From NCBI RefSeq assembly GCF_026248685.1, contig NZ_CP111036.1, forward strand, positions 372,001-436,000: a DNA stretch of 64,000 nt, read 5' to 3'. This document shows, piece by piece, positions 1-64,000 of the stretch. This DNA is from Haladaptatus caseinilyticus (GTDB lineage Archaea > Halobacteriota > Halobacteria > Halobacteriales > Haladaptataceae). The notes below the pieces were generated by a model. The model saw only the letters and a list, made by a program, of their open reading frames with translations. It did no database searches and was not told where the DNA came from. The position numbers and the translations under genes were made by a program. Positions within the stretch are counted from its first letter, which is position 1; each line of letters opens with the position of its first letter.

Positions 1-1
1 C

Positions 2-895
2 CTGACGCACGGTGGCCACCTGAGCCACGGCCACAAAGTCAACTTTGCCGGAAAGCTGTACGAAGTCGAACAGTACAAGGTGGACCCGGAGACCGGATAC
101 CTCGACTACGACGCGATATACGACCACGCAGTCGAGTTCGAACCGGACATCATCGTTTCCGGCTACTCGGCGTATCCCCGGACGGTCGAATGGGAGCGAA
201 TCCAGGAGGCTGCGGACGAAGTCGGCGCGTACCACCTCGCGGACATCGCCCACATCACTGGCCTCGTGGCGGCGGGAGAACATCCATCGCCGGTCGGCAT
301 CGCCGACTTCGTCACCGGTTCGACACACAAGACGATTCGGTCGGGACGCGGCGGCATCATCATGTGCGACGATGAGTATGCCGATGCCGTCGATTCGGCG
401 GTCATCCCCGGCATGCAGGGTGGTCCCCTCATGCACAACGTCGCTGGCAAGGCGGTCGGATTCAAAGAAGCGCTCGAACCGGAGTTCGAGGAGTACGCCG
501 CACGAACCGTCGAGAATGCCGAAGTGCTCGGCGAGACGCTCAAGGACCACGGGTTCGGACTCGTGTCCGGTGGCACCGACACCCACCTCGTGCTCGTCGA
601 TTTGCGCGAATCCCACGAGGACGTCACCGGCAAAGACGCGGAAGCGGCGCTCGAAGACGTCGGAATCGTGCTGAACGCGAACACCGTCCCGGGCGAAACA
701 CGCTCTCCTTTCGTCGCCAGCGGAATCCGCGCCGGAACGCCCGCGCTCACGACCCGCGGGTTCGATACGGAGGACATCGAACGCGTCGGCGACCTCATCG
801 CACGCGTGATCAATAACGTAGACGACGAGGACGTGAAAGCCGAAGTCGCTGAGGAAGTGCAGGCACTCTGCGACGAGAACCCGTTGTACGAGTAA
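2..895 (+). CDS. glyA: Serine hydroxymethyltransferase, C-terminal part (5' end outside window)
   Basis: PLP enzyme that converts serine and a tetrahydrofolate-type carrier to glycine and a one-carbon unit; cytosolic. The open frame runs from the first bases of the window, so the N-terminal part is missing; about 297 residues remain. The opening residues THGGHLSHGHKVN and the motif GSTHKTIRSGRGG, which holds the PLP-binding lysine, are typical of the family. The neighbouring folD and the glycine cleavage genes at 30-35 kb belong to the same one-carbon network. Confidence 0.97.
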   Translation: MTHGGHLSHGHKVNFAGKLYEVEQYKVDPETGYLDYDAIYDHAVEFEPDIIVSGYSAYPRTVEWERIQEAADEVGAYHLADIAHITGLVAAGEHPSPVGIADFVTGSTHKTIRSGRGGIIMCDDEYADAVDSAVIPGMQGGPLMHNVAGKAVGFKEALEPEFEEYAARTVENAEVLGETLKDHGFGLVSGGTDTHLVLVDLRESHEDVTGKDAEAALEDVGIVLNANTVPGETRSPFVASGIRAGTPALTTRGFDTEDIERVGDLIARVINNVDDEDVKAEVAEEVQALCDENPLYE

Positions 896-933
896 GGCTG
901 CGGGTTGGCAGTCGTCCTCGGATTTTTGCGGAT

Positions 934-942
934 GCTTATCTA
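934..942 (+). promoter_or_regulatory. TATA-like box for the 56-residue gene
   Basis: The sequence gcttatcta is centred about 26 bases before the ATG at 964. This is the normal haloarchaeal distance from TATA box to transcription start, so the transcript would be leaderless. Confidence 0.5.
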
Positions 943-963
943 CGCACGCGGTGAGTACTAGAC

Positions 964-1134
964 ATGACGGAACAATTGGCGGGGTTCAAAAGTGCGGACA
1001 TCGTTTTCACCGATGGGAAAACGCTTACCGACGTGACTGTCGGCATCTATCCGGGTTGGATTCGAATCCAGACGGAATCGGCAAATCAGTTCCATCCACG
1101 CGAACGGATAGACCGGATTCAGTCGAATCGGTAA
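964..1134 (+). CDS. Small conserved-looking hypothetical protein (56 aa)
   Basis: Not recognised. It starts MTEQLAGFKSAD and ends QSNR. The region VFTDGKTLTDVTVGIYPGWI could form a short beta-rich fold. There is no signal peptide or membrane segment. Support comes from the TATA-like box at the leaderless distance and from a haloarchaeal amino-acid composition at the N-terminus. It sits between glyA and folD on the same strand. It could still be a chance frame. Confidence 0.55.
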   Translation: MTEQLAGFKSADIVFTDGKTLTDVTVGIYPGWIRIQTESANQFHPRERIDRIQSNR

Positions 1135-1298
1135 GGAACACCCCTCACGAAAACCGACGATTCTACCGTACTCAGCGCCACGGATCGCGTCGATAGCGAG
1201 ACGGTCGGGAACCACGACGGTCGGACCAGATGTGGACGATTTCAGTCGAACTACGCCGCGGCAACTCGGCATATTTTCGACTCTAATGAGCAAGTATG

Positions 1299-1310
1299 TG
1301 TATATTTAAT
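1299..1310 (+). promoter_or_regulatory. TATA-like box upstream of folD
   Basis: The box tgtatatttaat would place transcription start near 1327-1332, about 50 bases before folD. The predicted leader contains a GGGG/CCCC short hairpin and an out-of-frame ATG at 1328 (see findings). Confidence 0.5.
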
Positions 1311-1377
1311 CCCCATATTTCCCAAAAATGAGCACAAATCCGAATGTTGAAGGGGATTCGTACCCCACGATTCGACA

Positions 1378-2271
1378 ATGGCAGATATCATCGACGGGAA
1401 CGCGGTCGCCGAACGGATTCGAACTGACCTCGGTGAGAGCATCGGGGTACTGAAAGATGCGGGTGTTACACCGGGATTGGCGACGGTCCTCATGAGCGAC
1501 GACCCCGCGAGCGAGACCTACGTTTCGATGAAACAGCGCGACTGTGAGGAGGTCGGGATCAACGGCATTCACGTCGAAATCGATCCCGATGCACCCGCCG
1601 AAGAGTTGTACGACACCATCGACGATCTGAACGCCGACCCCGACGTTCACGGAATGCTCGTCCAGATGCCCGTCCCCGAGCACGTCGATTCGCGAAAGGT
1701 CATCCGAGCCATCGACCCGGCGAAGGACGTGGACGGCTTTCACCCCGAAAACGTCGGAATGTTGGTTGCGGGACATCCACGGTTCAAACCGTGCACGCCC
1801 CACGGCGTGCAAAAGCTCCTCGAATCGGCGGACGTAGACCCCGAGGGCAAGGACGTGGTCATCGTCGGTCGGTCGAACATCGTCGGCAAACCGCTCGCCA
1901 ACTTGCTCATTCAAAAGGCCGATGGCGGAAACGCGACTGTCACTGTCTGTCACTCCCGCACAGACGACCTCGCCGCAAAAACTCGTGACGCGGACGTGGT
2001 CGTCGCGGCCTGTGGGGTTCCGGAACTCATCGACGGTTCGATGCTCTCGGAGAACACGACCGTCATCGACGTCGGCGTCAACCGTGTGGATGCCGATACG
2101 GAGAAAGGGTACGAACTCGTCGGCGACGTGGACTTCGGCAGTGCGAAGGAGAAAGCGAACGCGATTACGCCGGTGCCGGGCGGCGTCGGACCGATGACTC
2201 GAGCGATGTTGCTGTACAACACGGTGAAAGCCGCCGGTCAGCAGGCCGAAATCGAAGTTGTACTGCCGTAG
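1378..2271 (+). CDS. folD: Bifunctional methylenetetrahydrofolate dehydrogenase / methenyltetrahydrofolate cyclohydrolase
   Basis: Cytosolic folate enzyme that oxidises 5,10-methylene-THF to methenyl-THF and hydrolyses it to 10-formyl-THF. Length is 297 aa, normal for FolD. Family motifs seen: ASETYVSMKQRDCEEVGI with the catalytic lysine, the DVDGFHPENVG loop, the Rossmann segment VIVGRSNIVGKPLANLL, and PVPGGVGPMTRAMLLYNT near the C-terminus. It lies downstream of glyA, which makes its methylene-THF substrate. The ATG at 1378 aligns with the normal N-terminus. Confidence 0.97.
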   Translation: MADIIDGNAVAERIRTDLGESIGVLKDAGVTPGLATVLMSDDPASETYVSMKQRDCEEVGINGIHVEIDPDAPAEELYDTIDDLNADPDVHGMLVQMPVPEHVDSRKVIRAIDPAKDVDGFHPENVGMLVAGHPRFKPCTPHGVQKLLESADVDPEGKDVVIVGRSNIVGKPLANLLIQKADGGNATVTVCHSRTDDLAAKTRDADVVVAACGVPELIDGSMLSENTTVIDVGVNRVDADTEKGYELVGDVDFGSAKEKANAITPVPGGVGPMTRAMLLYNTVKAAGQQAEIEVVLP

Positions 2272-2319
2272 CGTAGATGCGGTCAAAAGAGCCGCACGCC
2301 GTGAAGCGACCGTTTTCCC

Positions 2320-3327
2320 TCAGTTGCCGATATCGACGAGCGCCTGCCACGTGTTCGGCCCGACGATACCGTCCACTGCGATACCCGCGCTGGACTGGAA
2401 GCTCTCGATGGCACTTTCGGTTTCCGGACCGTAGTAACCGTCTACGGCGATACTGTAGCCCTCGTCGTAGCGCAGGTGGTGCTGGGCGGCATACGTCGCC
2501 CAATACGGGTCGTTGTTTGCGTCCTGGACGGTAACGACGAGTTCGCTCCACGTGTTCGGGCCGACGACGCCGTCCACGCTGAGCCCGTTGGCGGACTGAA
2601 AACTTTGGACGGTGTTCGTCACTTCTGAGCCGTAGATCCCGTCGTGGTACTGGATGTCGTAGCCGTGTTCTTGAAGCAGATACTGGATGGAGTAGACGGC
2701 CTCACCCTCATCGCCGTTCGAGTAAATCGGCCAGCTGTACGAACCGCCACCACCGCCGCCACCGAAATCAATGTGGTCCGCAAGCGAATTCATCACGTCG
2801 CGGATACCTTCGGCCCAGCTGATGTCTGTTGCGTAGTCCTGATTCATGCCCCGAAGCGTCGGCCCGTACGACGAGTAGTAGTGGTCGCCGCCGGGGGTCA
2901 AATATTCGTCCCGTATGACCGGCATGACCTGTCGAATACACTGTGACTTCGTGGAGAACGATTCAGCACAGGAGTACGGACAGCTATCGTAGGCTTTCCA
3001 GCCGTAGATGTTGTTCTTGTCCTGTGCAATGTTGCTGGTTCCCCATGCCGACTCCCACGCGGCATGGGCGGCCATATACACCGGATTGATACCTTCTTGA
3101 TAGCTGACGTCGATCCACGTATCGCCGAGCCCGATGAGCGGGCTGTCGGATCGAACCTGTCGAATCGCATAATCGAGGTCACCGCCGGAGATGTCCTCCG
3201 TATTCGTGAGATCGCTATCGATGGAGTATCGTGCTGCAGCACCCGTGCTGGATAGCGCTCCGAGACTACCGATGGTCGCGATGCTCGTAGTTGCGCCTTT
3301 GAGGAACGTTCGTCGTGAATAGTCCAT
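2320..3327 (-). CDS. Tat-exported glucosaminidase-like peptidoglycan hydrolase with two peptidoglycan-binding domains
   Basis: 335 aa. Residues 1-33 form a Tat signal with motif SRRTFLKG and an alanine-rich end. Residues about 51-188 resemble the GH73/endo-beta-N-acetylglucosaminidase fold (lysozyme-like), with AAHAAWESAWGTS around the likely catalytic Glu92 and NNIYGWKAYD after it. Three cysteines (116, 120, 130) could form a disulfide. A run of seven glycines (189-195) links to two PG_binding_1-type repeats (about 205-264 and 275-331), each ending DGxVGPNTW. Expected action is cleavage of glycan strands outside the cell. Haloarchaea have no peptidoglycan, so a bacterial wall is the likely substrate; this is inference. 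The function could also be self-directed on a surface glycan. Confidence 0.88.
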   Translation of the reverse strand: MDYSRRTFLKGATTSIATIGSLGALSSTGAAARYSIDSDLTNTEDISGGDLDYAIRQVRSDSPLIGLGDTWIDVSYQEGINPVYMAAHAAWESAWGTSNIAQDKNNIYGWKAYDSCPYSCAESFSTKSQCIRQVMPVIRDEYLTPGGDHYYSSYGPTLRGMNQDYATDISWAEGIRDVMNSLADHIDFGGGGGGGSYSWPIYSNGDEGEAVYSIQYLLQEHGYDIQYHDGIYGSEVTNTVQSFQSANGLSVDGVVGPNTWSELVVTVQDANNDPYWATYAAQHHLRYDEGYSIAVDGYYGPETESAIESFQSSAGIAVDGIVGPNTWQALVDIGN

Positions 3328-3352
3328 TATTCCGTATCTCCAATGGGGGCAA

Positions 3353-3364
3353 ATTATATTTAAT
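3353..3364 (-). promoter_or_regulatory. TATA-like box for the cell-wall hydrolase gene
   Basis: Read on the minus strand this is ATTAAATATAAT, centred about 31 bases before the ATG at 3327, inside an AT-rich patch (about 3343-3395). It supports that start and a short or absent leader. Confidence 0.55.
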
Positions 3365-3437
3365 CTTTCTACCTTACAGATAAAATATCTCGTCCAATGT
3401 GGAATCGATATGTGATATACAGCCGCCGACTCGATAC

Positions 3438-4154
3438 TTAGTCGATTCGACCGAGCCGTTCGCGTGCACTCACTATCCCATCCTCGTCGCCCTCTCGAAC
3501 GGAGCGCGCGAGCTCGCGCGTCGTCTCGATGAGTATGCTCGTCGTTTCGATATCCAGCCCACCTTCGAGAGCACGTGCGCGCCTGACGTGTTCGCCGAGT
3601 GTTTCGAGCGTGTTTCGCCCGGGACGGCTCACCTCGTGTTCCCGCACCCAGTCGCTCATCTCCTGATAGTAATCGTGGAGTGCTTCCGCATCGGCGAGTC
3701 CGCGAACGTCGTGCATGGACTGCGGCACGTCCTCGATTGGGGGACGCTCTCCTGCGTCTGCTTCGCGGAGCAGTGAGAGGAAGTACAGTTCCTCGTCGTC
3801 GGCTATCTGGAGCGTTCGAGAAAACACGTCCGACGCGTGGCGCAGCTCCTGTGCCGCGAGATATCGATCGTCCAACGGGCGGAGCTCTCCACCCTTGATG
3901 AACCCGCGTTTTCTGACGTACTCGCCTGCTGCATCCGCCGCCAGCGTAGCGACTTCCCGCAGGGGTTCCGAATCGACGGCCTCACGTGCGTTCGACAGTT
4001 CGAGGGTCACGGGACTATCCGTGTGCTGGACCCGGTTATCTTCGAGTCCGACGCTCCGCATGCTTTCACAGTTCGGACAGGCGACGCTTCCCGTCTCGTA
4101 GTACGTCCACCGTGTCCCACAGCTTTGGCACTCGCGGGTTCCACGAACCTTCAT
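3438..4154 (-). CDS. Zinc-ribbon protein with helical C-terminal domain (haloarchaeal, DUF7117-like)
   Basis: 238 aa from the ATG at 4154. The frame is open further upstream, but those codons lack haloarchaeal composition, and MKVRGTRECQSCGTRW is a natural N-terminus. Residues 9-30 hold a four-cysteine zinc ribbon (CQSCG and CPNCES). The rest is alpha-helical and acidic, with no catalytic motif that I recognise. Function unknown; a nucleic-acid or protein-binding role is possible from the ribbon. Confidence 0.8.
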   Translation of the reverse strand: MKVRGTRECQSCGTRWTYYETGSVACPNCESMRSVGLEDNRVQHTDSPVTLELSNAREAVDSEPLREVATLAADAAGEYVRKRGFIKGGELRPLDDRYLAAQELRHASDVFSRTLQIADDEELYFLSLLREADAGERPPIEDVPQSMHDVRGLADAEALHDYYQEMSDWVREHEVSRPGRNTLETLGEHVRRARALEGGLDIETTSILIETTRELARSVREGDEDGIVSARERLGRID

Positions 4155-4322
4155 ACCCACCCCTTGTGGTGCTGGGGTGAAAACGTTCACGTGGTCGACG
4201 TCGAGAGACGCTGGCCCCGTCGGTTGGTCACGGACGCCAGTAGCAACCGATTTTGGAAACCGCTTTTCCGCCGAAACGCCTCCCGTAGATTTATGCGTCG
4301 TCTCTCCCTTCGTAGTAGTACG

Positions 4323-4400
4323 ATGTCGAGTGATGCTCACTCCGAGGATAGAGTAAGTCGCCCCGTGGCGGCTGGTCGAGAAATCCTCGACGACGGATAG
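4323..4400 (+). CDS. Possible 25-residue micro-ORF
   Basis: ATG at 4323, ending REILDDG before TAG. The peptide is acidic like haloarchaeal proteins, and a TATA-like atttatg lies about 31 bases upstream. It could be a real microprotein, the remains of a longer gene, or chance. It sits between a divergent gene and the next gene on the plus strand. Confidence 0.25.
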   Translation: MSSDAHSEDRVSRPVAAGREILDDG

Positions 4401-4443
4401 CACCCCGAATCCTTCCGAAACGTGCACCCCAGACGAGTCACAC

Positions 4444-4842
4444 GTGTCCGCCGAGCGCACGAAAGATGGGGTTTCAGTAACCGTTTCCGGCGAACGTCAC
4501 GACCTTTCCAGACGCGAGGCCGACCGTTTGCGAGCGGCGCTCGGACAGGCACTGACCGAGCGCACCGAGTTTCTCAACACGGTCGGCGAACACCGGGACG
4601 ACGGAAGTTACGTCGTCTCCCGGCGCGGTGCGGAGTCGTCGGGTCACCGCAAAGTGTTCGAAAGCTTCGGGGCAGTTGGAGCACTGTACGACCGGCTTCC
4701 GGCCGAGTTTACCGCCGAAGACGCCGAAGAAGGTGGACTGACCGGCGGGCGACGACACATGCTCGTTCACCACTTTGTGGAACACCCCGAGTTCGAGGCC
4801 GAACTCGTCTCACGCCAACCGCTCACCGCGCGGAAGGGGTGA
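4444..4842 (+). CDS. Conserved haloarchaeal hypothetical protein (132 aa)
   Basis: GTG start at 4444. Soluble and charged: a beta-rich N-terminus (KDGVSVTVSGERHDLSRREADRL) then helical segments, ending LVSRQPLTARKG. No known domain recognised. It precedes the DUF1028 gene by 33 bases on the same strand, so the two may be co-transcribed. Confidence 0.75.
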   Translation: MSAERTKDGVSVTVSGERHDLSRREADRLRAALGQALTERTEFLNTVGEHRDDGSYVVSRRGAESSGHRKVFESFGAVGALYDRLPAEFTAEDAEEGGLTGGRRHMLVHHFVEHPEFEAELVSRQPLTARKG

Positions 4843-4875
4843 ACGCTTTTCCGGGTTCCCTCCCACGGGACGTGT

Positions 4876-5799
4876 ATGCCACGACCATCGACCTTCTCCA
4901 TCGTCGCACGGGACCCCGAGCAAAACGCGGTCGGCGTCGGCGTCCAATCGAAGTTCGTCAGCGTCGGAGCCGTCGTCCCCTTCGTAAGTGCCGATGCCGG
5001 TGCGGTAGCTACACAGAGCTACGCGAACGTCGCTTATGGGCCGGACGGACTCGACTTGCTTCGATCGGGACGACCCGCCGAGGAAGTCGTGATGGAACTC
5101 ACCGGAGCGGACCCGGAGTTCGAATCGCGACAGGTCGGGGTCGTCGGGCAAGATGGCTCAGTTGCGGCCTTTACTGGGGCGGACTGTTTCGATTACGCGG
5201 GCGACATTCAGGGCGAGAACTACAGCGTTCAAGGAAACATTCTGGAGAACCGCGAAACGCTGGAGGCGATGGCCGAGACGTTCGAGGAGGCGAGTGGTGG
5301 GCTCCCCGAACGACTCATCGCCGCACTCCACGCAGGAAATGAAGCAGGCGGCGACAAGCGCGGCGAACAGAGCGCGGCACTCTCCGTCGCTAAACCGGAA
5401 GGTGGGTACGACGGGCGCAACGACCGCTGGATCGACGTCCGCGTAGACGATCACGAGCGACCGATCGACGAACTCGAACGCGTGTTCAAAATCTACGACG
5501 TGACCCTGTTGGAACGCGAGGAACCCGACGAAACACGAGAGCTGTCCGGTGAAACTGCCATCGAAGTGGGAGCAGCGCTCGTCGAACTCGGCTTTTTCGA
5601 TGGAACGCCGGACGAGACGTTCGGGGAGGAAGAACGGGATGCCCTCGAAGATTTCCGCGGAATGAACAACTTCGAGAACCATTCGCTCGCCGTCCTCGAG
5701 GATGCGCTGGTTCGCGGGTGGGATGATACCGAGGGTGACGGCGAAGGGCGAATGGTCGATGCGATCTGGCACGGACTGTCCCGTTTGGAGCGGAAGTGA
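4876..5799 (+). CDS. DUF1028 family protein with peptidoglycan-binding-like C-terminus
   Basis: 307 aa. Residues 1-200 match the DUF1028 family, an Ntn-hydrolase-like fold: MPRPSTFSIVARDPEQNAVGVGVQS at the start, then VGVVGQDGSVAAFTG, and a GNILENRETLEAM segment. Residues about 225-270 (VGAALVELGFFDGTPDETFGEEERDALEDFRGM) resemble a peptidoglycan-binding repeat, a pairing often annotated for this family. No signal peptide, so it is probably cytosolic. The enzymatic role of DUF1028 is not established. It lies 1.5 kb from the cell-wall hydrolase, which may be coincidence. Confidence 0.85.
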   Translation: MPRPSTFSIVARDPEQNAVGVGVQSKFVSVGAVVPFVSADAGAVATQSYANVAYGPDGLDLLRSGRPAEEVVMELTGADPEFESRQVGVVGQDGSVAAFTGADCFDYAGDIQGENYSVQGNILENRETLEAMAETFEEASGGLPERLIAALHAGNEAGGDKRGEQSAALSVAKPEGGYDGRNDRWIDVRVDDHERPIDELERVFKIYDVTLLEREEPDETRELSGETAIEVGAALVELGFFDGTPDETFGEEERDALEDFRGMNNFENHSLAVLEDALVRGWDDTEGDGEGRMVDAIWHGLSRLERK

Positions 5800-5890
5800 C
5801 ACTGTCCGGATGAACCGACAATCGACTCGTGGCCCACGATACCGAAACGCCGATACTGCTAACCCGAACGACAACATAAACAGCCCACGC

Positions 5891-6037
5891 ATGAGAGACG
5901 AAGCGGAAATCCGCGAGCAGTACGAGTACCTCGAAGAACAACTCGAAAGCGAGGAGATGAACCACGAAGCCATCCGCCAAATGTTCACATACTACAAGCG
6001 GGCACTGGGTTGGGTGCTCGAAGAAGAGTATATCTGA
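5891..6037 (+). CDS. Small acidic helical protein (48 aa)
   Basis: ATG at 5891; the frame is open upstream, but composition changes at this ATG. The sequence MRDEAEIREQYEYLEEQLESEE is strongly helical and acidic, followed by NHEAIRQMFTYYKRALGWVLEEEY. Could form a coiled coil. Function unknown. Confidence 0.65.
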   Translation: MRDEAEIREQYEYLEEQLESEEMNHEAIRQMFTYYKRALGWVLEEEYI

Positions 6038-6100
6038 CTTTCTTTCGACCATCCTGCCGGAGTTATCTAAATCGTTACCTTTAAGTCATTACACCGTCTT

Positions 6101-6235
6101 GTTGCAGTTGACGCTTCGCTTTGGAGGGCCGAAGCGTCAGCGGGGACCAATTCAGGGCGGCAAGCGGTACGCGGGGTCTTTTCGCCCCCGCGTGTTCCGC
6201 TTTCCTTTCGAAGCAAACTGCCGAGCAACAGTACT
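6101..6235 (+). ncRNA. Candidate structured non-coding RNA
   Basis: Gene-free stretch with nested pairing. Helix 1: TGACGCTTCG (6109-6118) pairs perfectly with 6130-6139. Helix 2: AAGCGG/CCGCTT plus ACGCGGGG/CCCCGCGT spans 6162-6202, with loop around TCTTTTCGC. Long-range pairs GTTGC (6101-6105) with GCAAC (6225-6229) could close the whole unit. A TATA-like cctttaag at 6078-6085 lies upstream, and the closing stem runs into an ACA at 6228-6230. It does not match SRP RNA or RNase P signatures. The strand is uncertain; on the minus strand it would be a 3' region of the amphi-Trp gene. Confidence 0.4.
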
Positions 6236-6346
6236 GTTCTACTAACCGTAATACATGGACGAGCCGATACGTTTCGGACTACTCACCAGTTATACGATAT
6301 CCCGTCTGATAACGACGAACGCGTCTTTTCGCACGGGTAGCCCCAA

Positions 6347-6625
6347 CTACTCAATTTCGAGCGATCCGTCCCTTCCATCTTCTCCCTCCTTCCATTCGAG
6401 TTCGAACTCGATGCTGAGCTCACTCCGACCGGATGAAGACGTCTCGCGCTCCGCTTTCACCTCGAACACTGGCCGAGTCGGTGGGTCGAGCGTGACCGAT
6501 TGACTCCCAGCACTCAGCGTTATGGGCTCACCGCTCTCGAGTTTGTCCGCGACGGTGCGAAGGTACTGAGCAACGTCCGTTCGGCTCTGCGTGTTTTCAG
6601 TTTCGAAGAGGACTTCTTCCGGCAT
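6347..6625 (-). CDS. Amphi-Trp domain protein
   Basis: 92 aa, start at the ATG at 6625 (MPEEVLFETENTQSR). The pattern VAQYLRTVADKLESGEPITLSAGSQSVTLDPP and the ending SIEFELEWKEGEDGRD match the small haloarchaeal amphi-Trp family, which has a conserved amphipathic C-terminal strand with a tryptophan. Cytosolic; molecular role unknown. Confidence 0.85.
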   Translation of the reverse strand: MPEEVLFETENTQSRTDVAQYLRTVADKLESGEPITLSAGSQSVTLDPPTRPVFEVKAERETSSSGRSELSIEFELEWKEGEDGRDGSLEIE

Positions 6626-6727
6626 ACATCTCCAAAGGCGACGCACAGGGATAAATACAGTCCCGATCATCGATATGAGACGACCGTTATGTTTATTTCA
6701 TTCAAATTATAAAAAACAATATTGACA

Positions 6728-7003
6728 ATGGACGAACTGACGGGGTTTCAGCGCGATATTTTGTACGTGATCGCCGGGCAGGGCGAACCACACGGGTTGG
6801 CCATTCAGGAGGATTTGGAACAGTACTACGACACGGAAGTTCATCACGGTCGATTGTACCCGAACCTCGACACGCTGGTCGAAGAAGCGTTGGTCGAGAA
6901 GGGTCAGCGCGACCAGCGAACGAACTACTATATGCTCACCGACCGGGGGGAGAAGGTGCTCGAATCGCGTCGGAAGTGGGAGCGACAGTACATCGACCGC
7001 TGA
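6728..7003 (+). CDS. PadR family transcriptional regulator
   Basis: 91 aa, almost entirely a winged helix-turn-helix: TGFQRDILYVIAGQGEPHGLAIQEDLE, then HHGRLYPNLDTLVEEALVEKG, then the wing RTNYYMLTDRGEKVL. This is the PadR pattern, here without a separate effector domain. ATG at 6728 chosen over the TTG two codons earlier. AT-rich upstream sequence (tatgtttatttc, aaattataaaa) provides a TATA-like box. Targets unknown. Confidence 0.9.
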   Translation: MDELTGFQRDILYVIAGQGEPHGLAIQEDLEQYYDTEVHHGRLYPNLDTLVEEALVEKGQRDQRTNYYMLTDRGEKVLESRRKWERQYIDR

Positions 7004-7053
7004 AACGTCCTTGTTCGTTAGCAACCGGGGAAATTCGCGGGGGGAGCACGAAA

Positions 7054-8331
7054 TCAATTGCGGGTTTCGTCCCCGTCGGTGGGCGTCATTTCTGCCGGTT
7101 CGGTGGCTGGTTTTTCGCGTTCTTCCGCTTTACCCGCTCGTCCCCCATCAGTATCTACTCCGGCCTCGGTGGCCTCCCTGCTATCGACCGTCTCTTCCGG
7201 GTCGCGCGGTGGTTTCGGGAGGGGGTCGCCACCACGGATGTAGGTCGGGTCCACCGCCCACGGCTGAATCGGCTTGCCAGCGATGAGTTCCGGGAGGACG
7301 ACTTCTACGAAATGGACGACGAGTACGAGAACCATCGGCCCGAGGAAGATACCGTACCAACCGAACAGTAATGGACCGAGGATATACGCGAACATCACCA
7401 TCCCGACGTGGAGGTTTCGCCCCGAAACGTACGGACGCAGAATGAGATCCGGAATGGTGTCCACGATAACGAACGAGACGAGCGCGAACACCGCGGGGAA
7501 CCACAGTACCCCGGGGTCGCCATCCATCAGTGCGTTCGCGCCGATAATCGCGGTGACCGGAAAGTAGACGAGCTTCATTCCGACCACCGGGATGAGGCTG
7601 GCGACACCCGTCAACAACCCGACGACGGTTGGATACGGGATTCCCAACCCGACAGGTGCGACTGCGTCGAGCACGTTGTACGAAATCGCACCGATAGTCC
7701 CAGTCATGAAGGCGTTCAGGATGTTGCCGAAGAAGATGCTGTTGAAATCGGTATCGACACGCTGGACGTACGTTTCGAGGACGCCCTCGCTGTCGGAGAA
7801 CGTCCGGTGAAACCATCGCGAAAGTTTGTGGTCGTCACGGAGCAGGTAGAACGCGATGGCGATCATCACGAACAGATGCAGGGCACCGCTTCCGATGAAA
7901 GTGAGGTACTTGAGCACCGAACCGAAGGCCTGTTCGATCAGTTTCGTGTTGTTCCCGTCGGTGAGGAACGCTTCGGGATGCTGGGCGATCTGGGAAACGT
8001 TCGCGTACTGCTGGATCGGTTCCGGAAGCGTTGCTACGTTCGTCGTCTGCGCGACGGTGGAAAGCTCCTGCACCGCGATGGCGAGCGTGTAGACGATGAG
8101 CAAAATCGCGGGAAGTGCGAGTGCCAATAGCGCAACCGCGGCAGCGAGACTTGGCGGTCTGATGCGTCGCTTCAGACGCCGGTACACCGGACGGGTCGCG
8201 TAGTAGAGAAAGAGACCGAAGACGAAGGTCCCGATAAACGAGTAGACGACGTACAGCGCCGCCAGTCCGAGTGCCGCACCCGCTGACCACCATGCGGCAC
8301 GAGATTTGTCAATATTCCATCCGCTGACCAT
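7054..8331 (-). CDS. AI-2E family (PerM-like) membrane transporter
   Basis: 425 aa from the ATG at 8331 (MVSGWNIDKSRAAWW). About eight membrane segments in the usual order: an N-terminal pair, then LAAAVALLALALPAILLIVYTLAIAV, then GALHLFVMIAIAFYLLRDD, then FFGNILNAFMTGTIGAISYNVLDAVAP and the C-terminal bundle with LGPLLFGWYGIFLGPMVLVLV. Acidic, probably disordered C-terminal tail of about 70 residues. The family exports varied solutes (AI-2, Na+, small molecules); the substrate here is unknown. A TATA box near 8352-8362 supports this start. Confidence 0.9.
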   Translation of the reverse strand: MVSGWNIDKSRAAWWSAGAALGLAALYVVYSFIGTFVFGLFLYYATRPVYRRLKRRIRPPSLAAAVALLALALPAILLIVYTLAIAVQELSTVAQTTNVATLPEPIQQYANVSQIAQHPEAFLTDGNNTKLIEQAFGSVLKYLTFIGSGALHLFVMIAIAFYLLRDDHKLSRWFHRTFSDSEGVLETYVQRVDTDFNSIFFGNILNAFMTGTIGAISYNVLDAVAPVGLGIPYPTVVGLLTGVASLIPVVGMKLVYFPVTAIIGANALMDGDPGVLWFPAVFALVSFVIVDTIPDLILRPYVSGRNLHVGMVMFAYILGPLLFGWYGIFLGPMVLVLVVHFVEVVLPELIAGKPIQPWAVDPTYIRGGDPLPKPPRDPEETVDSREATEAGVDTDGGRAGKAEEREKPATEPAEMTPTDGDETRN

Positions 8332-8350
8332 ACGGGTGAAGTTTGTTCGC

Positions 8351-8402
8351 AGAATATAAAGATTTCGCGCAACGCGTGGCGATGGCAGCAATTCTTTTAT
8401 CC
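8351..8402. promoter_or_regulatory. Divergent promoter region with two TATA-like boxes
   Basis: On the minus strand CTTTATATTCT (8351-8361) lies about 26 bases before the transporter start at 8331. On the plus strand cttttatcc (8394-8402) is centred 27 bases before the GTG at 8425. Both spacings fit leaderless transcripts. Confidence 0.6.
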
Positions 8403-8424
8403 GCACGACTATCTATTCTACAGA

Positions 8425-9696
8425 GTGAATGGATTGGAAAACGTCCTCGCATCGGCGACGTTGGACAGCCACGTCGTCCGTATCGCCATCGCGGGAGCGT
8501 TAGGTCTTTTTCTCGGACTGGAGCGCGAATGGTCACAAAAATCCGCTGGAATTCGGACGTTTACACTCATCAGCCTTCTCGGTGCAGCCTTCACCATCGT
8601 CAACAAGGATATCCTGCTCGCACTCGGCGGTCTCCTCGTCATCGTTCAGGGAATCCTCCTCGCAGTACAGGGATTGATGGACGACGAGGAGGATACGGGA
8701 TTATCCCTCACGACCTCCGTTTCGATGCTCGTGACGTTCGGCGTCGGCGTCCTCGTCGCCGAAGGCTTCATCCTCGTCGGGGTCACCGTCGCCGTCGTGT
8801 CGTCGCTCCTCCTCGTCTTGAAGCGCGAGCTTCACAGTTTCGCATGGGGGATGTCGCGCGAAGAACTTCGGTCAGCGGGGGAGTTCGCCATCCTCGCGTT
8901 CGTCATCTATCCCCTGCTTCCGCCAGGTGAGATCGAGTTCGGTGGTGTCATGGTGAGTCCCCGTCTCGTCTGGCTGATGGTCGTCACGGTGGCCGGGATC
9001 GGAATCGCCAACTACGCAATCGTCGAAACGTACGGTGGCCGCGGTATCGCGGTTACCGGCTTTTTCGGCGGTTTGGCATCCTCGACCGCCGTCGTCGGTA
9101 CCATGCTGGACCACATCCGTCAGCGACCGGAGGCGGCTTCCTACGGCGTCGCCGCTATCCTGCTTGCCGACGCCGCCATGGCGGTTCGAAACCTCGTTAT
9201 CGCGCTGGCGTTCACCGTCGGAAATCCGGACAAAACGCTGTACGGTGCGATCATCCCTCTCGGGACAATAATCGTCGGGAGCGTCGCGATAGCAGCCTAT
9301 TCGGCGGACTGGTCACAACAGATGGATCTCGACCTCGAAAGTCCGTTCTCCCTTCGGAACGTCCTCGGTTTCGGCGCCATCTTTCTGCTCGTCGTGATCG
9401 GTGGTGCGTTGGCGAAAAGCCAGTTCGGACAAACCGGGTTTTACATCACGGCCCTGCTTTCGGGGCTCGTTTCGAGCGCGGGCGTCACCGCGTCCGCGGT
9501 GACCCTCTACAGTGGTGGAAACTTAGACCAACAAACCGCGGTTTTCGGTATTCTGCTGGCGACCGCATCCAGCATCATCGTCAAAGCGGCGCTCACAATC
9601 TCGTCACCGAACCGAGAGTTCGCCTATCGAATCGCGATATGGAGTGGCGTCTTGCTCGCTGGGTCGGCCGTAACTGCAGTCGTCGCCGTCGTGTGA
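8425..9696 (+). CDS. MgtC/DUF4010 family membrane protein
   Basis: 423 aa, GTG start supported by the TATA box. N-terminal MgtC-like region with RIAIAGALGLFLGLEREWSQKSAGIRTFTL, then a C-terminal DUF4010 set of membrane helices (AAILLADAAMAVRNLVIALAF, QTGFYITALLSGLVSSAGVTASAV). About ten to eleven membrane segments. MgtC proteins are linked to Mg2+ limitation and membrane potential; the role in archaea is not known. Confidence 0.88.
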   Translation: MNGLENVLASATLDSHVVRIAIAGALGLFLGLEREWSQKSAGIRTFTLISLLGAAFTIVNKDILLALGGLLVIVQGILLAVQGLMDDEEDTGLSLTTSVSMLVTFGVGVLVAEGFILVGVTVAVVSSLLLVLKRELHSFAWGMSREELRSAGEFAILAFVIYPLLPPGEIEFGGVMVSPRLVWLMVVTVAGIGIANYAIVETYGGRGIAVTGFFGGLASSTAVVGTMLDHIRQRPEAASYGVAAILLADAAMAVRNLVIALAFTVGNPDKTLYGAIIPLGTIIVGSVAIAAYSADWSQQMDLDLESPFSLRNVLGFGAIFLLVVIGGALAKSQFGQTGFYITALLSGLVSSAGVTASAVTLYSGGNLDQQTAVFGILLATASSIIVKAALTISSPNREFAYRIAIWSGVLLAGSAVTAVVAVV

Positions 9697-9742
9697 GAAT
9701 TCATAACGAACTATTTAAACCGGACCTTTTCGTAGCGGAAGC

Positions 9743-11074
9743 ATGGACCGGGAAACAGCCGAGCCACAGGTCCGGGAGATGCCCGGAAAGAAAGCAAAAC
9801 AGTGGTCCGACTACCATCACCAGTTCGCCGCCCCGACGACGTACGTGTACGATTTCGTCTGGGACATCACCGAAGACGCGACTGGGCCGTTCTGTACCGA
9901 TGTCGATGGCAACGTTCTCCTCGATTTTACTAGTCATGTTGCCGCCGCCCCGCTGGGGTACAACAATCCGAAGATCATGGACAAAATCCGTGCATTCGAT
10001 CTCCCAGACCCGACGAAAATCGCGGGACAGGACTTCTATGCCGCCGGTGGATGGCCACCGGAAGACCCGGAGTTCCCTGGGCCGACGCAACTGATGGAGC
10101 GACTCGTCGATGCGACGAGTCACTACGACATGGACACGGTTTTTCTGTCGAACTCCGGCGCGGAAGCCGTCGAAAACGCGATCAAAATCTGCTACAACCG
10201 CGGCGGCCACCGCGCGTTCAACTTCGATGGCGCGTTCCACGGTCGGACGCTCGGCGCGCTCTCGCTCAACCGCTCGAAAGTCGCCCATCGAAAGGGCTAT
10301 CCCGAGATTCCGGGCGTCGTGAGCGTTCCGTACTGCTCCTGCACGGGGGAATGTGAGTGTGGATGGCGGACGAACGGGCCGGGCGGCAACGTCATCGCCG
10401 ACAAACTCGACCCCGCACAGGGCGTTATCGATCCGGAAGAAGTCTCGTACATCATCCTCGAACCCGTACAGGGGGAGGGAGGCTACCGCGTTCCGAATCC
10501 CCAGTTCGTTGCGGACATCGCCGAAATTCGAGCGACCTACGACATCAACGTCATCGCGGACGAAATCCAGTCGGGCATGGGACGAACGGGCGAAATGTGG
10601 GCAATCGACCACCTCGACCTCGAACCGGACGTTATCACCAGCGCGAAGGGCCTCCGCGTCGGTGCCACCATCTCGCGTTCGGACGTGTTCCCCGAGGAAA
10701 AAGGCCGACTCTCCTCCACGTGGGGTGCTGGCGACGTGCTCTCGTCCCTCCAGGGCGTCCTCACGATGGATGCGATTCAGGAGTACGACCTTCTCGCGAA
10801 CGTCGATGCGCGCGGACAACAGGCACGGGAACTCATCGAAGATGCGAACCCCGAGAACGTCATCGACGTTCGGGGACGCGGCCTGATGCTCGCCGTCGAG
10901 TTCGACACGAAAGACCGCAGAGAGGCAGTCGTAGACGGTGCGCTTTCGCGCGGCCTACTTACCCTCGGCTGTGGGTACAAAACGCTCCGCATCCTCCCGC
11001 CGCTCGACGTGACCGAGCGTGAGATCGACATCGGCGTCAACCTCCTTCTCGACGCCATTGAGGACGCGGCATAA
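9743..11074 (+). CDS. Class III pyridoxal-phosphate aminotransferase (4-aminobutyrate/acetylornithine type)
   Basis: 443 aa, full length. Family motifs: SNSGAEAVENAIKICYNR (PLP phosphate site), FHGRTLGALSLNRSK, VIADEIQSGMGRTG (Asp that binds the pyridine nitrogen), and TSAKGLRVGATI with the PLP lysine. An insert CSCTGECECGWRTNGPGG holds four cysteines and could bind a metal. The substrate cannot be read from sequence; candidates are 4-aminobutyrate or a related omega-amino acid. A separate HTH-bat gene follows by about 40 bases and may be co-transcribed. Confidence 0.92.
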   Translation: MDRETAEPQVREMPGKKAKQWSDYHHQFAAPTTYVYDFVWDITEDATGPFCTDVDGNVLLDFTSHVAAAPLGYNNPKIMDKIRAFDLPDPTKIAGQDFYAAGGWPPEDPEFPGPTQLMERLVDATSHYDMDTVFLSNSGAEAVENAIKICYNRGGHRAFNFDGAFHGRTLGALSLNRSKVAHRKGYPEIPGVVSVPYCSCTGECECGWRTNGPGGNVIADKLDPAQGVIDPEEVSYIILEPVQGEGGYRVPNPQFVADIAEIRATYDINVIADEIQSGMGRTGEMWAIDHLDLEPDVITSAKGLRVGATISRSDVFPEEKGRLSSTWGAGDVLSSLQGVLTMDAIQEYDLLANVDARGQQARELIEDANPENVIDVRGRGLMLAVEFDTKDRREAVVDGALSRGLLTLGCGYKTLRILPPLDVTEREIDIGVNLLLDAIEDAA

Positions 11075-11114
11075 GCCCACACAAGGCTATGTTCTCCCGT
11101 GGCGTCCCCTCCGT

Positions 11115-11777
11115 ATGAGCGTCACGACCGATCTCTCGATCCCTAGTGAAGAGTTCCTGCTTGGAACTGCCCTGCTTACCGACACTGACGTTTACGTCGA
11201 ACTCGAACGAGTGGTTCCGGCGTCGCGCCAAGTGCTCCCGTTTTTTTGGGCCATCGGCACCGAGTTCGAGGCATTCGAGCGGGACGTACAGTCGAACCCG
11301 AACGTCAAGAACCTCGTCTCACTGGATAGAGTCAAAAATCGGGTGCTCTATCGAGTCGAATGGAGCAAGGCGGTCGAAAGCCTCATTTACGGTATCGCCG
11401 AGGTGGGTGCGACCATCCTCGAAGCGCAGGGGAACGATCAGTGGCGGTTTCGGCTCCGATTCAACGATCATAGCGCGCTCTCCGAATTTCAGGAGTACTG
11501 TATAGAACACGATATCGACTTTCATCTCGATCGAGTGACGACGGAAACGGACACCGTTCGAAACGATTTCGGGCTGACGGCAGAACAGAGGGAAACGCTC
11601 GTTTTAGCAGTCGAACAGGGCTACTTCGATGTTCCTCGCGGAGTCACACTCGGCGAACTCGCGGACGAAATCGGCGTCACACAGCAATCCGTGTCGGAAC
11701 GTGTGCGGCGTGGTGCCGGTTCGGTGCTCGAGTCAGTGCTCCTCGAAGCGAGCACTCGGGAAGAACGATCGGGTTAA
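11115..11777 (+). CDS. HTH-bat type transcriptional regulator
   Basis: 220 aa from the ATG at 11115; the frame overlaps the aminotransferase gene upstream, but those residues lack haloarchaeal character. Residues about 1-160 form the bacterio-opsin-activator-type sensory part. Residues about 165-215 carry the HTH_10 domain: LTAEQRETLVLAVEQGYFDVPRGVTLGELADEIGVTQQSVSERVRRG. Signal and targets unknown; position just after the aminotransferase suggests possible local control. Confidence 0.88.
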   Translation: MSVTTDLSIPSEEFLLGTALLTDTDVYVELERVVPASRQVLPFFWAIGTEFEAFERDVQSNPNVKNLVSLDRVKNRVLYRVEWSKAVESLIYGIAEVGATILEAQGNDQWRFRLRFNDHSALSEFQEYCIEHDIDFHLDRVTTETDTVRNDFGLTAEQRETLVLAVEQGYFDVPRGVTLGELADEIGVTQQSVSERVRRGAGSVLESVLLEASTREERSG

Positions 11778-11836
11778 AGGAGGTTGTAATAACAGGCAAT
11801 GGCCCTATTCTCGTCAACCTACTCGTACTGAATACG

Positions 11837-12205
11837 ATGGCCAGAATGCGAGACGACCAACGAAACGACCATACCGATGTTCGAGCGCAAGATGGGGCCG
11901 GAACCTCATTGAAGGAGGCAGTAGGGACGTTCGGAGTGAACGCGCTCCTTCGTCTTCCTTCGGAGGTGTACGAAACGTTGGCGTCGGAGCATCGACGTGC
12001 CGTCCTCGGCTACGGATACGAAGTAGATAGCCGAACCACGGTGGGAGAGTTGGCTACGCACCTCGTCACGACGGATGTCGAGGCGGACGAACACCGAGCA
12101 CGGGTCGCACTCCGACACAATCACCTCCCGAAACTCGCCGAGCAGGGGTTCGTCGAATGGACGCCCCGAGGCGAGACCGTGGTGTTCGGGCACGTCCACG
12201 AGTGA
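11837..12205 (+). CDS. DUF7344-like winged-helix protein
   Basis: 122 aa. Residues about 40-120 match a haloarchaeal small HTH domain: LPSEVYETLASEHRRAVLGYG, then TVGELATHLVTTD, then HNHLPKLAEQGFVEWTPRGETVVFG, which is the helix-helix-wing order. The first 35 residues are low complexity. Probably binds DNA; target unknown. Confidence 0.8.
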   Translation: MARMRDDQRNDHTDVRAQDGAGTSLKEAVGTFGVNALLRLPSEVYETLASEHRRAVLGYGYEVDSRTTVGELATHLVTTDVEADEHRARVALRHNHLPKLAEQGFVEWTPRGETVVFGHVHE

Positions 12206-12214
12206 AGTCGTCGG

Positions 12215-12538
12215 TTAGAACTGATAGCGGCGCTCATCGTCCCGCTGGGGATACTGGGTCGCACCAGTCATCTCCTCGAAGGTCATTCCCGAGAGATACT
12301 CGTCGTACGTTACGTCGTAGGCGTTTCGGAGATGGAAATCCAGTTTCCCGGTTTCGACGGTCGATTGGAAGAGCAGATGAACCGCCCTGCGAACCAGTTC
12401 GTCGGGGTCGTCGGGGTCGAGCGACGCGGAGAGCATGGCGAGTTCGTTGCGCGTTTCCCGATCGAGTGAGACCGATAGTTCGTCGTCGAGGTCGGTGTAG
12501 GCGGATTTTACATCGTCGTTCAGGTCGTCCAGGCTCAT
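12215..12538 (-). CDS. Conserved haloarchaeal hypothetical protein (107 aa)
   Basis: Start at the ATG at 12538 (MSLDDLNDDVKSAYTDLDDEL). Acidic and helical, with ETRNELAMLSASLDPDDPDELVRRAVHLLFQ in the middle, which resembles a helical dimerisation or ribbon-helix-like region. C-terminus ends RRYQF. Convergent with the previous gene (9 bases apart). No function assigned. Confidence 0.75.
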   Translation of the reverse strand: MSLDDLNDDVKSAYTDLDDELSVSLDRETRNELAMLSASLDPDDPDELVRRAVHLLFQSTVETGKLDFHLRNAYDVTYDEYLSGMTFEEMTGATQYPQRDDERRYQF

Positions 12539-12588
12539 GGCCGGGAGGTAGAGCGGGCGCGGGATACCGCTTTCGCTCTCGGGTCGCG

Positions 12589-12864
12589 CTAAAACTCCTC
12601 GTCGCAGTATCGACAGACGTCCCTGCTCGCGAAGTTGCGGGTCGCACAGTACGGACAGATGATAAAGTGCTGGGACTGTGGGCTCGACTCGCGCGCCGAC
12701 CGGGGTCTGCGGTTTCGGTGGAGCGCCGTTCCGATTCCGGCGAGAATGAACGCACCACCCAGCGCCAGCCACGCGGTCGGACTACGGAAGAAGACGACCG
12801 GCGCAACGGGGACAACGATGATACCCACGCCGATGAGAAAAAGTGTGGAGGGCCGTACGCGCAT
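12589..12864 (-). CDS. Two-helix membrane protein with C-terminal zinc ribbon
   Basis: 91 aa from the ATG at 12864 (MRVRPSTLFLIGVG). Two membrane segments at residues about 7-25 and 32-50, then a basic linker and a zinc ribbon CPYCATRN...CRYCDEEF at the C-terminus on the cytosolic side. Function unknown. It diverges from mutY. Confidence 0.8.
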   Translation of the reverse strand: MRVRPSTLFLIGVGIIVVPVAPVVFFRSPTAWLALGGAFILAGIGTALHRNRRPRSARESSPQSQHFIICPYCATRNFASRDVCRYCDEEF

Positions 12865-13016
12865 TTTCCGAAGATTGAGACGACCGGGCAATAAGCCTTC
12901 AGGTTGTTCGATTCCGCGTGTCACGCGTTCTCGTGGTATCGGCGTGGCGGGTCGAACGGGAGGATACGCCTTCCCGAATCGCTACCGGTAAACCGAACCC
13001 GCCCAAAGCGCCGGTA

Positions 13017-13940
13017 ATGACCGACACGTCGTGGTCGCTACCTGACGATATCGAAGCGGTGCGCGACACCCTCGTCTCGTGGTACGAAGACGACCACCGG
13101 ACGTTCCCGTGGCGCGAAACGGACAACCCCTACGCCATCCTCGTTTCCGAGGTGATGAGCCAGCAGACGCAACTCGGACGCGTCGTCACCGCGTGGGAGG
13201 CGTTTCTCGACCGTTGGCCGACCGCCACGGCCCTCGCGGACGCGGACCGCTCGGACGTGGTCGGCTTCTGGACGAGTCACAGCCTCGGTTACAACAACCG
13301 GGCGAAATATCTCCACGAGTCGGCGAAACAGGTCACGGCTGAGTACGACGGCGAATTCCCCGAGACACCCGAGGAACTCCAAAACCTCCAGGGTGTCGGC
13401 CCCTACACCGCGAACGCGGTCGCCTCGTTCGCCTTCAACAACGGGAACGCCGTGGTCGATACGAACGTCAAGCGCGTCCTCTACCGCGCCTTCGACGTAC
13501 CGGACGACGACACCGCCTTCGAGGAGGCCGCGAGCGAACTCATGCCGGACGGCGGCTCGCGCGTCTGGAACAACGCCATCATGGAACTCGGAGGGGTCGC
13601 CTGCGAGAAAACACCGTCCTGCGACGCCGCTGGATGCCCGTGGCGCGAGTGGTGTCACGCATACGAAATCGGCGACTTTACCGCCCCCGACGTTCCAACA
13701 CAGCCGAAATTCGACGGCTCTCGAAGGCAGTTCCGCGGGCGCGTCATCTCGATTCTGAAGGAGTACGACGAACTTCCGCTCTCGAAACTCGGACCGCGCG
13801 TCCGCGTCGATTACGGCGGCGAACACGGCGAGGAGTGGCTTCGCGAGTTGTGTTCGGATTTGGACGGCGACGGGCTGGTGAAATTGGAGGGCGGGGAAGA
13901 CGGCGACAGTGGAGAGTGGGTCGCCAGTCTCAGACAGTAG
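13017..13940 (+). CDS. mutY: A/G-specific adenine DNA glycosylase
   Basis: 307 aa. Base-excision repair enzyme that removes adenine mispaired with 8-oxoguanine. HhH-GPD fold: SEVMSQQTQ with catalytic Glu45, helix-hairpin-helix LQGVGPYTANAVASF (about 124-138), and catalytic Asp148 in VVDTNVKRV. Four iron-sulfur cysteines at 196, 202, 207 and 213 with spacing x5, x4, x5 instead of the common x6, x2, x5. The C-terminal 75 residues are shorter than the bacterial 8-oxoG domain. The ATG at 13017 was chosen because upstream codons lack conserved residues. Confidence 0.93.
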   Translation: MTDTSWSLPDDIEAVRDTLVSWYEDDHRTFPWRETDNPYAILVSEVMSQQTQLGRVVTAWEAFLDRWPTATALADADRSDVVGFWTSHSLGYNNRAKYLHESAKQVTAEYDGEFPETPEELQNLQGVGPYTANAVASFAFNNGNAVVDTNVKRVLYRAFDVPDDDTAFEEAASELMPDGGSRVWNNAIMELGGVACEKTPSCDAAGCPWREWCHAYEIGDFTAPDVPTQPKFDGSRRQFRGRVISILKEYDELPLSKLGPRVRVDYGGEHGEEWLRELCSDLDGDGLVKLEGGEDGDSGEWVASLRQ

Positions 13941-13995
13941 GGGAACAATCTATTTGACACGTAGCTATATTCATTTTCCACGCCTATCGTGTTCC

Positions 13996-14577
13996 ATGCC
14001 GAACGAACCACGCATCGTCGCGATCTGCGGCAGTCTCCGGGATAGCAGTGCAACCCGAACCTCGCTGGAGCAGGCACTCTCAGGAGCGGAACGGGCGGGT
14101 GGAACCGGCGACCTCCTCGATTTGCGCGAGTTCGACCTCCCACTGTACGACCCGAACGACCGGATGGCGGGTGATGCAGTGGAACTCAAACGTCGGGTAC
14201 GCGAGGCGGATGCCGTCGTCCTTGGAACGCCGATGTATCATGGGTCGTACTCGTCGGTGCTGAAGACGGCACTCGACTATTGTGGATTCGACGAGTTCGA
14301 ACAGAAGACGGTCGGCTTGCTCGCCGTGGCAGGCGGACGGTTTCCGATTACCGCGATGGACCATCTCCGGTCGGTCTGCCGAGCGCTCGATGCCTGGGTA
14401 CTCCCGTACGAGGCCGCCGTGCCACAGTCACACAGCGCGGTTCGAAACGGAAAATTCACGGACGACGAACTGGCGACCCGTGTGGCTACACTCGGGGAGC
14501 AGGTCGTGCGGTACTCCAAAATCGAAGCTTGCCCGGCGAGTTTCGAGAGCGAAGAAAACATCGGAGCAGTCGATTGA
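13996..14577 (+). CDS. NADPH-dependent FMN reductase family flavoprotein
   Basis: 193 aa. Flavodoxin-like fold: ICGSLRDSSATRT (FMN phosphate loop near residue 10) and the second flavin motif LGTPMYHGSYSSVLKTALDYCG. Likely reduces quinones, azo compounds or flavin using NAD(P)H in the cytosol. A TATA-like region (ctatttgac, agctatattc) lies between mutY and this gene. Confidence 0.9.
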   Translation: MPNEPRIVAICGSLRDSSATRTSLEQALSGAERAGGTGDLLDLREFDLPLYDPNDRMAGDAVELKRRVREADAVVLGTPMYHGSYSSVLKTALDYCGFDEFEQKTVGLLAVAGGRFPITAMDHLRSVCRALDAWVLPYEAAVPQSHSAVRNGKFTDDELATRVATLGEQVVRYSKIEACPASFESEENIGAVD

Positions 14578-14618
14578 ATAAGCAACCCTTTTGACGCAGG
14601 ATTGAGCGCAGTTCGGAT

Positions 14619-15206
14619 ATGCACAAAATCACGAACAGTGGGTGGGTGGAGGTCATCACCGGCTGTATGTTCTCCGGGAAAACCGAGGAACTGCTCCGTC
14701 GGCTCCGCAGGGCGGAAATCGCGGGACAGGAAGTCGCCGTGTTCAAACCGGCATTGGACGACAGATATGGCGAGGACACGGTCGGGTCTCACGATGGGAG
14801 TTCGTGGGAGGCAACCGTCGTCGACCCCGACGACGACGGCGTATGGGAGATTCCCGAGAAGCTGAACGGCGAACAGGTCGTCGCTATCGACGAAGCGAAC
14901 TTCTTCTCCTCAGAAATCGTCGCGGTCTGTGAACGACTCGCCGAGGACGAACGGCGAGTCGTCATCAGTGGAACTGACCAAACTTTCCGAGGCGAACCGT
15001 TCGATCCGCTCCCGCAACTCATCTCGGTCTCCGAGTACGTCGAGAAACTCCAAGCCATCTGTGCGAAGTGTGGAGAACCAGCGACGCGAAACCAGCGTCT
15101 CATCGACGGGGAACCAGCGCACACCGACGACCCGACGATCCTGGTCGGCGCACAGGAGTCCTACGAAGCGCGCTGTCGGAACTGTCATACCCTCCGAACC
15201 GACTAA
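14619..15206 (+). CDS. tdk: Thymidine kinase (type II)
   Basis: 195 aa. Phosphorylates thymidine in salvage of DNA precursors. P-loop GCMFSGKTEELLRRLRR at residues 14-30, Walker-B-like VVAIDEANFF near residue 88, and zinc cysteines CAKCGEPA and CRNC. Lid/nucleoside region RNQRLIDGEPA is present. Starts 41 bases after the flavoprotein gene. Confidence 0.95.
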   Translation: MHKITNSGWVEVITGCMFSGKTEELLRRLRRAEIAGQEVAVFKPALDDRYGEDTVGSHDGSSWEATVVDPDDDGVWEIPEKLNGEQVVAIDEANFFSSEIVAVCERLAEDERRVVISGTDQTFRGEPFDPLPQLISVSEYVEKLQAICAKCGEPATRNQRLIDGEPAHTDDPTILVGAQESYEARCRNCHTLRTD

Positions 15207-15214
15207 GAAGAACC

Positions 15215-15829
15215 GTGACTCAGTGGGTCGAAAATCCGACGGGTGGGCGCGACCGCGGACCGCAGGCGATCGTCCGTGCGTGGGTCGAGGTGATGCTACG
15301 ACCGCGTCGGTTTTTCAACGTCGGTGTTGCGCCGGGCGACCAAGCACCCGGATTGGTGTTTGGCGTCCTCGTGACGGTGATAGAAGTCACCTCACGGATG
15401 GTTTTCGGTGGGTCCGCTGTCGGCGGAACCGTAGGCGGCGATTCGCTTCTCTCGAAACTGTTCATCATTCTCGCGGTCGGTTTGTTTGTCGCGCCCGCCG
15501 TGCTCCATCTTACGGCGGCGCTACAGACGGTTGTTCTCCTACTGGTCGTTCCAGACCGGGCAGGTATCAGCGAGACGGTACAGGTCATCGGCTACGCAGT
15601 CGCACCCTGTCTGTTCGCCGGACTCCCGTTTCCCGAGTTACGCGCAGCTTGCACACTGTACGGGGCGATACTGCTCACTGTCGGGACGAGCGAGGTACAT
15701 AACACCTCGCTCGTCCGAGCGACCGTCGGGGCCGCGATTCCGTCGGCACTCGTGTTCGGCTACGGCTTTCGGGGGTTCGCCGCCTTCGAGACCGTCTTCC
15801 CGTCGCTCGCAGCTCTCGTCCCGTGGTAA
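15215..15829 (+). CDS. Yip1-like multi-pass membrane protein
   Basis: 204 aa from the GTG at 15215, eight bases after the tdk stop. The N-terminal motif WVEVMLRPRRFFNVGVAPGDQAPGLVFGV is typical of the archaeal YIP1/DUF family, with five hydrophobic helices to the C-terminus. Function unknown; probably co-transcribed with tdk. Confidence 0.8.
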   Translation: MTQWVENPTGGRDRGPQAIVRAWVEVMLRPRRFFNVGVAPGDQAPGLVFGVLVTVIEVTSRMVFGGSAVGGTVGGDSLLSKLFIILAVGLFVAPAVLHLTAALQTVVLLLVVPDRAGISETVQVIGYAVAPCLFAGLPFPELRAACTLYGAILLTVGTSEVHNTSLVRATVGAAIPSALVFGYGFRGFAAFETVFPSLAALVPW

Positions 15830-15856
15830 TTAAGGCAAGGGGAGCGTATCGGAAGT

Positions 15857-16120
15857 ATGCTCAACCTGCTTATCGACGATTTCATGGTCGAGTTGAAGGA
15901 CGGGTCGCTGAAGAACGTCGGGCCGACGAACAAGAAAGGGACGGCGAAACTGTTCGACGTAGCATCGGCGGAAGCACGTGAGTTCGGCGACAAACGGGTG
16001 AAGCTGGTGTTCGAGGACGAGGAGGGGAACGAAGTCCAGGTCGCGCTGTTCCCCGAACACGTCAGAAAAATCGCCGGAGAGATAGCAGAACTAGAGGGCG
16101 ATAGCCCCGTTTTCGAGTAA
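15857..16120 (+). CDS. Conserved haloarchaeal hypothetical protein (87 aa)
   Basis: Small acidic soluble protein starting MLNLLIDDFMVELKDGSLKNVGP, with a probable beta-barrel pattern KLVFEDEEGNEVQVALFPEHVRKIAGEIAELE. No recognised catalytic motif. Follows the Yip1-like gene by 27 bases on the same strand. Confidence 0.75.
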   Translation: MLNLLIDDFMVELKDGSLKNVGPTNKKGTAKLFDVASAEAREFGDKRVKLVFEDEEGNEVQVALFPEHVRKIAGEIAELEGDSPVFE

Positions 16121-16230
16121 ACGGCGAAAACGATCGCCTGTTTCGATACGTTCCCTCGTATTGCATTGCTTTCGAAGCGTTAGAGACTCAATAATAATAT
16201 CGTGGTAGATAGTCACATGGTGTGCGGAGC

Positions 16231-16482
16231 ATGTCAACAATCACTGACCTCGACACTATCGATACCGCGGAGAGTGACGAGGAAACGAACGCGTCGTCCG
16301 AATCACTATCGACCCCGGTACGATTCATCGGTTTTTGGACCGCTGTTGCCCTCCCGTTCCTCTACATGCCCTTGCTCGTAACCGGTCTCGACACGCCTGG
16401 CCAACTCCAGACGTTTCTCATACTGCTTACGCTGAATCTCATCGCCCTCTTGGTGGGCCATCGACATCGGGGAAGCGCTTAA
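16231..16482 (+). CDS. Small two-helix membrane protein
   Basis: 83 aa from the ATG at 16231. The first 30 residues are acidic and Ser/Thr-rich. Two membrane segments follow: FIGFWTAVALPFLYMPLLVTGL and LQTFLILLTLNLIALLVGH. Function unknown. An AT-rich stretch at 16188-16202 (caataataatatcg) precedes the gene and could hold its promoter. Confidence 0.7.
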   Translation: MSTITDLDTIDTAESDEETNASSESLSTPVRFIGFWTAVALPFLYMPLLVTGLDTPGQLQTFLILLTLNLIALLVGHRHRGSA

Positions 16483-16575
16483 CACATCACTAACCTGTTA
16501 GACAAATGTTGCCATGGTCTACATAGTTTCATTAGAGAGACTATAACTATGGGTTTTCGTACCGGACAAAACGAT

Positions 16576-16744
16576 ATGTCCCAATCAGCCATGTCCGTCG
16601 GATGCCCCCCACTGCGGGTCGGCATCGGCGATTACGTTGTCGAACAGGAAGAGAGATGAGCGTCGGTCGGGCGAAGAACGTCTCAAAGGGAGACGAGTGG
16701 ATTGTCAGCACTGTGGCGACGACTTTTCGTTTTACTATTACTGA
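16576..16744 (+). pseudogene. Small CPxCG zinc-ribbon gene with apparent one-base insertion
   Basis: As written, the frame from the ATG at 16576 stops after 27 codons. Removing one base from the run of six C at 16595-16600 gives an intact 55-residue protein: MSQSAMSVGCPHCGS at the start, SNRKRDERRSGEERLKGRR in the middle, and CQHCGDDFSFYYY at the end, stopping at 16742-16744. The two CxxC pairs are the haloarchaeal small zinc-ribbon pattern. The extra C could be a sequencing error in a homopolymer, a real mutation, or phase variation. Confidence 0.6.
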
Positions 16745-16830
16745 CTCGCTTTGGCGCACCCCCCACCGGGTCAGAAGCCCGTGGGATTTCGACAACCGTT
16801 TTAGGCCGGGACTATTCTGTGCCAGTATAA

Positions 16831-18861
16831 ATGGGTAACTGCGTCATTTGCGGGACGTCTGCAGACGGCCCGATTTGTTCGAGCCACGAGCAGGACGTTC
16901 TCTTCGAATTCGAAGGAAATCGTCCGCAACAACTCACCGCGGGACGATACTACAAAGGTACCGTCGATGGATTCGCCGACTTCGGTGTGTTCATCGATGT
17001 TGGAAAAAACGTCACCGGTCTCCTCCACAAAAGCGAGCTAGACAAACGGCTTGAAAGCCTCGACTGGGACGCGGGCGACACGGTGTACGTCCAGGTTCTC
17101 GGCGTCCGTGACAACGGAAACATCGACCTCGGCTGGTCGATTCGTCAGTCGGAACGCGAATTCCGCGGCAAACTGATTCAGGATGCGGAAAACACGTACC
17201 TTTCCGACGAGGAACCGAAGCAGTCGGCATCGGAACGAAGCGAAACGGACGACCAGTCCGATGCGACCGAATCGTCGGAACCCGCTCCGACGACGGATGG
17301 GTCGGGAAACGCGGTCGGTAGCGCGACGATTCCGGAACACGACGAACCGCTGGAGCGAGTCGCCATCGAAACCCTGAGCGACCGAGTCGGCGAGCACGTC
17401 CGAATCGAGGGCGAAATCGTCGGTGCGAGTCAGACGAGCGGCCCAACGGTGTTCGAACTCCGTGACGAAACCGCCGTCGTGGACTGTGCCGCGTTCAAAG
17501 AGGCTGGCGTCCGCGCGTACCCCCAAGTCGATACTGGCGATGTCGTCCGACTGGTCGGCGAAGTCGAACTTCGCAACAACGAACTGCAAGTCGAGACCGA
17601 ACAACTCGACGCGCTCACCGACGACGAGGAAGCGACCGTCATAAACCGACTCGCCGAAGCGCTGGAAGACGAAGCGCGCCCGGCGGACGTCGATCTGCTC
17701 GCCGAGCATAGCTCCGTCGAAGCGATTCACGACGCCATCAAGGACGCCGCCGGTGCGATTCGCCGCGCCGTCATCGAATCCCGCCCCGTCATCGTTCGGC
17801 ACAACGCGAGTGCGGAAGGCTACGCGGCTGGTGCGGCACTGGAACGTGCCGTTCTCCCGCTGGTGCGCGAGGAACACGCTCGAAGCGATGCTCAGTACCA
17901 CTACTTCGACCGTCGTCCGCTCGAAAACGGCTTCTACGACATGGAAGACGCGACGAAGGACGCGACGAACATGCTCGACAACCGCGAGCGCCACGACGAG
18001 AAACTCCCCCTCTTCGTCCTCGTGGATGCGGGAAGCACTGTCGAATCCAGCGACGGTCTCGACCTACTCGACATCTACGGCGCACCTCACGTCGTCATCG
18101 ACACTCAGTTCCCGGACGAGAACGTGGCCGAGACGGCCGAAGTCATCGTCAACCCGTTCCTCGGCGAATCCGGCAAGGACGTTTCCGCCAGTGTCCTCGG
18201 CGCGAACGTCGCGGCACACATCAACGATGACGTTCGAGAGGACGTCTCCCATCTCCCGGCAGTCGGGTACTGGGCGGATACACCGTCGGAATACGTCGAA
18301 CTCGCGGAAGAGGCGGGCTACGATACGGCACACGTGACGGCCCTTCGCGAAGCGGTTGCGCTGGAGGCCTACTACCAGTCCTACGAGGACAAACGCGAAC
18401 TCATCACCGACCTCCTCTTCGAGCACGCAAAACGCGATCTCGCCGAACACATCAGCGAGCAGTTCCGAACCAAACTCGAAAACGAACTCGACACCGCCGA
18501 ACCGAACCTCTCGGTTCGCGGCGCAAACGGGGTCACCTTCACCGTCCTCGATACGGAAGCCTACACCCACCGCTTTGATTTCCCATCGACGTCGGTGCTC
18601 CTCGACGCGCTCCACCGTCACGACATCACGGGCCGCCCCGGCGGCCAGAACGTCACGCTCGGCCTCGCGGACGACGAAATCCACATCCGAAGCGATGTCG
18701 GCGTCAACGTTCGTGACATCGCGGATGCAGCCCGCGAACGCGCACCTGAGGCAGGAATCATTGCTGTCGGCACCCACGACGGCAAGGTCGAATTCCTCCG
18801 CGGCGAGCGCGAAGCCGCACTGGATGCCGTTATCGAATCCGTCAGCGAACGCGTGAATTAG
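16831..18861 (+). CDS. S1/OB-fold protein with degenerate DHH (RecJ/Cdc45-like) domain
   Basis: 676 aa. Order: zinc motif CVICG...CSSH (residues 4-20), S1 RNA-binding-like domain (about 35-105, GRYYKGTVDGFADFGVFIDVG), acidic linker (about 110-165), OB-fold (about 170-260, VRIEGEIVGAS), DHH-type domain (about 290-500) and DHHA1-like tail. Motif I is RHNASAEGYAAG instead of HxDADG; motif III is VIDTQFPD instead of DHH. Metal ligands are therefore lost, and nuclease activity is unlikely. A structural role in replication or RNA metabolism, as for Cdc45-type proteins, is inference. Confidence 0.85.
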   Translation: MGNCVICGTSADGPICSSHEQDVLFEFEGNRPQQLTAGRYYKGTVDGFADFGVFIDVGKNVTGLLHKSELDKRLESLDWDAGDTVYVQVLGVRDNGNIDLGWSIRQSEREFRGKLIQDAENTYLSDEEPKQSASERSETDDQSDATESSEPAPTTDGSGNAVGSATIPEHDEPLERVAIETLSDRVGEHVRIEGEIVGASQTSGPTVFELRDETAVVDCAAFKEAGVRAYPQVDTGDVVRLVGEVELRNNELQVETEQLDALTDDEEATVINRLAEALEDEARPADVDLLAEHSSVEAIHDAIKDAAGAIRRAVIESRPVIVRHNASAEGYAAGAALERAVLPLVREEHARSDAQYHYFDRRPLENGFYDMEDATKDATNMLDNRERHDEKLPLFVLVDAGSTVESSDGLDLLDIYGAPHVVIDTQFPDENVAETAEVIVNPFLGESGKDVSASVLGANVAAHINDDVREDVSHLPAVGYWADTPSEYVELAEEAGYDTAHVTALREAVALEAYYQSYEDKRELITDLLFEHAKRDLAEHISEQFRTKLENELDTAEPNLSVRGANGVTFTVLDTEAYTHRFDFPSTSVLLDALHRHDITGRPGGQNVTLGLADDEIHIRSDVGVNVRDIADAARERAPEAGIIAVGTHDGKVEFLRGEREAALDAVIESVSERVN

Positions 18862-19275
18862 ATTCGGACTTCGTTTCCGCAGCGGTGTTGTTTTGGTCGG
18901 GATTTTTCGACGTTCTCCTTTCCGTAGCGTCACTGTATGGGTTTGCGCCGTTAACGACTGCTACGCGCAGGTGGCGCTTACTGAAGACGTTCCGTCTTTC
19001 GCGGTATTTGAAAAGGGGGTTTCCGCAACTCGCGACGCTTTGCGTTTGAAGCCTCGCCGTTCGGGTGTGACCTGCGCCTCGCATCATCTGCGGTGGCCCT
19101 ATCGTCGGTACAATCGAGACTCCGTCAGTGAAGACGTGGGTTGTGTCTAGCAGTTGTAATCATCACACCGACGAACGCATCCGCAAAACGTGACACGAGA
19201 CCTCGAAGAACTCGATCACCGACGCCTAGTCGTAGACGACACGCTTATCCGGGCGAAACGACCAAATAGCACGTA
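18862..19275. other. Gene-free stretch, nothing recognised
   Basis: 414 bases between the DHH-like gene and elp3. Open frames on both strands lack haloarchaeal composition. The last 40 bases hold a TATA-like cgcttatccg about 28-37 bases before the elp3 ATG. No tRNA or strong hairpin found. Confidence 0.5.
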
Positions 19276-20937
19276 ATGAGTACCGAGACGCCGGACGCCA
19301 CGGAAAGCGAGGCGTTCGAGCAGGTCTGCGAGGCACTCGTCGAGCGCATCCTCGCGGGCGACATCGAGCGCGACGACGTGGAAAGTGCCAAACTGCAAGC
19401 CTGTTCGGAGTTCTCCGCCGCGAAAGTGCCGAAGAACTCCGAGATCCTCGACCACGCGCCGAACGACCAGCGCGAGGAGTTAGAGCCAGTGCTCCAGCGC
19501 AAACCCGTCAGAACCGCGTCGGGCGTCTCACCGATTGCGATAATGACCAGTCCGCACCAGTGCCCGCACGGAAAATGCCTCTACTGTCCCGGCGGTCCTG
19601 GGTCAGAATTCTCCTCGTCACAGAGTTACACGGGACACGAACCGGCCGCGGCGCGCGGCGTCCAGAACGATTATGACCCCTACGGACAGGTCACCCTGCG
19701 ACTGGAGCAACTGCGTGAAATCGGCCACCCCGTCGATAAGGTCGAACTCATCCTGATGGGCGGAACGATGACCGCACGGAGCCACGACTATCAGGAATGG
19801 TTCGTCAAGCGCGCGCTCGAGGCGATGAACGAATACGATGCGGACAAGGAGCCAGAACCCGCGGAAGGCGTGAGCTTCGCACAGGATTTCGACGAGTACG
19901 AGTTCTCGTATTTGGAGGACGTCATCGCCGAAAACGAGACGGGCGACGTGCGCAACATCGGCACCACGTTCGAAACGAAACCCGACTGGTGTGACCCCGA
20001 ACAGATAGACCGGATGCTCGATTTGGGCGGGACGAAAGTCGAAGTCGGCGTCCAGACGACGTTCGAGCGAATCAACCGCGAGATGCATCGCGGCCATGGC
20101 GCACAGGCGTCCATCGAGGCGAACCAACGCCTCCGCGATTCGGCGTTCAAGGTCGGTTTCCACATGATGCCGGGGCAACCCGGGATGTCGAAGGCGATGT
20201 GCGTCGAGGACTTCCGGCGCATCTTCGAGGACGAGAAGTGGAAACCGGATTATCTCAAGATCTATCCCACGCTGGTCGTCCGCGGGACCGCGACCTACGA
20301 CTGGTGGCACCGAGACGAGTACGAACCCTTGCGCAACGAGGAGGCCGCGGAACTCGTCGCGGAAATCAAGTCGATGATTCCGCGATACGTCCGACTCCAG
20401 CGCGTCCAGCGCGACATCCCCGCGGACTTCATCGACGCTGGCGTGTGGAAATCCAACCTTCGGCAACTCGCCCGGAAGAAGATGGACGAACACGGGTGGA
20501 CCTGTGACTGCATTCGATGCCGTGAGGTCGGCATGAACGATGAGGAACCCGAAAACGTCGAACTCGACGTGCTGACCTACGAGGCTGCCGGCGGGACGGA
20601 ACACTTCATCAGCGTCGAAGATTTCGACAAGGACCTGCTCGTTGGCTTCTGTCGTCTCCGATTCCCCGGCGACCCAGTCCGTCGGGAACTCGACAACGCG
20701 GCCCTCATCCGCGAACTCCACGTCTACGGAAGCGAGGTTTCGGTCGGGTCCGAAAGCGAGGACACCCAACATCAGCACCGCGGCTACGGTCGCCAACTGA
20801 TGGAGAAAGCGGAGGACCTCGCGAGGGACGCGGGCTACGAGAAACTCAGCGTCATCTCCGGTATTGGAGCGCGCGAGTACTACCGGAACAAACTCGGCTA
20901 TCATCAGGACGGCCCCTACGTGAGCAAGCGAATCTAG
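19276..20937 (+). CDS. elp3: tRNA uridine(34) 5-carboxymethyl modification radical SAM/acetyltransferase
   Basis: 553 aa, full length. Installs the carboxymethyl group on wobble uridine using acetyl-CoA and S-adenosylmethionine. N-terminal tRNA-binding helix region (1-80), radical SAM cluster motif CPHGKCLYCPGGPGSEFSSS (about 96-115), core VELILMGGTMTARS and HMMPGQPGMS, zinc-like cysteines CDCIRC, then a C-terminal GNAT domain (about 410-553) with HQHRGYGRQLMEKAEDLA. In archaea Elp3 acts without the other Elongator subunits. Confidence 0.97.
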   Translation: MSTETPDATESEAFEQVCEALVERILAGDIERDDVESAKLQACSEFSAAKVPKNSEILDHAPNDQREELEPVLQRKPVRTASGVSPIAIMTSPHQCPHGKCLYCPGGPGSEFSSSQSYTGHEPAAARGVQNDYDPYGQVTLRLEQLREIGHPVDKVELILMGGTMTARSHDYQEWFVKRALEAMNEYDADKEPEPAEGVSFAQDFDEYEFSYLEDVIAENETGDVRNIGTTFETKPDWCDPEQIDRMLDLGGTKVEVGVQTTFERINREMHRGHGAQASIEANQRLRDSAFKVGFHMMPGQPGMSKAMCVEDFRRIFEDEKWKPDYLKIYPTLVVRGTATYDWWHRDEYEPLRNEEAAELVAEIKSMIPRYVRLQRVQRDIPADFIDAGVWKSNLRQLARKKMDEHGWTCDCIRCREVGMNDEEPENVELDVLTYEAAGGTEHFISVEDFDKDLLVGFCRLRFPGDPVRRELDNAALIRELHVYGSEVSVGSESEDTQHQHRGYGRQLMEKAEDLARDAGYEKLSVISGIGAREYYRNKLGYHQDGPYVSKRI

Positions 20938-20962
20938 CGGCTCGGTGCACTGAAAAAACGGA

Positions 20963-21460
20963 TTATCCCTGTGTCGGAACCGATTCCATGTCGTACTGCT
21001 CGCTGAGCGATTTCAGTTCGTCCAACGCGTCCTGTTCTTCGCGCAGGTTTCGTTCGAGGATGTCAGCCGATTCGTCGTGACCCAACTTGGATGCGATGAA
21101 CGTCAAGTTGCCGTACGCAGCGATTTCGAAGTGCTCGCTTTTTTCCGCGGCGGCCTTATCGAACAGGTTCAACACGTCCTGGTCCGGGTCCGAATCGGTG
21201 AACTCCTGATGGTCTTCGACCATCCCGTTGAGCGCGTTGACCGGTTTCTGTTCCGGCGACTCGCCGATGCGGTCGAACACGTCTTCGAGTCGAGTTATAT
21301 GCTCCTCGGTCTCGCTTCGGTGCTTCTCGAAAGCGTTTCGAAGGTCGTCGTGGGTAACCTCGGTACGCAGCTCGTCGAGTACGTCCACGAGTTCGTTTTC
21401 GACGTAGTACATCTCTTTCAGCCCCTCTTCGAACAGATCGTTCAGTGTTTCTCCACTCAT
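20963..21460 (-). CDS. DUF892 (YciF-type) ferritin-like protein
   Basis: 165 aa from the ATG at 21460. Start MSGETLNDLFEEGLKEMYYVENELVDVLDEL, then HRSETEEHITRLEDVFDRIG and KAAAEKSEHFEIAAYGNLTFIASKLG. The Glu and His residues sit in the helical positions of the ferritin-like dimetal site. Often linked to stress response; no direct role known. Convergent with elp3. Confidence 0.88.
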   Translation of the reverse strand: MSGETLNDLFEEGLKEMYYVENELVDVLDELRTEVTHDDLRNAFEKHRSETEEHITRLEDVFDRIGESPEQKPVNALNGMVEDHQEFTDSDPDQDVLNLFDKAAAEKSEHFEIAAYGNLTFIASKLGHDESADILERNLREEQDALDELKSLSEQYDMESVPTQG

Positions 21461-21851
21461 CGTGAATCCCCCACAGAAGGGTATCATCGCAGATTGCGTA
21501 AGCGACGATGTTGCGTGTGCCGTGTGTTTAAGAGCCGCGAGTTTGAGACAGTTCCCCGACATCGCGATTCAGGTTGTACAGATTTATAAGTGAGAAGCAA
21601 AAAGAAACGGATGCCGATACGCGACGCTTTTCTCGTCGTTTGTCGGCATATCGGGACTGTGCGCCTCGTCGCGTGGGCACACTGGTCGGAACCCACCGGC
21701 TTCCGGAAGCCACAACCCAACCCCCCCTCGTCTCCAGTCATCTCCACTCTTCGCAAACCAAAATCGAAACACTGTCTTCGAGTTCTACCGTCTTCCAGTA
21801 TCCACGATCGGTAGCTTCAGTCGAGACTCACGAATCTCCAGGGCGGCGATT
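21461..21851. other. Gene-free stretch, nothing recognised
   Basis: 391 bases between the DUF892 gene (transcribed leftwards) and a small leftward membrane-protein gene. Holds the DUF892 promoter (an AT-rich patch near 21578-21607, ttataagtgag with a-rich sequence) and no convincing open frame on either strand. Confidence 0.45.
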
Positions 21852-22019
21852 TAGCTCGATGCGCGAAGAAATGACCTGACGAAAATCAAGACACCGAACA
21901 CCACGAACGCGCCGAGAATCATGGAGGCGGAGTCGATGTCGACGTACGCGACCACTACATAGCTGATGAGTGCCCCGATGAGTGCGAGCAAGAACGTGGA
22001 GAGGACGTTTCGAATCATA
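21852..22019 (-). CDS. Small two-helix membrane protein (55 aa)
   Basis: Begins MIRNVLSTFLLALIGALIS and ends RSFLRASS before TAA. Two membrane segments, about residues 5-25 and 33-48, separated by the acidic loop VDIDSA. The positive charges at both ends suggest N-in/C-in topology. Function unknown. The gene is too short for most ORF cut-offs, but the hydrophobic pattern is clear. Confidence 0.75.
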
Positions 22020-22099
22020 CGATCATATCGTGTCGCAATGCTACTAAAAACTAGAGAACCGATCCGCCCGTTTCCGGCGAAAACAAAAGTACGTTCGGG

Positions 22100-23635
22100 T
22101 TATTCCTCTTCGGTCTTGATGTCCGCCGACAGGCCCTGGGCCATCTGGATGTCCTTCGAGTTGTTGATGGTCCACGCCGTGCGCTCCGTGACTGCCTCGA
22201 TGGCTTCGCGGGCACTCGGGTAGCCGTTGCCGGACTTCTTCACGCCGCCGAACGGCAGTTGAACTTCCGCGCCGATGCACGGCAGGTTGCCGTAGGCGAG
22301 TCCGATTTCCGCGTTATCGCGGAAGTAGTTGACTTGGCGGTAGTCCTCGCTGATGATGGCACCGGCCAGTCCGTAGGGCGTGTCGTTGTGGATTTCGACT
22401 GCGTCCTCGATGTCACCCGAGTAGCTCATGAGGGCGACGTGCGGGCCGAAGACTTCCTCGTGGATACAGCGTAGGTCGGGACTGTAATCGACTTCGTAGA
22501 CGAACGGGCCGACCCAGTAGCCGTCCTCGAAGCCGTCCGGAATCTCGTCGTCGTCGAGTTCCTCGCGGTCCACGAGGACTTCGGCACCCTCGTCCTTGGC
22601 GAGTTGGTTGTACTTACCGAACTTCTCGACCTGCTCTTCGTTGACCATCGGTCCCATGAAGGTGCCCTCATCGAGTGGGTCACCGACGGAGACTTCTTTC
22701 GCGAGTTCGACGTAGCGCTCCTTGAACTCGTCGTACACGTCCTCGTGGACGATGAGTCGCTCGGAGGAGACACAGCGCTGACCCGTCGTCTTGAACGAGG
22801 ACATGATTGCGCTGTGGACTGCGATGTCGAGATCCGCGTTTTCGGTGATGACGATGCCGTTCTTCCCACCCATCTCGCAGGCCGCGAGTTTGCCGGGTTC
22901 GCCGCCGACCTTACCCGCGATTTTGTGACCGACTTCCGAGGAACCGGTGAACAGGACGGTGTCCACGCGGTCGTCCTCGACGATGGCGTTGCCGGCGTCG
23001 CCGAAGCCTTGGACCATGTTGAACACGCCTTCAGGGACACCCGCGTCCTCGAACATCTCGGCGATAATTTGGCCACACCACGGCGTCTGTTCGGCGGGCT
23101 TCCACACGACGGTGTTCCCTTCGACCAGCGCGAGGGCCATGTGCCAGAACGGGATGGCGACCGGGAAGTTCCACGGGGTGATGCAGCCGATGATGCCGCG
23201 TGGCTTTCGACGCATGTACGCGTCTTTCGCGCCGATTTCGCTCGGTACCACGTCGCCGTGCGGGTGGCGGGCGTTGCCCGCGGCCCATTCGACCATGTGC
23301 GCGGCTTCGACCACGTCGGCTTTCCCCTCGGAGATCTCCTTGCCACACTCCTTCGTGATGACTTCGCCGAGTTCGTCCGTTCGTTCCTTCAGTTCGTGGT
23401 AGATGTCCCAGAGGTGTTCCGCACGGTCGATGTACGAGAGGCTCGCCCACTCGTCTTCGGCTTCTTCCGCGGCGGCGAGCGCGGCGTCGATGTCCGCGGG
23501 TGTACCGCGGTGGAACTCGCCGAGCGTCTCCTTCGTCGCCGGATTGACGCTCTCGAACGTCTCGTCGCCTTCTCCGTCGCGCCATTCCCCTCCGATGTAA
23601 TGACTGTAAACCTGCTCGCTGGCTTGTTGGCTCAT
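22100..23635 (-). CDS. Aldehyde dehydrogenase (NAD(P)-dependent)
   Basis: 511 aa from the ATG at 23635 (MSQQASEQVYSHYIGGEW). Oxidises an aldehyde to a carboxylate in the cytosol. Motifs: WNFPVAIPFWHMA, catalytic Glu in ACEMGGKNG, catalytic Cys in TTGQRCVSSERL, cofactor loop FTGSSEVGHKIA, and EEVFGPHVALMSY. Substrate not predictable; similar proteins act on glutarate semialdehyde or other semialdehydes. Confidence 0.94.
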   Translation of the reverse strand: MSQQASEQVYSHYIGGEWRDGEGDETFESVNPATKETLGEFHRGTPADIDAALAAAEEAEDEWASLSYIDRAEHLWDIYHELKERTDELGEVITKECGKEISEGKADVVEAAHMVEWAAGNARHPHGDVVPSEIGAKDAYMRRKPRGIIGCITPWNFPVAIPFWHMALALVEGNTVVWKPAEQTPWCGQIIAEMFEDAGVPEGVFNMVQGFGDAGNAIVEDDRVDTVLFTGSSEVGHKIAGKVGGEPGKLAACEMGGKNGIVITENADLDIAVHSAIMSSFKTTGQRCVSSERLIVHEDVYDEFKERYVELAKEVSVGDPLDEGTFMGPMVNEEQVEKFGKYNQLAKDEGAEVLVDREELDDDEIPDGFEDGYWVGPFVYEVDYSPDLRCIHEEVFGPHVALMSYSGDIEDAVEIHNDTPYGLAGAIISEDYRQVNYFRDNAEIGLAYGNLPCIGAEVQLPFGGVKKSGNGYPSAREAIEAVTERTAWTINNSKDIQMAQGLSADIKTEEE

Positions 23636-23759
23636 ATCTTCGAGAGAAAGTCGAACGGGTACGCTAAAAAAGACTCCCAATTCTCAGCGAGTGTCGCGAT
23701 TTCGGTCAGTCGTTTACTACAAAGGTAAATAGTGCTGATGCATCTCGGTGGGTACCGCC

Positions 23760-24263
23760 TCACTCGTCTTCTCCCTCCCAGTACCCCACCTCCGCGTCGA
23801 GTGGGAAGTAGCCGCTCAACGTCCGCCCCTCGTGGCCGCCTGGTGCAGACCCCACGAACACGCCGATTTTTCCCGAGTCGGGATACACCGATACGTCGGG
23901 TTCTCGCATGGTCGAAAAACAGAGGTAGCGGAGTTCGTCGTCGGAATCGTTGATGACCCGTCGAGCGTACTCCTCGCCGACCGGAAACGCGACGTAATCG
24001 CCGGCTTCGAGGGTCTCCACGTCGTCCTCGACTCGGAGCGTTCCCTCGCCAGCGAGGACGTATATCGCTTCTTCGTTTCCCGTGTGATAGTGGAACGGCC
24101 ACGATTTCCTTTCGGGCGGGAGTTCGTAGAGACTACACCCCAACTGTTCGCCGCCGGATTTCGCCCCCAACTGTTTGCGGCGAACGTGGAACTCGTCACC
24201 GTGTGATTCTTCGTCCCAGTCCAGATTCGATTCGCTGACGACTCGCGGTCTCTCGTCGTTCAT
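23760..24263 (-). CDS. Cupin-domain protein
   Basis: 167 aa. Central beta-barrel with cupin motif 1 PFHYHTGNEEAIYVLAGEGTLRVED and motif 2 LEAGDYVAFPVGEEYARRVINDSDDEL. Two His and Glu residues could bind a metal. C-terminus contains a second strand set around VGVFVGSAPGG. Function unknown; could be a sugar-binding or dioxygenase-like protein. Confidence 0.88.
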   Translation of the reverse strand: MNDERPRVVSESNLDWDEESHGDEFHVRRKQLGAKSGGEQLGCSLYELPPERKSWPFHYHTGNEEAIYVLAGEGTLRVEDDVETLEAGDYVAFPVGEEYARRVINDSDDELRYLCFSTMREPDVSVYPDSGKIGVFVGSAPGGHEGRTLSGYFPLDAEVGYWEGEDE

Positions 24264-24343
24264 ATGTCCCCCTCTCCGACCGTCGAAAAGAGCGTTCCGA
24301 CTGTGGAGAAAGCGCTCGACCGAGTTGCAGTTCGGACTTGCAG

Positions 24344-25162
24344 TTAGCTAGCATCGCCGTCTTCGGCGTCGGCCAGTTTCTCTATCTCCCCCTTCACCGT
24401 TACGGCGTCGAAATCGTGGTCGGGCCGCATGTTGACGAAATCGAGGAACTCACGGGCCGAAAGCAGTTCTTCGGCGGAGTAATGTTTACGAGCGGCTATC
24501 ACCGCGTCACGAGCACCGATGAGGGGAGTAAGCGACGCGAGCGCACAGGCGAGGTCGTACGACCTCGCTTCGTCGATTCGAGCTTCGTTCACGCTCGTCG
24601 CGTCGATGAAGTAGATTTCGTCGTTTGCAACGAGCACGTTCTCCCCCCGCAAATCCCCGTGTGCGAGGTTGTTGTCGTGCATGCGCGAGAGGGCACGGAA
24701 TAACTTCGGCGCGTAGTCGTGCATTCCATCGTCGGACAGCTCGTCGAACGTTTGGAAGTCCGGCAGATACTCCATCACCAGCACTCCGAGGCCGTCGTAT
24801 TCGAAGGCCTCTATCGGCGCCGGGACGTTCAACCCGATTTCGCGCATCTTTTTGGTCGCTTCGAGTTCGTGCTCTGCCATCTCGTCCGGCCCGGCAAAAT
24901 GCTCGAAAAACCCTTCCGTGCCGCTGGAAAAAGCACCCAAGTTCCGCGCGCTGGTAAAGAGCGCGTGGACGAGCGAGTTTTGATCCGACGTGATTTTGAC
25001 GAACCACCGGTCGTCCACGACGCAGGGCGTCGAAAGCCAGTTGTCGGCGTCGATGAACTCGACCCGAACCTCATCGCGATCGTATCGGTCCGCGAGTTCA
25101 CCGATGACCGCTTCGATGCGAGGCCACTCTATCGTGCCACGGACTAATCGACGGATTCCCAT
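24344..25162 (-). CDS. RIO/Bud32-like atypical protein kinase
   Basis: 272 aa. N-lobe with the nucleotide-binding lysine in WFVKITSD, hinge VLVMEYLPD, catalytic loop HGDLRGENVLV with Asp and Asn, and metal motif IYFIDATSVNEAR in place of DFG. No glycine-rich loop. Probably phosphorylates a protein or small molecule in the cytosol. More distant from Bud32 or RIO1 proper, so the substrate is unknown. Confidence 0.8.
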   Translation of the reverse strand: MGIRRLVRGTIEWPRIEAVIGELADRYDRDEVRVEFIDADNWLSTPCVVDDRWFVKITSDQNSLVHALFTSARNLGAFSSGTEGFFEHFAGPDEMAEHELEATKKMREIGLNVPAPIEAFEYDGLGVLVMEYLPDFQTFDELSDDGMHDYAPKLFRALSRMHDNNLAHGDLRGENVLVANDEIYFIDATSVNEARIDEARSYDLACALASLTPLIGARDAVIAARKHYSAEELLSAREFLDFVNMRPDHDFDAVTVKGEIEKLADAEDGDAS

Positions 25163-25340
25163 CGGAAGTGAGTTTGTTCCGACGATTGATAAACTCTCCC
25201 GCCGAAAAATTCAGTCATCTCGCTGGAGGAGCGTCCCTGTTCGCGTTCCTCGTGGAAGGTCGCAAGAACGACTTTGGTGCGGTAATCTCGTGAGCAACGC
25301 GAACCAAGGCACGTAACTCCGCTGGCGTTTGGCGTCCTTA

Positions 25341-25489
25341 CGAGCGAAGCGAGTGAGGCTCGTCGTGCCGACGTGTGGCGGTGGTCTCGTGAGCGACGAA
25401 GGAGTGAACGAGACCTCGAAGGAGGTTCCCTTCCTTCGGTGTCTTCAGGAGCGAAGTGACTGAAGGCTCGCAACAGCAACGTTGTTGCG
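25341..25489. repeat. Array of four imperfectly related inverted repeats
   Basis: Four short hairpins follow each other. 1: CGAGC/GCTCG arms (25341-25362). 2: GGTCTCGT/ACGAGACC (25383-25415). 3: CTTCAG/CTGAAG (25443-25465). 4: CGCAACA/TGTTGCG (25469-25489). The first three share a loop theme of GAGCGA...GTGA. They occupy the 362-base gap between two divergent genes and end just before the TATA box of the acyl-CoA dehydrogenase gene. Confidence 0.65.
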
Positions 25490-25493
25490 GTGT

Positions 25494-25500
25494 CTTTATA
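25494..25500 (+). promoter_or_regulatory. TATA box of acyl-CoA dehydrogenase gene
   Basis: Sequence ctttata centred about 27-28 bases before the ATG at 25525, fitting a leaderless transcript and supporting that start over the longer open frame. Confidence 0.6.
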
Positions 25501-25524
25501 CTCCAACTCGCACAAATTTTGCGT

Positions 25525-26667
25525 ATGGATTTCAACCTCCCCGACGAGCACAGGATGGTACGGGACACCGTTCGGGAGTTCTGCGACGAAGAGATCGAAC
25601 CGATTGCGCAGGAAATCGAGAGCGAACACCGCTTCCCTGACGAAGTTTTCGACCAACTCGCCGACCTCGACATGATGGGTGTCCCGGTCAGCGAGGAGTA
25701 CGGCGGACTCGGCGGCGACCAATTGATGTACGCCCTCGTCACCGAAGAACTTGGGCGCGTTTCCGGTTCTATCGGCCTCTCGTACGCCGCACACATCTCG
25801 CTGGCTTCGAAGCCAATCGAGATGTTCGGCACGGAAGCGCAGAAAGAAAAGTGGCTCACGCCACTCGCGGAAGGCGAGTATCTCGGTTCGTGGGCACTCA
25901 CGGAACCGGGTTCCGGGTCGGACGCGAGCGACATGGACACCATCGCCGAAAAGGACGGTGACGAGTGGGTACTCAACGGAACGAAGCAGTTCATCACCAA
26001 CGCCAACGTGGCGGGGAGCGTCCTCGTCAAGGCAGTCACGGATTCCGATGCTGGCTACGACGGCATCTCGACGTTCATCGTGGATCCCGAGGAGGACGAC
26101 GGATTCGAGGTCACGACGGTCTGGGACAAACTCGGTCTCAACGCCTCGCCGACCTGCGAAATTCAACTCGACGACGTTCGCCTCTCGGAAGACCGCCTGC
26201 TCGGCGAGGAGGGCGAGGGGTGGGAACAGACGAAGAAAACGCTCGACGGCGGCCGTATCTCCATCGCCGCGCTCTCGACAGGTATCGCACAGGGAGCGTT
26301 CGAGGCTGCAAAGGAGTACAGCAAGGAGCGCGAACAGTTCGGCAAGCCGATCTCGAAGTTCGACGCCATCCGGAACAAGGTCGTGGACATGGACCGGAAA
26401 ATCGAGCGCTCGCGCCTACTCACCCACAAGGCCGCGTGCAAGTACGACGAAGGCTATTCGGTCTCCCACGAGAGCGCGCTGGCGAAACTCGATGCCAGCG
26501 AGTCGGCGCGGAAGGTTTCCGAGGATGCGGTACAAGTTCTCGGTGGGTACGGCTACACCGAGGATTTCGCCCCACAGCGATTCCTGCGTGACGCGAAACT
26601 GATGGAAATCGGCGAGGGGACGAGCGAGATTCAGCACCTCGTCATCGGACGCGAACTCGGGTTGTAA
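25525..26667 (+). CDS. Acyl-CoA dehydrogenase
   Basis: 380 aa, normal family length. Flavin (FAD) enzyme that makes the trans-2 double bond in acyl-CoA during fatty acid or branched-chain amino acid breakdown. Motifs: SIGLSYAAH, ALTEPGSGSDASDMDT, QFITNANVAGSVLV, RILDGGR-like KKTLDGGRISIAA, GYGYTEDFAPQRFLRDAKLMEIGEGTSEIQ with the catalytic Glu region. Chain-length specificity cannot be read from sequence. Confidence 0.94.
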   Translation: MDFNLPDEHRMVRDTVREFCDEEIEPIAQEIESEHRFPDEVFDQLADLDMMGVPVSEEYGGLGGDQLMYALVTEELGRVSGSIGLSYAAHISLASKPIEMFGTEAQKEKWLTPLAEGEYLGSWALTEPGSGSDASDMDTIAEKDGDEWVLNGTKQFITNANVAGSVLVKAVTDSDAGYDGISTFIVDPEEDDGFEVTTVWDKLGLNASPTCEIQLDDVRLSEDRLLGEEGEGWEQTKKTLDGGRISIAALSTGIAQGAFEAAKEYSKEREQFGKPISKFDAIRNKVVDMDRKIERSRLLTHKAACKYDEGYSVSHESALAKLDASESARKVSEDAVQVLGGYGYTEDFAPQRFLRDAKLMEIGEGTSEIQHLVIGRELGL

Positions 26668-26731
26668 ACGGCACGAGTCGTTTGTTAGCGAACGGAGCAG
26701 AACCGGTATCCCGAGGACTGCCGTGGAGGCA

Positions 26732-26950
26732 TTAGAATCCCCACGAGAGCATCGTCCAGACACCGACGATGAGAACCAGGAGGGAAAGCAATCGCTGAAC
26801 CATGATTCTCGTTTCGCTCGGTTCGATATCTCCCTCGACGCCATACTCCGTTTTCAGACGGTAGCGCATCATTGCACGGGGTTTGAGTACGTTCGCTAGC
26901 CCGATGGCGACGAACGCAACCATGAACAGGACGAACACTGCTGGAGGCAT
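26732..26950 (-). CDS. Small two-helix membrane protein (DUF6199-like)
   Basis: 72 aa. N-terminal helix FVLFMVAFVAIGLANVLKPRAMMRYR, a soluble acidic loop GVEGDIEPSETR, and a C-terminal helix RLLSLLVLIVGVWTMLSW. Matches small uncharacterised membrane proteins of prokaryotes. No function known. Confidence 0.75.
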   Translation of the reverse strand: MPPAVFVLFMVAFVAIGLANVLKPRAMMRYRLKTEYGVEGDIEPSETRIMVQRLLSLLVLIVGVWTMLSWGF

Positions 26951-27062
26951 AGTTCAGGAGTTATAGTTGTCGAACATAAGTTTCGTGGTTCAGATAGCTA
27001 CGCAGCGAGGGTACGCGGTCACGTCCCTCGGTCGGCAGATGTCAGAACATCGCCAAGAATTT

Positions 27063-27596
27063 TCAGTACGTCGGACTCTCCTCTCGCTCCCCATCGCGCT
27101 TGTTCACCACACGTGCGAGGACGAACAGCGCATCCGACAGCCGATTCAGATACGTCACGGCGTCGTCGTTGATATCCTCCTCGCTGGCCAGTGCAACCGC
27201 ACGACGCTCGGCACGCCGACAGACGGCGCGGGCGTGGTGCAGGTTCGCTCCCGATTCGCTACCGCCGGGAAGGATGAACGAGGTGAGAGGGTCTAACTCC
27301 TCGTCGTAGGCGTCCATCCACGATTCCAGTCGGTCGGCGTGGTCCGTCGCCACCTGCGGGTCGTCCTCGTCGGGTTCCGGGTTGGCGAAGTCCGCCTGCA
27401 CGATGTGGAGATGGTTTTGAATTTCGCGCAGACGTTCGTCCACGTCGTCGTGGCCCGTCGGTCGGCAACGTCCGATGAGGGCGTTTACCTCGTCGACGGT
27501 TCCATATGCCTCGATTCGGGGGTTCGCCTTCGAGACACGGGACATGTTTTGGAGGTCAGTCTGGCCAGCATCGCCGCGTCCAGTGTAGATCTTCAT
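27063..27596 (-). CDS. Cob(I)yrinate a,c-diamide adenosyltransferase (PduO type)
   Basis: 177 aa from the ATG at 27596. Transfers the adenosyl group of ATP to reduced corrinoid, the last common step toward adenosylcobalamin. Signature KIYTGRGDAGQTDLQ at the N-terminus, VDEVNALIG, and HHARAVCRRAERRAVALA plus YLNRLSDALFVLAR at the C-terminus. The start overlaps the stop of the glutaredoxin-like gene (ATGA), so they are translationally coupled. Confidence 0.94.
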   Translation of the reverse strand: MKIYTGRGDAGQTDLQNMSRVSKANPRIEAYGTVDEVNALIGRCRPTGHDDVDERLREIQNHLHIVQADFANPEPDEDDPQVATDHADRLESWMDAYDEELDPLTSFILPGGSESGANLHHARAVCRRAERRAVALASEEDINDDAVTYLNRLSDALFVLARVVNKRDGEREESPTY

Positions 27597-27835
27597 ACGA
27601 GCGACTGCTCCACGTACTCCACGATTTTCTCGCTCTCGGCCATCGTGACGCCCGACTCGTCGTTGACGAGGACCGGTACCCCACGCTGACCGCTGACGAG
27701 CTTTACCTCGTTTCGGTTCGAGTGGAGGGCTTCGACCCATTCCGTTTCGTACTCCACTCCGGCGTCGTCGAGTGCGTCGTGGACTTTCTCACAATACGGA
27801 CAACCGTCGAGCGAGTACAGAGTTATCGAAGGCAT
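27593..27835 (-). CDS. Glutaredoxin-like protein
   Basis: 80 aa. Thioredoxin fold starting MPSITLYSLDGCPYCEKVHDALDDAG; active-site CPYC at residues 12-15, cis-Pro in GVPVLVNDE. Could reduce thiols or act in iron-sulfur transfer. Its stop codon overlaps the cobalamin adenosyltransferase start by four bases, so it is in the same operon. Confidence 0.9.
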   Translation of the reverse strand: MPSITLYSLDGCPYCEKVHDALDDAGVEYETEWVEALHSNRNEVKLVSGQRGVPVLVNDESGVTMAESEKIVEYVEQSLV

Positions 27836-27963
27836 GGATAGGACATGGGACGCGAGGGTAAAGTAAGCTACCGTCGCGAAAGTGTTCCACCGTCCCTGAA
27901 ACGGATCGGAGAAAAGTGGGTTCCAGCACAAGTTTTTCGCACATTACGTCGTACCCCCGCAGT

Positions 27964-28458
27964 ATGGGGGACGAAACCAGTGGCGCTAGTCCACGACGAA
28001 GTCGGCCAACGACCGAGGAAAGCTACGGAATTCCCACTCACGAGGACGGAATGCTCTCTTGGGAGTTCGTTCGGCGGAAAATGGCAAGCGACGAAACGTA
28101 TTGGGGAACGACGACGCTGCCGGACGGCCGTCCACATGCCCGACCGATATGGGGTGTTTGGATCGATGACACCTTTTACTGCGGCGGCGGAGAGAAAACG
28201 CGATGGGTACGGAATCTGGCGTTACGCCCCGAAATCGTCGTCCACCGGGAGAGTGGAACGGACGTCGTCATCATCGAAGGGACGGCCGAGCGAATCGACG
28301 ACGAAACGGCCGACGAGGAGCTTTTGGAACGACTCGATGCGGCATACGAGGGTAAGTATGGGATTCAGCATGGAACCCCCTTCTTTGCGGTCCGCCCCGA
28401 AACGGTGCTCGCATGGAGCGACTACCCGGAAGACGCGACTCGATGGAGTTTCGACTGA
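27964..28458 (+). CDS. Pyridoxamine 5'-phosphate oxidase family protein
   Basis: 164 aa from the ATG at 27964. FMN-binding split-barrel pattern: MASDETYWGTTTLPDGRPHARPIWGVWIDD, then FYCGGGEKTRWVRNLALRPEIVVHRES, then VVIIEGTAERI. Probably an F420- or FMN-using enzyme; not a canonical PdxH. Function unknown. The first 35 residues are low in conserved features, so a start further in cannot be excluded. Confidence 0.82.
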   Translation: MGDETSGASPRRSRPTTEESYGIPTHEDGMLSWEFVRRKMASDETYWGTTTLPDGRPHARPIWGVWIDDTFYCGGGEKTRWVRNLALRPEIVVHRESGTDVVIIEGTAERIDDETADEELLERLDAAYEGKYGIQHGTPFFAVRPETVLAWSDYPEDATRWSFD

Positions 28459-28553
28459 GACCGGATTTTGTATAGCGAGTTATTGTTTATTTTCTGTGGC
28501 CCGGTGGCGATTCGCACCCGCGGCTTGATACTATCTCGGGTCGAACATCTAGC

Positions 28554-29558
28554 ATGACCCGCGCTCAGGAGTTAGTAGAGTACCTGGCGGGGATCGAATC
28601 GCTCGCAGTCATTTGTCATGACAATCCTGACCCGGACTGCATCGCGAGCGCACTCGCCCTCTCAGCTATCGCCGAGTTTAGCGGGGTCGAAGAGACCGAA
28701 CTTTTCTACGGGGGGACGGTATCCCACCAGCAAAACCGTGCGTTCATCAACTTACTGCACGTAAATTTGGAGCACACGGAGCAGTTCGACCCGGACCGGT
28801 TCGACCGCATCGCCTTCGTAGACCATGCACGGCCAGCAGGCCATACGGAACTGGAATCCGCGACACCGGACATCGTCATCGACCACCATTCGACCAAGGC
28901 CCCGGTGTGCGATTTTGTGGACCTTCGGGAGGAGTACGGTTCGACGGCGGCCATCCTCGTGGAGTACATTCGCGATCTCGAGATGCGGATGAACGTTCAA
29001 CTGGGTTCCGCGCTCCTGTTTGCTCTTCACCGCGAGCGGATCGATTTCATTCGAGACCCCACCTCCCACGAGTACGAGGCGGCACTGTTCGTCTACCCAC
29101 ACGCGGACCTCGAACTGCTAGAGCGACTGTACGGGGCCGCGTTCTCACCTTCGACGGTGGATGCGATCGGTGAAGCCATTCGAAACCGTGTTCAACGTGG
29201 TGCAACCCTCGCCACCTCCGCGGGACGGACGAGCGAGCGTGATGCGCTCGCGCAGGCCGCGGACTATCTGCTGAACGTCGAAGGTGTGGACACGGTGTTG
29301 GTGTTCGGCATCGTCAACGATACGGTCGATATGAGTGCTCGCTCTATCGACCCTCGCGTGCACGCGGGGAACGTTCTCCAACAGGCGTTCGACGATGTGG
29401 GAAGTGCAGGCGGCCACGCCGACATGGCTGGCGCGCAGATTCCGCTTGGTCTGTTCGCCGATTCGGATGCCGACGACGACGACCTCGTCGAGTTCGCGTC
29501 TCGACGAGTCTTGCATCGATTTTTCGACGCCCTCCATCTCGAACGTGAAGAAGAGTAG
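28554..29558 (+). CDS. DHH family phosphoesterase (NrnA-like)
   Basis: 334 aa. Manganese-type phosphoesterase that would cut short oligonucleotides or dinucleotides. All DHH motifs look intact: HDNPDPDCIASALAL (I), AFVDHARPAGH (II), IVIDHHSTKAPV (III), REEYGSTA (IV); DHHA1 end with GSAGGHADMAGAQI. Cytosolic. In contrast to the DHH-like gene at 16831 it should be active. A zinc-ribbon microgene follows. Confidence 0.9.
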   Translation: MTRAQELVEYLAGIESLAVICHDNPDPDCIASALALSAIAEFSGVEETELFYGGTVSHQQNRAFINLLHVNLEHTEQFDPDRFDRIAFVDHARPAGHTELESATPDIVIDHHSTKAPVCDFVDLREEYGSTAAILVEYIRDLEMRMNVQLGSALLFALHRERIDFIRDPTSHEYEAALFVYPHADLELLERLYGAAFSPSTVDAIGEAIRNRVQRGATLATSAGRTSERDALAQAADYLLNVEGVDTVLVFGIVNDTVDMSARSIDPRVHAGNVLQQAFDDVGSAGGHADMAGAQIPLGLFADSDADDDDLVEFASRRVLHRFFDALHLEREEE

Positions 29559-29606
29559 TCGGGCGAAACCAGTATCTTCAACTTCGCCACCGACCGAGTA
29601 GGTAGC

Positions 29607-29774
29607 ATGAGCCTCGAAATTCAACACGACTGTCCCGAATGCGGCGGCGAACAGACGTTTTGGCGGAGCGCGAGCACGACCCTCCACCTCGGTGAGAAAA
29701 CGAAGTGGCGCTGTTCCGAATGTGACTACGGGTTCGTCCGCATCGACGGCGATATCGACTCCGCATCGGCGTAA
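29607..29774 (+). CDS. Small zinc-ribbon protein (DUF7838-like, 55 aa)
   Basis: MSLEIQHDCPECGGEQ at the start, then WRCSECDYGFVRIDGD. Two CxxC pairs fit a compact zinc ribbon. Starts 48 bases after the DHH phosphoesterase and could be co-transcribed. Belongs to the tiny CPxCG proteins common in haloarchaea; no known target. Confidence 0.85.
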   Translation: MSLEIQHDCPECGGEQTFWRSASTTLHLGEKTKWRCSECDYGFVRIDGDIDSASA

Positions 29775-30269
29775 TCCGAATTCATTGTTTCCCGGTAGCT
29801 CGAGGCTGAGTGGCGACACTGAGCGATTTTTATTTGAGGTAATAAACCACATTTCGAGATATCAAATAGGGGACGGCGTTTGCGAGTTTCATTCAGCGTA
29901 CGGACAACGATTCGTTTCGCGGTCTATTGCTTCCATAGGCACCTTAATCGGACGCGACTCGAACACGCGGCAGGTTGCTACGAAACCGTCACGGATCGAA
30001 GTCTCGAGTATCCGAACTGAGAACGACGACCGCTGACAAGAGAGATGGACCGTTTCGGAAACATCAACGACATGAGGTTCGTCGTCACGGTCATCTCGAA
30101 TGCACAGCTTTCGGGTACGTGATGCCTTCGACGAGAAGCCTGTACACTACACCGTACCAACGATACACCGTACCAACGACACTCGTTCGCCGTGATATTC
30201 CAACCCGATCCTACAAACGGGACGGGACGCGTTCGATGGGATATCGACGCGATGGAAAAAAGTTCGAGG
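29775..30269. other. Gene-free stretch with a tandem 16-bp repeat
   Basis: 495 bases between a zinc-ribbon microgene and the end of gcvPB. The 16-base unit tacaccgtaccaacga occurs twice in a row at 30148-30179. No convincing open frame on either strand; moderately AT-rich around 29830-29860. Confidence 0.5.
30148..30179. repeat. Exact two-copy tandem repeat (16-bp unit)
   Basis: Unit tacaccgtaccaacga at 30148-30163 and 30164-30179, identical. Probable slippage product; no binding site recognised. Confidence 0.8.
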
Positions 30270-31691
30270 CTATTCGTCCAACGTCTGCCACGAAAGCCGC
30301 AGATTACGTGCGGCGCTCGCTTGGTCGATGCGCTTTGCGGTGGTCGTTTCGGGTGCCGACGCTAACGTCTCGTCGTCCTCGGCTGCGACCGCGTTGAATG
30401 CCTGTGCGAGTTCGTCGAGCGTTTCGCGGTTCTCGATTTCTGTCGGTTCGGTCATCAACGCCTCCGAAACGATTTCGGGCCATTTCGTCGTCGGTGGGTG
30501 GACGCCGTAGTCGAGCATTCGCTTCGCCACGTCCGCAGCGTCCTGGTCGCCCGCGCTCGCGACGAACTCGTGGTGGAACGGGTCGAACGGAACGTCGTAC
30601 TCGATCTGTGACGCGAGGTAGTTCGCGTTGAGGACGGCTTTCTCGCTGGCGTCCGAGAGTCCCTCGTCGCCGAGTCGCATGATGTAGGCATAGGTTTTGA
30701 CCAACACCAGCCAGTTGCCCGTGAAACCGTGGACCTTCCCGATGGTCCGTGCAGGGTCGAACCGCTCGTATCGGGTTTCGACTTTCCGTACCCGTGGTGC
30801 GGGCAGGAACTCGGCGAGTCGCTCATCGACGCCGATCGGGCCTGCACCGGGGCCACCGCCGCCGTGGGGCGTGGCGAACGTCTTGTGGACGTTGTAGTGC
30901 ATGATATCGAATCCCATGTCCCCGGGACGGGCACGGCCAAGTAGGGCGTTCAGGTTCGCACCGTCGTAGTAGAGCAGACCGCCTGCGTCGTGAACGATGT
31001 CGGCGATTTCCTCGATATCGCGCTCGAACAGGCCGAGCGTGTTCGGGTTGGTGAGCATGAACAGCGCGGTGCTGTCGCCGACGGCAGCGGAAAGTGCATC
31101 CAAATCGACGCGTCCGTCCCCCGCGCTCGGCAGTTCGACCACGTCGTACCCCCCGAGTGCGGCGCTAGCGGGGTTGGTTCCGTGGGCGCTGTCCGGAACG
31201 ATGATTTCGGTTCGCTGGTCGCCCTCGCCGTTCGCTTCGTGGAACGCTTTGGCGACGAGGATTCCCGTGAACTCACCGGCCGCACCTGCGGGCGGTTGGA
31301 GACTGACGGCGTCCATGCCGCCGATTCTTGCGAGGTAATCCTGCAAGCCGTGCATGAGTTCGAGGGTGCCCTGCACGCTCCCTTCGGAGCGGTCGGGGTG
31401 AACGCTCGCGCCCGGGAGCGCGGCCACGTCCTCGGTGAACTTCGGGTTGTACTTCATCGTACAGGAACCGAGCGGATAGGGGCCGCTGTCGATGCCGTAG
31501 TTCATCTGACTGAGCCGCGTGTAGTGTCGAGCGAGTTCGGGTTCCGAGAGGTCGGGCAGTTCGAGGCTGTCGCGGGTCAGCTCGTCCGGGAGCGACGACT
31601 CCACCTCGACGGCGTTACCGTCCTTTTCGGACAGGAGCGGCTCGTACAGATCGTCCGATTCGCGTTCCCACTTTGCCTGCGTGTATCTCAT
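30270..31691 (-). CDS. gcvPB: Glycine decarboxylase (P-protein) subunit 2
   Basis: 473 aa. With subunit 1 it forms the PLP-dependent P-protein that decarboxylates glycine and loads the aminomethyl group onto lipoyl-GcvH. The PLP lysine lies in [19 protein letters not shown]. Other motifs: [12 protein letters not shown] and [19 protein letters not shown]. Four-base ATGA overlap with gcvPA, so the two are translated together. Confidence 0.96.
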
Positions 31692-33028
31692 CGAGCCACC
31701 TCCTGAAACAGCGTGACGAACTCGCCGACGGCGTGTTCGTTCACGTCGGTTACACAGACCTGTACCTCGTGTTCGCCGACTTCGTGCACCGCGAAGCCGC
31801 GTTCTTCGAGGTCCGAGACGATGGGTGGTGCCGGCTGATCAGTGTGAGCAACGAACTCACGGAAGTGGTGGCGGTCGTGGACCGGAGCCTGCACGCCGCT
31901 GATATCATCGAGTCGCTCTGCGAGGTCGTCGGCCAACGTGACGCATCGTTCGGCCAACTCGACGAGCCCCGACGAGCCGAGGTACGCGATGTGTATCGCA
32001 GTCCGGAGCGCGACCCATGCCTGATTCGTACAGATGTTCGAGGTCGCACGCTCCCGACGGATGTGCTGTTCGCGCGTCTGGAGCGTAAGCGTGAATGCAC
32101 GATTATCGTCCTCGTCTTCGCTCACGCCGACCAATCTGCCCGGGACCTGCCGGACGAACTCCTCGCGCGTCGCGAACAGACCGAGTCCCATCCCGTAGCT
32201 CGCGGGGAGGCCGAGCGTAGCGGCGTCACCGACGACCACGTCAGCACCGACATCGATGGGTCTCTGCAGCAATGCGAGTGCAACGGGGTCGGTGCCGAGA
32301 CAGAACAACGCCTCGTGGTCGTGTGCGAGGTCGCCGATCGTAGCGAGGTTTTCCTCGATAGTGCCGCGCGTCGTCGGGTTTTCGGCGTACACCATCACGA
32401 CGTCGTCGTCCATCGATTCTGCGAGGGAATCGAGATCCACGTTTCCGTCGTCGGTGGCGAACGCCTCGACGACGAGTCCAGGTCCCTCGGTGTAGTTTTC
32501 GAGGACGCTTCGTCGGCCGGGGAGCAGATACTCCGGGACGAGCACTTTGGTGCCGCTCGTCCGACGAACTCGTGATGCGAGGAGGGCCGACTCAGCCAAT
32601 GCCGTCGCGTGGTCGTACATCGAGGCGTTGGCGATTTCCAACCCCGTCAGTTCGACCAGCATCGACTGGTACTCGAATAGCGCTTGCAAGAAGCCCTGTG
32701 TAACTTCGGGTTGATACTGCGTGTACGAAGTCAGAAACTCCGACCGATCAGCGATATGGTCGACGAGCGATGGAACGTAGTGACTGTACTGTCCCCGCCC
32801 GAGGAACTCCGTCAGGTTTCGATTTTCGCCGAGCGTCCGCTCCAACTTGCGCCGGGACGCCTGTTCCGTGTGTTTTTCGATGCCGAACTCGCCGTCGAAT
32901 CGAACCGAGTCGGGTATGTCGAAGAGGTCTTCGGCGTTCTCGACTCCGACCGCATCGAGCATCGCCGCCGTCTCCTCGACCGTGTGCGGTGCGTACGGAC
33001 TCCCCGTACTCGCATTGCCTCCGGTCAT
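31688..33028 (-). CDS. gcvPA: Glycine decarboxylase (P-protein) subunit 1
   Basis: 446 aa, N-terminal half homologue of the P-protein. Motifs: [29 protein letters not shown], and the start [21 protein letters not shown]. It partners gcvPB. A TATA-like box about 29 bases upstream indicates its own promoter, separate from gcvTH. Confidence 0.95.
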
Positions 33029-33051
33029 TGGTTCCGGCTAGGGAGTGCACC

Positions 33052-33061
33052 CTTTTAATAT
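33052..33061 (-). promoter_or_regulatory. TATA box of gcvPA-gcvPB
   Basis: On the minus strand ATATTAAAAG, centred about 29 bases before the ATG at 33028. Suggests the gcvP genes are a transcription unit of their own. Confidence 0.55.
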
Positions 33062-33254
33062 GGGAGGAAAGCGGACGCTCGCGTTGCACGTTCGTGGGCA
33101 ACACTCCCAAACAAACGGGGAAGAAAGCGGAAAAGTATGCACGGGAAAGCAGACTATTTCGGATTTCATCCGAACAGCGGCGGCACTTTCCAGGTCGGTG
33201 ATACGGTGTCGATCGGAGCGACGAATACAACCGTGAAAAGTGCCAGACCGGCCG

Positions 33255-33638
33255 TTATTCGATCTGGTCGCGGTACTCGTCCGCGGAGAGTAGATCGTCG
33301 AATTCGCTCTCGTCGTCCACGTCGACTTCGAGCATCCAGCCATCACCGAACGGGTCTTCGTTGACCAGTTCTGGGGTGTTTTCCAAGTCGTCGTTGGTTG
33401 CCGTGACGGTGCCGGAAACGGGTGAGTAGAGATCTGACACCGCCTTGATGCTCTCCACGACGCCGAACTCGTCGCCTTGTGTGAGTTCGTCGCCTTCGTT
33501 CGGGAGTTCGACGAACACCACGTCGCCCAGTTCGTCCTGTGCGAAGTCGGTGATGCCGATTTTGGCGGTTCCGTCGGTTACTTCGACCCACTCGTGCGAT
33601 TCAAGGTAGTTACGGTTCTCAGGTACTTCGAAGCTCAT
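33255..33638 (-). CDS. gcvH: Glycine cleavage system H protein
   Basis: 127 aa. Lipoyl carrier protein that shuttles the aminomethyl group; lipoylation site is the lysine in [18 protein letters not shown]. The fold starts with [26 protein letters not shown] overlap with gcvT. Confidence 0.96.
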
Positions 33639-34732
33639 TGTTTATCTTTCAGGAAGGGTGTGCTCTCAATCTTTGCTTTTTTCGACTGTCCACGAACCAT
33701 CACTCGGATGACGGTTCCGGGGTCCGCGTACTCCACCGGGATATACCCCAACCCGATGGGCTCGTTCAGTGTCGGGCTCATCGTTCCGCTCGTGACCGTT
33801 CCGATGATTGCGTCGTCGGTGTTGGTGATATCGTAGCCGTGGCGGGGAACGCCTCGGTCGATGAGTCGGAAGCCGACGAACGTCTCTTCGACGCCCTCTT
33901 CTTTCGCTCGTTCGAGTGCATCGCGTCCCACGAACTCCGTATCGAGTTTCACCGTGAAACCTACTTTGGCCTCGTACGGATTTCGCGGGTCGTTTTCGTG
34001 ATCGAAATCCTGTCCGGAGAGCAGGAATCCCATCTCGGTACGAAGCGTGTCTCGTGACCCCAGGCCACACGGCTGGCAGTCGAACGCGTCCCAGACGGTT
34101 TCTGCCTCGTCCCACGGGCAGATGAGTTCGAAGCCGTCTTCTCCCGTATAACCGGTCCGCGCGACCCAACACCGTACACCTGCGACAGTCGCGTACGTCG
34201 CCTCGAACTTCGAGAGGTCGATGACGGACTCGTCCGTTACCTCGTCCACCGCCTCCGGGGCATCCGGTCCTTGGACGGCGTACATCGCGTAATCGTCCGT
34301 AGCGTTCCGAATTTCCGCGTCGAGGTCCCACTCGTTTCGGAATCGCTTCCACCGGTCGTGCATCTGTTCGTCGTGGCCCGCGTTCGGGATGAACAGATAG
34401 TCGGACTCGTCGTCTTCGGGAAGTCGGTAGAGGACCGTATCGTCGATGATGTGGCCCTGCTCGTCGGTAATCATCGCGTACTGGGAGTCTCCCGGCGACA
34501 ATTGTGTCACGTCGTTCGTCGTCAGTTGCTGCATGAGCTGTTCGGCATCCGGGCCGCTAACTTCTATCTCGCCCATATGGGAGACGTCGAAGATGCCGAC
34601 GGAATCGCGAACGCTCTGGTGCTCTTCTTTTATCGAATCGAACTCGACAGGCATGTCCCACCCGCCGAACTCGGTAAACGTCGCGCCCCGCTCATCGTGT
34701 CGATCGCGCAACGGCGGTTTTCGAAGGGGCAT
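33635..34732 (-). CDS. gcvT: Aminomethyltransferase (glycine cleavage T protein)
   Basis: 365 aa. Moves the methylene group from lipoyl-GcvH to tetrahydrofolate. Motifs: [23 protein letters not shown], folate-binding [17 protein letters not shown], and ARTGYTG. Translationally coupled to gcvH. Full length for the family. Confidence 0.96.
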
Positions 34733-34808
34733 ACCCGAACCGTCGGAGCGAGGAAAGTAATGTTTTGGTTTCTCTGCCGCACCGTGCCGGTTCTCGAGTT
34801 CGAACAGA

Positions 34809-34976
34809 CTATGCCGGTTCGATGACGATCTGACCGTCGCGCTTCTTGAAAACGAGTCGGTCCCCTTCCTCGACTTCTACACCCGCATCTTCGAACTCCT
34901 CACGAACGGCCTTGATAAGGCTAATACGCCATCGCTGGGTTACGGTCGTCGTCCCGAGAATTTGTTCGGAAGACAT
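34809..34976 (-). CDS. AbrB/SpoVT-type DNA-binding domain protein (55 aa)
   Basis: MSSEQILGTTTVTQRWRISLIKAVREEFEDAGVEVEEGDRLVFKKRDG: the TVTxRWRI...L entry and swapped-hairpin shape match AbrB/MazE/SpoVT DNA-binding domains. A Shine-Dalgarno GGAGGAG lies five bases before the ATG. No toxin gene lies next to it. It sits upstream of gcvT on the same strand, about 75 bases away, so a regulatory role on gcvTH is possible but not shown. Confidence 0.8.
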   Translation of the reverse strand: MSSEQILGTTTVTQRWRISLIKAVREEFEDAGVEVEEGDRLVFKKRDGQIVIEPA

Positions 34977-35039
34977 CTACTCCTCCATTGGTATCGGTAC
35001 TGTTATGGATTTGTAGCTATTTCGGCACAATAGTCACAA

Positions 35040-35492
35040 ATGACTATTTCGACGGAGGAGTTCGTAGAACGGTTGCATGCAGGTGGTAGCGAGCGGATCC
35101 TCGTTCGCGGCCGAACACCACCCCGTGAAGCGATGGATGACGTTGCAACCTTCGATACAGGTGTCGCCGCGGCGTTCGGAGGCGACCATTGGCAAGTACC
35201 ACTGCACGTCACCGTACCGACGACGGATGGACAAACTGGGAGGCGCTTCTGCACAGCCCGATTCGCGAACGCCATAGAAGGAACCGAGCAGTTGCTCACC
35301 GAACACGCGCCCGACAGCGTGTGGCTGTTACGACACGCACTGCTCATCGACTGCCTCAGCCCGGTTACCGTTGGCATATTGGAATCTAGGTTAGCGCGAG
35401 TTTCGACGGCCGTCGATGCGACGTTCGTAACGTGGACGGGTGCCTCGACACCCGTGAGTGACGGTCTCTACGACTCCGTCGTCGAACCCTGA
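35040..35492 (+). CDS. Conserved haloarchaeal hypothetical protein (150 aa)
   Basis: Soluble, begins MTISTEEFVERLHAGGSERILVRGRTPP and includes LLTEHAPDSVWLLRHALLIDCLSPVTVG. No recognised catalytic motif or signal. Diverges from the AbrB-like gene and overlaps the next, convergent, gene by 25 bases at the 3' ends. Confidence 0.7.
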   Translation: MTISTEEFVERLHAGGSERILVRGRTPPREAMDDVATFDTGVAAAFGGDHWQVPLHVTVPTTDGQTGRRFCTARFANAIEGTEQLLTEHAPDSVWLLRHALLIDCLSPVTVGILESRLARVSTAVDATFVTWTGASTPVSDGLYDSVVEP

Positions 35493-35659
35493 CCGCGCGC
35501 GAGCAGGTCGGTCGCTTCGATCACGACGTCCGTGCTCTCACACGATGGGCATTGAACGCCGAACGACCAGTCGAGGGGTTCGATGTCGCCCGTGACGTGA
35601 GCGGCGATGTCGAGAAGCAAAACGAACGAATCGGTGTGTCCACAGTTTCGGCAGGTCAT
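35468..35659 (-). CDS. Small zinc-ribbon protein (63 aa)
   Basis: Two CxxC motifs: MTCRNCGHTDSF at the start and VQCPSCESTD near residue 36. Between them the segment LLLDIAAHVTGDIEPLDWSFG. Compact zinc ribbon; role unknown. Its 3' end overlaps the preceding plus-strand gene by 25 bases. Confidence 0.8.
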   Translation of the reverse strand: MTCRNCGHTDSFVLLLDIAAHVTGDIEPLDWSFGVQCPSCESTDVVIEATDLLARGQGSTTES

Positions 35660-35763
35660 GGGTGTTCAGGCCGACTGTTGTATTCCGTTGTCGGCCGATG
35701 CGAACTGGTTCCGTTTCGGTATTTCAACGTTCGGTTTGCTTCTCGAAGGGAAGCCCGTTCGGT

Positions 35764-37452
35764 TTAGTCGTTGCTGAGAGAAAGGCCGTATTCGTCCACG
35801 CGTGCGCGCCAAAACTCTTTGTAACCTTCTTTTTCGGGATTCTGCCGAACCGTGCTCTCGCCACCATCGACGCGGTCGAGTTTGAGGTCTACTTCTTCCA
35901 ACAGTCGTTCGCCGACATCGTCGCTGACGACGCCGGAACGCATCGCGTCCATGATGGCGCTTTTCTCCTCTTTCAGGACGCGACGCTCCCCGACGAGCAG
36001 TTCCTCCCGACGCAAGTCGGGATTATCACTGAGCAGCCGAGATATCGTGGCGTTCAAATCGTCCTTTTCCTGTTCGTACTCGCCGCGGAAGTCCTCGTAC
36101 ACGTCGGCGGGGAGTTCGCCTTTGTTGTGCAACCGTTCAGCGGCATTGAGTGCGGAGTCCACCGCTCGCGCGCGTCCGAGAAGAAGTTCGTACAGTTCTT
36201 CGACCTCGCTCCGGGTGACGACTCCGAGTCTGTCGAGGAGTCGCCCCATCGTCAGTCCCTGCACGACGAGGCTGAACGCGGCGACACCGAACACCATCGC
36301 GCGCAGTTGCGTGTCGCGGGGGAAATCGGGCGGGAGGCCGAGCACGAGCGCGATCGGAATCGAGGCGTGCAGTCCACCCCAGATCATCACGTGTTGATAC
36401 GAAAACGGCACCGTCCGACTGCTGTATCTGTTGACGAGCCCCGTGATCGGATAGACGACGATCGCGCGAACCGCCAACGTCAGCACGATGGCGATACCGA
36501 TTATCTGCCAGTTGTCGAGCATCTGCGCGATGGGTGTTTTCGCGCCGATGAGCACGAAAATGAGCGTGTTGACGAGGAAGGCCGCGGTTTCCCACGTGTT
36601 GAAGATGGAGATTTTCGTCTGTGGGCTCATCGCGTACTCCGCACCCCGATTCCCGATGAACAGACCTGCGGCGACGGTGGCGATAACGCCGCTGACGTGG
36701 AGGTAGTGTTCGGCGAGCAGGAAACTGCCGTACGCGAGGATGAGCGTGAGCACGATTTCGGTCATATGCTCGTCCAGGTTGACCATGATGCGGTAGATGA
36801 GATATCCCGCGGCGAGGCCGACGAGCAAGCCCCCGAGGCTGGAGACGACGATCTCGATGCCCGCGTCGGCGATGACGCTCGGCGAGATGAGTTCCGAGAG
36901 TTCGGTGTTGTTCTCAACCGAATCTTGTACCAACAAAAACAGCGTCGAGAAGACGACGACGCCGACGCCATCGTTGAGCAGACTCTCGCCCTCAACGAGC
37001 ACCGCCAGTCGTTCCGGTGCGCCGAGTTCCTCGAACAGCGCGAGCACCGAAACCGGGTCAGTCGGAAGCACCATCGCGGCAAACAGCAGGGAGAGCAAGA
37101 GCGGATACCCGAAGGCGTAGCTCCCGACCCATCCCAGGAGTAGAACCGAGACGATCAACCCCGGAACCGCGAGTGCCAACACGGGAACGATGTTCTCGCG
37201 GAACCGTTCCAAATCCGTCGTCGCCGCCCCTTCGAACAGGAGCGGTGGGAGGAGCACGAGCAAGATGAGGTCGTGTGAGAGCGTGATATCGATGTTGATG
37301 CCGAGGATCGAGACGCCAAGCCCGGCGAGGAGTAAAGCGATAGTGTACGGAAACCGCCCGACTTTTGCGACGAAGACGCCGACGCCGCCCGCGATGATGA
37401 ACACCGCGAGCAAATCGATAAGACCAGCCTCGATTCCCGATGATGCAGCCAT
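35764..37452 (-). CDS. CPA1-type Na+/H+ antiporter
   Basis: 562 aa from the ATG at 37452. About 12 membrane segments: motifs LVLLPPLLFEGA and MVLPTDPVSVLALFEELG with the ion-binding Asp, then LVEGESLLNDGVGVVVFSTLF. C-terminal soluble region of about 160 residues, likely a regulatory domain, is rich in Arg and Asp/Glu. Exports sodium (or potassium) in exchange for protons, useful at high salt. Confidence 0.93.
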   Translation of the reverse strand: MAASSGIEAGLIDLLAVFIIAGGVGVFVAKVGRFPYTIALLLAGLGVSILGINIDITLSHDLILLVLLPPLLFEGAATTDLERFRENIVPVLALAVPGLIVSVLLLGWVGSYAFGYPLLLSLLFAAMVLPTDPVSVLALFEELGAPERLAVLVEGESLLNDGVGVVVFSTLFLLVQDSVENNTELSELISPSVIADAGIEIVVSSLGGLLVGLAAGYLIYRIMVNLDEHMTEIVLTLILAYGSFLLAEHYLHVSGVIATVAAGLFIGNRGAEYAMSPQTKISIFNTWETAAFLVNTLIFVLIGAKTPIAQMLDNWQIIGIAIVLTLAVRAIVVYPITGLVNRYSSRTVPFSYQHVMIWGGLHASIPIALVLGLPPDFPRDTQLRAMVFGVAAFSLVVQGLTMGRLLDRLGVVTRSEVEELYELLLGRARAVDSALNAAERLHNKGELPADVYEDFRGEYEQEKDDLNATISRLLSDNPDLRREELLVGERRVLKEEKSAIMDAMRSGVVSDDVGERLLEEVDLKLDRVDGGESTVRQNPEKEGYKEFWRARVDEYGLSLSND

Positions 37453-37604
37453 AGCTGGCGGTTGGGGTGGCACGTAATTAAAGATTAAAGCCGCTCCGGG
37501 GAGGAATCCGCGGCGACAAGCCGACCGATCGAACGGTTCTTCGACTGAGCCGAGTCTGAAGAATCGTCGTCACTCCGCGAACGTCGAAACGAAAGAATGG
37601 GGGA

Positions 37605-37620
37605 CCGATCGAACGATCGG
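37605..37620 (-). terminator. Perfect short hairpin after the halolysin stop codon
   Basis: CCGATCG-AA-CGATCGG at 37605-37620, flanked by G runs, four bases beyond the protease stop codon. A run of pyrimidines and T-rich sequence follows on the minus strand. Possible terminator of the protease gene. Confidence 0.4.
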
Positions 37621-37624
37621 GGGT

Positions 37625-39181
37625 TTACTGGTACTCCGTGATGGTCAGGTCGTAGCTACCCGATCCACTGTATGAGTCCACGTCGATCTGCAGCGCCGTC
37701 GAAGTGTCGGGATTGTCGATGGTGATGGTCTCCTGACTGTTCGTGCTGGTCGAAGCGTAATCGTAGTTGCTCGGACTGGCGACCGTCGTCGTCCCCTCGT
37801 TGACGTAGAGGTCGAAGTCAGCACCGGACGGGCCGGACAGTTCGAGTTTGATCTGACTCGGGCTGCTGTACTCCCAGTTCCACGAGTAGTCGTCGTAGTC
37901 GGAAGAGCCCGATAGCGAACCGCTAACCGTCTCGGTGAAGGAGTCCCCGCCGCCACCGCCGCTACCGGGTTCGGTGGTGACTGCATTGTAGGCGTTGACT
38001 TGACCGGCACCCTGTTTGTCCGACGAGAGGCCGATATCTTTTGCTGTGTCCTTCAAGTGAGTCCGTAGCTCGTTGTTCGTTAGGCTCGACCAGTTAGAGA
38101 GCGTTAGACCAGCGACACCGGACGTAACGGGCGTCGCCATCGAGGTACCACTAAATTTTGCGTAGCTGTCGGTCGGAATCGTCGAGAGGACGTCCACGCC
38201 TGGTGCGGCGAGGTCAACGTCTCCATACTGGGAGAACGACGCGAGATTCTCGTTGCTGTCCACAGCGGAGATAGCCATACATTCGCTGTAAGCCGCTGGG
38301 TACGAGACACTACTACTACCGTCGTTGCCTGCCGCACAGATGACAAGCACTCCGTTGCTGTCTGCGTAGGAAACGGCGTTTTTCATCGTGCTCGTGTACC
38401 CACCGCCACCGAGCGACATGTTGATGATGTCCGCGCCTTGGTCCGTTGCCCATTCAACTGCGTCCGCGATGTCGGCCGTGGAACCGCTTCCGCTCTCATC
38501 GAGCGCGCGGCCGTTGATCAGCGACGAATTACCCTGTCCGGCGACGCCGGTACCGTTGTCGATGACGGCCGCGGCACAGCCGGATACGTGCGTCGCGTGC
38601 TGCTCGTTTGCAGGATCATCCGGATACGGGTCGGAGTCGCTGTCAGCGAAGTCGTAGCCGGGATTGGATTTGTAGTTCGCGGCGAGGTCAGGGTGATCGT
38701 ACTGTGCACCTGTGTCGACGACGGCGATAGTCACGTCGGAAGAATCAGTTCCAGCGACGTCCCATGCGCTGTCGGATTCGACCTGTTGTGGCGCGTACTG
38801 GTCGCCGAACTGTGGGTCGTTCGGCGTCAGTTGCGTCGAAAGGGTCTCGTTTTTCTCGGCGTACTTGATACCGTCTCGCTTTTTGATCGCATTGATAAAG
38901 TTCTCGCGGGCGGTCTCGTTACCGGGAACTTTCACTGCGACGTATCGAAGCTTCTCGTTTTTGTGAACGATTTCGGCGTTGCCCGTGGTGTACTTGGCAA
39001 CCTTCTGTTCGATGTCCCCTTCTCCGGCAGAGATACCGACCAGCACTTCGTCCTTCTTTGGTCCTGGTTCACGGCCGGGCGTCGCTGCAGTAACTCCACC
39101 AAGAGCTGCAGACGCGCCGATAGCGCCGGTCGTTTTCAGGAATGTCCGCCTGTCAAATCGCGATGTGTTGTCGTCTGCCAT
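37625..39181 (-). CDS. Tat-exported halolysin-type subtilisin protease with PPC domain
   Basis: 518 aa from the ATG at 39181. Residues 1-33: Tat signal RRTFLKTTGA. Residues about 40-115: inhibitor-like propeptide. Residues about 120-385: subtilase domain with Asp156 (VVDTGAQ), His195 (HATHVSG), Asn286 (AAGNDG) and Ser347 (SGTSMATP). After a glycine linker (residues about 405-410), residues 411-518 resemble a prepeptidase C-terminal (PPC) beta domain. Secreted serine protease for extracellular proteins; AT-rich promoter. Confidence 0.93.
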   Translation of the reverse strand: MADDNTSRFDRRTFLKTTGAIGASAALGGVTAATPGREPGPKKDEVLVGISAGEGDIEQKVAKYTTGNAEIVHKNEKLRYVAVKVPGNETARENFINAIKKRDGIKYAEKNETLSTQLTPNDPQFGDQYAPQQVESDSAWDVAGTDSSDVTIAVVDTGAQYDHPDLAANYKSNPGYDFADSDSDPYPDDPANEQHATHVSGCAAAVIDNGTGVAGQGNSSLINGRALDESGSGSTADIADAVEWATDQGADIINMSLGGGGYTSTMKNAVSYADSNGVLVICAAGNDGSSSVSYPAAYSECMAISAVDSNENLASFSQYGDVDLAAPGVDVLSTIPTDSYAKFSGTSMATPVTSGVAGLTLSNWSSLTNNELRTHLKDTAKDIGLSSDKQGAGQVNAYNAVTTEPGSGGGGGDSFTETVSGSLSGSSDYDDYSWNWEYSSPSQIKLELSGPSGADFDLYVNEGTTTVASPSNYDYASTSTNSQETITIDNPDTSTALQIDVDSYSGSGSYDLTITEYQ

Positions 39182-39208
39182 ACAGCACGCTAACAAACCT
39201 CTCTCCTC

Positions 39209-39217
39209 TATTTAAAT
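39209..39217 (-). promoter_or_regulatory. TATA box of the halolysin gene
   Basis: On the minus strand ATTTAAATA, centred about 31 bases before the ATG at 39181. It lies in a strongly AT-rich stretch (about 39208-39350) that stands out from the surrounding GC-rich DNA. Confidence 0.6.
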
Positions 39218-39410
39218 TTTATTCATTCGTACGCATGAAATCTGTACTAGAGTACAAATAAATAAAACAGAAATTCATAAGCACCAATTATTCGTTCGGT
39301 TTAACAACTGTCTGAATTATATACAATATTTCAACAAAGCTGAACGAGAGAGGAAGGAGGCGAGAAGCAGAATCGCCACGGCTATGTCTCGGTGTCGTCT
39401 ATCACAGCAC

Positions 39411-39875
39411 ATGACTGGCGGCTTGCGGTCGGTGCTTGGCGGAAAGGGTGACGACGACAGTCAAACGGTCGCACTCTTCGTCGATGGTCCGAACGTTCTT
39501 CGCGATCAGTTCGATGTCGATTTGGACGACGTTCGAACGGCAGGGAGAAACCTCGGCCAACTCGTCGTCTCCCGACTTTATCTCGACGAGCACGCCACAC
39601 CGGGATTGATTCAGGCGGCAGAAGCGCGCGGGTTCGAAGTCGTAATAACGAGCGGAGATGTGGACGTCAAACTCGCCATCGACGCGACGGAACTCGCACT
39701 CGACGAGCGAGTGGATGCACTCGCCATCGCCTCACGGGATACGGATTTCAAACCGGTGTTGGAGAAGGCGGCTCGCAACGGAATTCGAACGGTCGCTATC
39801 GCACCCGGCGAGTACGGGCGCTCGGACGCGCTTCAAAACGCCGCGCACGATGCGTTCGTCATCGAAGAAAAGTAG
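39411..39875 (+). CDS. NYN-domain protein (PIN-like nuclease fold)
   Basis: 154 aa from the ATG at 39411. NYN fold with conserved acids: VALFVDGPNVLRDQFD, the middle SGDVDVKLAIDATELALDERVDALAIASRDTDFKPVLEKAA. Asp residues are placed for a metal-dependent RNase. Archaeal single-domain NYN proteins of this size are known but their substrate is not. Confidence 0.87.
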   Translation: MTGGLRSVLGGKGDDDSQTVALFVDGPNVLRDQFDVDLDDVRTAGRNLGQLVVSRLYLDEHATPGLIQAAEARGFEVVITSGDVDVKLAIDATELALDERVDALAIASRDTDFKPVLEKAARNGIRTVAIAPGEYGRSDALQNAAHDAFVIEEK

Positions 39876-39907
39876 GCGTTTTTTCCCTCGGGGTGCGACC
39901 GACACGT

Positions 39908-40756
39908 ATGAACGACCTCGGCACACCCGTCCTCGACAATCACTTGCATCTGGACCCCGACCACGGACGAGGTATCGAAGCGGTCAAAGACTTCGTCCGA
40001 AGCGGTGGGACACATCTATTCGTCGTCAACAAACCCTCGTGGTTGCTCGGCGTCGAAGCCGAGTCGGGCGGCGATTTTCGTGAGGTGTTCGAGACGACGA
40101 TTGACGTCGTCGCCCGCGCGAACGAAGTACTTCCAGGACGGGCATGGCCCGTCCTCGGCGTTCATCCTGGTCTCGTTTCGAAGCTGGTTGACGATCGGGG
40201 GTACGCGCCCGCGGATGCGCGCGACCTGATGCAAGCGGGCCTCGAAGTCGCGAGCGAATACGCCGCGGAAGGCTCGGCCATCGCACTGAAATCCGGACGA
40301 CCACATTACGACGTGAGCGACGACGTGTGGGACGCCTCGAACGCGGTTCTCCGACGTGCACTGGAGTTGGGGGCCGAAACGGGATGTGCGGTGCAGTTAC
40401 ACACCGAAGGAACCGACGACCTCACCGACGTCGCCGAATGGGCCGAGTCGGCCGGGCTCGCGCCCGAGCGCGTCGTGAAACATTATGCAGGTGGGAAGTT
40501 AGCGGGAGTGACGCCGAGCGTGATGAGCGAAAAAGAACGCTTGGAAGTCGCTATCGAGCGTGGGGAGCCGTTTTTGATGGAAACGGACTTCGTGGACGAC
40601 CCCAATCGGCCCGGTGCCGTGATGGGACCGAAAACGGTTCCGCGCAGAGTCAGTTGGATGCAGGAGCAAGGGCACGACGAAGGGATTCGAACGGCCCACA
40701 TTACCACGCCAGAGATGGTTTACGGCGTGAATACGGTCGAAACGCTGTCTCGGTAG
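39908..40756 (+). CDS. TatD family metal-dependent hydrolase
   Basis: 282 aa from the ATG at 39908. TIM-barrel amidohydrolase: LDNHLHLDPDHGRGIEAVK (two metal-binding His), RAWPVLGVHPGLV, CAVQLHTEGT, KHYAGGKLAGVTPSVMSEK, and the late metal Asp in METDFVDDPNRPGAV. Likely phosphoesterase or DNase of the TatD type. It starts 32 bases after the NYN gene, so they may be an operon with linked nucleic-acid roles. Confidence 0.9.
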   Translation: MNDLGTPVLDNHLHLDPDHGRGIEAVKDFVRSGGTHLFVVNKPSWLLGVEAESGGDFREVFETTIDVVARANEVLPGRAWPVLGVHPGLVSKLVDDRGYAPADARDLMQAGLEVASEYAAEGSAIALKSGRPHYDVSDDVWDASNAVLRRALELGAETGCAVQLHTEGTDDLTDVAEWAESAGLAPERVVKHYAGGKLAGVTPSVMSEKERLEVAIERGEPFLMETDFVDDPNRPGAVMGPKTVPRRVSWMQEQGHDEGIRTAHITTPEMVYGVNTVETLSR

Positions 40757-40775
40757 ACGCCGGCCGAAGGAAAGG

Positions 40776-40785
40776 CCTATTTATC
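40776..40785 (+). promoter_or_regulatory. TATA box of the DUF2150 gene
   Basis: cctatttatc centred about 25 bases before the ATG at 40806; leaderless distance. Confidence 0.5.
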
Positions 40786-40805
40786 GTGCTACGCAGGAGA
40801 GAGAT

Positions 40806-41387
40806 ATGAGCGCTCCTCCAGAGGAGTTCTACTCCGAAGAACGCTGGCAGAACTGGTTGGACAGAATCAAGGACGAGGACATCGACCCGGAGAACGAGGA
40901 TTCGGCGCGTTTACTCCTCAACCTTCAGGACGACGTCGCTATCGCCGTCGCCAAAATCGTCACCGCTTACGATGACGACGAGATCGACGAGGAGACGGCA
41001 CTCTCCGAACTCACTGACATTCGCGAAACGGTACTCGCGGAAGTCGAGTTCGAGGACGAAGAAAAAGCGATGCTCATCGACGGTGTCCAGACCAGTCTCC
41101 TCTGTGTCTTTTATGGTTCCGAGGAGTACGTGGCTCACGGCCCCGCGGAGGACGCGGAAGTACAGGAGTACATCCTCGAAGCGCAGAAAGCCGAGGCTGC
41201 GGAGGATTTGGATTCGGCACTTGGACTCGTGTCCGCCGCCGGTACGCGCATCATCTCCGGCGATGAATTAGACATGTCCGTGACAGAAGAGATGGATTAC
41301 GGATTGGTGACGGAGTGGGTAAATGGCCTCGACAGCCTCCAGAGCGCGATGAGCGACCCAGAAGTGGTCGAGGAAGACGACGGGTGA
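40806..41387 (+). CDS. DUF2150 family protein
   Basis: 193 aa, acidic, all-helical: RWQNWLDRIKDEDIDPENEDSARLLLNLQDDVAIAVAKI then the ALSELTDIRETVLAEVEFEDEEKAMLID helix and VSAAGTRIISGDELDM. Conserved in haloarchaea and methanogens; function unknown. A leaderless start is supported. Confidence 0.9.
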   Translation: MSAPPEEFYSEERWQNWLDRIKDEDIDPENEDSARLLLNLQDDVAIAVAKIVTAYDDDEIDEETALSELTDIRETVLAEVEFEDEEKAMLIDGVQTSLLCVFYGSEEYVAHGPAEDAEVQEYILEAQKAEAAEDLDSALGLVSAAGTRIISGDELDMSVTEEMDYGLVTEWVNGLDSLQSAMSDPEVVEEDDG

Positions 41388-41431
41388 CCGAGTAACAGGT
41401 TTTTTATCCTTTTGCCGTATCTGTCCCACCC

Positions 41432-43195
41432 ATGACATTCGGGGCGGACGAGCGCGGGGTAACCGTGCAGGTCGGGACGATTCTGTTGTTTGCCACGCTT
41501 GTCGTCGCCATGTCGCTGTATCAAGCGACTGCGATTCCGAACCAGACCGCCGGAATCGAGTTTCGTCACAACGAGCGAATACAGGGTCAGATGAATGACG
41601 TGCGCAACGCCGTCGTTCGGACGGGCGCGACAGGCAGCAGCCAACCAGCTTCGGTAACGCTGGGAACACAGTATCCGAGTCGTGTGTTTTTCATCAATCC
41701 ACCCCCTGCATCGGGAAGACTGGAAACCACCGAATTGGGTTCTATCAGGGTCGAAAACGTAACGACACGTTCGCCCGAGACATCGGATTACTGGGATAGC
41801 GGTCGGACGGATCTCTCGTTTGCGACGCGCGCACTGGTCTACTCGCCGAATTACAACCAGTACGGAAATGCACCGGACACCGTGATGGAAAACACGGTCG
41901 TATACAATCGCGCCGACGAAGGGGACGCGGTGCTGGCAGGTCAGCAGCTGGTACGAGGACGGAGCCTCACGCTCGTTACCCTCGATGGGTCGCTGTCCGA
42001 CTCTCGAGCGGGAACGACGAGCATCGACCCGTATGCGCTCAGTCCTTCGACCACGGTGACCCGGACCGTGCCCGTGCATGCGAACGGAAGCGGTAACGTG
42101 ACGATTCGCGTGCCGATTCGTCTCGGCGAGGAAAAATGGAAGCAACTGCTGACCGACCAGATGGCACCGGATGGGTACGTAACGGATGTCAGCGTCGAGA
42201 GTGGCATCCTCACCCTAACATTGCTCGAAACGGACGCCAACGGTGAGGCTATTACGTACGACCTCAGGATGGCGAAAGTCGGCATCGGGTCGAACGTCGT
42301 GAGTGAAAAACCGCATTACGTGACGGGCGTCTCCGGCAACGATACCGGCATCGTCGAAGGCGGTCGTCAGCGACTCGTCGCCGAGGTCAGGGACCGATAC
42401 AACAACCCCGTGTCCGGGGCGAGCGTGAATTTCACGCTCGCCGACGCGAGTCGGGGGACGACACACGAACTGGGCAACGAAACGACGACCGGCCAAACCG
42501 TGCGGGCGACCACTGGTACCGATGGAAGGGCGACAGTGACGTACCACCTCGAATCCGTTTCGGAGAATGGCGACGGTATCGAAGTTCGGGGCAGTATCGA
42601 AAGTATCCCAGCGACGGATGGGACGTTTGACCGGGAACGAAAGGAAACGCTCGCATTCGACGTGACTGCAGTTCGAGCGAATGGAAACGGTGGTGAAAAC
42701 GATGGAGAGGAACCACCGACCGAAGATATCATCGTCTATCAGCGAGACGGTACCGCGGTGGATGTCGACGGCGACGGACGTGCCGCCGGAATTCGGTTCA
42801 CTGTTGCTGGAAAAGCGACGCAGTCGATTACCATCACTGACGTCGGAATCGATGCCCAACGAAAGCTCAAACGACTGAGCGACCCGACGACGAACGTTGG
42901 GAAATGGCGGAGCGAACTGTACGTCGATGCCGACGAGAAAAACGGGTTAGTCGATATCGGTGGCGGCGTCGACCTTCCGGCGACTATCGACATCGACCAA
43001 GACGGGTGGTACGGTGCGTACGATACCGAACCGATCCTGTCGGGACGCGGCTCCGCGACGTTCCACCTCTTCCAGTTCCAAAAACAAAATGAGGAACAGG
43101 TGGATATGTCCGGAAGACGGATCGATGTAACCGTCTGGTACGAACTCAGCGACGGAACGACCGGTTCGGCCACGGTTACGGTCACACCCGATTGA
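41432..43195 (+). CDS. Pilin-like surface protein with Ig-type domain
   Basis: 587 aa. N-terminus DERGVTVQVGTILLFATLVVAMSLYQAT has a short charged part, then one hydrophobic segment, as in archaeal type IV pilin-like surface proteins. The extracellular part includes a Big-1/Ig-like domain around LVAEVRDRYNNPVSGASVNFTLADASRGTT (residues about 320-350), and a C-terminal beta-rich region from residue 430. Threonine/serine-rich, so likely glycosylated. Could be a surface adhesin. Family name (DUF7289-like) is from memory only. Confidence 0.75.
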   Translation: MTFGADERGVTVQVGTILLFATLVVAMSLYQATAIPNQTAGIEFRHNERIQGQMNDVRNAVVRTGATGSSQPASVTLGTQYPSRVFFINPPPASGRLETTELGSIRVENVTTRSPETSDYWDSGRTDLSFATRALVYSPNYNQYGNAPDTVMENTVVYNRADEGDAVLAGQQLVRGRSLTLVTLDGSLSDSRAGTTSIDPYALSPSTTVTRTVPVHANGSGNVTIRVPIRLGEEKWKQLLTDQMAPDGYVTDVSVESGILTLTLLETDANGEAITYDLRMAKVGIGSNVVSEKPHYVTGVSGNDTGIVEGGRQRLVAEVRDRYNNPVSGASVNFTLADASRGTTHELGNETTTGQTVRATTGTDGRATVTYHLESVSENGDGIEVRGSIESIPATDGTFDRERKETLAFDVTAVRANGNGGENDGEEPPTEDIIVYQRDGTAVDVDGDGRAAGIRFTVAGKATQSITITDVGIDAQRKLKRLSDPTTNVGKWRSELYVDADEKNGLVDIGGGVDLPATIDIDQDGWYGAYDTEPILSGRGSATFHLFQFQKQNEEQVDMSGRRIDVTVWYELSDGTTGSATVTVTPD

Positions 43196-43228
43196 TTTCG
43201 ACGACCGTCGATACTTCCATCGACAAAC

Positions 43229-43235
43229 ACTTATA
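43229..43235 (+). promoter_or_regulatory. TATA box of HMG-CoA synthase gene
   Basis: acttata centred about 29-30 bases before the ATG at 43262. A GGTGGTGG purine run at 43249-43256 could act as a weak Shine-Dalgarno. Confidence 0.5.
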
Positions 43236-43261
43236 CCGTGTTAGACAAGGTGGTGGCAAGA

Positions 43262-44599
43262 ATGACAGCCGTCGGTATCGACGCCATCGAAATATGGACT
43301 GGGAAGCTGAAACTCGACCTACCGGAGACCTTCGCTCCCGAGAAGGACGAAGACCCGGAGAAGTACACGAAAGGACTGGGACTGTACGCCAGTTCGTTCC
43401 CGGATGCGCACGAGGACATCGTGACGATGGGTGCGAACGCGGCCTATCGCCTCATGGACCGAAAGGGTCTGACGCCCGACGACATCGGTCGCATCGACGT
43501 GGCGACTGAGAGCGCGTTCGACAACTCCAAGCCGGTATCGACATACATCGCGGGTTGTCTCGAACAGGTGTACGACGGGGATTTCCACCACGCGAACAAG
43601 GGCGAGCGAAAGTTCGCCTGTATCGCCGGAACACAGAGCTTGGACGACGCCTACAACTGGATCAAGGCGGGACGGAATCGCGGACGCTCAGCGCTCGTCG
43701 TCGCCACCGACACGGCACTCTATGCGCGTGGTGACCCCGGCGAAGCGACGCAGGGAGCAGGCGCGGTCGCCATGCTCATCAGCGAGGACCCGAGCCTCGT
43801 CGAACTCTCCACGGAACAGGGGTACGGTAGTGCCGACGAAACCGACTTCCTGAAGCCAAACCAGCAGTTCCCGAGTGTGGACGGCAAACGTTCGATGCAG
43901 GTTTATCTCGCCCGGATGCGCGAAGCCCTCGAGGACTTCGAGAGCGTCGCGGGCGACACCCACCCCGAGGACTTCGAGTACATCCCGTTCCACACGCCGT
44001 TCCCTGGCATGGTGCGAAAGGCGGGTCTACTCGGCTACCGTCACATGATTCGGGGCACCGAAGTCGAGGACGAGCTAGCCGAGGAAATCGGACGCCAACC
44101 CCGCGAGGAGGAGTACGACGACCGCGAATCCTACGAGGAGGCCATCCTCGCGTACATGGACCAGCTCAAATCGACCGCCCAGTACCGGGAATGGTACGGC
44201 GAAACCATCGATCCGACGCTCGCCATCTCCCGCGAAGTCGGTAACTGGTACACCGGGTCGGTCCACATCGCCCGTGCCTCGGCGCTCCAGTACGCCAGCG
44301 AAAACGACCTCGACGTGACCGGAAAGCAACTTCTCGTCGGGTCCTACGGCAGCGGCGCACAGGCCGAAATCCACGCCGAAACCGTGCAGGATGGCTGGGA
44401 GGAAGAGATCGGCGACTTCAACATCGACGAGCAGATTCGGGACCGCTACAACCTCTCCTTTGAGGAGTACGAGCAGGTTCACGACCGCCACAACCACGAT
44501 AAGCGCGTCGAACTGGACGACTTCACGGACCCCGAAGACGAGTTCGTCTTCACGGGGCGCGGCGAGATGGACGAGCGAACCTACGAATACGTCGAATGA
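43262..44599 (+). CDS. hmgB: Hydroxymethylglutaryl-CoA synthase
   Basis: 445 aa from the ATG at 43262. Condenses acetyl-CoA with acetoacetyl-CoA in the mevalonate pathway for isoprenoid membrane lipids. Thiolase-fold enzyme with general base Glu83 (VATESAFDNSK), catalytic Cys120 (KFACIAGT) and His in YIPFHTPFPGMV. Archaeal length; the family normally works with DUF35-type zinc proteins and acetoacetyl-CoA thiolase, not present here. Confidence 0.96.
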   Translation: MTAVGIDAIEIWTGKLKLDLPETFAPEKDEDPEKYTKGLGLYASSFPDAHEDIVTMGANAAYRLMDRKGLTPDDIGRIDVATESAFDNSKPVSTYIAGCLEQVYDGDFHHANKGERKFACIAGTQSLDDAYNWIKAGRNRGRSALVVATDTALYARGDPGEATQGAGAVAMLISEDPSLVELSTEQGYGSADETDFLKPNQQFPSVDGKRSMQVYLARMREALEDFESVAGDTHPEDFEYIPFHTPFPGMVRKAGLLGYRHMIRGTEVEDELAEEIGRQPREEEYDDRESYEEAILAYMDQLKSTAQYREWYGETIDPTLAISREVGNWYTGSVHIARASALQYASENDLDVTGKQLLVGSYGSGAQAEIHAETVQDGWEEEIGDFNIDEQIRDRYNLSFEEYEQVHDRHNHDKRVELDDFTDPEDEFVFTGRGEMDERTYEYVE

Positions 44600-44726
44600 A
44601 TCATTGAGTAGGGCGAAATGGGACGTTCGATGTTCTTGTTTTGCTACGTCTGAGCGGTCAGGAACGTTGGGTCCGTCTCGTTGACCACGACTGCGAGGCA
44701 CAAGCCACGCCCGACTCGCTCCCCTC

Positions 44727-44745
44727 GCAGACGCTTCGCGTCTGC
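44727..44745. repeat. Hairpin GCAGACGC / GCGTCTGC
   Basis: Eight-base perfect arms around a TTC loop, downstream of hmgB. Could act as a terminator for hmgB or as a mobile palindromic element. Confidence 0.6.
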
Positions 44746-44785
44746 TCGATCGCTCACTCGTTCGCTCGTTCCCGGCCTAACCGCA

Positions 44786-44814
44786 GGGCGGGCAGGCCGT
44801 CGGCCTGCCCGCCC
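44786..44814. repeat. Hairpin with 13-base perfect GC-rich arms
   Basis: Arm GGGCGGGCAGGCC at 44786-44798, loop GTC, mirror arm at 44802-44814. The strongest inverted repeat in the window. It lies between convergent genes and is a likely bidirectional terminator. Confidence 0.7.
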
Positions 44815-45023
44815 AACCCAAATTCGACCAACCGTTTGTGTTCGAAGCCCGTCCTGCCGATCAGTCACTTGGGGCAAGTGCGGCACGCTCGCACGCTCGG
44901 CGGTCGTCAGTCCCACGGTCGTCGTCCCGGTTTTGTGTATCGTGTCGAAATAGCGACTCGACCAGCGGGGAACGGAGAAGTTGCGTTCGGAAGCGTACTG
45001 GACAACAGATATTTTAGCACGTG

Positions 45024-45326
45024 TTAGGAATCGTTCCATTCCACCATTTCATTGACGTCGCCCGACAGCGGTCCCTCCACGAGCGTTCGGAACGCACCAC
45101 ATCCGGAGAGGGTTCGAAGGTGCGAGACGAAATTTCGCCACTGACTGGCACATTCCCTGTGCAGATGCCACGTGTGTGCCGACGAACGTGTGGAAAAGCG
45201 ACGTTCGGGCGGTTGGCGAGTGGGCGGCACTATTTGAACCCGATCGGTCGGCTCGTCTATGTTTTTCGCACACCACGGGCAGGTTGGGGAGTTCGGCCTG
45301 ACCTCCTCGCGTGGTTTCTCTGTACT
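45024..45326 (-). CDS. Small zinc-binding-like protein (100 aa)
   Basis: From the ATG at 45326. CPWCAKNIDEPTDRVQ near residue 16 and HLHRECASQWRNFV near residue 52 give a Cys-Cys-His-Cys set, like a treble-clef or RING-like zinc site. The C-terminal part includes SGCGAFRTLVEG. Function unknown; haloarchaea have several such small zinc proteins. Confidence 0.7.
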   Translation of the reverse strand, partial: STEKPREEVRPNSPTCPWCAKNIDEPTDRVQIVPPTRQPPERRFSTRSSAHTWHLHRECASQWRNFVSHLRTLSGCGAFRTLVEGPLSGDVNEMVEWNDS

Positions 45327-45385
45327 CATTACACGATACGAACACATCTACAATAGTTCAGTTCTGGCCTTCACCACGCCACCCT

Positions 45386-46093
45386 TTACGGGGCGAGTTC
45401 GCGCATGGCATCGACCATCGTCTCCTTGTCGCAGTCGGTGACGGCGAGCGAAAACCCATCGAGTTGGGCGAGTTTTCCGGCGTGCTCCCAGAGGTCATCG
45501 GCATCGAGTCCGTGCAGGACGACTGCGTTCGGTGTCGGGTTGACGACACGCATGGCGACGAGCGGGGATTCCCCACGGGTGACGTTCGTGAAGACGAGCG
45601 CTCGACTCGTACTCTGCCCATAGAGACGGTAGAACTCCTCGCTCGAGAGGCGAGTGATGGCCTCGATGCTGTCGATGACCGTGTGACCTGTAATTCCGTC
45701 TTTCGCCCCGGATGCGACTTCTGTCGCGTCGATGGCGTCGTACAACCGCGAGAGAGGAACACTCGTCGAATACTCACGAAGGTCGTTGACGATGGTGCTA
45801 TCGAATCCCGCCGAGAGGACCCGAGCGTACTGGCGGATCCGGTCACCACCCCGCTGTTCGTCGATATCGAGCAGGGCCGTAACCGTCCGGCGAACGACGC
45901 CGATACCGGGATTTTCGCGCCGCCCGCTTTCGTAGTCGGAGATAACCGATGAGGAAACGTCCAAGTGGTCGGCGAGCGCGGTCTGAGACACGTCGAAATC
46001 GGTGCGCCACTTGCGAAGGGTTGCCCCGGGGTCGTCGGACAGCGTAATTTCGCCCGCGATCTGTTCCGCGAGGGTCCGGCGCGCATCTGTCAT
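45386..46093 (-). CDS. Cro/C1-type helix-turn-helix regulator
   Basis: 235 aa from the ATG at 46093. HTH at residues about 25-85: LRKWRTDFDVSQTALADHLDVSSSVISDYESGRRENPGIGVVRRTV. The C-terminal domain (about 100-235) has SRALVFTNVTRGESPLVAMRVVNPTPNAVVLHGL, a soluble alpha/beta domain of unknown ligand. Resembles a conserved archaeal family of predicted regulators. The zinc protein lies downstream on the same strand. Confidence 0.85.
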   Translation of the reverse strand: MTDARRTLAEQIAGEITLSDDPGATLRKWRTDFDVSQTALADHLDVSSSVISDYESGRRENPGIGVVRRTVTALLDIDEQRGGDRIRQYARVLSAGFDSTIVNDLREYSTSVPLSRLYDAIDATEVASGAKDGITGHTVIDSIEAITRLSSEEFYRLYGQSTSRALVFTNVTRGESPLVAMRVVNPTPNAVVLHGLDADDLWEHAGKLAQLDGFSLAVTDCDKETMVDAMRELAP

Positions 46094-46732
46094 GAAATTG
46101 CGTGTGGTGGTAACACGGAAAAGGATATCGAAACCACCCTTCGACACTCGTCGAGACCCAGAAAATCTGACAGTAGATCGGTTCCAGCGATCTCGTTTCC
46201 GATCCTTTCCCGACCGCTGTTCGGTATCGACGACTTCCAAAAACCGTATCGGCCCGCGAAAGTTCAACCCTCCCCGCCCGACTCGCCCCCTCCGCTCGCT
46301 CGTCGCTCGCACGAACACACTTCCGTCGCGCCATCGAGCGCAGCGTGGGAATCCCGTTCCTCGGGGCGAACACACGCGAAGCGTTTGCCATCCGCTCGTT
46401 AGGGGACGTCTCCGACGGAGGATAACCGAAGGAGCAGTAGCGACGAAAGAATCGGTTCGAGAGGCGTATAGATGATTGGGGCGGTCGTTCGTAGCGACCA
46501 TCGTGTTGAAAAGTAAGGCAGTTTTCGAAGGGATCGATCCCGTGGACGCTTCCCAACGACACTGGAAAACGTCGGATAACCTTCCCAAGCATCTCCCTCC
46601 CGAAACCAATCCGGAACAAACGCGACTCACTCGAGCATACCGAACAATCATCCGAGCGTACCGAAAGTACGGTGAGCCTACGCTCGTCACTGCCGGGCAA
46701 TTACTATCCATGACGATGCCGTCCACCGTCTG
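46094..46732. other. Gene-free stretch, nothing recognised
   Basis: 639 bases between a leftward regulator and a rightward membrane-protein gene. The plus-strand frame 46476-46733 is Lys/Arg-rich and lacks family features. The region holds repeat-like words (cgctcgctcg, gttcctcgggg) but no clean hairpin longer than eight bases. Probably the regulator promoter and decayed sequence. Confidence 0.5.
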
Positions 46733-47344
46733 ATGCCATCGACGGTCGTACACGTCGCGGTGGCAGGCTTACTCGCTACGTCACTGCTTGCCGACCATTT
46801 CGATGGTCGCGCAGCAGCCGTGGTGATGGCCGCCGCCGCGTTACCGGACCTCGACACGCTGGTAGGGTTGTGGGTTCCGGGAGGACACAGGGCAGTCTTA
46901 CACACGCTACTCCTTCCGATGGGAATCTGCGCACTCCTTCTCATGGACAGAGTCGGCGGCAACCGGATTCGTCGGCGCTGGGGGGCGTACGGCGTCCGAG
47001 TCGCGTGGGTGAGCCTCGTCTCGCTACTGGTTGCGGGAGTCGGGTTGGATCTGGTCACCAACGGCGTGAACGTGTTCTATCCGATTCACGACCAGTTCTA
47101 CACGGTCTCGGGAAAATTGAGCTTCTCGAATCAGGAAGGAGTCGTACAGACGTTCCTCGAATCCGAATCCCGCGGTTCGACGGGGAACACCCATTATCGA
47201 ACGGGATTCGACCTCGCACGAGGACCTGACCCGGCGGGAAAAGAGCGAACGTTCCCAATCGTTCAGAGCGGACGACAACTCCTGTTTGGGGTGATGAGTT
47301 TCGGTATCCTCGGGTTCCGCGTCTGGGAGTCACGCAAAAAGTAA
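46733..47344 (+). CDS. Membrane-bound metal-dependent hydrolase family (DUF457)
   Basis: 203 aa. Motifs of the YdjM/DUF457 family: MPSTVVHVAVAGLLATSLLADHFD with metal His, AAAALPDLDTLVG with DLD, and HRAVLHTLLLP. Three or four membrane segments. Expected to be a membrane-anchored hydrolase; substrate unknown. Confidence 0.85.
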   Translation: MPSTVVHVAVAGLLATSLLADHFDGRAAAVVMAAAALPDLDTLVGLWVPGGHRAVLHTLLLPMGICALLLMDRVGGNRIRRRWGAYGVRVAWVSLVSLLVAGVGLDLVTNGVNVFYPIHDQFYTVSGKLSFSNQEGVVQTFLESESRGSTGNTHYRTGFDLARGPDPAGKERTFPIVQSGRQLLFGVMSFGILGFRVWESRKK

Positions 47345-47368
47345 GCCCCTTCCCTGCGGAGAAACGGT

Positions 47369-47854
47369 ATGGAAATTCGCCCGTACGACGCGGACGACGC
47401 GGACGAGCTGTGGAAACTCAAACGCGGTTTCGAACTCGGCCTCGGTGAGGGAACCGGCACGGACGACAAGGCGGACATCTATGCCGAAAAACTGACCGAC
47501 GAGTACCGCGAGGAGTACACCGACTGGGTCGAACGCTGCGTGCGCGACGATGAGCGCTGTGTCACGGTCGCGGATGACGGGGAGGAACTCGTTGGTTACG
47601 TGTTCGTTCTACCTGCCCGTCTCGCGTTCATCTGGGACGCCGCAGTGTTGAACGAGATCTTCGTCCATCCCGACCACCGTGGAACCGGCGTCGCGGACGA
47701 GTTGATGGAGGCGGCAGTTACCCTCGCCCGTGATCAACCGCTTCCGCTGGAGAGACTCGTCCTCGACGTTGACCGCGAAAACGACCGCGCACAGGCGCTT
47801 TACGACCGCTACGGCTTCGAACACTGGGGAGAAATGGTCGCAAAACAGCTGTAA
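47369..47854 (+). CDS. GNAT family N-acetyltransferase
   Basis: 161 aa. GNAT core: VLNEIFVHPDHRGTGVADELMEAAVTLARDQ with the acetyl-CoA pyrophosphate loop HRGTGVADEL, and VDRENDRAQALYDRYGF. Transfers an acetyl group to an unknown amine; 24 bases after the DUF457 gene, likely same transcript. Confidence 0.9.
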   Translation: MEIRPYDADDADELWKLKRGFELGLGEGTGTDDKADIYAEKLTDEYREEYTDWVERCVRDDERCVTVADDGEELVGYVFVLPARLAFIWDAAVLNEIFVHPDHRGTGVADELMEAAVTLARDQPLPLERLVLDVDRENDRAQALYDRYGFEHWGEMVAKQL

Positions 47855-47950
47855 ACAAATCGTTGTCCCACTCAACGAGAAACAGTTGCACGAGGTTCGA
47901 TAGCATACCACCGAAATTATAGATCATTCCAAACCTCATCCCAAACCGAG

Positions 47951-47958
47951 ATATTTAT
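47951..47958 (+). promoter_or_regulatory. TATA box upstream of the 75-residue membrane protein
   Basis: atatttat centred near 47955; predicted start near 47981, giving a leader of about 57 bases with a hairpin and a Shine-Dalgarno, unlike the leaderless norm. Confidence 0.5.
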
Positions 47959-47986
47959 TCGACTCTGAGTTAATATCCGTATAACG

Positions 47987-48029
47987 CCTGCCAACCCCCC
48001 GTTACTCCCTCAGGGACTGGCAGGAGGTG
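47987..48029 (+). promoter_or_regulatory. Leader hairpin that covers part of the Shine-Dalgarno
   Basis: CCTGCCA (47987-47993) pairs with TGGCAGG (48018-48024). The Shine-Dalgarno GGAGGTG (48023-48029) begins inside the right arm and stands eight bases before the ATG at 48038. Folding would block ribosome access. Confidence 0.45.
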
Positions 48030-48037
48030 AGAAACGA

Positions 48038-48265
48038 ATGTGGCAAGAGTACGTCTTCCTAGCGGGTAGTATCGTCATCATGATTTCGCTCATCCCGACG
48101 ATTCGGGACGAAGAGGCACAGGTACCGCTTCGGACTAGCCTACCCTCAGTCGTCGTGCTGTTCGTTCAGACGTTGGCGTTCCTCTCGATGGGGCTGACCG
48201 CCTCGGCTGCGGGCACTGGGATGGGCTTCGGCCTCTGGTCGCTCATCGCGAAGTACAAGTCGTAA
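48038..48265 (+). CDS. Small multi-helix membrane protein (75 aa)
   Basis: Starts MWQEYVFLAGSIVIMISLIPTIRDEEAQVPLRTS, then SVVVLFVQTLAFLSMGLTASAAGTGMGFGLWSLI. Two to three membrane segments, with a conserved-looking polar turn PTIRDEEA, somewhat like half a PQ-loop repeat. A clear Shine-Dalgarno precedes the start. Function unknown. Confidence 0.75.
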   Translation: MWQEYVFLAGSIVIMISLIPTIRDEEAQVPLRTSLPSVVVLFVQTLAFLSMGLTASAAGTGMGFGLWSLIAKYKS

Positions 48266-48287
48266 CGAATCGATACGGATCGAAATC

Positions 48288-48524
48288 TCACGGCTCGTGC
48301 GTAAACAGTTGCATGCAGTCTCCCTCTCGAACGACACAGAATCGAATCGACTCGGTCGGCCCAAAGCTGTGTTTTCGTCGCTCGGTCAGCAGCACCTCGG
48401 CGAACGGTTCGTCGCACGCCGGACAGACCACGGAATCGCGATTTTCGAACAGGGAGGTGTGTCCAGCATCCCGCTTCAGCTTCAGGCGATGACGAATCGC
48501 GTGCACGTCGAATCGGTCGGTCAC
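48288..48524 (-). CDS. Zinc-ribbon protein (DUF7385-like)
   Basis: 78 aa, GTG start overlapping the stop of the upstream acetyltransferase by four bases (translational coupling). Cys pairs VVCPACDEPF and one later Cys-rich area (RFCVVREGDCMQLF). Similar proteins are annotated as flagella cluster protein in some haloarchaea, but no archaellum genes are near. Function unknown. Confidence 0.8.
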   Translation of the reverse strand: MTDRFDVHAIRHRLKLKRDAGHTSLFENRDSVVCPACDEPFAEVLLTERRKHSFGPTESIRFCVVREGDCMQLFTHEP

Positions 48525-49150
48525 GACCCATCACCATCGCGACGTTCCCGCCACTGTTCACGTGTCACGGTGAAGCGATGCGAGTCGTGAACCGCATCGC
48601 CGTCAGGATGCCAATTGCGAAGCAGGCCGTCGTACTGTCCGCCGTGTGCTTCGATGTATTTCTCGATTGCACGCTTCGATTTCTCGTTGCCGTCGATGTG
48701 CTCGACGGCGACCAGTTCGAGGTCGAGGGTTTCGAAGGCGAGGTCGATGAGTGCCGACGCACGCTCGCCTGAGTACCCCCGCCCCCAAAACGGCTTCCGA
48801 AGCCACAAGCCGAGTGTGCCGGTTCGGCGCTCCCAATCCACGTGTATACCGGTCGCTCCGACGATTTCGTCGGAACCGTCGGACGGTCCCGACGAAGCAC
48901 CCGGTTCGCCATCCTGCAGCCGAATTACGAATTCCGAACCTTCGCCTTCGACGCGGTTCTTCTCCGCGATGTCGATGAAATCCTTCGTCTCCTTCGGCGT
49001 AACATGGGGATCCCACGAGAGGTGTTCCGTAATCTCGTCGATGTCCGGCGCATCGTGGGCGACGTGCCGGTATAGTTCGAACACATCGACGTTCTCGTGA
49101 GTCAGTGCGTCCAGTACGAGGCGTTCCGTCTCGATGCGTTCGGGGAACAT
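48521..49150 (-). CDS. RimJ/RimL-type N-acetyltransferase
   Basis: 209 aa. GNAT fold of the ribosomal protein acetyltransferase type: IETERLVLDALTHENVDVFELYRHV, GTLGLWLRKPFWGRGYSGERASALIDLAFE, and VEHIDGNEKSKRAIEKYIEAHGG. Substrate unknown. Contains a Ser/Gly-rich insert around residues 80-95. Confidence 0.9.
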   Translation of the reverse strand: MFPERIETERLVLDALTHENVDVFELYRHVAHDAPDIDEITEHLSWDPHVTPKETKDFIDIAEKNRVEGEGSEFVIRLQDGEPGASSGPSDGSDEIVGATGIHVDWERRTGTLGLWLRKPFWGRGYSGERASALIDLAFETLDLELVAVEHIDGNEKSKRAIEKYIEAHGGQYDGLLRNWHPDGDAVHDSHRFTVTREQWRERRDGDGS

Positions 49151-49250
49151 ACCCCGGACGACAAATCACAGGCCTAAAAGGTTTCTGACGTGTGTAACGT
49201 TCACACCCGCCACGAAGGACATAACGGTTCGAGAAGCCTACCCGGACAGG

Positions 49251-49961
49251 ATGGTCCACCGACAGTCCCCGCATCCACCACGGGACGAAACCGTAGAACT
49301 CGAGTTCTCGCTCCGAGACGAGTCGTGCTTTTTCGTCACGGCCTCCAAGCGAGCAGGTTGCGAACTCGTCGGGGAAAAGGTAGTACGCCGCTCCGACGGG
49401 AACCTCCTCGAATTTTTCGACGTTCGTGGAACACGGCCTGAAACCCTGCTCGATGCTGTCGGTTCCATACAGACAGCACACGACGCGAGAATCGTCCGTG
49501 AGCGCCCTGATTCGACGCTGATGTCGTTCGTCATCACCGGGTCGTGTGTGACGACGACGCTGGCGGACTCGGACGCCGTGTTGAAAACCGCACGGGCCGA
49601 AAACGGCGACGCGACGGTTATCGCGGACGTGCCGTCGTACGGGTCCGTTCGACGAGTCGTGGAGACGTTCGAGGAGAACCATCCAACTGCCGATCTGATC
49701 GCCAAACGCTCGCTCGGTGCCAGCGTCCCCGCGATCGCGAACCGGGAACGGACCGCCTATCTGCTGTCGAACTTGACCGAAAAGCAGCTCCGGGCGGTCG
49801 AAGTAGCGGTCCGATTCGGTTACCTCTCGTGGCCCCGCGAGAGCACCGCGGCGGAATGTGCGGATGCGCTCGACGTTTCACAACCCACGTTCAGCCAACA
49901 TCTATGGACGGGCGTGGAGAAACTGCTCGGAACGATGTTCGATGGCGGTACCGACGTGTGA
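49251..49961 (+). CDS. HTH-bat type transcriptional regulator
   Basis: 236 aa from the ATG at 49251 (MVHRQSPHPPRDETVELEFSL); the longer frame runs into the divergent acetyltransferase. N-terminal sensory half, then HTH_10 domain at about residues 180-230: LTEKQLRAVEVAVRFGYLSWPRESTAAECADALDVSQPTFSQHLWTG. Input signal unknown. Confidence 0.88.
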   Translation: MVHRQSPHPPRDETVELEFSLRDESCFFVTASKRAGCELVGEKVVRRSDGNLLEFFDVRGTRPETLLDAVGSIQTAHDARIVRERPDSTLMSFVITGSCVTTTLADSDAVLKTARAENGDATVIADVPSYGSVRRVVETFEENHPTADLIAKRSLGASVPAIANRERTAYLLSNLTEKQLRAVEVAVRFGYLSWPRESTAAECADALDVSQPTFSQHLWTGVEKLLGTMFDGGTDV

Positions 49962-50043
49962 AACGATACACTACACCAAACCATTCGACATAGGCGATGC
50001 CGTCAGGACCGTCCGGTCGATACGATGATTGGACGTTCGCAAC

Positions 50044-50304
50044 ATGGACACCACAAATCAGAGTCGCACCACGATGACCGGAACCCAACAGCACGAACCC
50101 ATCAGCCATCGAATCGTCGTCGCAGTAGCTGACCGCGCGGAAGTGAAGACCAACGACCTTCCGCGACTGTACGACAGCATCGATCCGGACGCACTGAACG
50201 CGATGGTCGAACACGGCGGACAGGATCTCCGTATTTCGTTTTCGTTCGCGGGATACGAGGTAGTCGTCGACGACGATACAGTTCACGTAGAACAGAAACG
50301 CTGA
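50044..50304 (+). CDS. HalOD1 output-domain protein
   Basis: 86 aa, a single HalOD1 domain: HRIVVAVADRAEVKTNDLPRLYDSIDPDALNAMV and DLRISFSFAGYEVVVDDDTVHVEQK. HalOD1 is known in haloarchaea as an output domain, often attached to receiver domains; here it stands alone. Follows the bat-type regulator by 82 bases. Confidence 0.87.
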   Translation: MDTTNQSRTTMTGTQQHEPISHRIVVAVADRAEVKTNDLPRLYDSIDPDALNAMVEHGGQDLRISFSFAGYEVVVDDDTVHVEQKR

Positions 50305-50481
50305 CTCACTCGTGTTGGCGAATCGGCGTCGTTCTCGGACTGCTACGGGAAAGATACGAACTCGGTTCCGACCGTAAACGGAATCCTTGCCATCGGAAAA
50401 ACACCGACCGTGAGCGATGTCACCGTGTAAATCGTTACGACCAACGCCGTCGAAACGAGGAGTTCGTCGTCCGACCGAGAC

Positions 50482-50931
50482 TCAATCTTCAGTTCGTATC
50501 TCCTTTCGACTCGTGAGTTCGTCCGGAACGAAGTGGAAAAACTGAAACGAAACTTCCCTCGACGGCCGGTCGAAGATATCGACGAGCGGAATATCGACCC
50601 GACGCATTCCATCGATGATCTCCGAGTCGATGTCCGCCGTTTCCACGTCGTCTACGGTCCCGGTGGCGATGACGCTTCTCCAGCCGCTTTCCCCCTGGTC
50701 GTACGTAACGAACGATATCGGGTGGTCGACGAACTCCGACTTCTCCCTGTTCGGTCCGATGGCGAACCGGAAGTAAAAATGACCGGTCGCGGCGTCGTAG
50801 CCGTAGGATACCGGACGCGAGTAGGGCGCTTCGTCGGATCCCGTCGAAAACGAAACCACGCCGGTACCCCCCGTAGTCAAGAACTCGTCCCGTTCTTCGT
50901 CGTCCATCTGCCCGGATTGACTGTCCCCCAT
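50482..50931 (-). CDS. Pyridoxamine 5'-phosphate oxidase family protein
   Basis: 149 aa from the ATG at 50931. Split-barrel flavin pattern: FLTTGGTGVVSFSTGSDEAPYSRPVSYGYDAATGHFYFRFAIGPNREKSEFV, then ISFVTYDQGESGWRSVIATGTVDDVE. Like haloarchaeal FMN/F420-binding proteins; divergent from phzF. Substrate unknown. Confidence 0.87.
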   Translation of the reverse strand: MGDSQSGQMDDEERDEFLTTGGTGVVSFSTGSDEAPYSRPVSYGYDAATGHFYFRFAIGPNREKSEFVDHPISFVTYDQGESGWRSVIATGTVDDVETADIDSEIIDGMRRVDIPLVDIFDRPSREVSFQFFHFVPDELTSRKEIRTED

Positions 50932-51013
50932 AGCAGACGGAGTACGACCTGTTGGGCGAAAAAGGTGTGGTGCGGAGGTGAACACATTTCCACCCACGAA
51001 CTGAAACTCCGCC

Positions 51014-51901
51014 ATGGCAGACAATCCTTTCCACGTCGTGGACGTGTTCGCGCAGAAAAAATACGCGGGTAATCAACTCGCCGTCGTCCACGACGCCGAC
51101 TCGTTGACAGACGAGGAGATGCTGGCTATCACGCGAGAAACGAACTTTTCGGAGGCAACGTTTATCGAGTCGTCCACTCCCCGAAACGGCGGGTATGATG
51201 TTCGTATTTTCGACCCCGCAGAGGAGCTGCCGTTCGCGGGGCATCCGACGCTCGGCACCGCGTTCGTGATTCGTGAATTCGTCCGCGAGGACCGGCCGGA
51301 CGAACTCACCCTCAACCTCGACGTTGGACGGATTCCGGTTCACGTCGAACGGGACGACGACGGATCCGAACAGTTCTGGATGCACCAAATCCCACCGACG
51401 TTCGAGGAGACCATCGACCCTTCCCTCGTGGCCCGAGTCCTCAGTCTCGACGAGGACGATATCGACACCGACTATCCGGCCCAACTCATCTCGACTGGGC
51501 TGCCGACCCTCGTCGTCCCGCTTCGGTCGCTGGATGCAGTTCGACGAGCGGAGACGAACCACGAACCGTACTACGAGGAACTCATCGAACCGCATGGAAA
51601 CCTGAACATCCTGTTTTTCGCGCCGGAAACGGAGGCGGAAAACGATCTGCACGCGCGGGTGTTCGCCGACTGCGCAGGCGTTCCCGAAGACCCGGCGACG
51701 GGGTCTTCGAACGGGTGTTTAGCCGCATATCTGGTCGAACACGAGTTCTTCGGTGCGGACGAAATCGACGTTCGTGTCGAACAGGGTTACGAGATGGGTC
51801 GCCCCTCACTCCTTCACCTTCGAGCATCGAAGGACGGGAACGATATCGGAGTTGCGGTCGGTGGGCGAGTGATGCCGGTTGCAAAAGGACAGTTGTTGTA
51901 A
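51014..51901 (+). CDS. PhzF family isomerase
   Basis: 295 aa, full length. Two-lobe diaminopimelate-epimerase-like fold: HVVDVFAQKKYAGNQLAVV, catalytic Glu in NFSEATFI, PFAGHPTLGTAFVIRE, and DPATGSSNGCLAAYLVE. The family acts in phenazine or other isomerase chemistry; the true substrate in archaea is unknown. Confidence 0.92.
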   Translation: MADNPFHVVDVFAQKKYAGNQLAVVHDADSLTDEEMLAITRETNFSEATFIESSTPRNGGYDVRIFDPAEELPFAGHPTLGTAFVIREFVREDRPDELTLNLDVGRIPVHVERDDDGSEQFWMHQIPPTFEETIDPSLVARVLSLDEDDIDTDYPAQLISTGLPTLVVPLRSLDAVRRAETNHEPYYEELIEPHGNLNILFFAPETEAENDLHARVFADCAGVPEDPATGSSNGCLAAYLVEHEFFGADEIDVRVEQGYEMGRPSLLHLRASKDGNDIGVAVGGRVMPVAKGQLL

Positions 51902-51986
51902 TCGTCGATGGTCTCTTATCTTCATCGACTCACGCTCGGTTCAGCCTTCGCAACCACTAAACGCACTACCTGCATAGGACGACGTA

Positions 51987-53447
51987 ATGGTAGACTGGAC
52001 GGAGAAGTATCGCCCGAGTACGCTCTCGGAGGTGCGCGGGAACAACAAGGCCCGGGATAAACTGCACGAGTGGGCCAAAACCTGGGAAGAACACGGGGAC
52101 GCCGTCATCGTCCACGGCAGTCCCGGCGTCGGGAAGACGTCGGCAGCCCACGCGCTGGCGAACGATATGGGATGGCCGACCATCGAACTGAACGCCAGCG
52201 ATCAGCGGACGGGCGACGTGATACAACGCGTCGCGGGAGAGGCGGCGAAAAGCGGCACACTGACGGGTGGGACGGGGGGAAGGCGCGTCGTTATCATGGA
52301 CGAGGCGGACAATCTGACGCACAACGCGGACCGCGGCGGCTCGCGTGCGATTACGGACGTCGTGAAATCGGCGAGTCAACCGCTCATCCTCATCGCGAAC
52401 GAGTTCTACGATATGTCGAACTCCCTGCGAAACGCCTGTGAAACCATCGAGTTCCGGGACGTGTCGGCCCGAAGCATCACGCCAGCCCTCCGAGATATCT
52501 GCCGTCAGGAGAACATCGAGTACGAACCCGAGGCGTTGGAAGCCATCGCGGAAAACGACAGCGGCGACCTCCGTTCCGCGGTGAACGACCTCCAAGCCGT
52601 CGCAACGTCGAACGGAACACTCACCGCGGACGACGTCGTGACCGCCGAGCGCGACACGACGAGCGGGATCTTCGACTTTCTGGACGATCTCATCAAAAAC
52701 GAGGACGCGGAGGGCGCGTTGAAGGCATCCTACGACGTGGACGAGACGCCAGACAACCTGCTCAACTGGATCGAGGACAACGTTCCGAAGGATTACGACG
52801 GCGAAGAACTCGCTGACGCCTACGGTTTCATGGCGAACGCCGACCGCTGGTTGGGTCGCGTTCGAGCCACCCAGAACTACCGATACTGGCGCTACGCGAC
52901 CGACAACGCGACCGCGGGAGTCGCCGCATCACGTCGCGGTAAGAAGGGTGGATGGACGCGCTACGGACCGCCGAGTTACTGGCGCAAGCTCGGCAGTTCG
53001 AAGGGCGCGCGAAACACCCGTGACTACATCGCGCGAAAAATCGCCGAGGAGAGTGGTATCAGCATGAGCACGGCCCGGCGGGAGGTCATCCCGTATCTCG
53101 CGGAGATGACCCACCACTGCAAGAATCGGGAGCTGACGGTGACGATGGCGGCGCGCTACGACATGGAAGCAAAGCACGTCTCGTTCATCACGGGGAGCGG
53201 AAAGGACACGAACAAAGTCCAGCAGATCGTGGAAGACGCCGAGGAATCGAAGGAGAAGGCCGCCGTCGAACATTCGGGTGGCGCGTTCGATGGGAGCTTC
53301 GCCTCGGAATCGGACGAGGAGGAGAATTCGGAAGCGGGCGAATCCGACGAATCGGAAAACGAGGACCCGAAAGACGCCGAAAATGAGCAGGGAGCCGAAA
53401 CCCGGAGCGAGGACGACGGACAGTCCGGCCTCGGCGACTTCATGTGA
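51987..53447 (+). CDS. rfcL: Replication factor C large subunit
   Basis: 486 aa. AAA+ clamp-loader subunit that opens the PCNA ring with RfcS. Walker A at residues 44-51 (GSPGVGKT), Walker B VVIMDEADN, sensor region LILIANEFYD. After the C-terminal helical domain comes an acidic tail (about 425-480), ending in QSGLGDFM, a PIP-box-like sequence for PCNA. The tail is unusually rich in Asp/Glu, as in other haloarchaea. Confidence 0.97.
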   Translation: MVDWTEKYRPSTLSEVRGNNKARDKLHEWAKTWEEHGDAVIVHGSPGVGKTSAAHALANDMGWPTIELNASDQRTGDVIQRVAGEAAKSGTLTGGTGGRRVVIMDEADNLTHNADRGGSRAITDVVKSASQPLILIANEFYDMSNSLRNACETIEFRDVSARSITPALRDICRQENIEYEPEALEAIAENDSGDLRSAVNDLQAVATSNGTLTADDVVTAERDTTSGIFDFLDDLIKNEDAEGALKASYDVDETPDNLLNWIEDNVPKDYDGEELADAYGFMANADRWLGRVRATQNYRYWRYATDNATAGVAASRRGKKGGWTRYGPPSYWRKLGSSKGARNTRDYIARKIAEESGISMSTARREVIPYLAEMTHHCKNRELTVTMAARYDMEAKHVSFITGSGKDTNKVQQIVEDAEESKEKAAVEHSGGAFDGSFASESDEEENSEAGESDESENEDPKDAENEQGAETRSEDDGQSGLGDFM

Positions 53448-53846
53448 CGCAGTTTCGCCATTCGTCTTCGAGCAGTCCAAATCGAACCACGTCGAACCGT
53501 TCTCCGTCGACGCACCCTGATGTTCCGAAGACACCAGTCTCAACGACGCACTGGGATTGACTTCGTCGCGGAGACGAGTACTGATCGGTGCAAGCCACAT
53601 CCGGGAAAGAGGGGACCACTTTCGCGACCGGGGGAAATCGGTGATTTCCCCCGGGCCAGTCCGTAGACGGGGCGAAGGCGAGAACGCGAAGCGTCCGACC
53701 GAAACCTCATAGGTTGGGCGTGACTCGCGCCTGACACCTGCAAACAGCACAACGCAACAGAGATCAGTTCCAATTCGTGAGCGTGACGCCGGAGCGACCG
53801 GAGTCACGGTTTTACAAAACGACCGCGACGATTTCGAAAACTCGTG
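53448..53846. other. Gene-free stretch with a strong hairpin
   Basis: 399 bases between rfcL and the convergent nhaC-type gene. Contains the perfect hairpin at 53629-53653 and no convincing open frame. Probable shared terminator region. Confidence 0.5.
53629..53653. terminator. Perfect hairpin between convergent genes
   Basis: Arms CGGGGGAAATC and GATTTCCCCCG around the loop GGT (11 perfect pairs). It could terminate transcription from rfcL or the antiporter gene. No long T run follows. Confidence 0.4.
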
Positions 53847-55520
53847 TTAGTACGGGAAGATCCGGAAGCTCTCCGGAAGCACGAAGCCGAGGAGGAGGAA
53901 CAACGTACCCGCAACCGTCGCACAGATGAGGGCGTAGGGAATCTGCGTCTTGACGTGGACGAGGTGGTCGCTCCCGCTGGTCGAGGAGGCGAGCACCGTC
54001 GTGTCGCTGATGGGCGAACTGTGGTCGCCGAAGATACCGCCGCTGAACACCGCACCCATGACGAGGGGGAGGTTCGCGCCCGTCGAGAACGCGACGGGAA
54101 TGGCGATGGGGAACATGATGCCGTAGGTCGCCCACGAACTCCCGTCCGAAAAGCTGACCATGCTGGTGACGGCAAACAGCGCCACCGGCACGAGGAAAGC
54201 CGGAACCCCGGTGAACCAGTTCGTGACGAACTTCGAGATACCGAGCACCGTCACGGCGTTTTGGATGGAACTGGCGAACATGAGGATGACCGCAGCGAGC
54301 AGGATTCCCTTGAATCCGCGCGTCATGGCCTCGGTGGCGTCCTTGTTGCTCGGGATGTCGCCCTTCAGACGATAGAGGACGAACGCGACGACTAGCGCGG
54401 AGAAGGAGGCGAGGCCGAGTTGGATGCCGCCGATGTTGAACGACCACTTTCCACCCGCCGGAAGGATGAGATCGTACCCGCCGAGCGAGAACAGGGTATT
54501 CATTTCCGGGGTGGAGATAACCGGACTTCCGCGCCAGAACATCGCGCCGAGGCCGACGACGATCATCGTGGCGATGGGGATGGCGAAGTTACGCCAGTCC
54601 GGGGTCGCGGTGTCCGCTATCTCGTACTCGTCCATCTCGCGGGAGATCATCGGGTCGTGGTCGTCGCCGACGACGCCGCCGCCGTTTCTGGCACGGGCTT
54701 CCTCGTCGCCCATGGTGAAGATGTTGGGAACCACCTGCCACGCAACCAGCGCAGCGACGATGAGCGCCGTCCACGAGTAGAACCCGAACGCGAGACTGTT
54801 GAAGAACAGCGGCCAGATTTGGTCGGTCGCAGCCTGCGCCTTGTCGCCGTTTTGGACGACATAGCCACTCATGTACGCGGGTAGGATGTTCTGGGAATGG
54901 GCCGATTCGAGACCGCTGCCGATGAAGCCGATGAGTGCGACACCCCACGTCGAGTAGAATGCGAGGCGGGCCGCCGGACTCCCGGCGCTGTCAACGTAGT
55001 AGGCGAGTTTCGCCCGCGAGACGTTGTACTTGTCCGTCAGCGGGCGCATCATCGACCCGACCACGAGGCAGTTGAAATAATCGTCGATGTGGACGATGAT
55101 ACCCGCGAGAAACGCCGCTTTCTCCGCGTCTGCGGGTGAGTCCGCTCGTGCCGCCAGGGCTTCGAGAACGCCCTGAATCGCGCCGGAGCGAATCATCAGT
55201 CCGATCATGCCGCCGATGGCGAAGATTGCGAGCAGGACGTTTTCGACGTACCACGAGTCGGAAAAGAGTGGGGAAGTCGCGATGAGGGTCGGGACGTGTT
55301 TCAAGCCGAATATCGCGCCGAGGAGGTGGCCGAACACACCCCCAATCATATCCGAAGGAACACCCGCAGAGGCGGGCTTCAGTGCGCCGTAAACCGCCCC
55401 TGCCCCCGCAACACCGACGAAAAGGCCGATGATAGCGTCGCGTGAATACCACGCGAGGCTAATCGCCAGCAGGGCCGGAACGATGGATAGCCAACCCGCG
55501 TTGATTTGATCGAGAGCCAT
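53847..55520 (-). CDS. NhaC family Na+/H+ antiporter
   Basis: 557 aa. About 12 membrane segments with typical motifs: FAIGGMIGLMIRSG, IIVHIDDYFNCLVVGSMMRPLTD, YYVDSAGSPAARLAF, SFSDGSSWATYGIMFPIAIP and FGDHSSPISDTTVLASSTSG. Exports Na+ for H+; suited to salt. A 30-residue soluble loop with MGDEEARARNGGG lies near residue 270. No downstream partner genes. Confidence 0.94.
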   Translation of the reverse strand: MALDQINAGWLSIVPALLAISLAWYSRDAIIGLFVGVAGAGAVYGALKPASAGVPSDMIGGVFGHLLGAIFGLKHVPTLIATSPLFSDSWYVENVLLAIFAIGGMIGLMIRSGAIQGVLEALAARADSPADAEKAAFLAGIIVHIDDYFNCLVVGSMMRPLTDKYNVSRAKLAYYVDSAGSPAARLAFYSTWGVALIGFIGSGLESAHSQNILPAYMSGYVVQNGDKAQAATDQIWPLFFNSLAFGFYSWTALIVAALVAWQVVPNIFTMGDEEARARNGGGVVGDDHDPMISREMDEYEIADTATPDWRNFAIPIATMIVVGLGAMFWRGSPVISTPEMNTLFSLGGYDLILPAGGKWSFNIGGIQLGLASFSALVVAFVLYRLKGDIPSNKDATEAMTRGFKGILLAAVILMFASSIQNAVTVLGISKFVTNWFTGVPAFLVPVALFAVTSMVSFSDGSSWATYGIMFPIAIPVAFSTGANLPLVMGAVFSGGIFGDHSSPISDTTVLASSTSGSDHLVHVKTQIPYALICATVAGTLFLLLGFVLPESFRIFPY

Positions 55521-55595
55521 ACGGTGTCTCTCAAGTGGGCAAATAAATGGGTTTCGACGCGTGATACCTAATCGCCTGAAATCAAAAATTATTCC

Positions 55596-56330
55596 TTAAT
55601 GGACTCGTGCGAGGAATCGTCTCGCACGCTCGGTCTCGGGATTGGCGAAGAAGTCCCGCGGCGGCCCCGATTCCACGATGCGCCCCTCGGACATCAACAC
55701 TACGCGGTCGCCGACTTCGCGGGCGAACCCCATCTCGTGCGTGACGACGAGCATGGTCATCCCCTCCTCCGCCAAGTTTCGCATGACTTCGAGCACCTCG
55801 CCGACGAGTTCCGGGTCGAGCGCGCTGGTGACTTCGTCGAACAACATGACGCTCGGGTCCATCGCCAGCGCACGGGCGATTGCCACGCGCTGTTGCTGGC
55901 CGCCCGAAAGCTGGTTCGGATATTTGTCGGCTTGGTCGGAAAGGCCGACGCGGTCCAACATGGCCCTCGCCCACTTCTCCGCACCCCCATCGTCGAATCC
56001 CTTGACGACTTTCGGTGCGAGGGCGACGTTCTCCACCGCCGTTTTGTGCGGAAACAGGTTGAAACTCTGGAACACCATTCCGATATGTTCCCGGAGTTCG
56101 TTCACGTCCACGTCCGGGTCGGTGATCGCCTGTCCTTCGATTCTGATTTCGCCGTTCTGAATCTCTTCGAGTCGATTCGTACAGCGCAGGAGCGTGGATT
56201 TCCCACTTCCGCTCGGGCCGACGATGACGACCACTTCGCCGTCATCGACGGCGAGACTGACGTCCTTTAACACGTGTGTCTCGCCGAAATACTTGTCAAC
56301 GTGATCGTACTCCACTTCGGGGACACTCAT
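55596..56330 (-). CDS. Amino-acid ABC transporter ATP-binding subunit
   Basis: 244 aa from the ATG at 56330. Walker [15 protein letters not shown]-loop in [11 protein letters not shown], signature [17 protein letters not shown], Walker [16 protein letters not shown], and switch His in VTHEMGFA: the polar amino-acid (GlnQ/HisP) type. Four-base ATGA overlap with the permease, so they are translated together. Powers import. Confidence 0.95.
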
Positions 56331-57157
56331 CGTTCCGTCCCCCACATGGAACGCTCTTCCAGCGTCCGGACGAGCTTCCCGAGCGGAACGGTGATGACGA
56401 GGTACGCTACGGAGACCACCACGATTGGAGTCCACGCGTCGAACGTCGCGCTGTTGACGTTCCGGAAGACGCTGATGAGTTCGGGAATGGCGAGTACCGT
56501 CAGCAACGACGTATCCTTGACGAGGATGATGAGGTCGTTACCGATGGCCGCCAGCGCGTTGCGCCACGCCTGTGGCAGGATGACGAATCGCATCGAGTCG
56601 ATATACGACATACCGAGCGACCGCGCCGCTTCCGTTTGTCCTTCGGCGACGGAGTTGATGCCGCCCTTGACCGCCTCGCCGATGTAGGCGGTGTGGTTCA
56701 GCGTCAATCCGATGATGGCGGCGGCGTAGCTCCAGTTGGATATCGGGAAGACGCTCCCCGTCCACAGTGCCGGAACTCCGATATAGACGACGAACAACTG
56801 GAACAAAAGCGGCGTTCCTCGGAAGAACTCCACATACAGCGTGGCGATGGATTGCGTAAACTCCGTTTGGGAAACGCGGCCCAATCCGACGAGCACGCCG
56901 AAGAAGAGCGACAGGACGCTCGAGATGACGATTATTTCGAGCACGAGAAGGAGCGCATCGACGAACTGCGGGATGATGGTCACCAACAGGTCGTAGTCGA
57001 CGAACTGTGTCAAAATGAGAACCAAGAAAAAGAGGATGCTGGCAGTGAACAGGCCCGCCACCGCTATGCCGATCCACTTGACGCGCCGGTCGGTCAGGAA
57101 TCCCTCTTCGCCCTCCGTCGGACGTTCGACACCCTGCTCGGTGTACGTCTCGGCCAT
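56327..57157 (-). CDS. Amino-acid ABC transporter permease
   Basis: 276 aa from the ATG at 57157. Membrane segments from residue 25; EAA-type motif [36 protein letters not shown] and [19 protein letters not shown], typical of the HisMQ permease family. Only one permease gene is here, so it probably forms a homodimer. Makes an operon with the ATPase and substrate-binding genes. Confidence 0.94.
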
Positions 57158-57175
57158 CACGATCACCCGTGGCAG

Positions 57176-58012
57176 TTAGCCACTGGTCGTGCCCCCGTCA
57201 GTTCCCACCGATTGGAAGTATTCGTCGTAGATTTCGTCGTACGTGCCGTTCTCCTGAATCGTCGCCAGTGCGTCGTTGACCTGTTGTCGGAACTGGTTGT
57301 CGTTCTTCCGGAACGCGATGCCGTACTCCTCGACGGTGAGCGTGAGGTATGGTGGAGCGTTCTCTCGTCCCTGCTGCTCCGCCACCCCTTCTCCTTCCAA
57401 CAACCTGACGCGGTCGTTCTGCTGTGCGAACTCCGCGTTGACTGTGTTGTCGTTGATGACCGCCGCGGCCTGATTGTTGCCGAGCGCGGCGAAGGCATCG
57501 GGAATCTGGTCGTAGCTGTCGATGGTGAGATTTCCGTTGAATTGCCGCTTCAACTTTTCTGCAGCTTGTTCGCCGGTGGTTCCCTTCTGTACCGCAACCG
57601 TTTGTCCGCGCAAATCCTGCAGATCGTTGATGCCACCGTCTTTCAACACGAGGACTGTCTGATACGCCGTGAAGTACGGGTCGGAGAAATCGACCTGTTT
57701 CGCTCGTTCGGGCGTGATGGTCATCGCGCTCATGATGACGCGGAAGTTCCCGTTGTTGAGGCTCGGAATGATGGTGTCGAAGCTCGTCTGGACGAACTCG
57801 TAGTTTCGGTCGAGCTGCCCGGTGAAAATCGCGTCGGCGATATCCACGTCGAAGCCGACGAGCTCACCGGTCGCTGTTTGGTATTCGAACGGTCGATACG
57901 GGATGTCGGAGCCGATTCTGACGACGCCGCCGTCCTGAGCGCTCGCGTTGTTTATGAGCGTCAGTCCAGCGACAGCTCCGGCACTCCCCCTGAGAAAGGT
58001 CCGTCTGTGCAT
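57176..58012 (-). CDS. Amino-acid ABC transporter substrate-binding protein (Tat-exported)
   Basis: 278 aa. Tat signal RRTFLRGSAGAVAGLTLI with no lipobox cysteine, so the anchor is unclear; then VVRIGSDIPYRPFEYQTATGELVGFDVDIADAIF, and the type II periplasmic-binding motifs SFDTIIPSLNNGNFRVIMSAMTITPERAKQVDFSDPY. Binds a polar amino acid outside the cell. Ends 18 bases before the permease start; first gene of the operon. Confidence 0.94.
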   Translation of the reverse strand: MHRRTFLRGSAGAVAGLTLINNASAQDGGVVRIGSDIPYRPFEYQTATGELVGFDVDIADAIFTGQLDRNYEFVQTSFDTIIPSLNNGNFRVIMSAMTITPERAKQVDFSDPYFTAYQTVLVLKDGGINDLQDLRGQTVAVQKGTTGEQAAEKLKRQFNGNLTIDSYDQIPDAFAALGNNQAAAVINDNTVNAEFAQQNDRVRLLEGEGVAEQQGRENAPPYLTLTVEEYGIAFRKNDNQFRQQVNDALATIQENGTYDEIYDEYFQSVGTDGGTTSG

Positions 58013-58106
58013 TGTGGTTCTCCCCCGATACTACATAGTCAATCATCGTATAGAAACCTACTATCGGAATCTCGCACGAACCCGTTAAAAATTTCGACGG
58101 AAGATA

Positions 58107-58586
58107 TCAGTCGTCAGATGGGTATCCGGTGGTGGATTCGCTTGCCGACGTCGCTGCTTCGTCCGGTTCTTCGTACGCCCATAGCGTGGTTGCCATCAGC
58201 GACGCGAAGATTATCATCGCGGCCGCGTGGTGGGCCACCTGCGAAGCAGGGCCGTAGATGAGCACGGTTGCACCGCCGAGGAGCAACTGCACCGGGAGGA
58301 CGACCAGCGCGATGGTCGCCGCAACTCGGATACGGGTGCTGTCGTAGTATTTCCACGCGCCGACGGTCGTTCCGAGGATGAAAAAGCCGGTCACCATCGC
58401 GACGAGGCGGTGGAACCACTCGATGAAGCTCGGAATGCTCTGCGGGAGCAGGCCGCCATCACAGTACGGCCACTGAGCACTACACGAGAGGCCCGCTCCC
58501 GACGCGGCGGTGTAAACGCCAAGCAGGATGAGAGCGAACGTCAGACTCGTCGTGAACGCGGCAAAGCGCCGGAATCGCGACCCCAT
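58107..58586 (-). CDS. Half-size CtaA/COX15-like heme A synthase family protein
   Basis: 159 aa, about half of bacterial CtaA. Four membrane segments: FTTSLTFALILLGVYTAASGAG, EWFHRLVAMVTGFFILG, RVAATIALVVLPVQLLLGG and VAHHAAAMIIFASLMATTLWAY. Heme-binding His in FHRLVA and AHHAAA, plus Cys pair LSCSAQWPYCDG. Half-size archaeal CtaA proteins are known and may work as dimers to make heme A. Identity as true heme A synthase is likely but unproven. Confidence 0.85.
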   Translation of the reverse strand: MGSRFRRFAAFTTSLTFALILLGVYTAASGAGLSCSAQWPYCDGGLLPQSIPSFIEWFHRLVAMVTGFFILGTTVGAWKYYDSTRIRVAATIALVVLPVQLLLGGATVLIYGPASQVAHHAAAMIIFASLMATTLWAYEEPDEAATSASESTTGYPSDD

Positions 58587-58913
58587 TAGATGTTCACCTC
58601 GGTTGTGTCGTGTCGTATCACGGTAATCCCCTTTTTAGGAGGTTTGGAGGCGTCGTACTTAGGTCTGTCCGACTTTCCCGGAACGTGGGAGACAGGGGAT
58701 GCCGGGGAACGGGAGAGTGTAGCCATAAAGAAAAAGCCGGGCGGAAGGTTCAACGGGAGCCAAACAGGCCTGCGAGGCCACCAGCGGGCGGCATGGTGGG
58801 CGAACGTACGTTCGTGTAAGGATGTGATAAGTTTTGTGGGAATGAAACGTTTCCGCAGAGCCGTAGACTACGACAGAAACAGCTTCAAGGGACTCCGGAG
58901 CGACCAACCGAAC
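58587..58913. other. Long leader or intergenic region before the M24-like gene
   Basis: 327 bases, purine-rich around 58630-58760. Contains a small hairpin GGCCT-GCG-AGGCC near 58766-58778 and a perfect 14-base palindrome CGAACGTACGTTCG at 58801-58814. An uninterrupted frame runs through, but without haloarchaeal composition. It may hold a structured leader, an operator or an RNA gene. Confidence 0.45.
58801..58814. promoter_or_regulatory. Perfect 14-base palindrome
   Basis: CGAACGTACGTTCG lies about 100 bases before the ATG of the M24-like gene. Symmetry fits a dimeric regulator site. Confidence 0.35.
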
Positions 58914-59993
58914 ATGACGAAACTGGACCGTCTCGATGCCCTCCTCGATGCGCGCGACCTCCAGTCGGTTTGGTTCGCACGACCGAACAGTTTCGCGTGG
59001 CTTACGGGGGGCAACAACGTCGTCGATCGCGAAGGCGACGTCGGAGTCGCGGCAGTCGGCTACGACGGGAACGACCTTCGCGTCGTCACCGACACTATCG
59101 AGGCACCACGTTTACGCGACGAAGAATGTCCGGGTGATGTCTCCGTCATCGCATACGAGTGGTACGAGAAGTCCCTCGCGGAGGCCGTCGTGGAACACGC
59201 GACGACGCCCGCAGCCGCGGATTTCGACGTCCCGAACTTCGAATCGGTGACCGCATCCGCACTACGCCAACCGCTGACCCCGGACGATATCGAGGCGTAT
59301 CGAACCCTCGGCGAGGAAACCGCCGCGGCGGTCCAAGCCATCTGTCGGGAGCTGGAGCCGGAGGATACGGAACGCGACGTGGCGTCTGCCGTGCGCGGCG
59401 CGCTCGATGCACGAGGAATCGAGACGCCCGTCACGCTCGTCGGCGGGAGTGAGCGAGCACAGCAGTACCGTCACTACACGCCGACCGATTCGGAGTTGGG
59501 GAACTACGCGCTCGTTTCCGTCACTGCGGAACGAGGAGGGCTCCACGCGAGCCTGACTCGAACCGTCGCGTTCGACCCACCGGAGTGGCTCGAATCGCGG
59601 CATCAAGCCGCAGCAACGGTCGAAGCGACGGCCCTCGCGGCGACCAAACAGGCCGGGACCGAGGGGGAAGCGGGAGCAAAAGTGTTCGAAGCGATTCGAT
59701 CGGCGTACGAAGCGGTCGGCTACGAAGATGAGTGGAAAAAACATCATCAGGGTGGGGCCGCAGGCTATGCCGGTCGGGAGTGGATCGCCACGCCGACGAC
59801 GGATGCCGAAATCCGGCTTCCGATGACGTTCGCGTGGAACCCGACGGTGCAGGGTGCAAAAAGCGAAGATACGGTGCTTATCTCCGAGGACGGGATGGAA
59901 ATCCTGACGAAATCGGGAGACTGGCCCACGAAAGCGATGACTGCGGTCGGCCGCGAGGGAACGATTCCGCGACCGTCGATACTCCATCCGTGA
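58914..59993 (+). CDS. M24-fold (Xaa-Pro peptidase-like) protein with missing metal ligands
   Basis: 359 aa from the ATG at 58914. N-terminal creatinase-like domain (1-140), then the pita-bread fold (about 145-350). Compared with active M24 enzymes, the two aspartates in the motif before TRT appear as serines (VSVTAERGGLHASLTRT), and the EPG glutamate position reads AWNPTV. The final Glu is kept in SEDTVLI. It is therefore likely a non-peptidase relative. Function unknown. Confidence 0.82.
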   Translation: MTKLDRLDALLDARDLQSVWFARPNSFAWLTGGNNVVDREGDVGVAAVGYDGNDLRVVTDTIEAPRLRDEECPGDVSVIAYEWYEKSLAEAVVEHATTPAAADFDVPNFESVTASALRQPLTPDDIEAYRTLGEETAAAVQAICRELEPEDTERDVASAVRGALDARGIETPVTLVGGSERAQQYRHYTPTDSELGNYALVSVTAERGGLHASLTRTVAFDPPEWLESRHQAAATVEATALAATKQAGTEGEAGAKVFEAIRSAYEAVGYEDEWKKHHQGGAAGYAGREWIATPTTDAEIRLPMTFAWNPTVQGAKSEDTVLISEDGMEILTKSGDWPTKAMTAVGREGTIPRPSILHP

Positions 59994-60034
59994 GTTCGAC
60001 ATTCGTCGAAGGCAAATTCGACGGATTCGGATAG

Positions 60035-60042
60035 ATTTTTAG
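60035..60042 (+). promoter_or_regulatory. TATA box of the malic enzyme gene
   Basis: atttttag at 60035-60042, centred about 27-28 bases before the ATG at 60066; leaderless distance. Confidence 0.45.
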
Positions 60043-60065
60043 CGGAGGGCGGGAAGATACCGGGC

Positions 60066-62321
60066 ATGGGACTCGAAGAGGATTCACTCGATTACCACCG
60101 GAGCGACCCGCCGGGGAAAATCGAGATATCGACGACGAAACCGACGAATACACAGCGTGACCTGAGCCTCGCATACTCGCCCGGCGTTGCCGCCCCGTGT
60201 GAGGAAATCGCGGACGATGCCGGAAATGCGTACAGTTACACCGCGAAAGGAAACCTCGTCGGCGTGGTATCGAACGGGAGCGCCGTCCTCGGACTCGGCG
60301 ACATCGGCGCACAAGCAAGTAAACCGGTTATGGAAGGAAAGGGCGTCCTGTTCAAACGATTCGCCGATATCGATGTATTCGATATCGAACTCGACCAGGA
60401 AAGCGCCGACGACATCATTCGCACCGTGAGTGCGATGGAGCCCACCTTCGGCGGCATCAATCTGGAGGACATCAAAGCACCGGAGTGCTTCGAAATCGAG
60501 GAACGACTCCGCGAGGAGATGGATATCCCCGTCTTCCACGACGACCAGCATGGAACTGCCATTATCAGCGGGGCCGCCCTTCTCAACGCGACCGAAATCA
60601 ACGGGAAACGCTTGGAGGAACTGAACATCGTCTTCTCGGGCGCTGGTGCCAGCGCGATCGCGACAGCCCGGTTCTACGTCTCACTCGGTGCGCGCAGGGA
60701 GAACATCACGATGTGTGACTCCTCGGGAATCATCACTGAAAACCGCGCCAAACGAGGCGACATAAACGAGTTCAAAACGGAATTCGCGCGGGACATCCCC
60801 GAGGGAAGTCTCGCGGACGCCCTGAAGGGTGCGGACGTGTTCGTCGGCCTCTCGGTCGGCGGCATCGTCAGCCAAGAGATGGTGCGCTCGATGGCCGACG
60901 ACCCCATTATTTTCGCCATGGCGAACCCCGACCCCGAAATCGGCTACGAAGAGGCAAAAGCGGCACGCGACGATATGGTCATCACGGCGACCGGACGGTC
61001 GGACTATCCCAACATGGTCAACAACGTCCTCGGATTCCCGTTCATCTTCCGCGGCGCGCTCGACGTGCGTGCCAGCGACATCAACGAGGAGATGAAAATC
61101 GCCTCGGCGCGCGCACTCGCAGAACTCGCCAAGAAGGACGTGCCGGACGCCGTCGTCAAAGCCTACGGCGACCAACCGCTCCAGTTCGGTCCCGAATACA
61201 TCATCCCGAAACCGCTCGATCCGCGGGTGTTGTTCGAAGTCGCACCGGCGGTCGCCGAGGCCGCCATCGAAACCGGCGTCGCCCGGAGCGACCTCAACGT
61301 CGGCGAGTACGTCGAAACGCTCGAAGCACGACTCGGCAAATCTCGCGAGATGATGCGCGTCGTCCTAAACAAGGCGAAAAGCGACCCAAAGCGCGTCGCA
61401 CTCGCGGAGGGTACGGACAGGAAGATGATTCGCGCGGCCTATCAGCTGCGCGAGGAGGGTATCGCTGACCCCGTCCTCATCGGTGGTCGCGAAGAAATCG
61501 AATCCACCGCCGCTGACCTCGGACTCGATTTCCAGCCCGAAGTCGTCGACCCCAAAAACGGCGACTACGAGGACTACGCCGACCGTCTGTACGAACTACG
61601 CGAACGAAAGGGGGTTACTCGAAGCGAGGCCGCGGAACTGGTCGAGCGTGACAGCAACTACTTCGGAAGCGTGATGGTCGAACAGGGCGACGCAGACGCG
61701 ATGCTCACCGGTCTGACTCATCAGTATCCATCCGCACTCCGCCCACCGTTGCAGGTCATCGGCACCGCTCCGGACGTGAACTACGCCGCCGGAGTGTACA
61801 TGCTCACGTTCAAGAATCAGGTCATCTTTTGCGCCGATGCCACGGTGAATCAGGCACCTGACGAGGACGTGCTGGCGGAAGTGACGAAGCAGACCGCAAA
61901 ACTCGCGCGTCGGTTCAACGTCGAACCGAGGGCCGCACTGCTCTCGTACTCAAACTTCGGCAGCGTGGACAACGAAGGGACTCGTAAACCGCGAGACGCG
62001 GCAAAGATACTCCGCGACGACCCCGAAGTCGATTTCGACGTCGATGGCGAGATGCAGGCCGACACCGCAGTCGTCGAGGAAATCCTCACCGGAACCTACG
62101 AGTTCTCAGACCTGGACCAACCAGCGAACGTGCTCGTCTTCCCGAACCTCGAGGCGGGTAACATCGGCTACAAACTCCTCCAGCGACTCGGCGGCGCGGA
62201 GGCCATCGGGCCGATGCTCGTCGGCATGGACAAACCGGTCCACGTCCTCCAACGCGGCGACGAAGTGAAGGACATCGTCAACCTGGCAGGCGTGGCGGTC
62301 GTGGACGCACAGAAAGAATAG
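60066..62321 (+). CDS. maeB: NADP-type malic enzyme with phosphotransacetylase-like C-terminus (MaeB type)
   Basis: 751 aa. Oxidatively decarboxylates malate to pyruvate with NADP+. Malic N-terminal domain (1-170): SLAYSPGVAAPCEE, GNLVGVVSNGSAVLGLG, DVFDIELD. NAD-binding domain (about 175-400): NIVFSGAGASAIATARFY. Phosphotransacetylase-like domain (about 430-750), VTKQTAKLARRFNVEPRAALLSYSNFGSV; this domain is thought to be regulatory in MaeB proteins. No partner genes near. Confidence 0.95.
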   Translation: MGLEEDSLDYHRSDPPGKIEISTTKPTNTQRDLSLAYSPGVAAPCEEIADDAGNAYSYTAKGNLVGVVSNGSAVLGLGDIGAQASKPVMEGKGVLFKRFADIDVFDIELDQESADDIIRTVSAMEPTFGGINLEDIKAPECFEIEERLREEMDIPVFHDDQHGTAIISGAALLNATEINGKRLEELNIVFSGAGASAIATARFYVSLGARRENITMCDSSGIITENRAKRGDINEFKTEFARDIPEGSLADALKGADVFVGLSVGGIVSQEMVRSMADDPIIFAMANPDPEIGYEEAKAARDDMVITATGRSDYPNMVNNVLGFPFIFRGALDVRASDINEEMKIASARALAELAKKDVPDAVVKAYGDQPLQFGPEYIIPKPLDPRVLFEVAPAVAEAAIETGVARSDLNVGEYVETLEARLGKSREMMRVVLNKAKSDPKRVALAEGTDRKMIRAAYQLREEGIADPVLIGGREEIESTAADLGLDFQPEVVDPKNGDYEDYADRLYELRERKGVTRSEAAELVERDSNYFGSVMVEQGDADAMLTGLTHQYPSALRPPLQVIGTAPDVNYAAGVYMLTFKNQVIFCADATVNQAPDEDVLAEVTKQTAKLARRFNVEPRAALLSYSNFGSVDNEGTRKPRDAAKILRDDPEVDFDVDGEMQADTAVVEEILTGTYEFSDLDQPANVLVFPNLEAGNIGYKLLQRLGGAEAIGPMLVGMDKPVHVLQRGDEVKDIVNLAGVAVVDAQKE

Positions 62322-62425
62322 CATCCGCAAGCAGGGAGTAGCGTTTTTTGGTGGCGATTTTTTGCGTGAGCGGTGCCCACAGTGCCGTAGGCACGAGGAC
62401 ACAGTATTGAGTAAAGCCGAACCCT

Positions 62426-62842
62426 TCACCGAGGACGTCCGGAAACTCGTCCTTTCGAAACCGGTTCTTCCGACCCGGACATCGAATACAGGGGTCTCAC
62501 GGGGACAACGGTATGCGTCTTCGCCACGCCGTCCTGATGACGCCGCCACTTGGTCGATTCGTATAGAACGTATCCATCGGGACAGCGTTCTCGGATTGCA
62601 TCGATCAGATCCGTGAACCCGTCGGAGTCGAACCGCGCTTCCGAAACGTAATCCGTCTCGACGACGATCGAATCCCGCTGGGGAAGTCGGTCGAGTCGGC
62701 CTTCACAGATGGTCTCGAACTCGTGTGCCAGCGCAGGGAGATCGGTGTCGAGCGGAAGCTTGACGTACGCCTGCCGGTAGTCAGGGCGGTTCGTTCGTCG
62801 TTTCCAATATCGTCTCAGCGAGTCGAATATCCGCGTACCCAT
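62426..62842 (-). CDS. Conserved haloarchaeal hypothetical protein (138 aa)
   Basis: From the ATG at 62842 (MGTRIFDSLRRYWKRR). Soluble; features YVKLPLDTDLPALAHEFETICEGRLDRLPQRDSIVVETDYV and the helix GFTDLIDAIRERCPDGYVLYES. No known domain. It converges on maeB. Confidence 0.7.
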   Translation of the reverse strand: MGTRIFDSLRRYWKRRTNRPDYRQAYVKLPLDTDLPALAHEFETICEGRLDRLPQRDSIVVETDYVSEARFDSDGFTDLIDAIRERCPDGYVLYESTKWRRHQDGVAKTHTVVPVRPLYSMSGSEEPVSKGRVSGRPR

Positions 62843-63023
62843 CGCGTGCCACACCTTACGGCAGTCCTCTCTGAGGGGTGTTGTAGTCGTTTCGTTGTCG
62901 GTATCATACCGATTCGTGACCTATCACCGCCGTGGCCGGTTCGGTAGACAGTGCACAAGCCAAGCCGTCGAGCCTCGAATTTCAGGGAAGACGGTATGAA
63001 TATGCACGACGTTCCGATTCGAC

Positions 63024-63122
63024 ATGAGCAACGACCCGCATCAGTGCAAGGTGTGTGGGGCGACGTTCTGCACCGAACGGAAACTCCGAAAACACATGCG
63101 TGAGCAGGGACTCGTGGACTGA
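63024..63122 (+). CDS. Zinc-finger microprotein (32 aa)
   Basis: MSNDPHQCKVCGATFCTERKLRKHMREQG. Cys-x2-Cys-x12-His follows C2H2 finger spacing, but the position of the second His is Gln. It could bind zinc with another residue (Cys16). Tiny C2H2-like proteins occur in haloarchaea. Needs confirmation that it is expressed. Confidence 0.5.
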   Translation: MSNDPHQCKVCGATFCTERKLRKHMREQGLVD

Positions 63123-63135
63123 ACGTCAGTATCGA

Positions 63136-63771
63136 TCAATCACCTGCGTGCCTGTTCGCCCGGGATGGCGGCGGGATCTGTGGTTCGCTCGATCCCGGAG
63201 CGTCGGGGAGCAGGCACCGCACCGGTTCGCGGTTCACGTGCGCGTACTCCTTCGGCGCGTTCGCCAAGGGGTGTGCGGGGTTGCAATCGCTCCGGATTTG
63301 GGCGGCCCGAAGTTCACCGAAACCGGCGATTCTGGCACGGATGCCGCGCCAGTGGAATCGCCCCGCAGAGGGAACGGTGAACGGTTTCGGGGGTCGCCAG
63401 TCGGTTCGATTGCTGGCGAGCACCGCATTGTTGACGTTGGCGGCGAGTTGGTCGTGGTCAACCAGCACACCGACTCGTGCATTCGCGGGGGCGCGAACGG
63501 CTAACACGTCGAGACCCAAGTGAAGTGCTCGGTATTCGGCGACGTTGTTGTCGGGGACATCATAGTCGGGGACAGAAAGCCGGGTGACACGCTTGCCATC
63601 GCGGGTTTCGATGATGACGCCGAGCCCGCCCTCACCGGCGTTGTGACTGTACGAGCCATCGGTGGCGACGTAGAAATCACGGTGGTGGGTATGGGGTGGA
63701 TGGGCGATGTGCGGCGTGGGCGACTCGTCGAACAAATCTCGCAGTGAGGGATGTCGGCCGTGAACGGCCAT
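63136..63771 (-). CDS. RNase HI-like protein
   Basis: 211 aa from the ATG at 63771. Residues about 35-110: FYVATDGSYSHNAGEGGLGVIIE with the first Asp, NNVAEYRALHLGLDVL with the Glu, and VGVLVDHDQLAANVNN with a later Asp. The RNase HI fold is plausible for these. The C-terminal half lacks a clear fourth Asp. Could cut RNA in RNA-DNA hybrids; it ends 13 bases from the zinc-finger gene. Confidence 0.8.
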   Translation of the reverse strand: MAVHGRHPSLRDLFDESPTPHIAHPPHTHHRDFYVATDGSYSHNAGEGGLGVIIETRDGKRVTRLSVPDYDVPDNNVAEYRALHLGLDVLAVRAPANARVGVLVDHDQLAANVNNAVLASNRTDWRPPKPFTVPSAGRFHWRGIRARIAGFGELRAAQIRSDCNPAHPLANAPKEYAHVNREPVRCLLPDAPGSSEPQIPPPSRANRHAGD

Positions 63772-63870
63772 ATTCAACCTTTCGATGTCTGATTACATAA
63801 AAGTGAGGTTGTGTTCGACAATATATGTCATGAGATTATTAGACGCGGGGATTGATGACTTCTACCACAG

Positions 63871-63880
63871 ATATATATCT
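63871..63880 (+). promoter_or_regulatory. TATA box of the lipoprotein gene
   Basis: atatatatct centred about 27 bases before the ATG at 63902; leaderless distance. Confidence 0.6.
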
Positions 63881-63901
63881 GAGAAACGGCCATAAGAGGG
63901 T

Positions 63902-64000
63902 ATGCCCGACGAGCAACTGAATCGGCGCACGTATCTGAAGCTTGCAGGTGGAGCCGCGGCAACGGCTTCGATCGCCGGATGCACGAGCGGAAACGGCAAC
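63902..64000 (+). CDS. Start of a Tat lipoprotein (cut by window end)
   Basis: Only 33 codons are present: MPDEQLNRRTYLKLAGGAAATASIAGCTSG. NRRTYLKLAGG is a Tat signal and IAGC a lipobox, so the protein is exported and lipid-anchored. Probably an ABC transporter substrate-binding protein, but nothing beyond the signal is visible. Confidence 0.8.
   Translation, partial: MPDEQLNRRTYLKLAGGAAATASIAGCTSGNGN

Follow-up and report, generated by a model that had tools for sequence, protein, structure and literature searches.

A predicted secreted peptidoglycan hydrolase of the Danwoldo type in Haladaptatus caseinilyticus, with the history of its locus and tail

Haloarchaea have no peptidoglycan. What use, then, would one of them have for a secreted enzyme that cuts it? 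The question is raised by a gene in the 64,000-nucleotide stretch of Haladaptatus DNA analysed here (the window), which a sequence-only reading had taken for a peptidoglycan hydrolase aimed at bacterial walls. Archaeal enzymes of this sort matter in that they show archaea to be capable of preying on bacteria or fighting them, and the window hydrolase extends the published case of Danwoldo to Haladaptatus. The new details are modest: a conserved locus, M23 paralogs, an exchange of tails and a LytB-like fold.

Gene architecture and family membership

The gene proved to be a single open reading frame, from ATG to stop, exactly where it had first been noted (Table 1). Intact orthologs with 91, 85 and 84% identity are present in three congeners; therefore, the frame is a real gene. 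The Tat signal claimed for it stands in part: the twin-arginine motif MDYSRRTFLKGATT is there, read by eye, but the Pfam TAT_signal score of 13.6 lies below the cut-off of 22.7, so that the call rests on the motif. The glucosaminidase-type domain, likewise first seen in the letters, was recovered by Pfam as PF01832 (Glucosaminidase; residues 70-182, E 8.5e-16, 59.2 bits against a gathering score of 30.2), and the glycine linker is followed, as had been claimed, by two PF01471 (PG_binding_1) matches, above cut-off and at 3.5e-33 overall. Pfam found no M23 domain in the protein. The mature hydrolase is acidic (computed pI 4.07; 42 D/E against 11 K/R), a composition that would fit work in brine. 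Upstream of the gene, a TATTTTA element and ATTATAAAGATTAA, partly conserved across four congeners, are suggestive of a promoter and make a candidate for it; a scan with a sigma-70 promoter model, which is not meaningful for archaea, gave no match.

Table 1. Features of the hydrolase gene and its neighbours, in window coordinates.
Feature	Position	Strand	Basis
Whole gene, predicted secreted peptidoglycan hydrolase, Danwoldo-type (NCBIfam NF052335), 335 aa	2320..3327	-	
Signal region, residues 1-33, twin-arginine motif SRRTFLK	3229..3327	-	Sequence; Pfam TAT_signal below cut-off
GH73 (PF01832) catalytic domain, residues 33-188	2764..3231	-	Pfam; model pLDDT 96.1; best PDB match LytB
Glu92 codon, predicted catalytic acid	3052..3054	-	Aligned with LytB Glu585 via mutant chain 7pj4
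Glycine linker, residues 189-195 (GGGGGGG, Gly7)	2743..2763	-	Sequence
Wall-binding tail, residues 198-335, two PG_binding_1 repeats	2323..2736	-	Pfam; common to M23 and amidase proteins
folD, convergent neighbour, marker of the conserved locus	1378..2271	+	
Zinc-ribbon gene, other flank, start at MKVRG; adjoins folD where the hydrolase is absent	3438..4154	-	

Whether this family member was known had been left open by the sequence-only reading; it is. The protein scores 658.5 bits against the NCBIfam equivalog NF052335 (cut-off 500), with residues 2-332 covering positions 1-330 of the 330-position model, and it has the architecture of that family, namely a signal (by motif, the Pfam TAT model being below cut-off), a glucosaminidase domain and two PG_binding_1 repeats. 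Against NF052336, the M23 model of the Woldo type, it reaches 289 bits, through the tail only, where 500 are required. Since the protein already has a name through a public equivalog model, we regard it as a further case of an already known family; the concept is in print, as is a close relative, and the window hydrolase leaves that concept unchanged.

The name of NF052335, in the style of HSB1_29560, and its domain layout point to Danwoldo as the founder, and NF052336 is probably the model of Woldo. Danwoldo of Halogranum salarium B-1 (J2ZJU5; probably HSB1_29560) is described as a glucosaminidase with two PG_binding_1 repeats and a Tat signal (Strock et al., PLoS Biol 2025, PMC12352652). The window protein shares with it the Tat signal, the one PF01832 and the two PF01471 domains and the haloarchaeal class, and both presumably fall at full length under NF052335; it differs in belonging to another genus and in that its activity is predicted. 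Woldo of the same strain (J2ZZK6; probably NF052336) has a related PG_binding_1 pair and a twin-arginine signal, and the window genome itself holds two Woldo-type genes, but the catalytic part of Woldo is an M23 peptidase, not GH73. A relative in Halogranum rubrum is 65% identical to the window hydrolase, and no folD or zinc-ribbon match was found within its 5 kb flanks. Our literature search for Haladaptatus and peptidoglycan hydrolases returned no such report, only a paper on a different antagonism.

The predicted catalytic domain

Glu92, the E of HAAWESAWG, had been proposed as the probable catalytic residue. The top phmmer match in the PDB is pneumococcal LytB (E 1.4e-18; E 1.4e-40 with a profile built from 18 relatives), and the column of Glu92 is that of the catalytic Glu585 of LytB, where the mutant chain 7pj4 (LytB E585Q) shows Q. 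In LytB, no acidic residue other than Glu585 proved essential for catalysis, which argues for substrate-assisted catalysis (PMC4633669). Glu92 is invariant across 18 archaeal and viral sequences (model position E60).

A full-length model from six sequences was poor (pLDDT 46) and was not used; it was replaced by an AlphaFold2 model of the catalytic domain alone, with 18 sequences (pLDDT 96.1, pTM 0.92). The model predicts a GH73, lysozyme-like fold, in which Glu92 is residue 60, the last of the third helix (50-60); the catalytic glutamate of GH73 enzymes is expected near the C-terminal end of that helix. Foldseek against the PDB gave LytB E585Q (7pj4) as the best match (TMq 0.82, E 6e-9), followed by LytB 7pj3 and 4q2w and then by autolysin E of S. 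aureus and other GH73 enzymes. A predicted fold that did not place Glu92 in a glycosidase site would have told against the sequence-only reading; since LytB is the best PDB match and Glu92 ends the third helix, the proposal came through this check. Beyond the GH73 fold and the catalytic Glu, the two proteins share the motifs KNN(F/I)(F/Y)G and GMN..YA.D. They differ in that identity is about 32%, and that LytB carries other modules and separates daughter cells of its own species.

Locus history and exchange of tails

The order folD, hydrolase, zinc-ribbon gene is shared by four Haladaptatus species (that of the window, H. pallidirubidus, H. litoreus and G003) and recurs outside the genus, within the family, in G012, G018 and the MAG SW_6. 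In five congeners (G001, G002, G004, G005 and G008) the site is empty and folD adjoins the zinc-ribbon gene. These arrangements would be explained most simply by an old insertion that was inherited vertically and lost repeatedly; separate insertions at the same site are less likely. The GH73 domains of G018 and SW_6 cluster with Halogranum rubrum and not with Haladaptatus (tree support 94/95), which leaves room for some exchange. Across the class the distribution is patchy, with matches to the hydrolase query in 20 of 391 genomes, catalytic-domain matches in about 11 and both parts in four; it is patchy also in the survey by Strock et al. (PMC12352652). A hydrolase gene of this kind can, it seems, sit in the chromosome for a long time and still be lost often. 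The G012 member at this locus (L007) is diverged, at about 45% identity, and its frame as read has no recognisable signal peptide.

Also in the window, an Rfam leuA-Halobacteria RNA motif was found at 4337-4389 (+) with 62.3 bits, not obviously before leuA. It overlaps a short open reading frame at 4323-4400, MSSDAHSEDRVSRPVAAGREILDDG, which is conserved at the protein level in congeners (MSS...SEDRVSR..A.GREIL), and what the motif marks here may be a short coding or leader sequence.

Apart from the hydrolase, PG_binding_1 occurs in this genome only in a tandem pair of M23 proteins (G000:C1, about 1672057-1674189), both above the NF052336 cut-off with 568.6 and 571.7 bits, whose tails are related to that of the hydrolase. 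A related tail is also found on an Amidase_2 protein of congeners. In H. litoreus, the two halves of the hydrolase (L004) have different affinities: the catalytic half has 94% amino acid identity to the G003 ortholog, whereas the tail shares 79% with this ortholog but 96-98% with the M23 paralogs of H. litoreus and G003. At the DNA level the tail is 93% identical to the species' own M23 paralog (L015) and 81% to the G003 ortholog. Sliding windows over the first part of the tail give 97-98% nucleotide identity to the own paralog, where the G003 ortholog reaches 74-82%; identity to the paralog falls to 86-87% near the 3′ end.

The natural reading of this pattern is gene conversion or recombination between paralogs, of which H. 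litoreus would be a clear natural example. According to a proposal by Strock et al., catalytic domains have been replaced repeatedly on one kind of tail (PMC12352652), and the exchange in H. litoreus would be that shuffling viewed from the tail side. It is tempting to propose, though we would put it at somewhat less than an even chance, that Haladaptatus keeps a modular wall-cutting set (glucosaminidase, M23 and amidase) on one kind of tail, recombination exchanging or homogenising the tails and several chemistries being directed to the same wall target; the exchange behind this proposal is one natural case, that of H. litoreus.

Two further observations concern C-terminal parts. In the haloarchaeal GH73 proteins L009, L017 and L027, a different C-terminal part, which looks SH3-like and bears no Pfam name, replaces the PG_binding_1 pair; GH73 proteins of this build are found in some congeners. 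On the chromosome of H. pallidirubidus, a glycosyltransferase-like open reading frame continues without a frame break into the final 44 residues of a PG-binding tail (L022, G007:C1:2830102-2830233; junction ...VVPNSISVDGYYG...), probably a leftover from the deletion of an M23 paralog.

Likely role and its alternatives

Archaea are without peptidoglycan (PMC12352652), and the substrate of the enzyme would have to be met elsewhere. Very probably, in our view, the protein is a Danwoldo-type GH73 endo-beta-N-acetylglucosaminidase which would be exported by the Tat route and would cut the walls of bacteria living in the same brine, either weakening or lysing them or setting wall fragments free as food. 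Its export, bond specificity, target range and ecological use are what we infer; the bond expected of a GH73 glucosaminidase would be GlcNAc-beta-1,4-MurNAc. Danwoldo, with the same domains, was detected in the culture supernatant of Halogranum salarium and, expressed in Haloferax volcanii, kills the halophilic bacterium Halalkalibacterium halodurans; the passages of that paper on these proteins report a catalytic-mutant control for Woldo, not for Danwoldo (PMC12352652). Because this nearest assayed protein is secreted and bactericidal, action against the bacterial wall, as first suggested, is supported as the best reading.

Is killing its purpose? The enzyme might serve chiefly to obtain carbon and nitrogen by digesting the peptidoglycan of dead bacteria, killing being incidental. 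We consider this unlikely, yet a serious competitor: archaeal genomes with peptidoglycan hydrolases more often carry Opp-type uptake genes, and Strock et al. leave the choice between killing and feeding open (PMC12352652). The stable chromosomal locus across the family, away from plasmids, fits nutrition as well as warfare. However, Danwoldo kills living cells, and repeated loss and tail exchange also fit conflict.

In principle, PG_binding_1 domains may bind glycans of other kinds. The target could be the glycoprotein coat of the producer or of a rival archaeon: PF01832 takes its name from mannosyl-glycoprotein endoglucosaminidases, and archaeal surface layers are glycosylated. Given two peptidoglycan-binding repeats, LytB as the best structural match, and M23 peptidase and amidase paralogs bearing the same kind of tail, which is sensible for a peptide-linked wall, this is highly improbable.

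Least credible of all is a viral remnant or cargo endolysin, although the nearest matches of the catalytic domain outside archaea are GH73 sequences of Bacillota and phages, for example gp588 of Bacillus phage G at 38-40% identity: we rejected it on the lack of any phage record covering 80% of the hydrolase and on the family-wide synteny with folD and the zinc-ribbon gene, and haloarchaeal viruses meet no peptidoglycan to lyse, while the protein has a twin-arginine signal. The endolysin gp588, which is also the best viral match of the domain model (rmsd 1.1), resembles the hydrolase in the GH73 domain only and serves in phage lysis.

The homolog search with a tree that had been suggested was carried out on 32 GH73 domains. 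Those from haloarchaea, 18 in number, fall together in a single clade (99/97), which lies among sequences of Bacillota and phages; bacterial sampling in this tree is thin, from plasmids and phages only. A scan of viral contigs with archaeal-only rows returned no relative, and one seeded with phage G returned 17.
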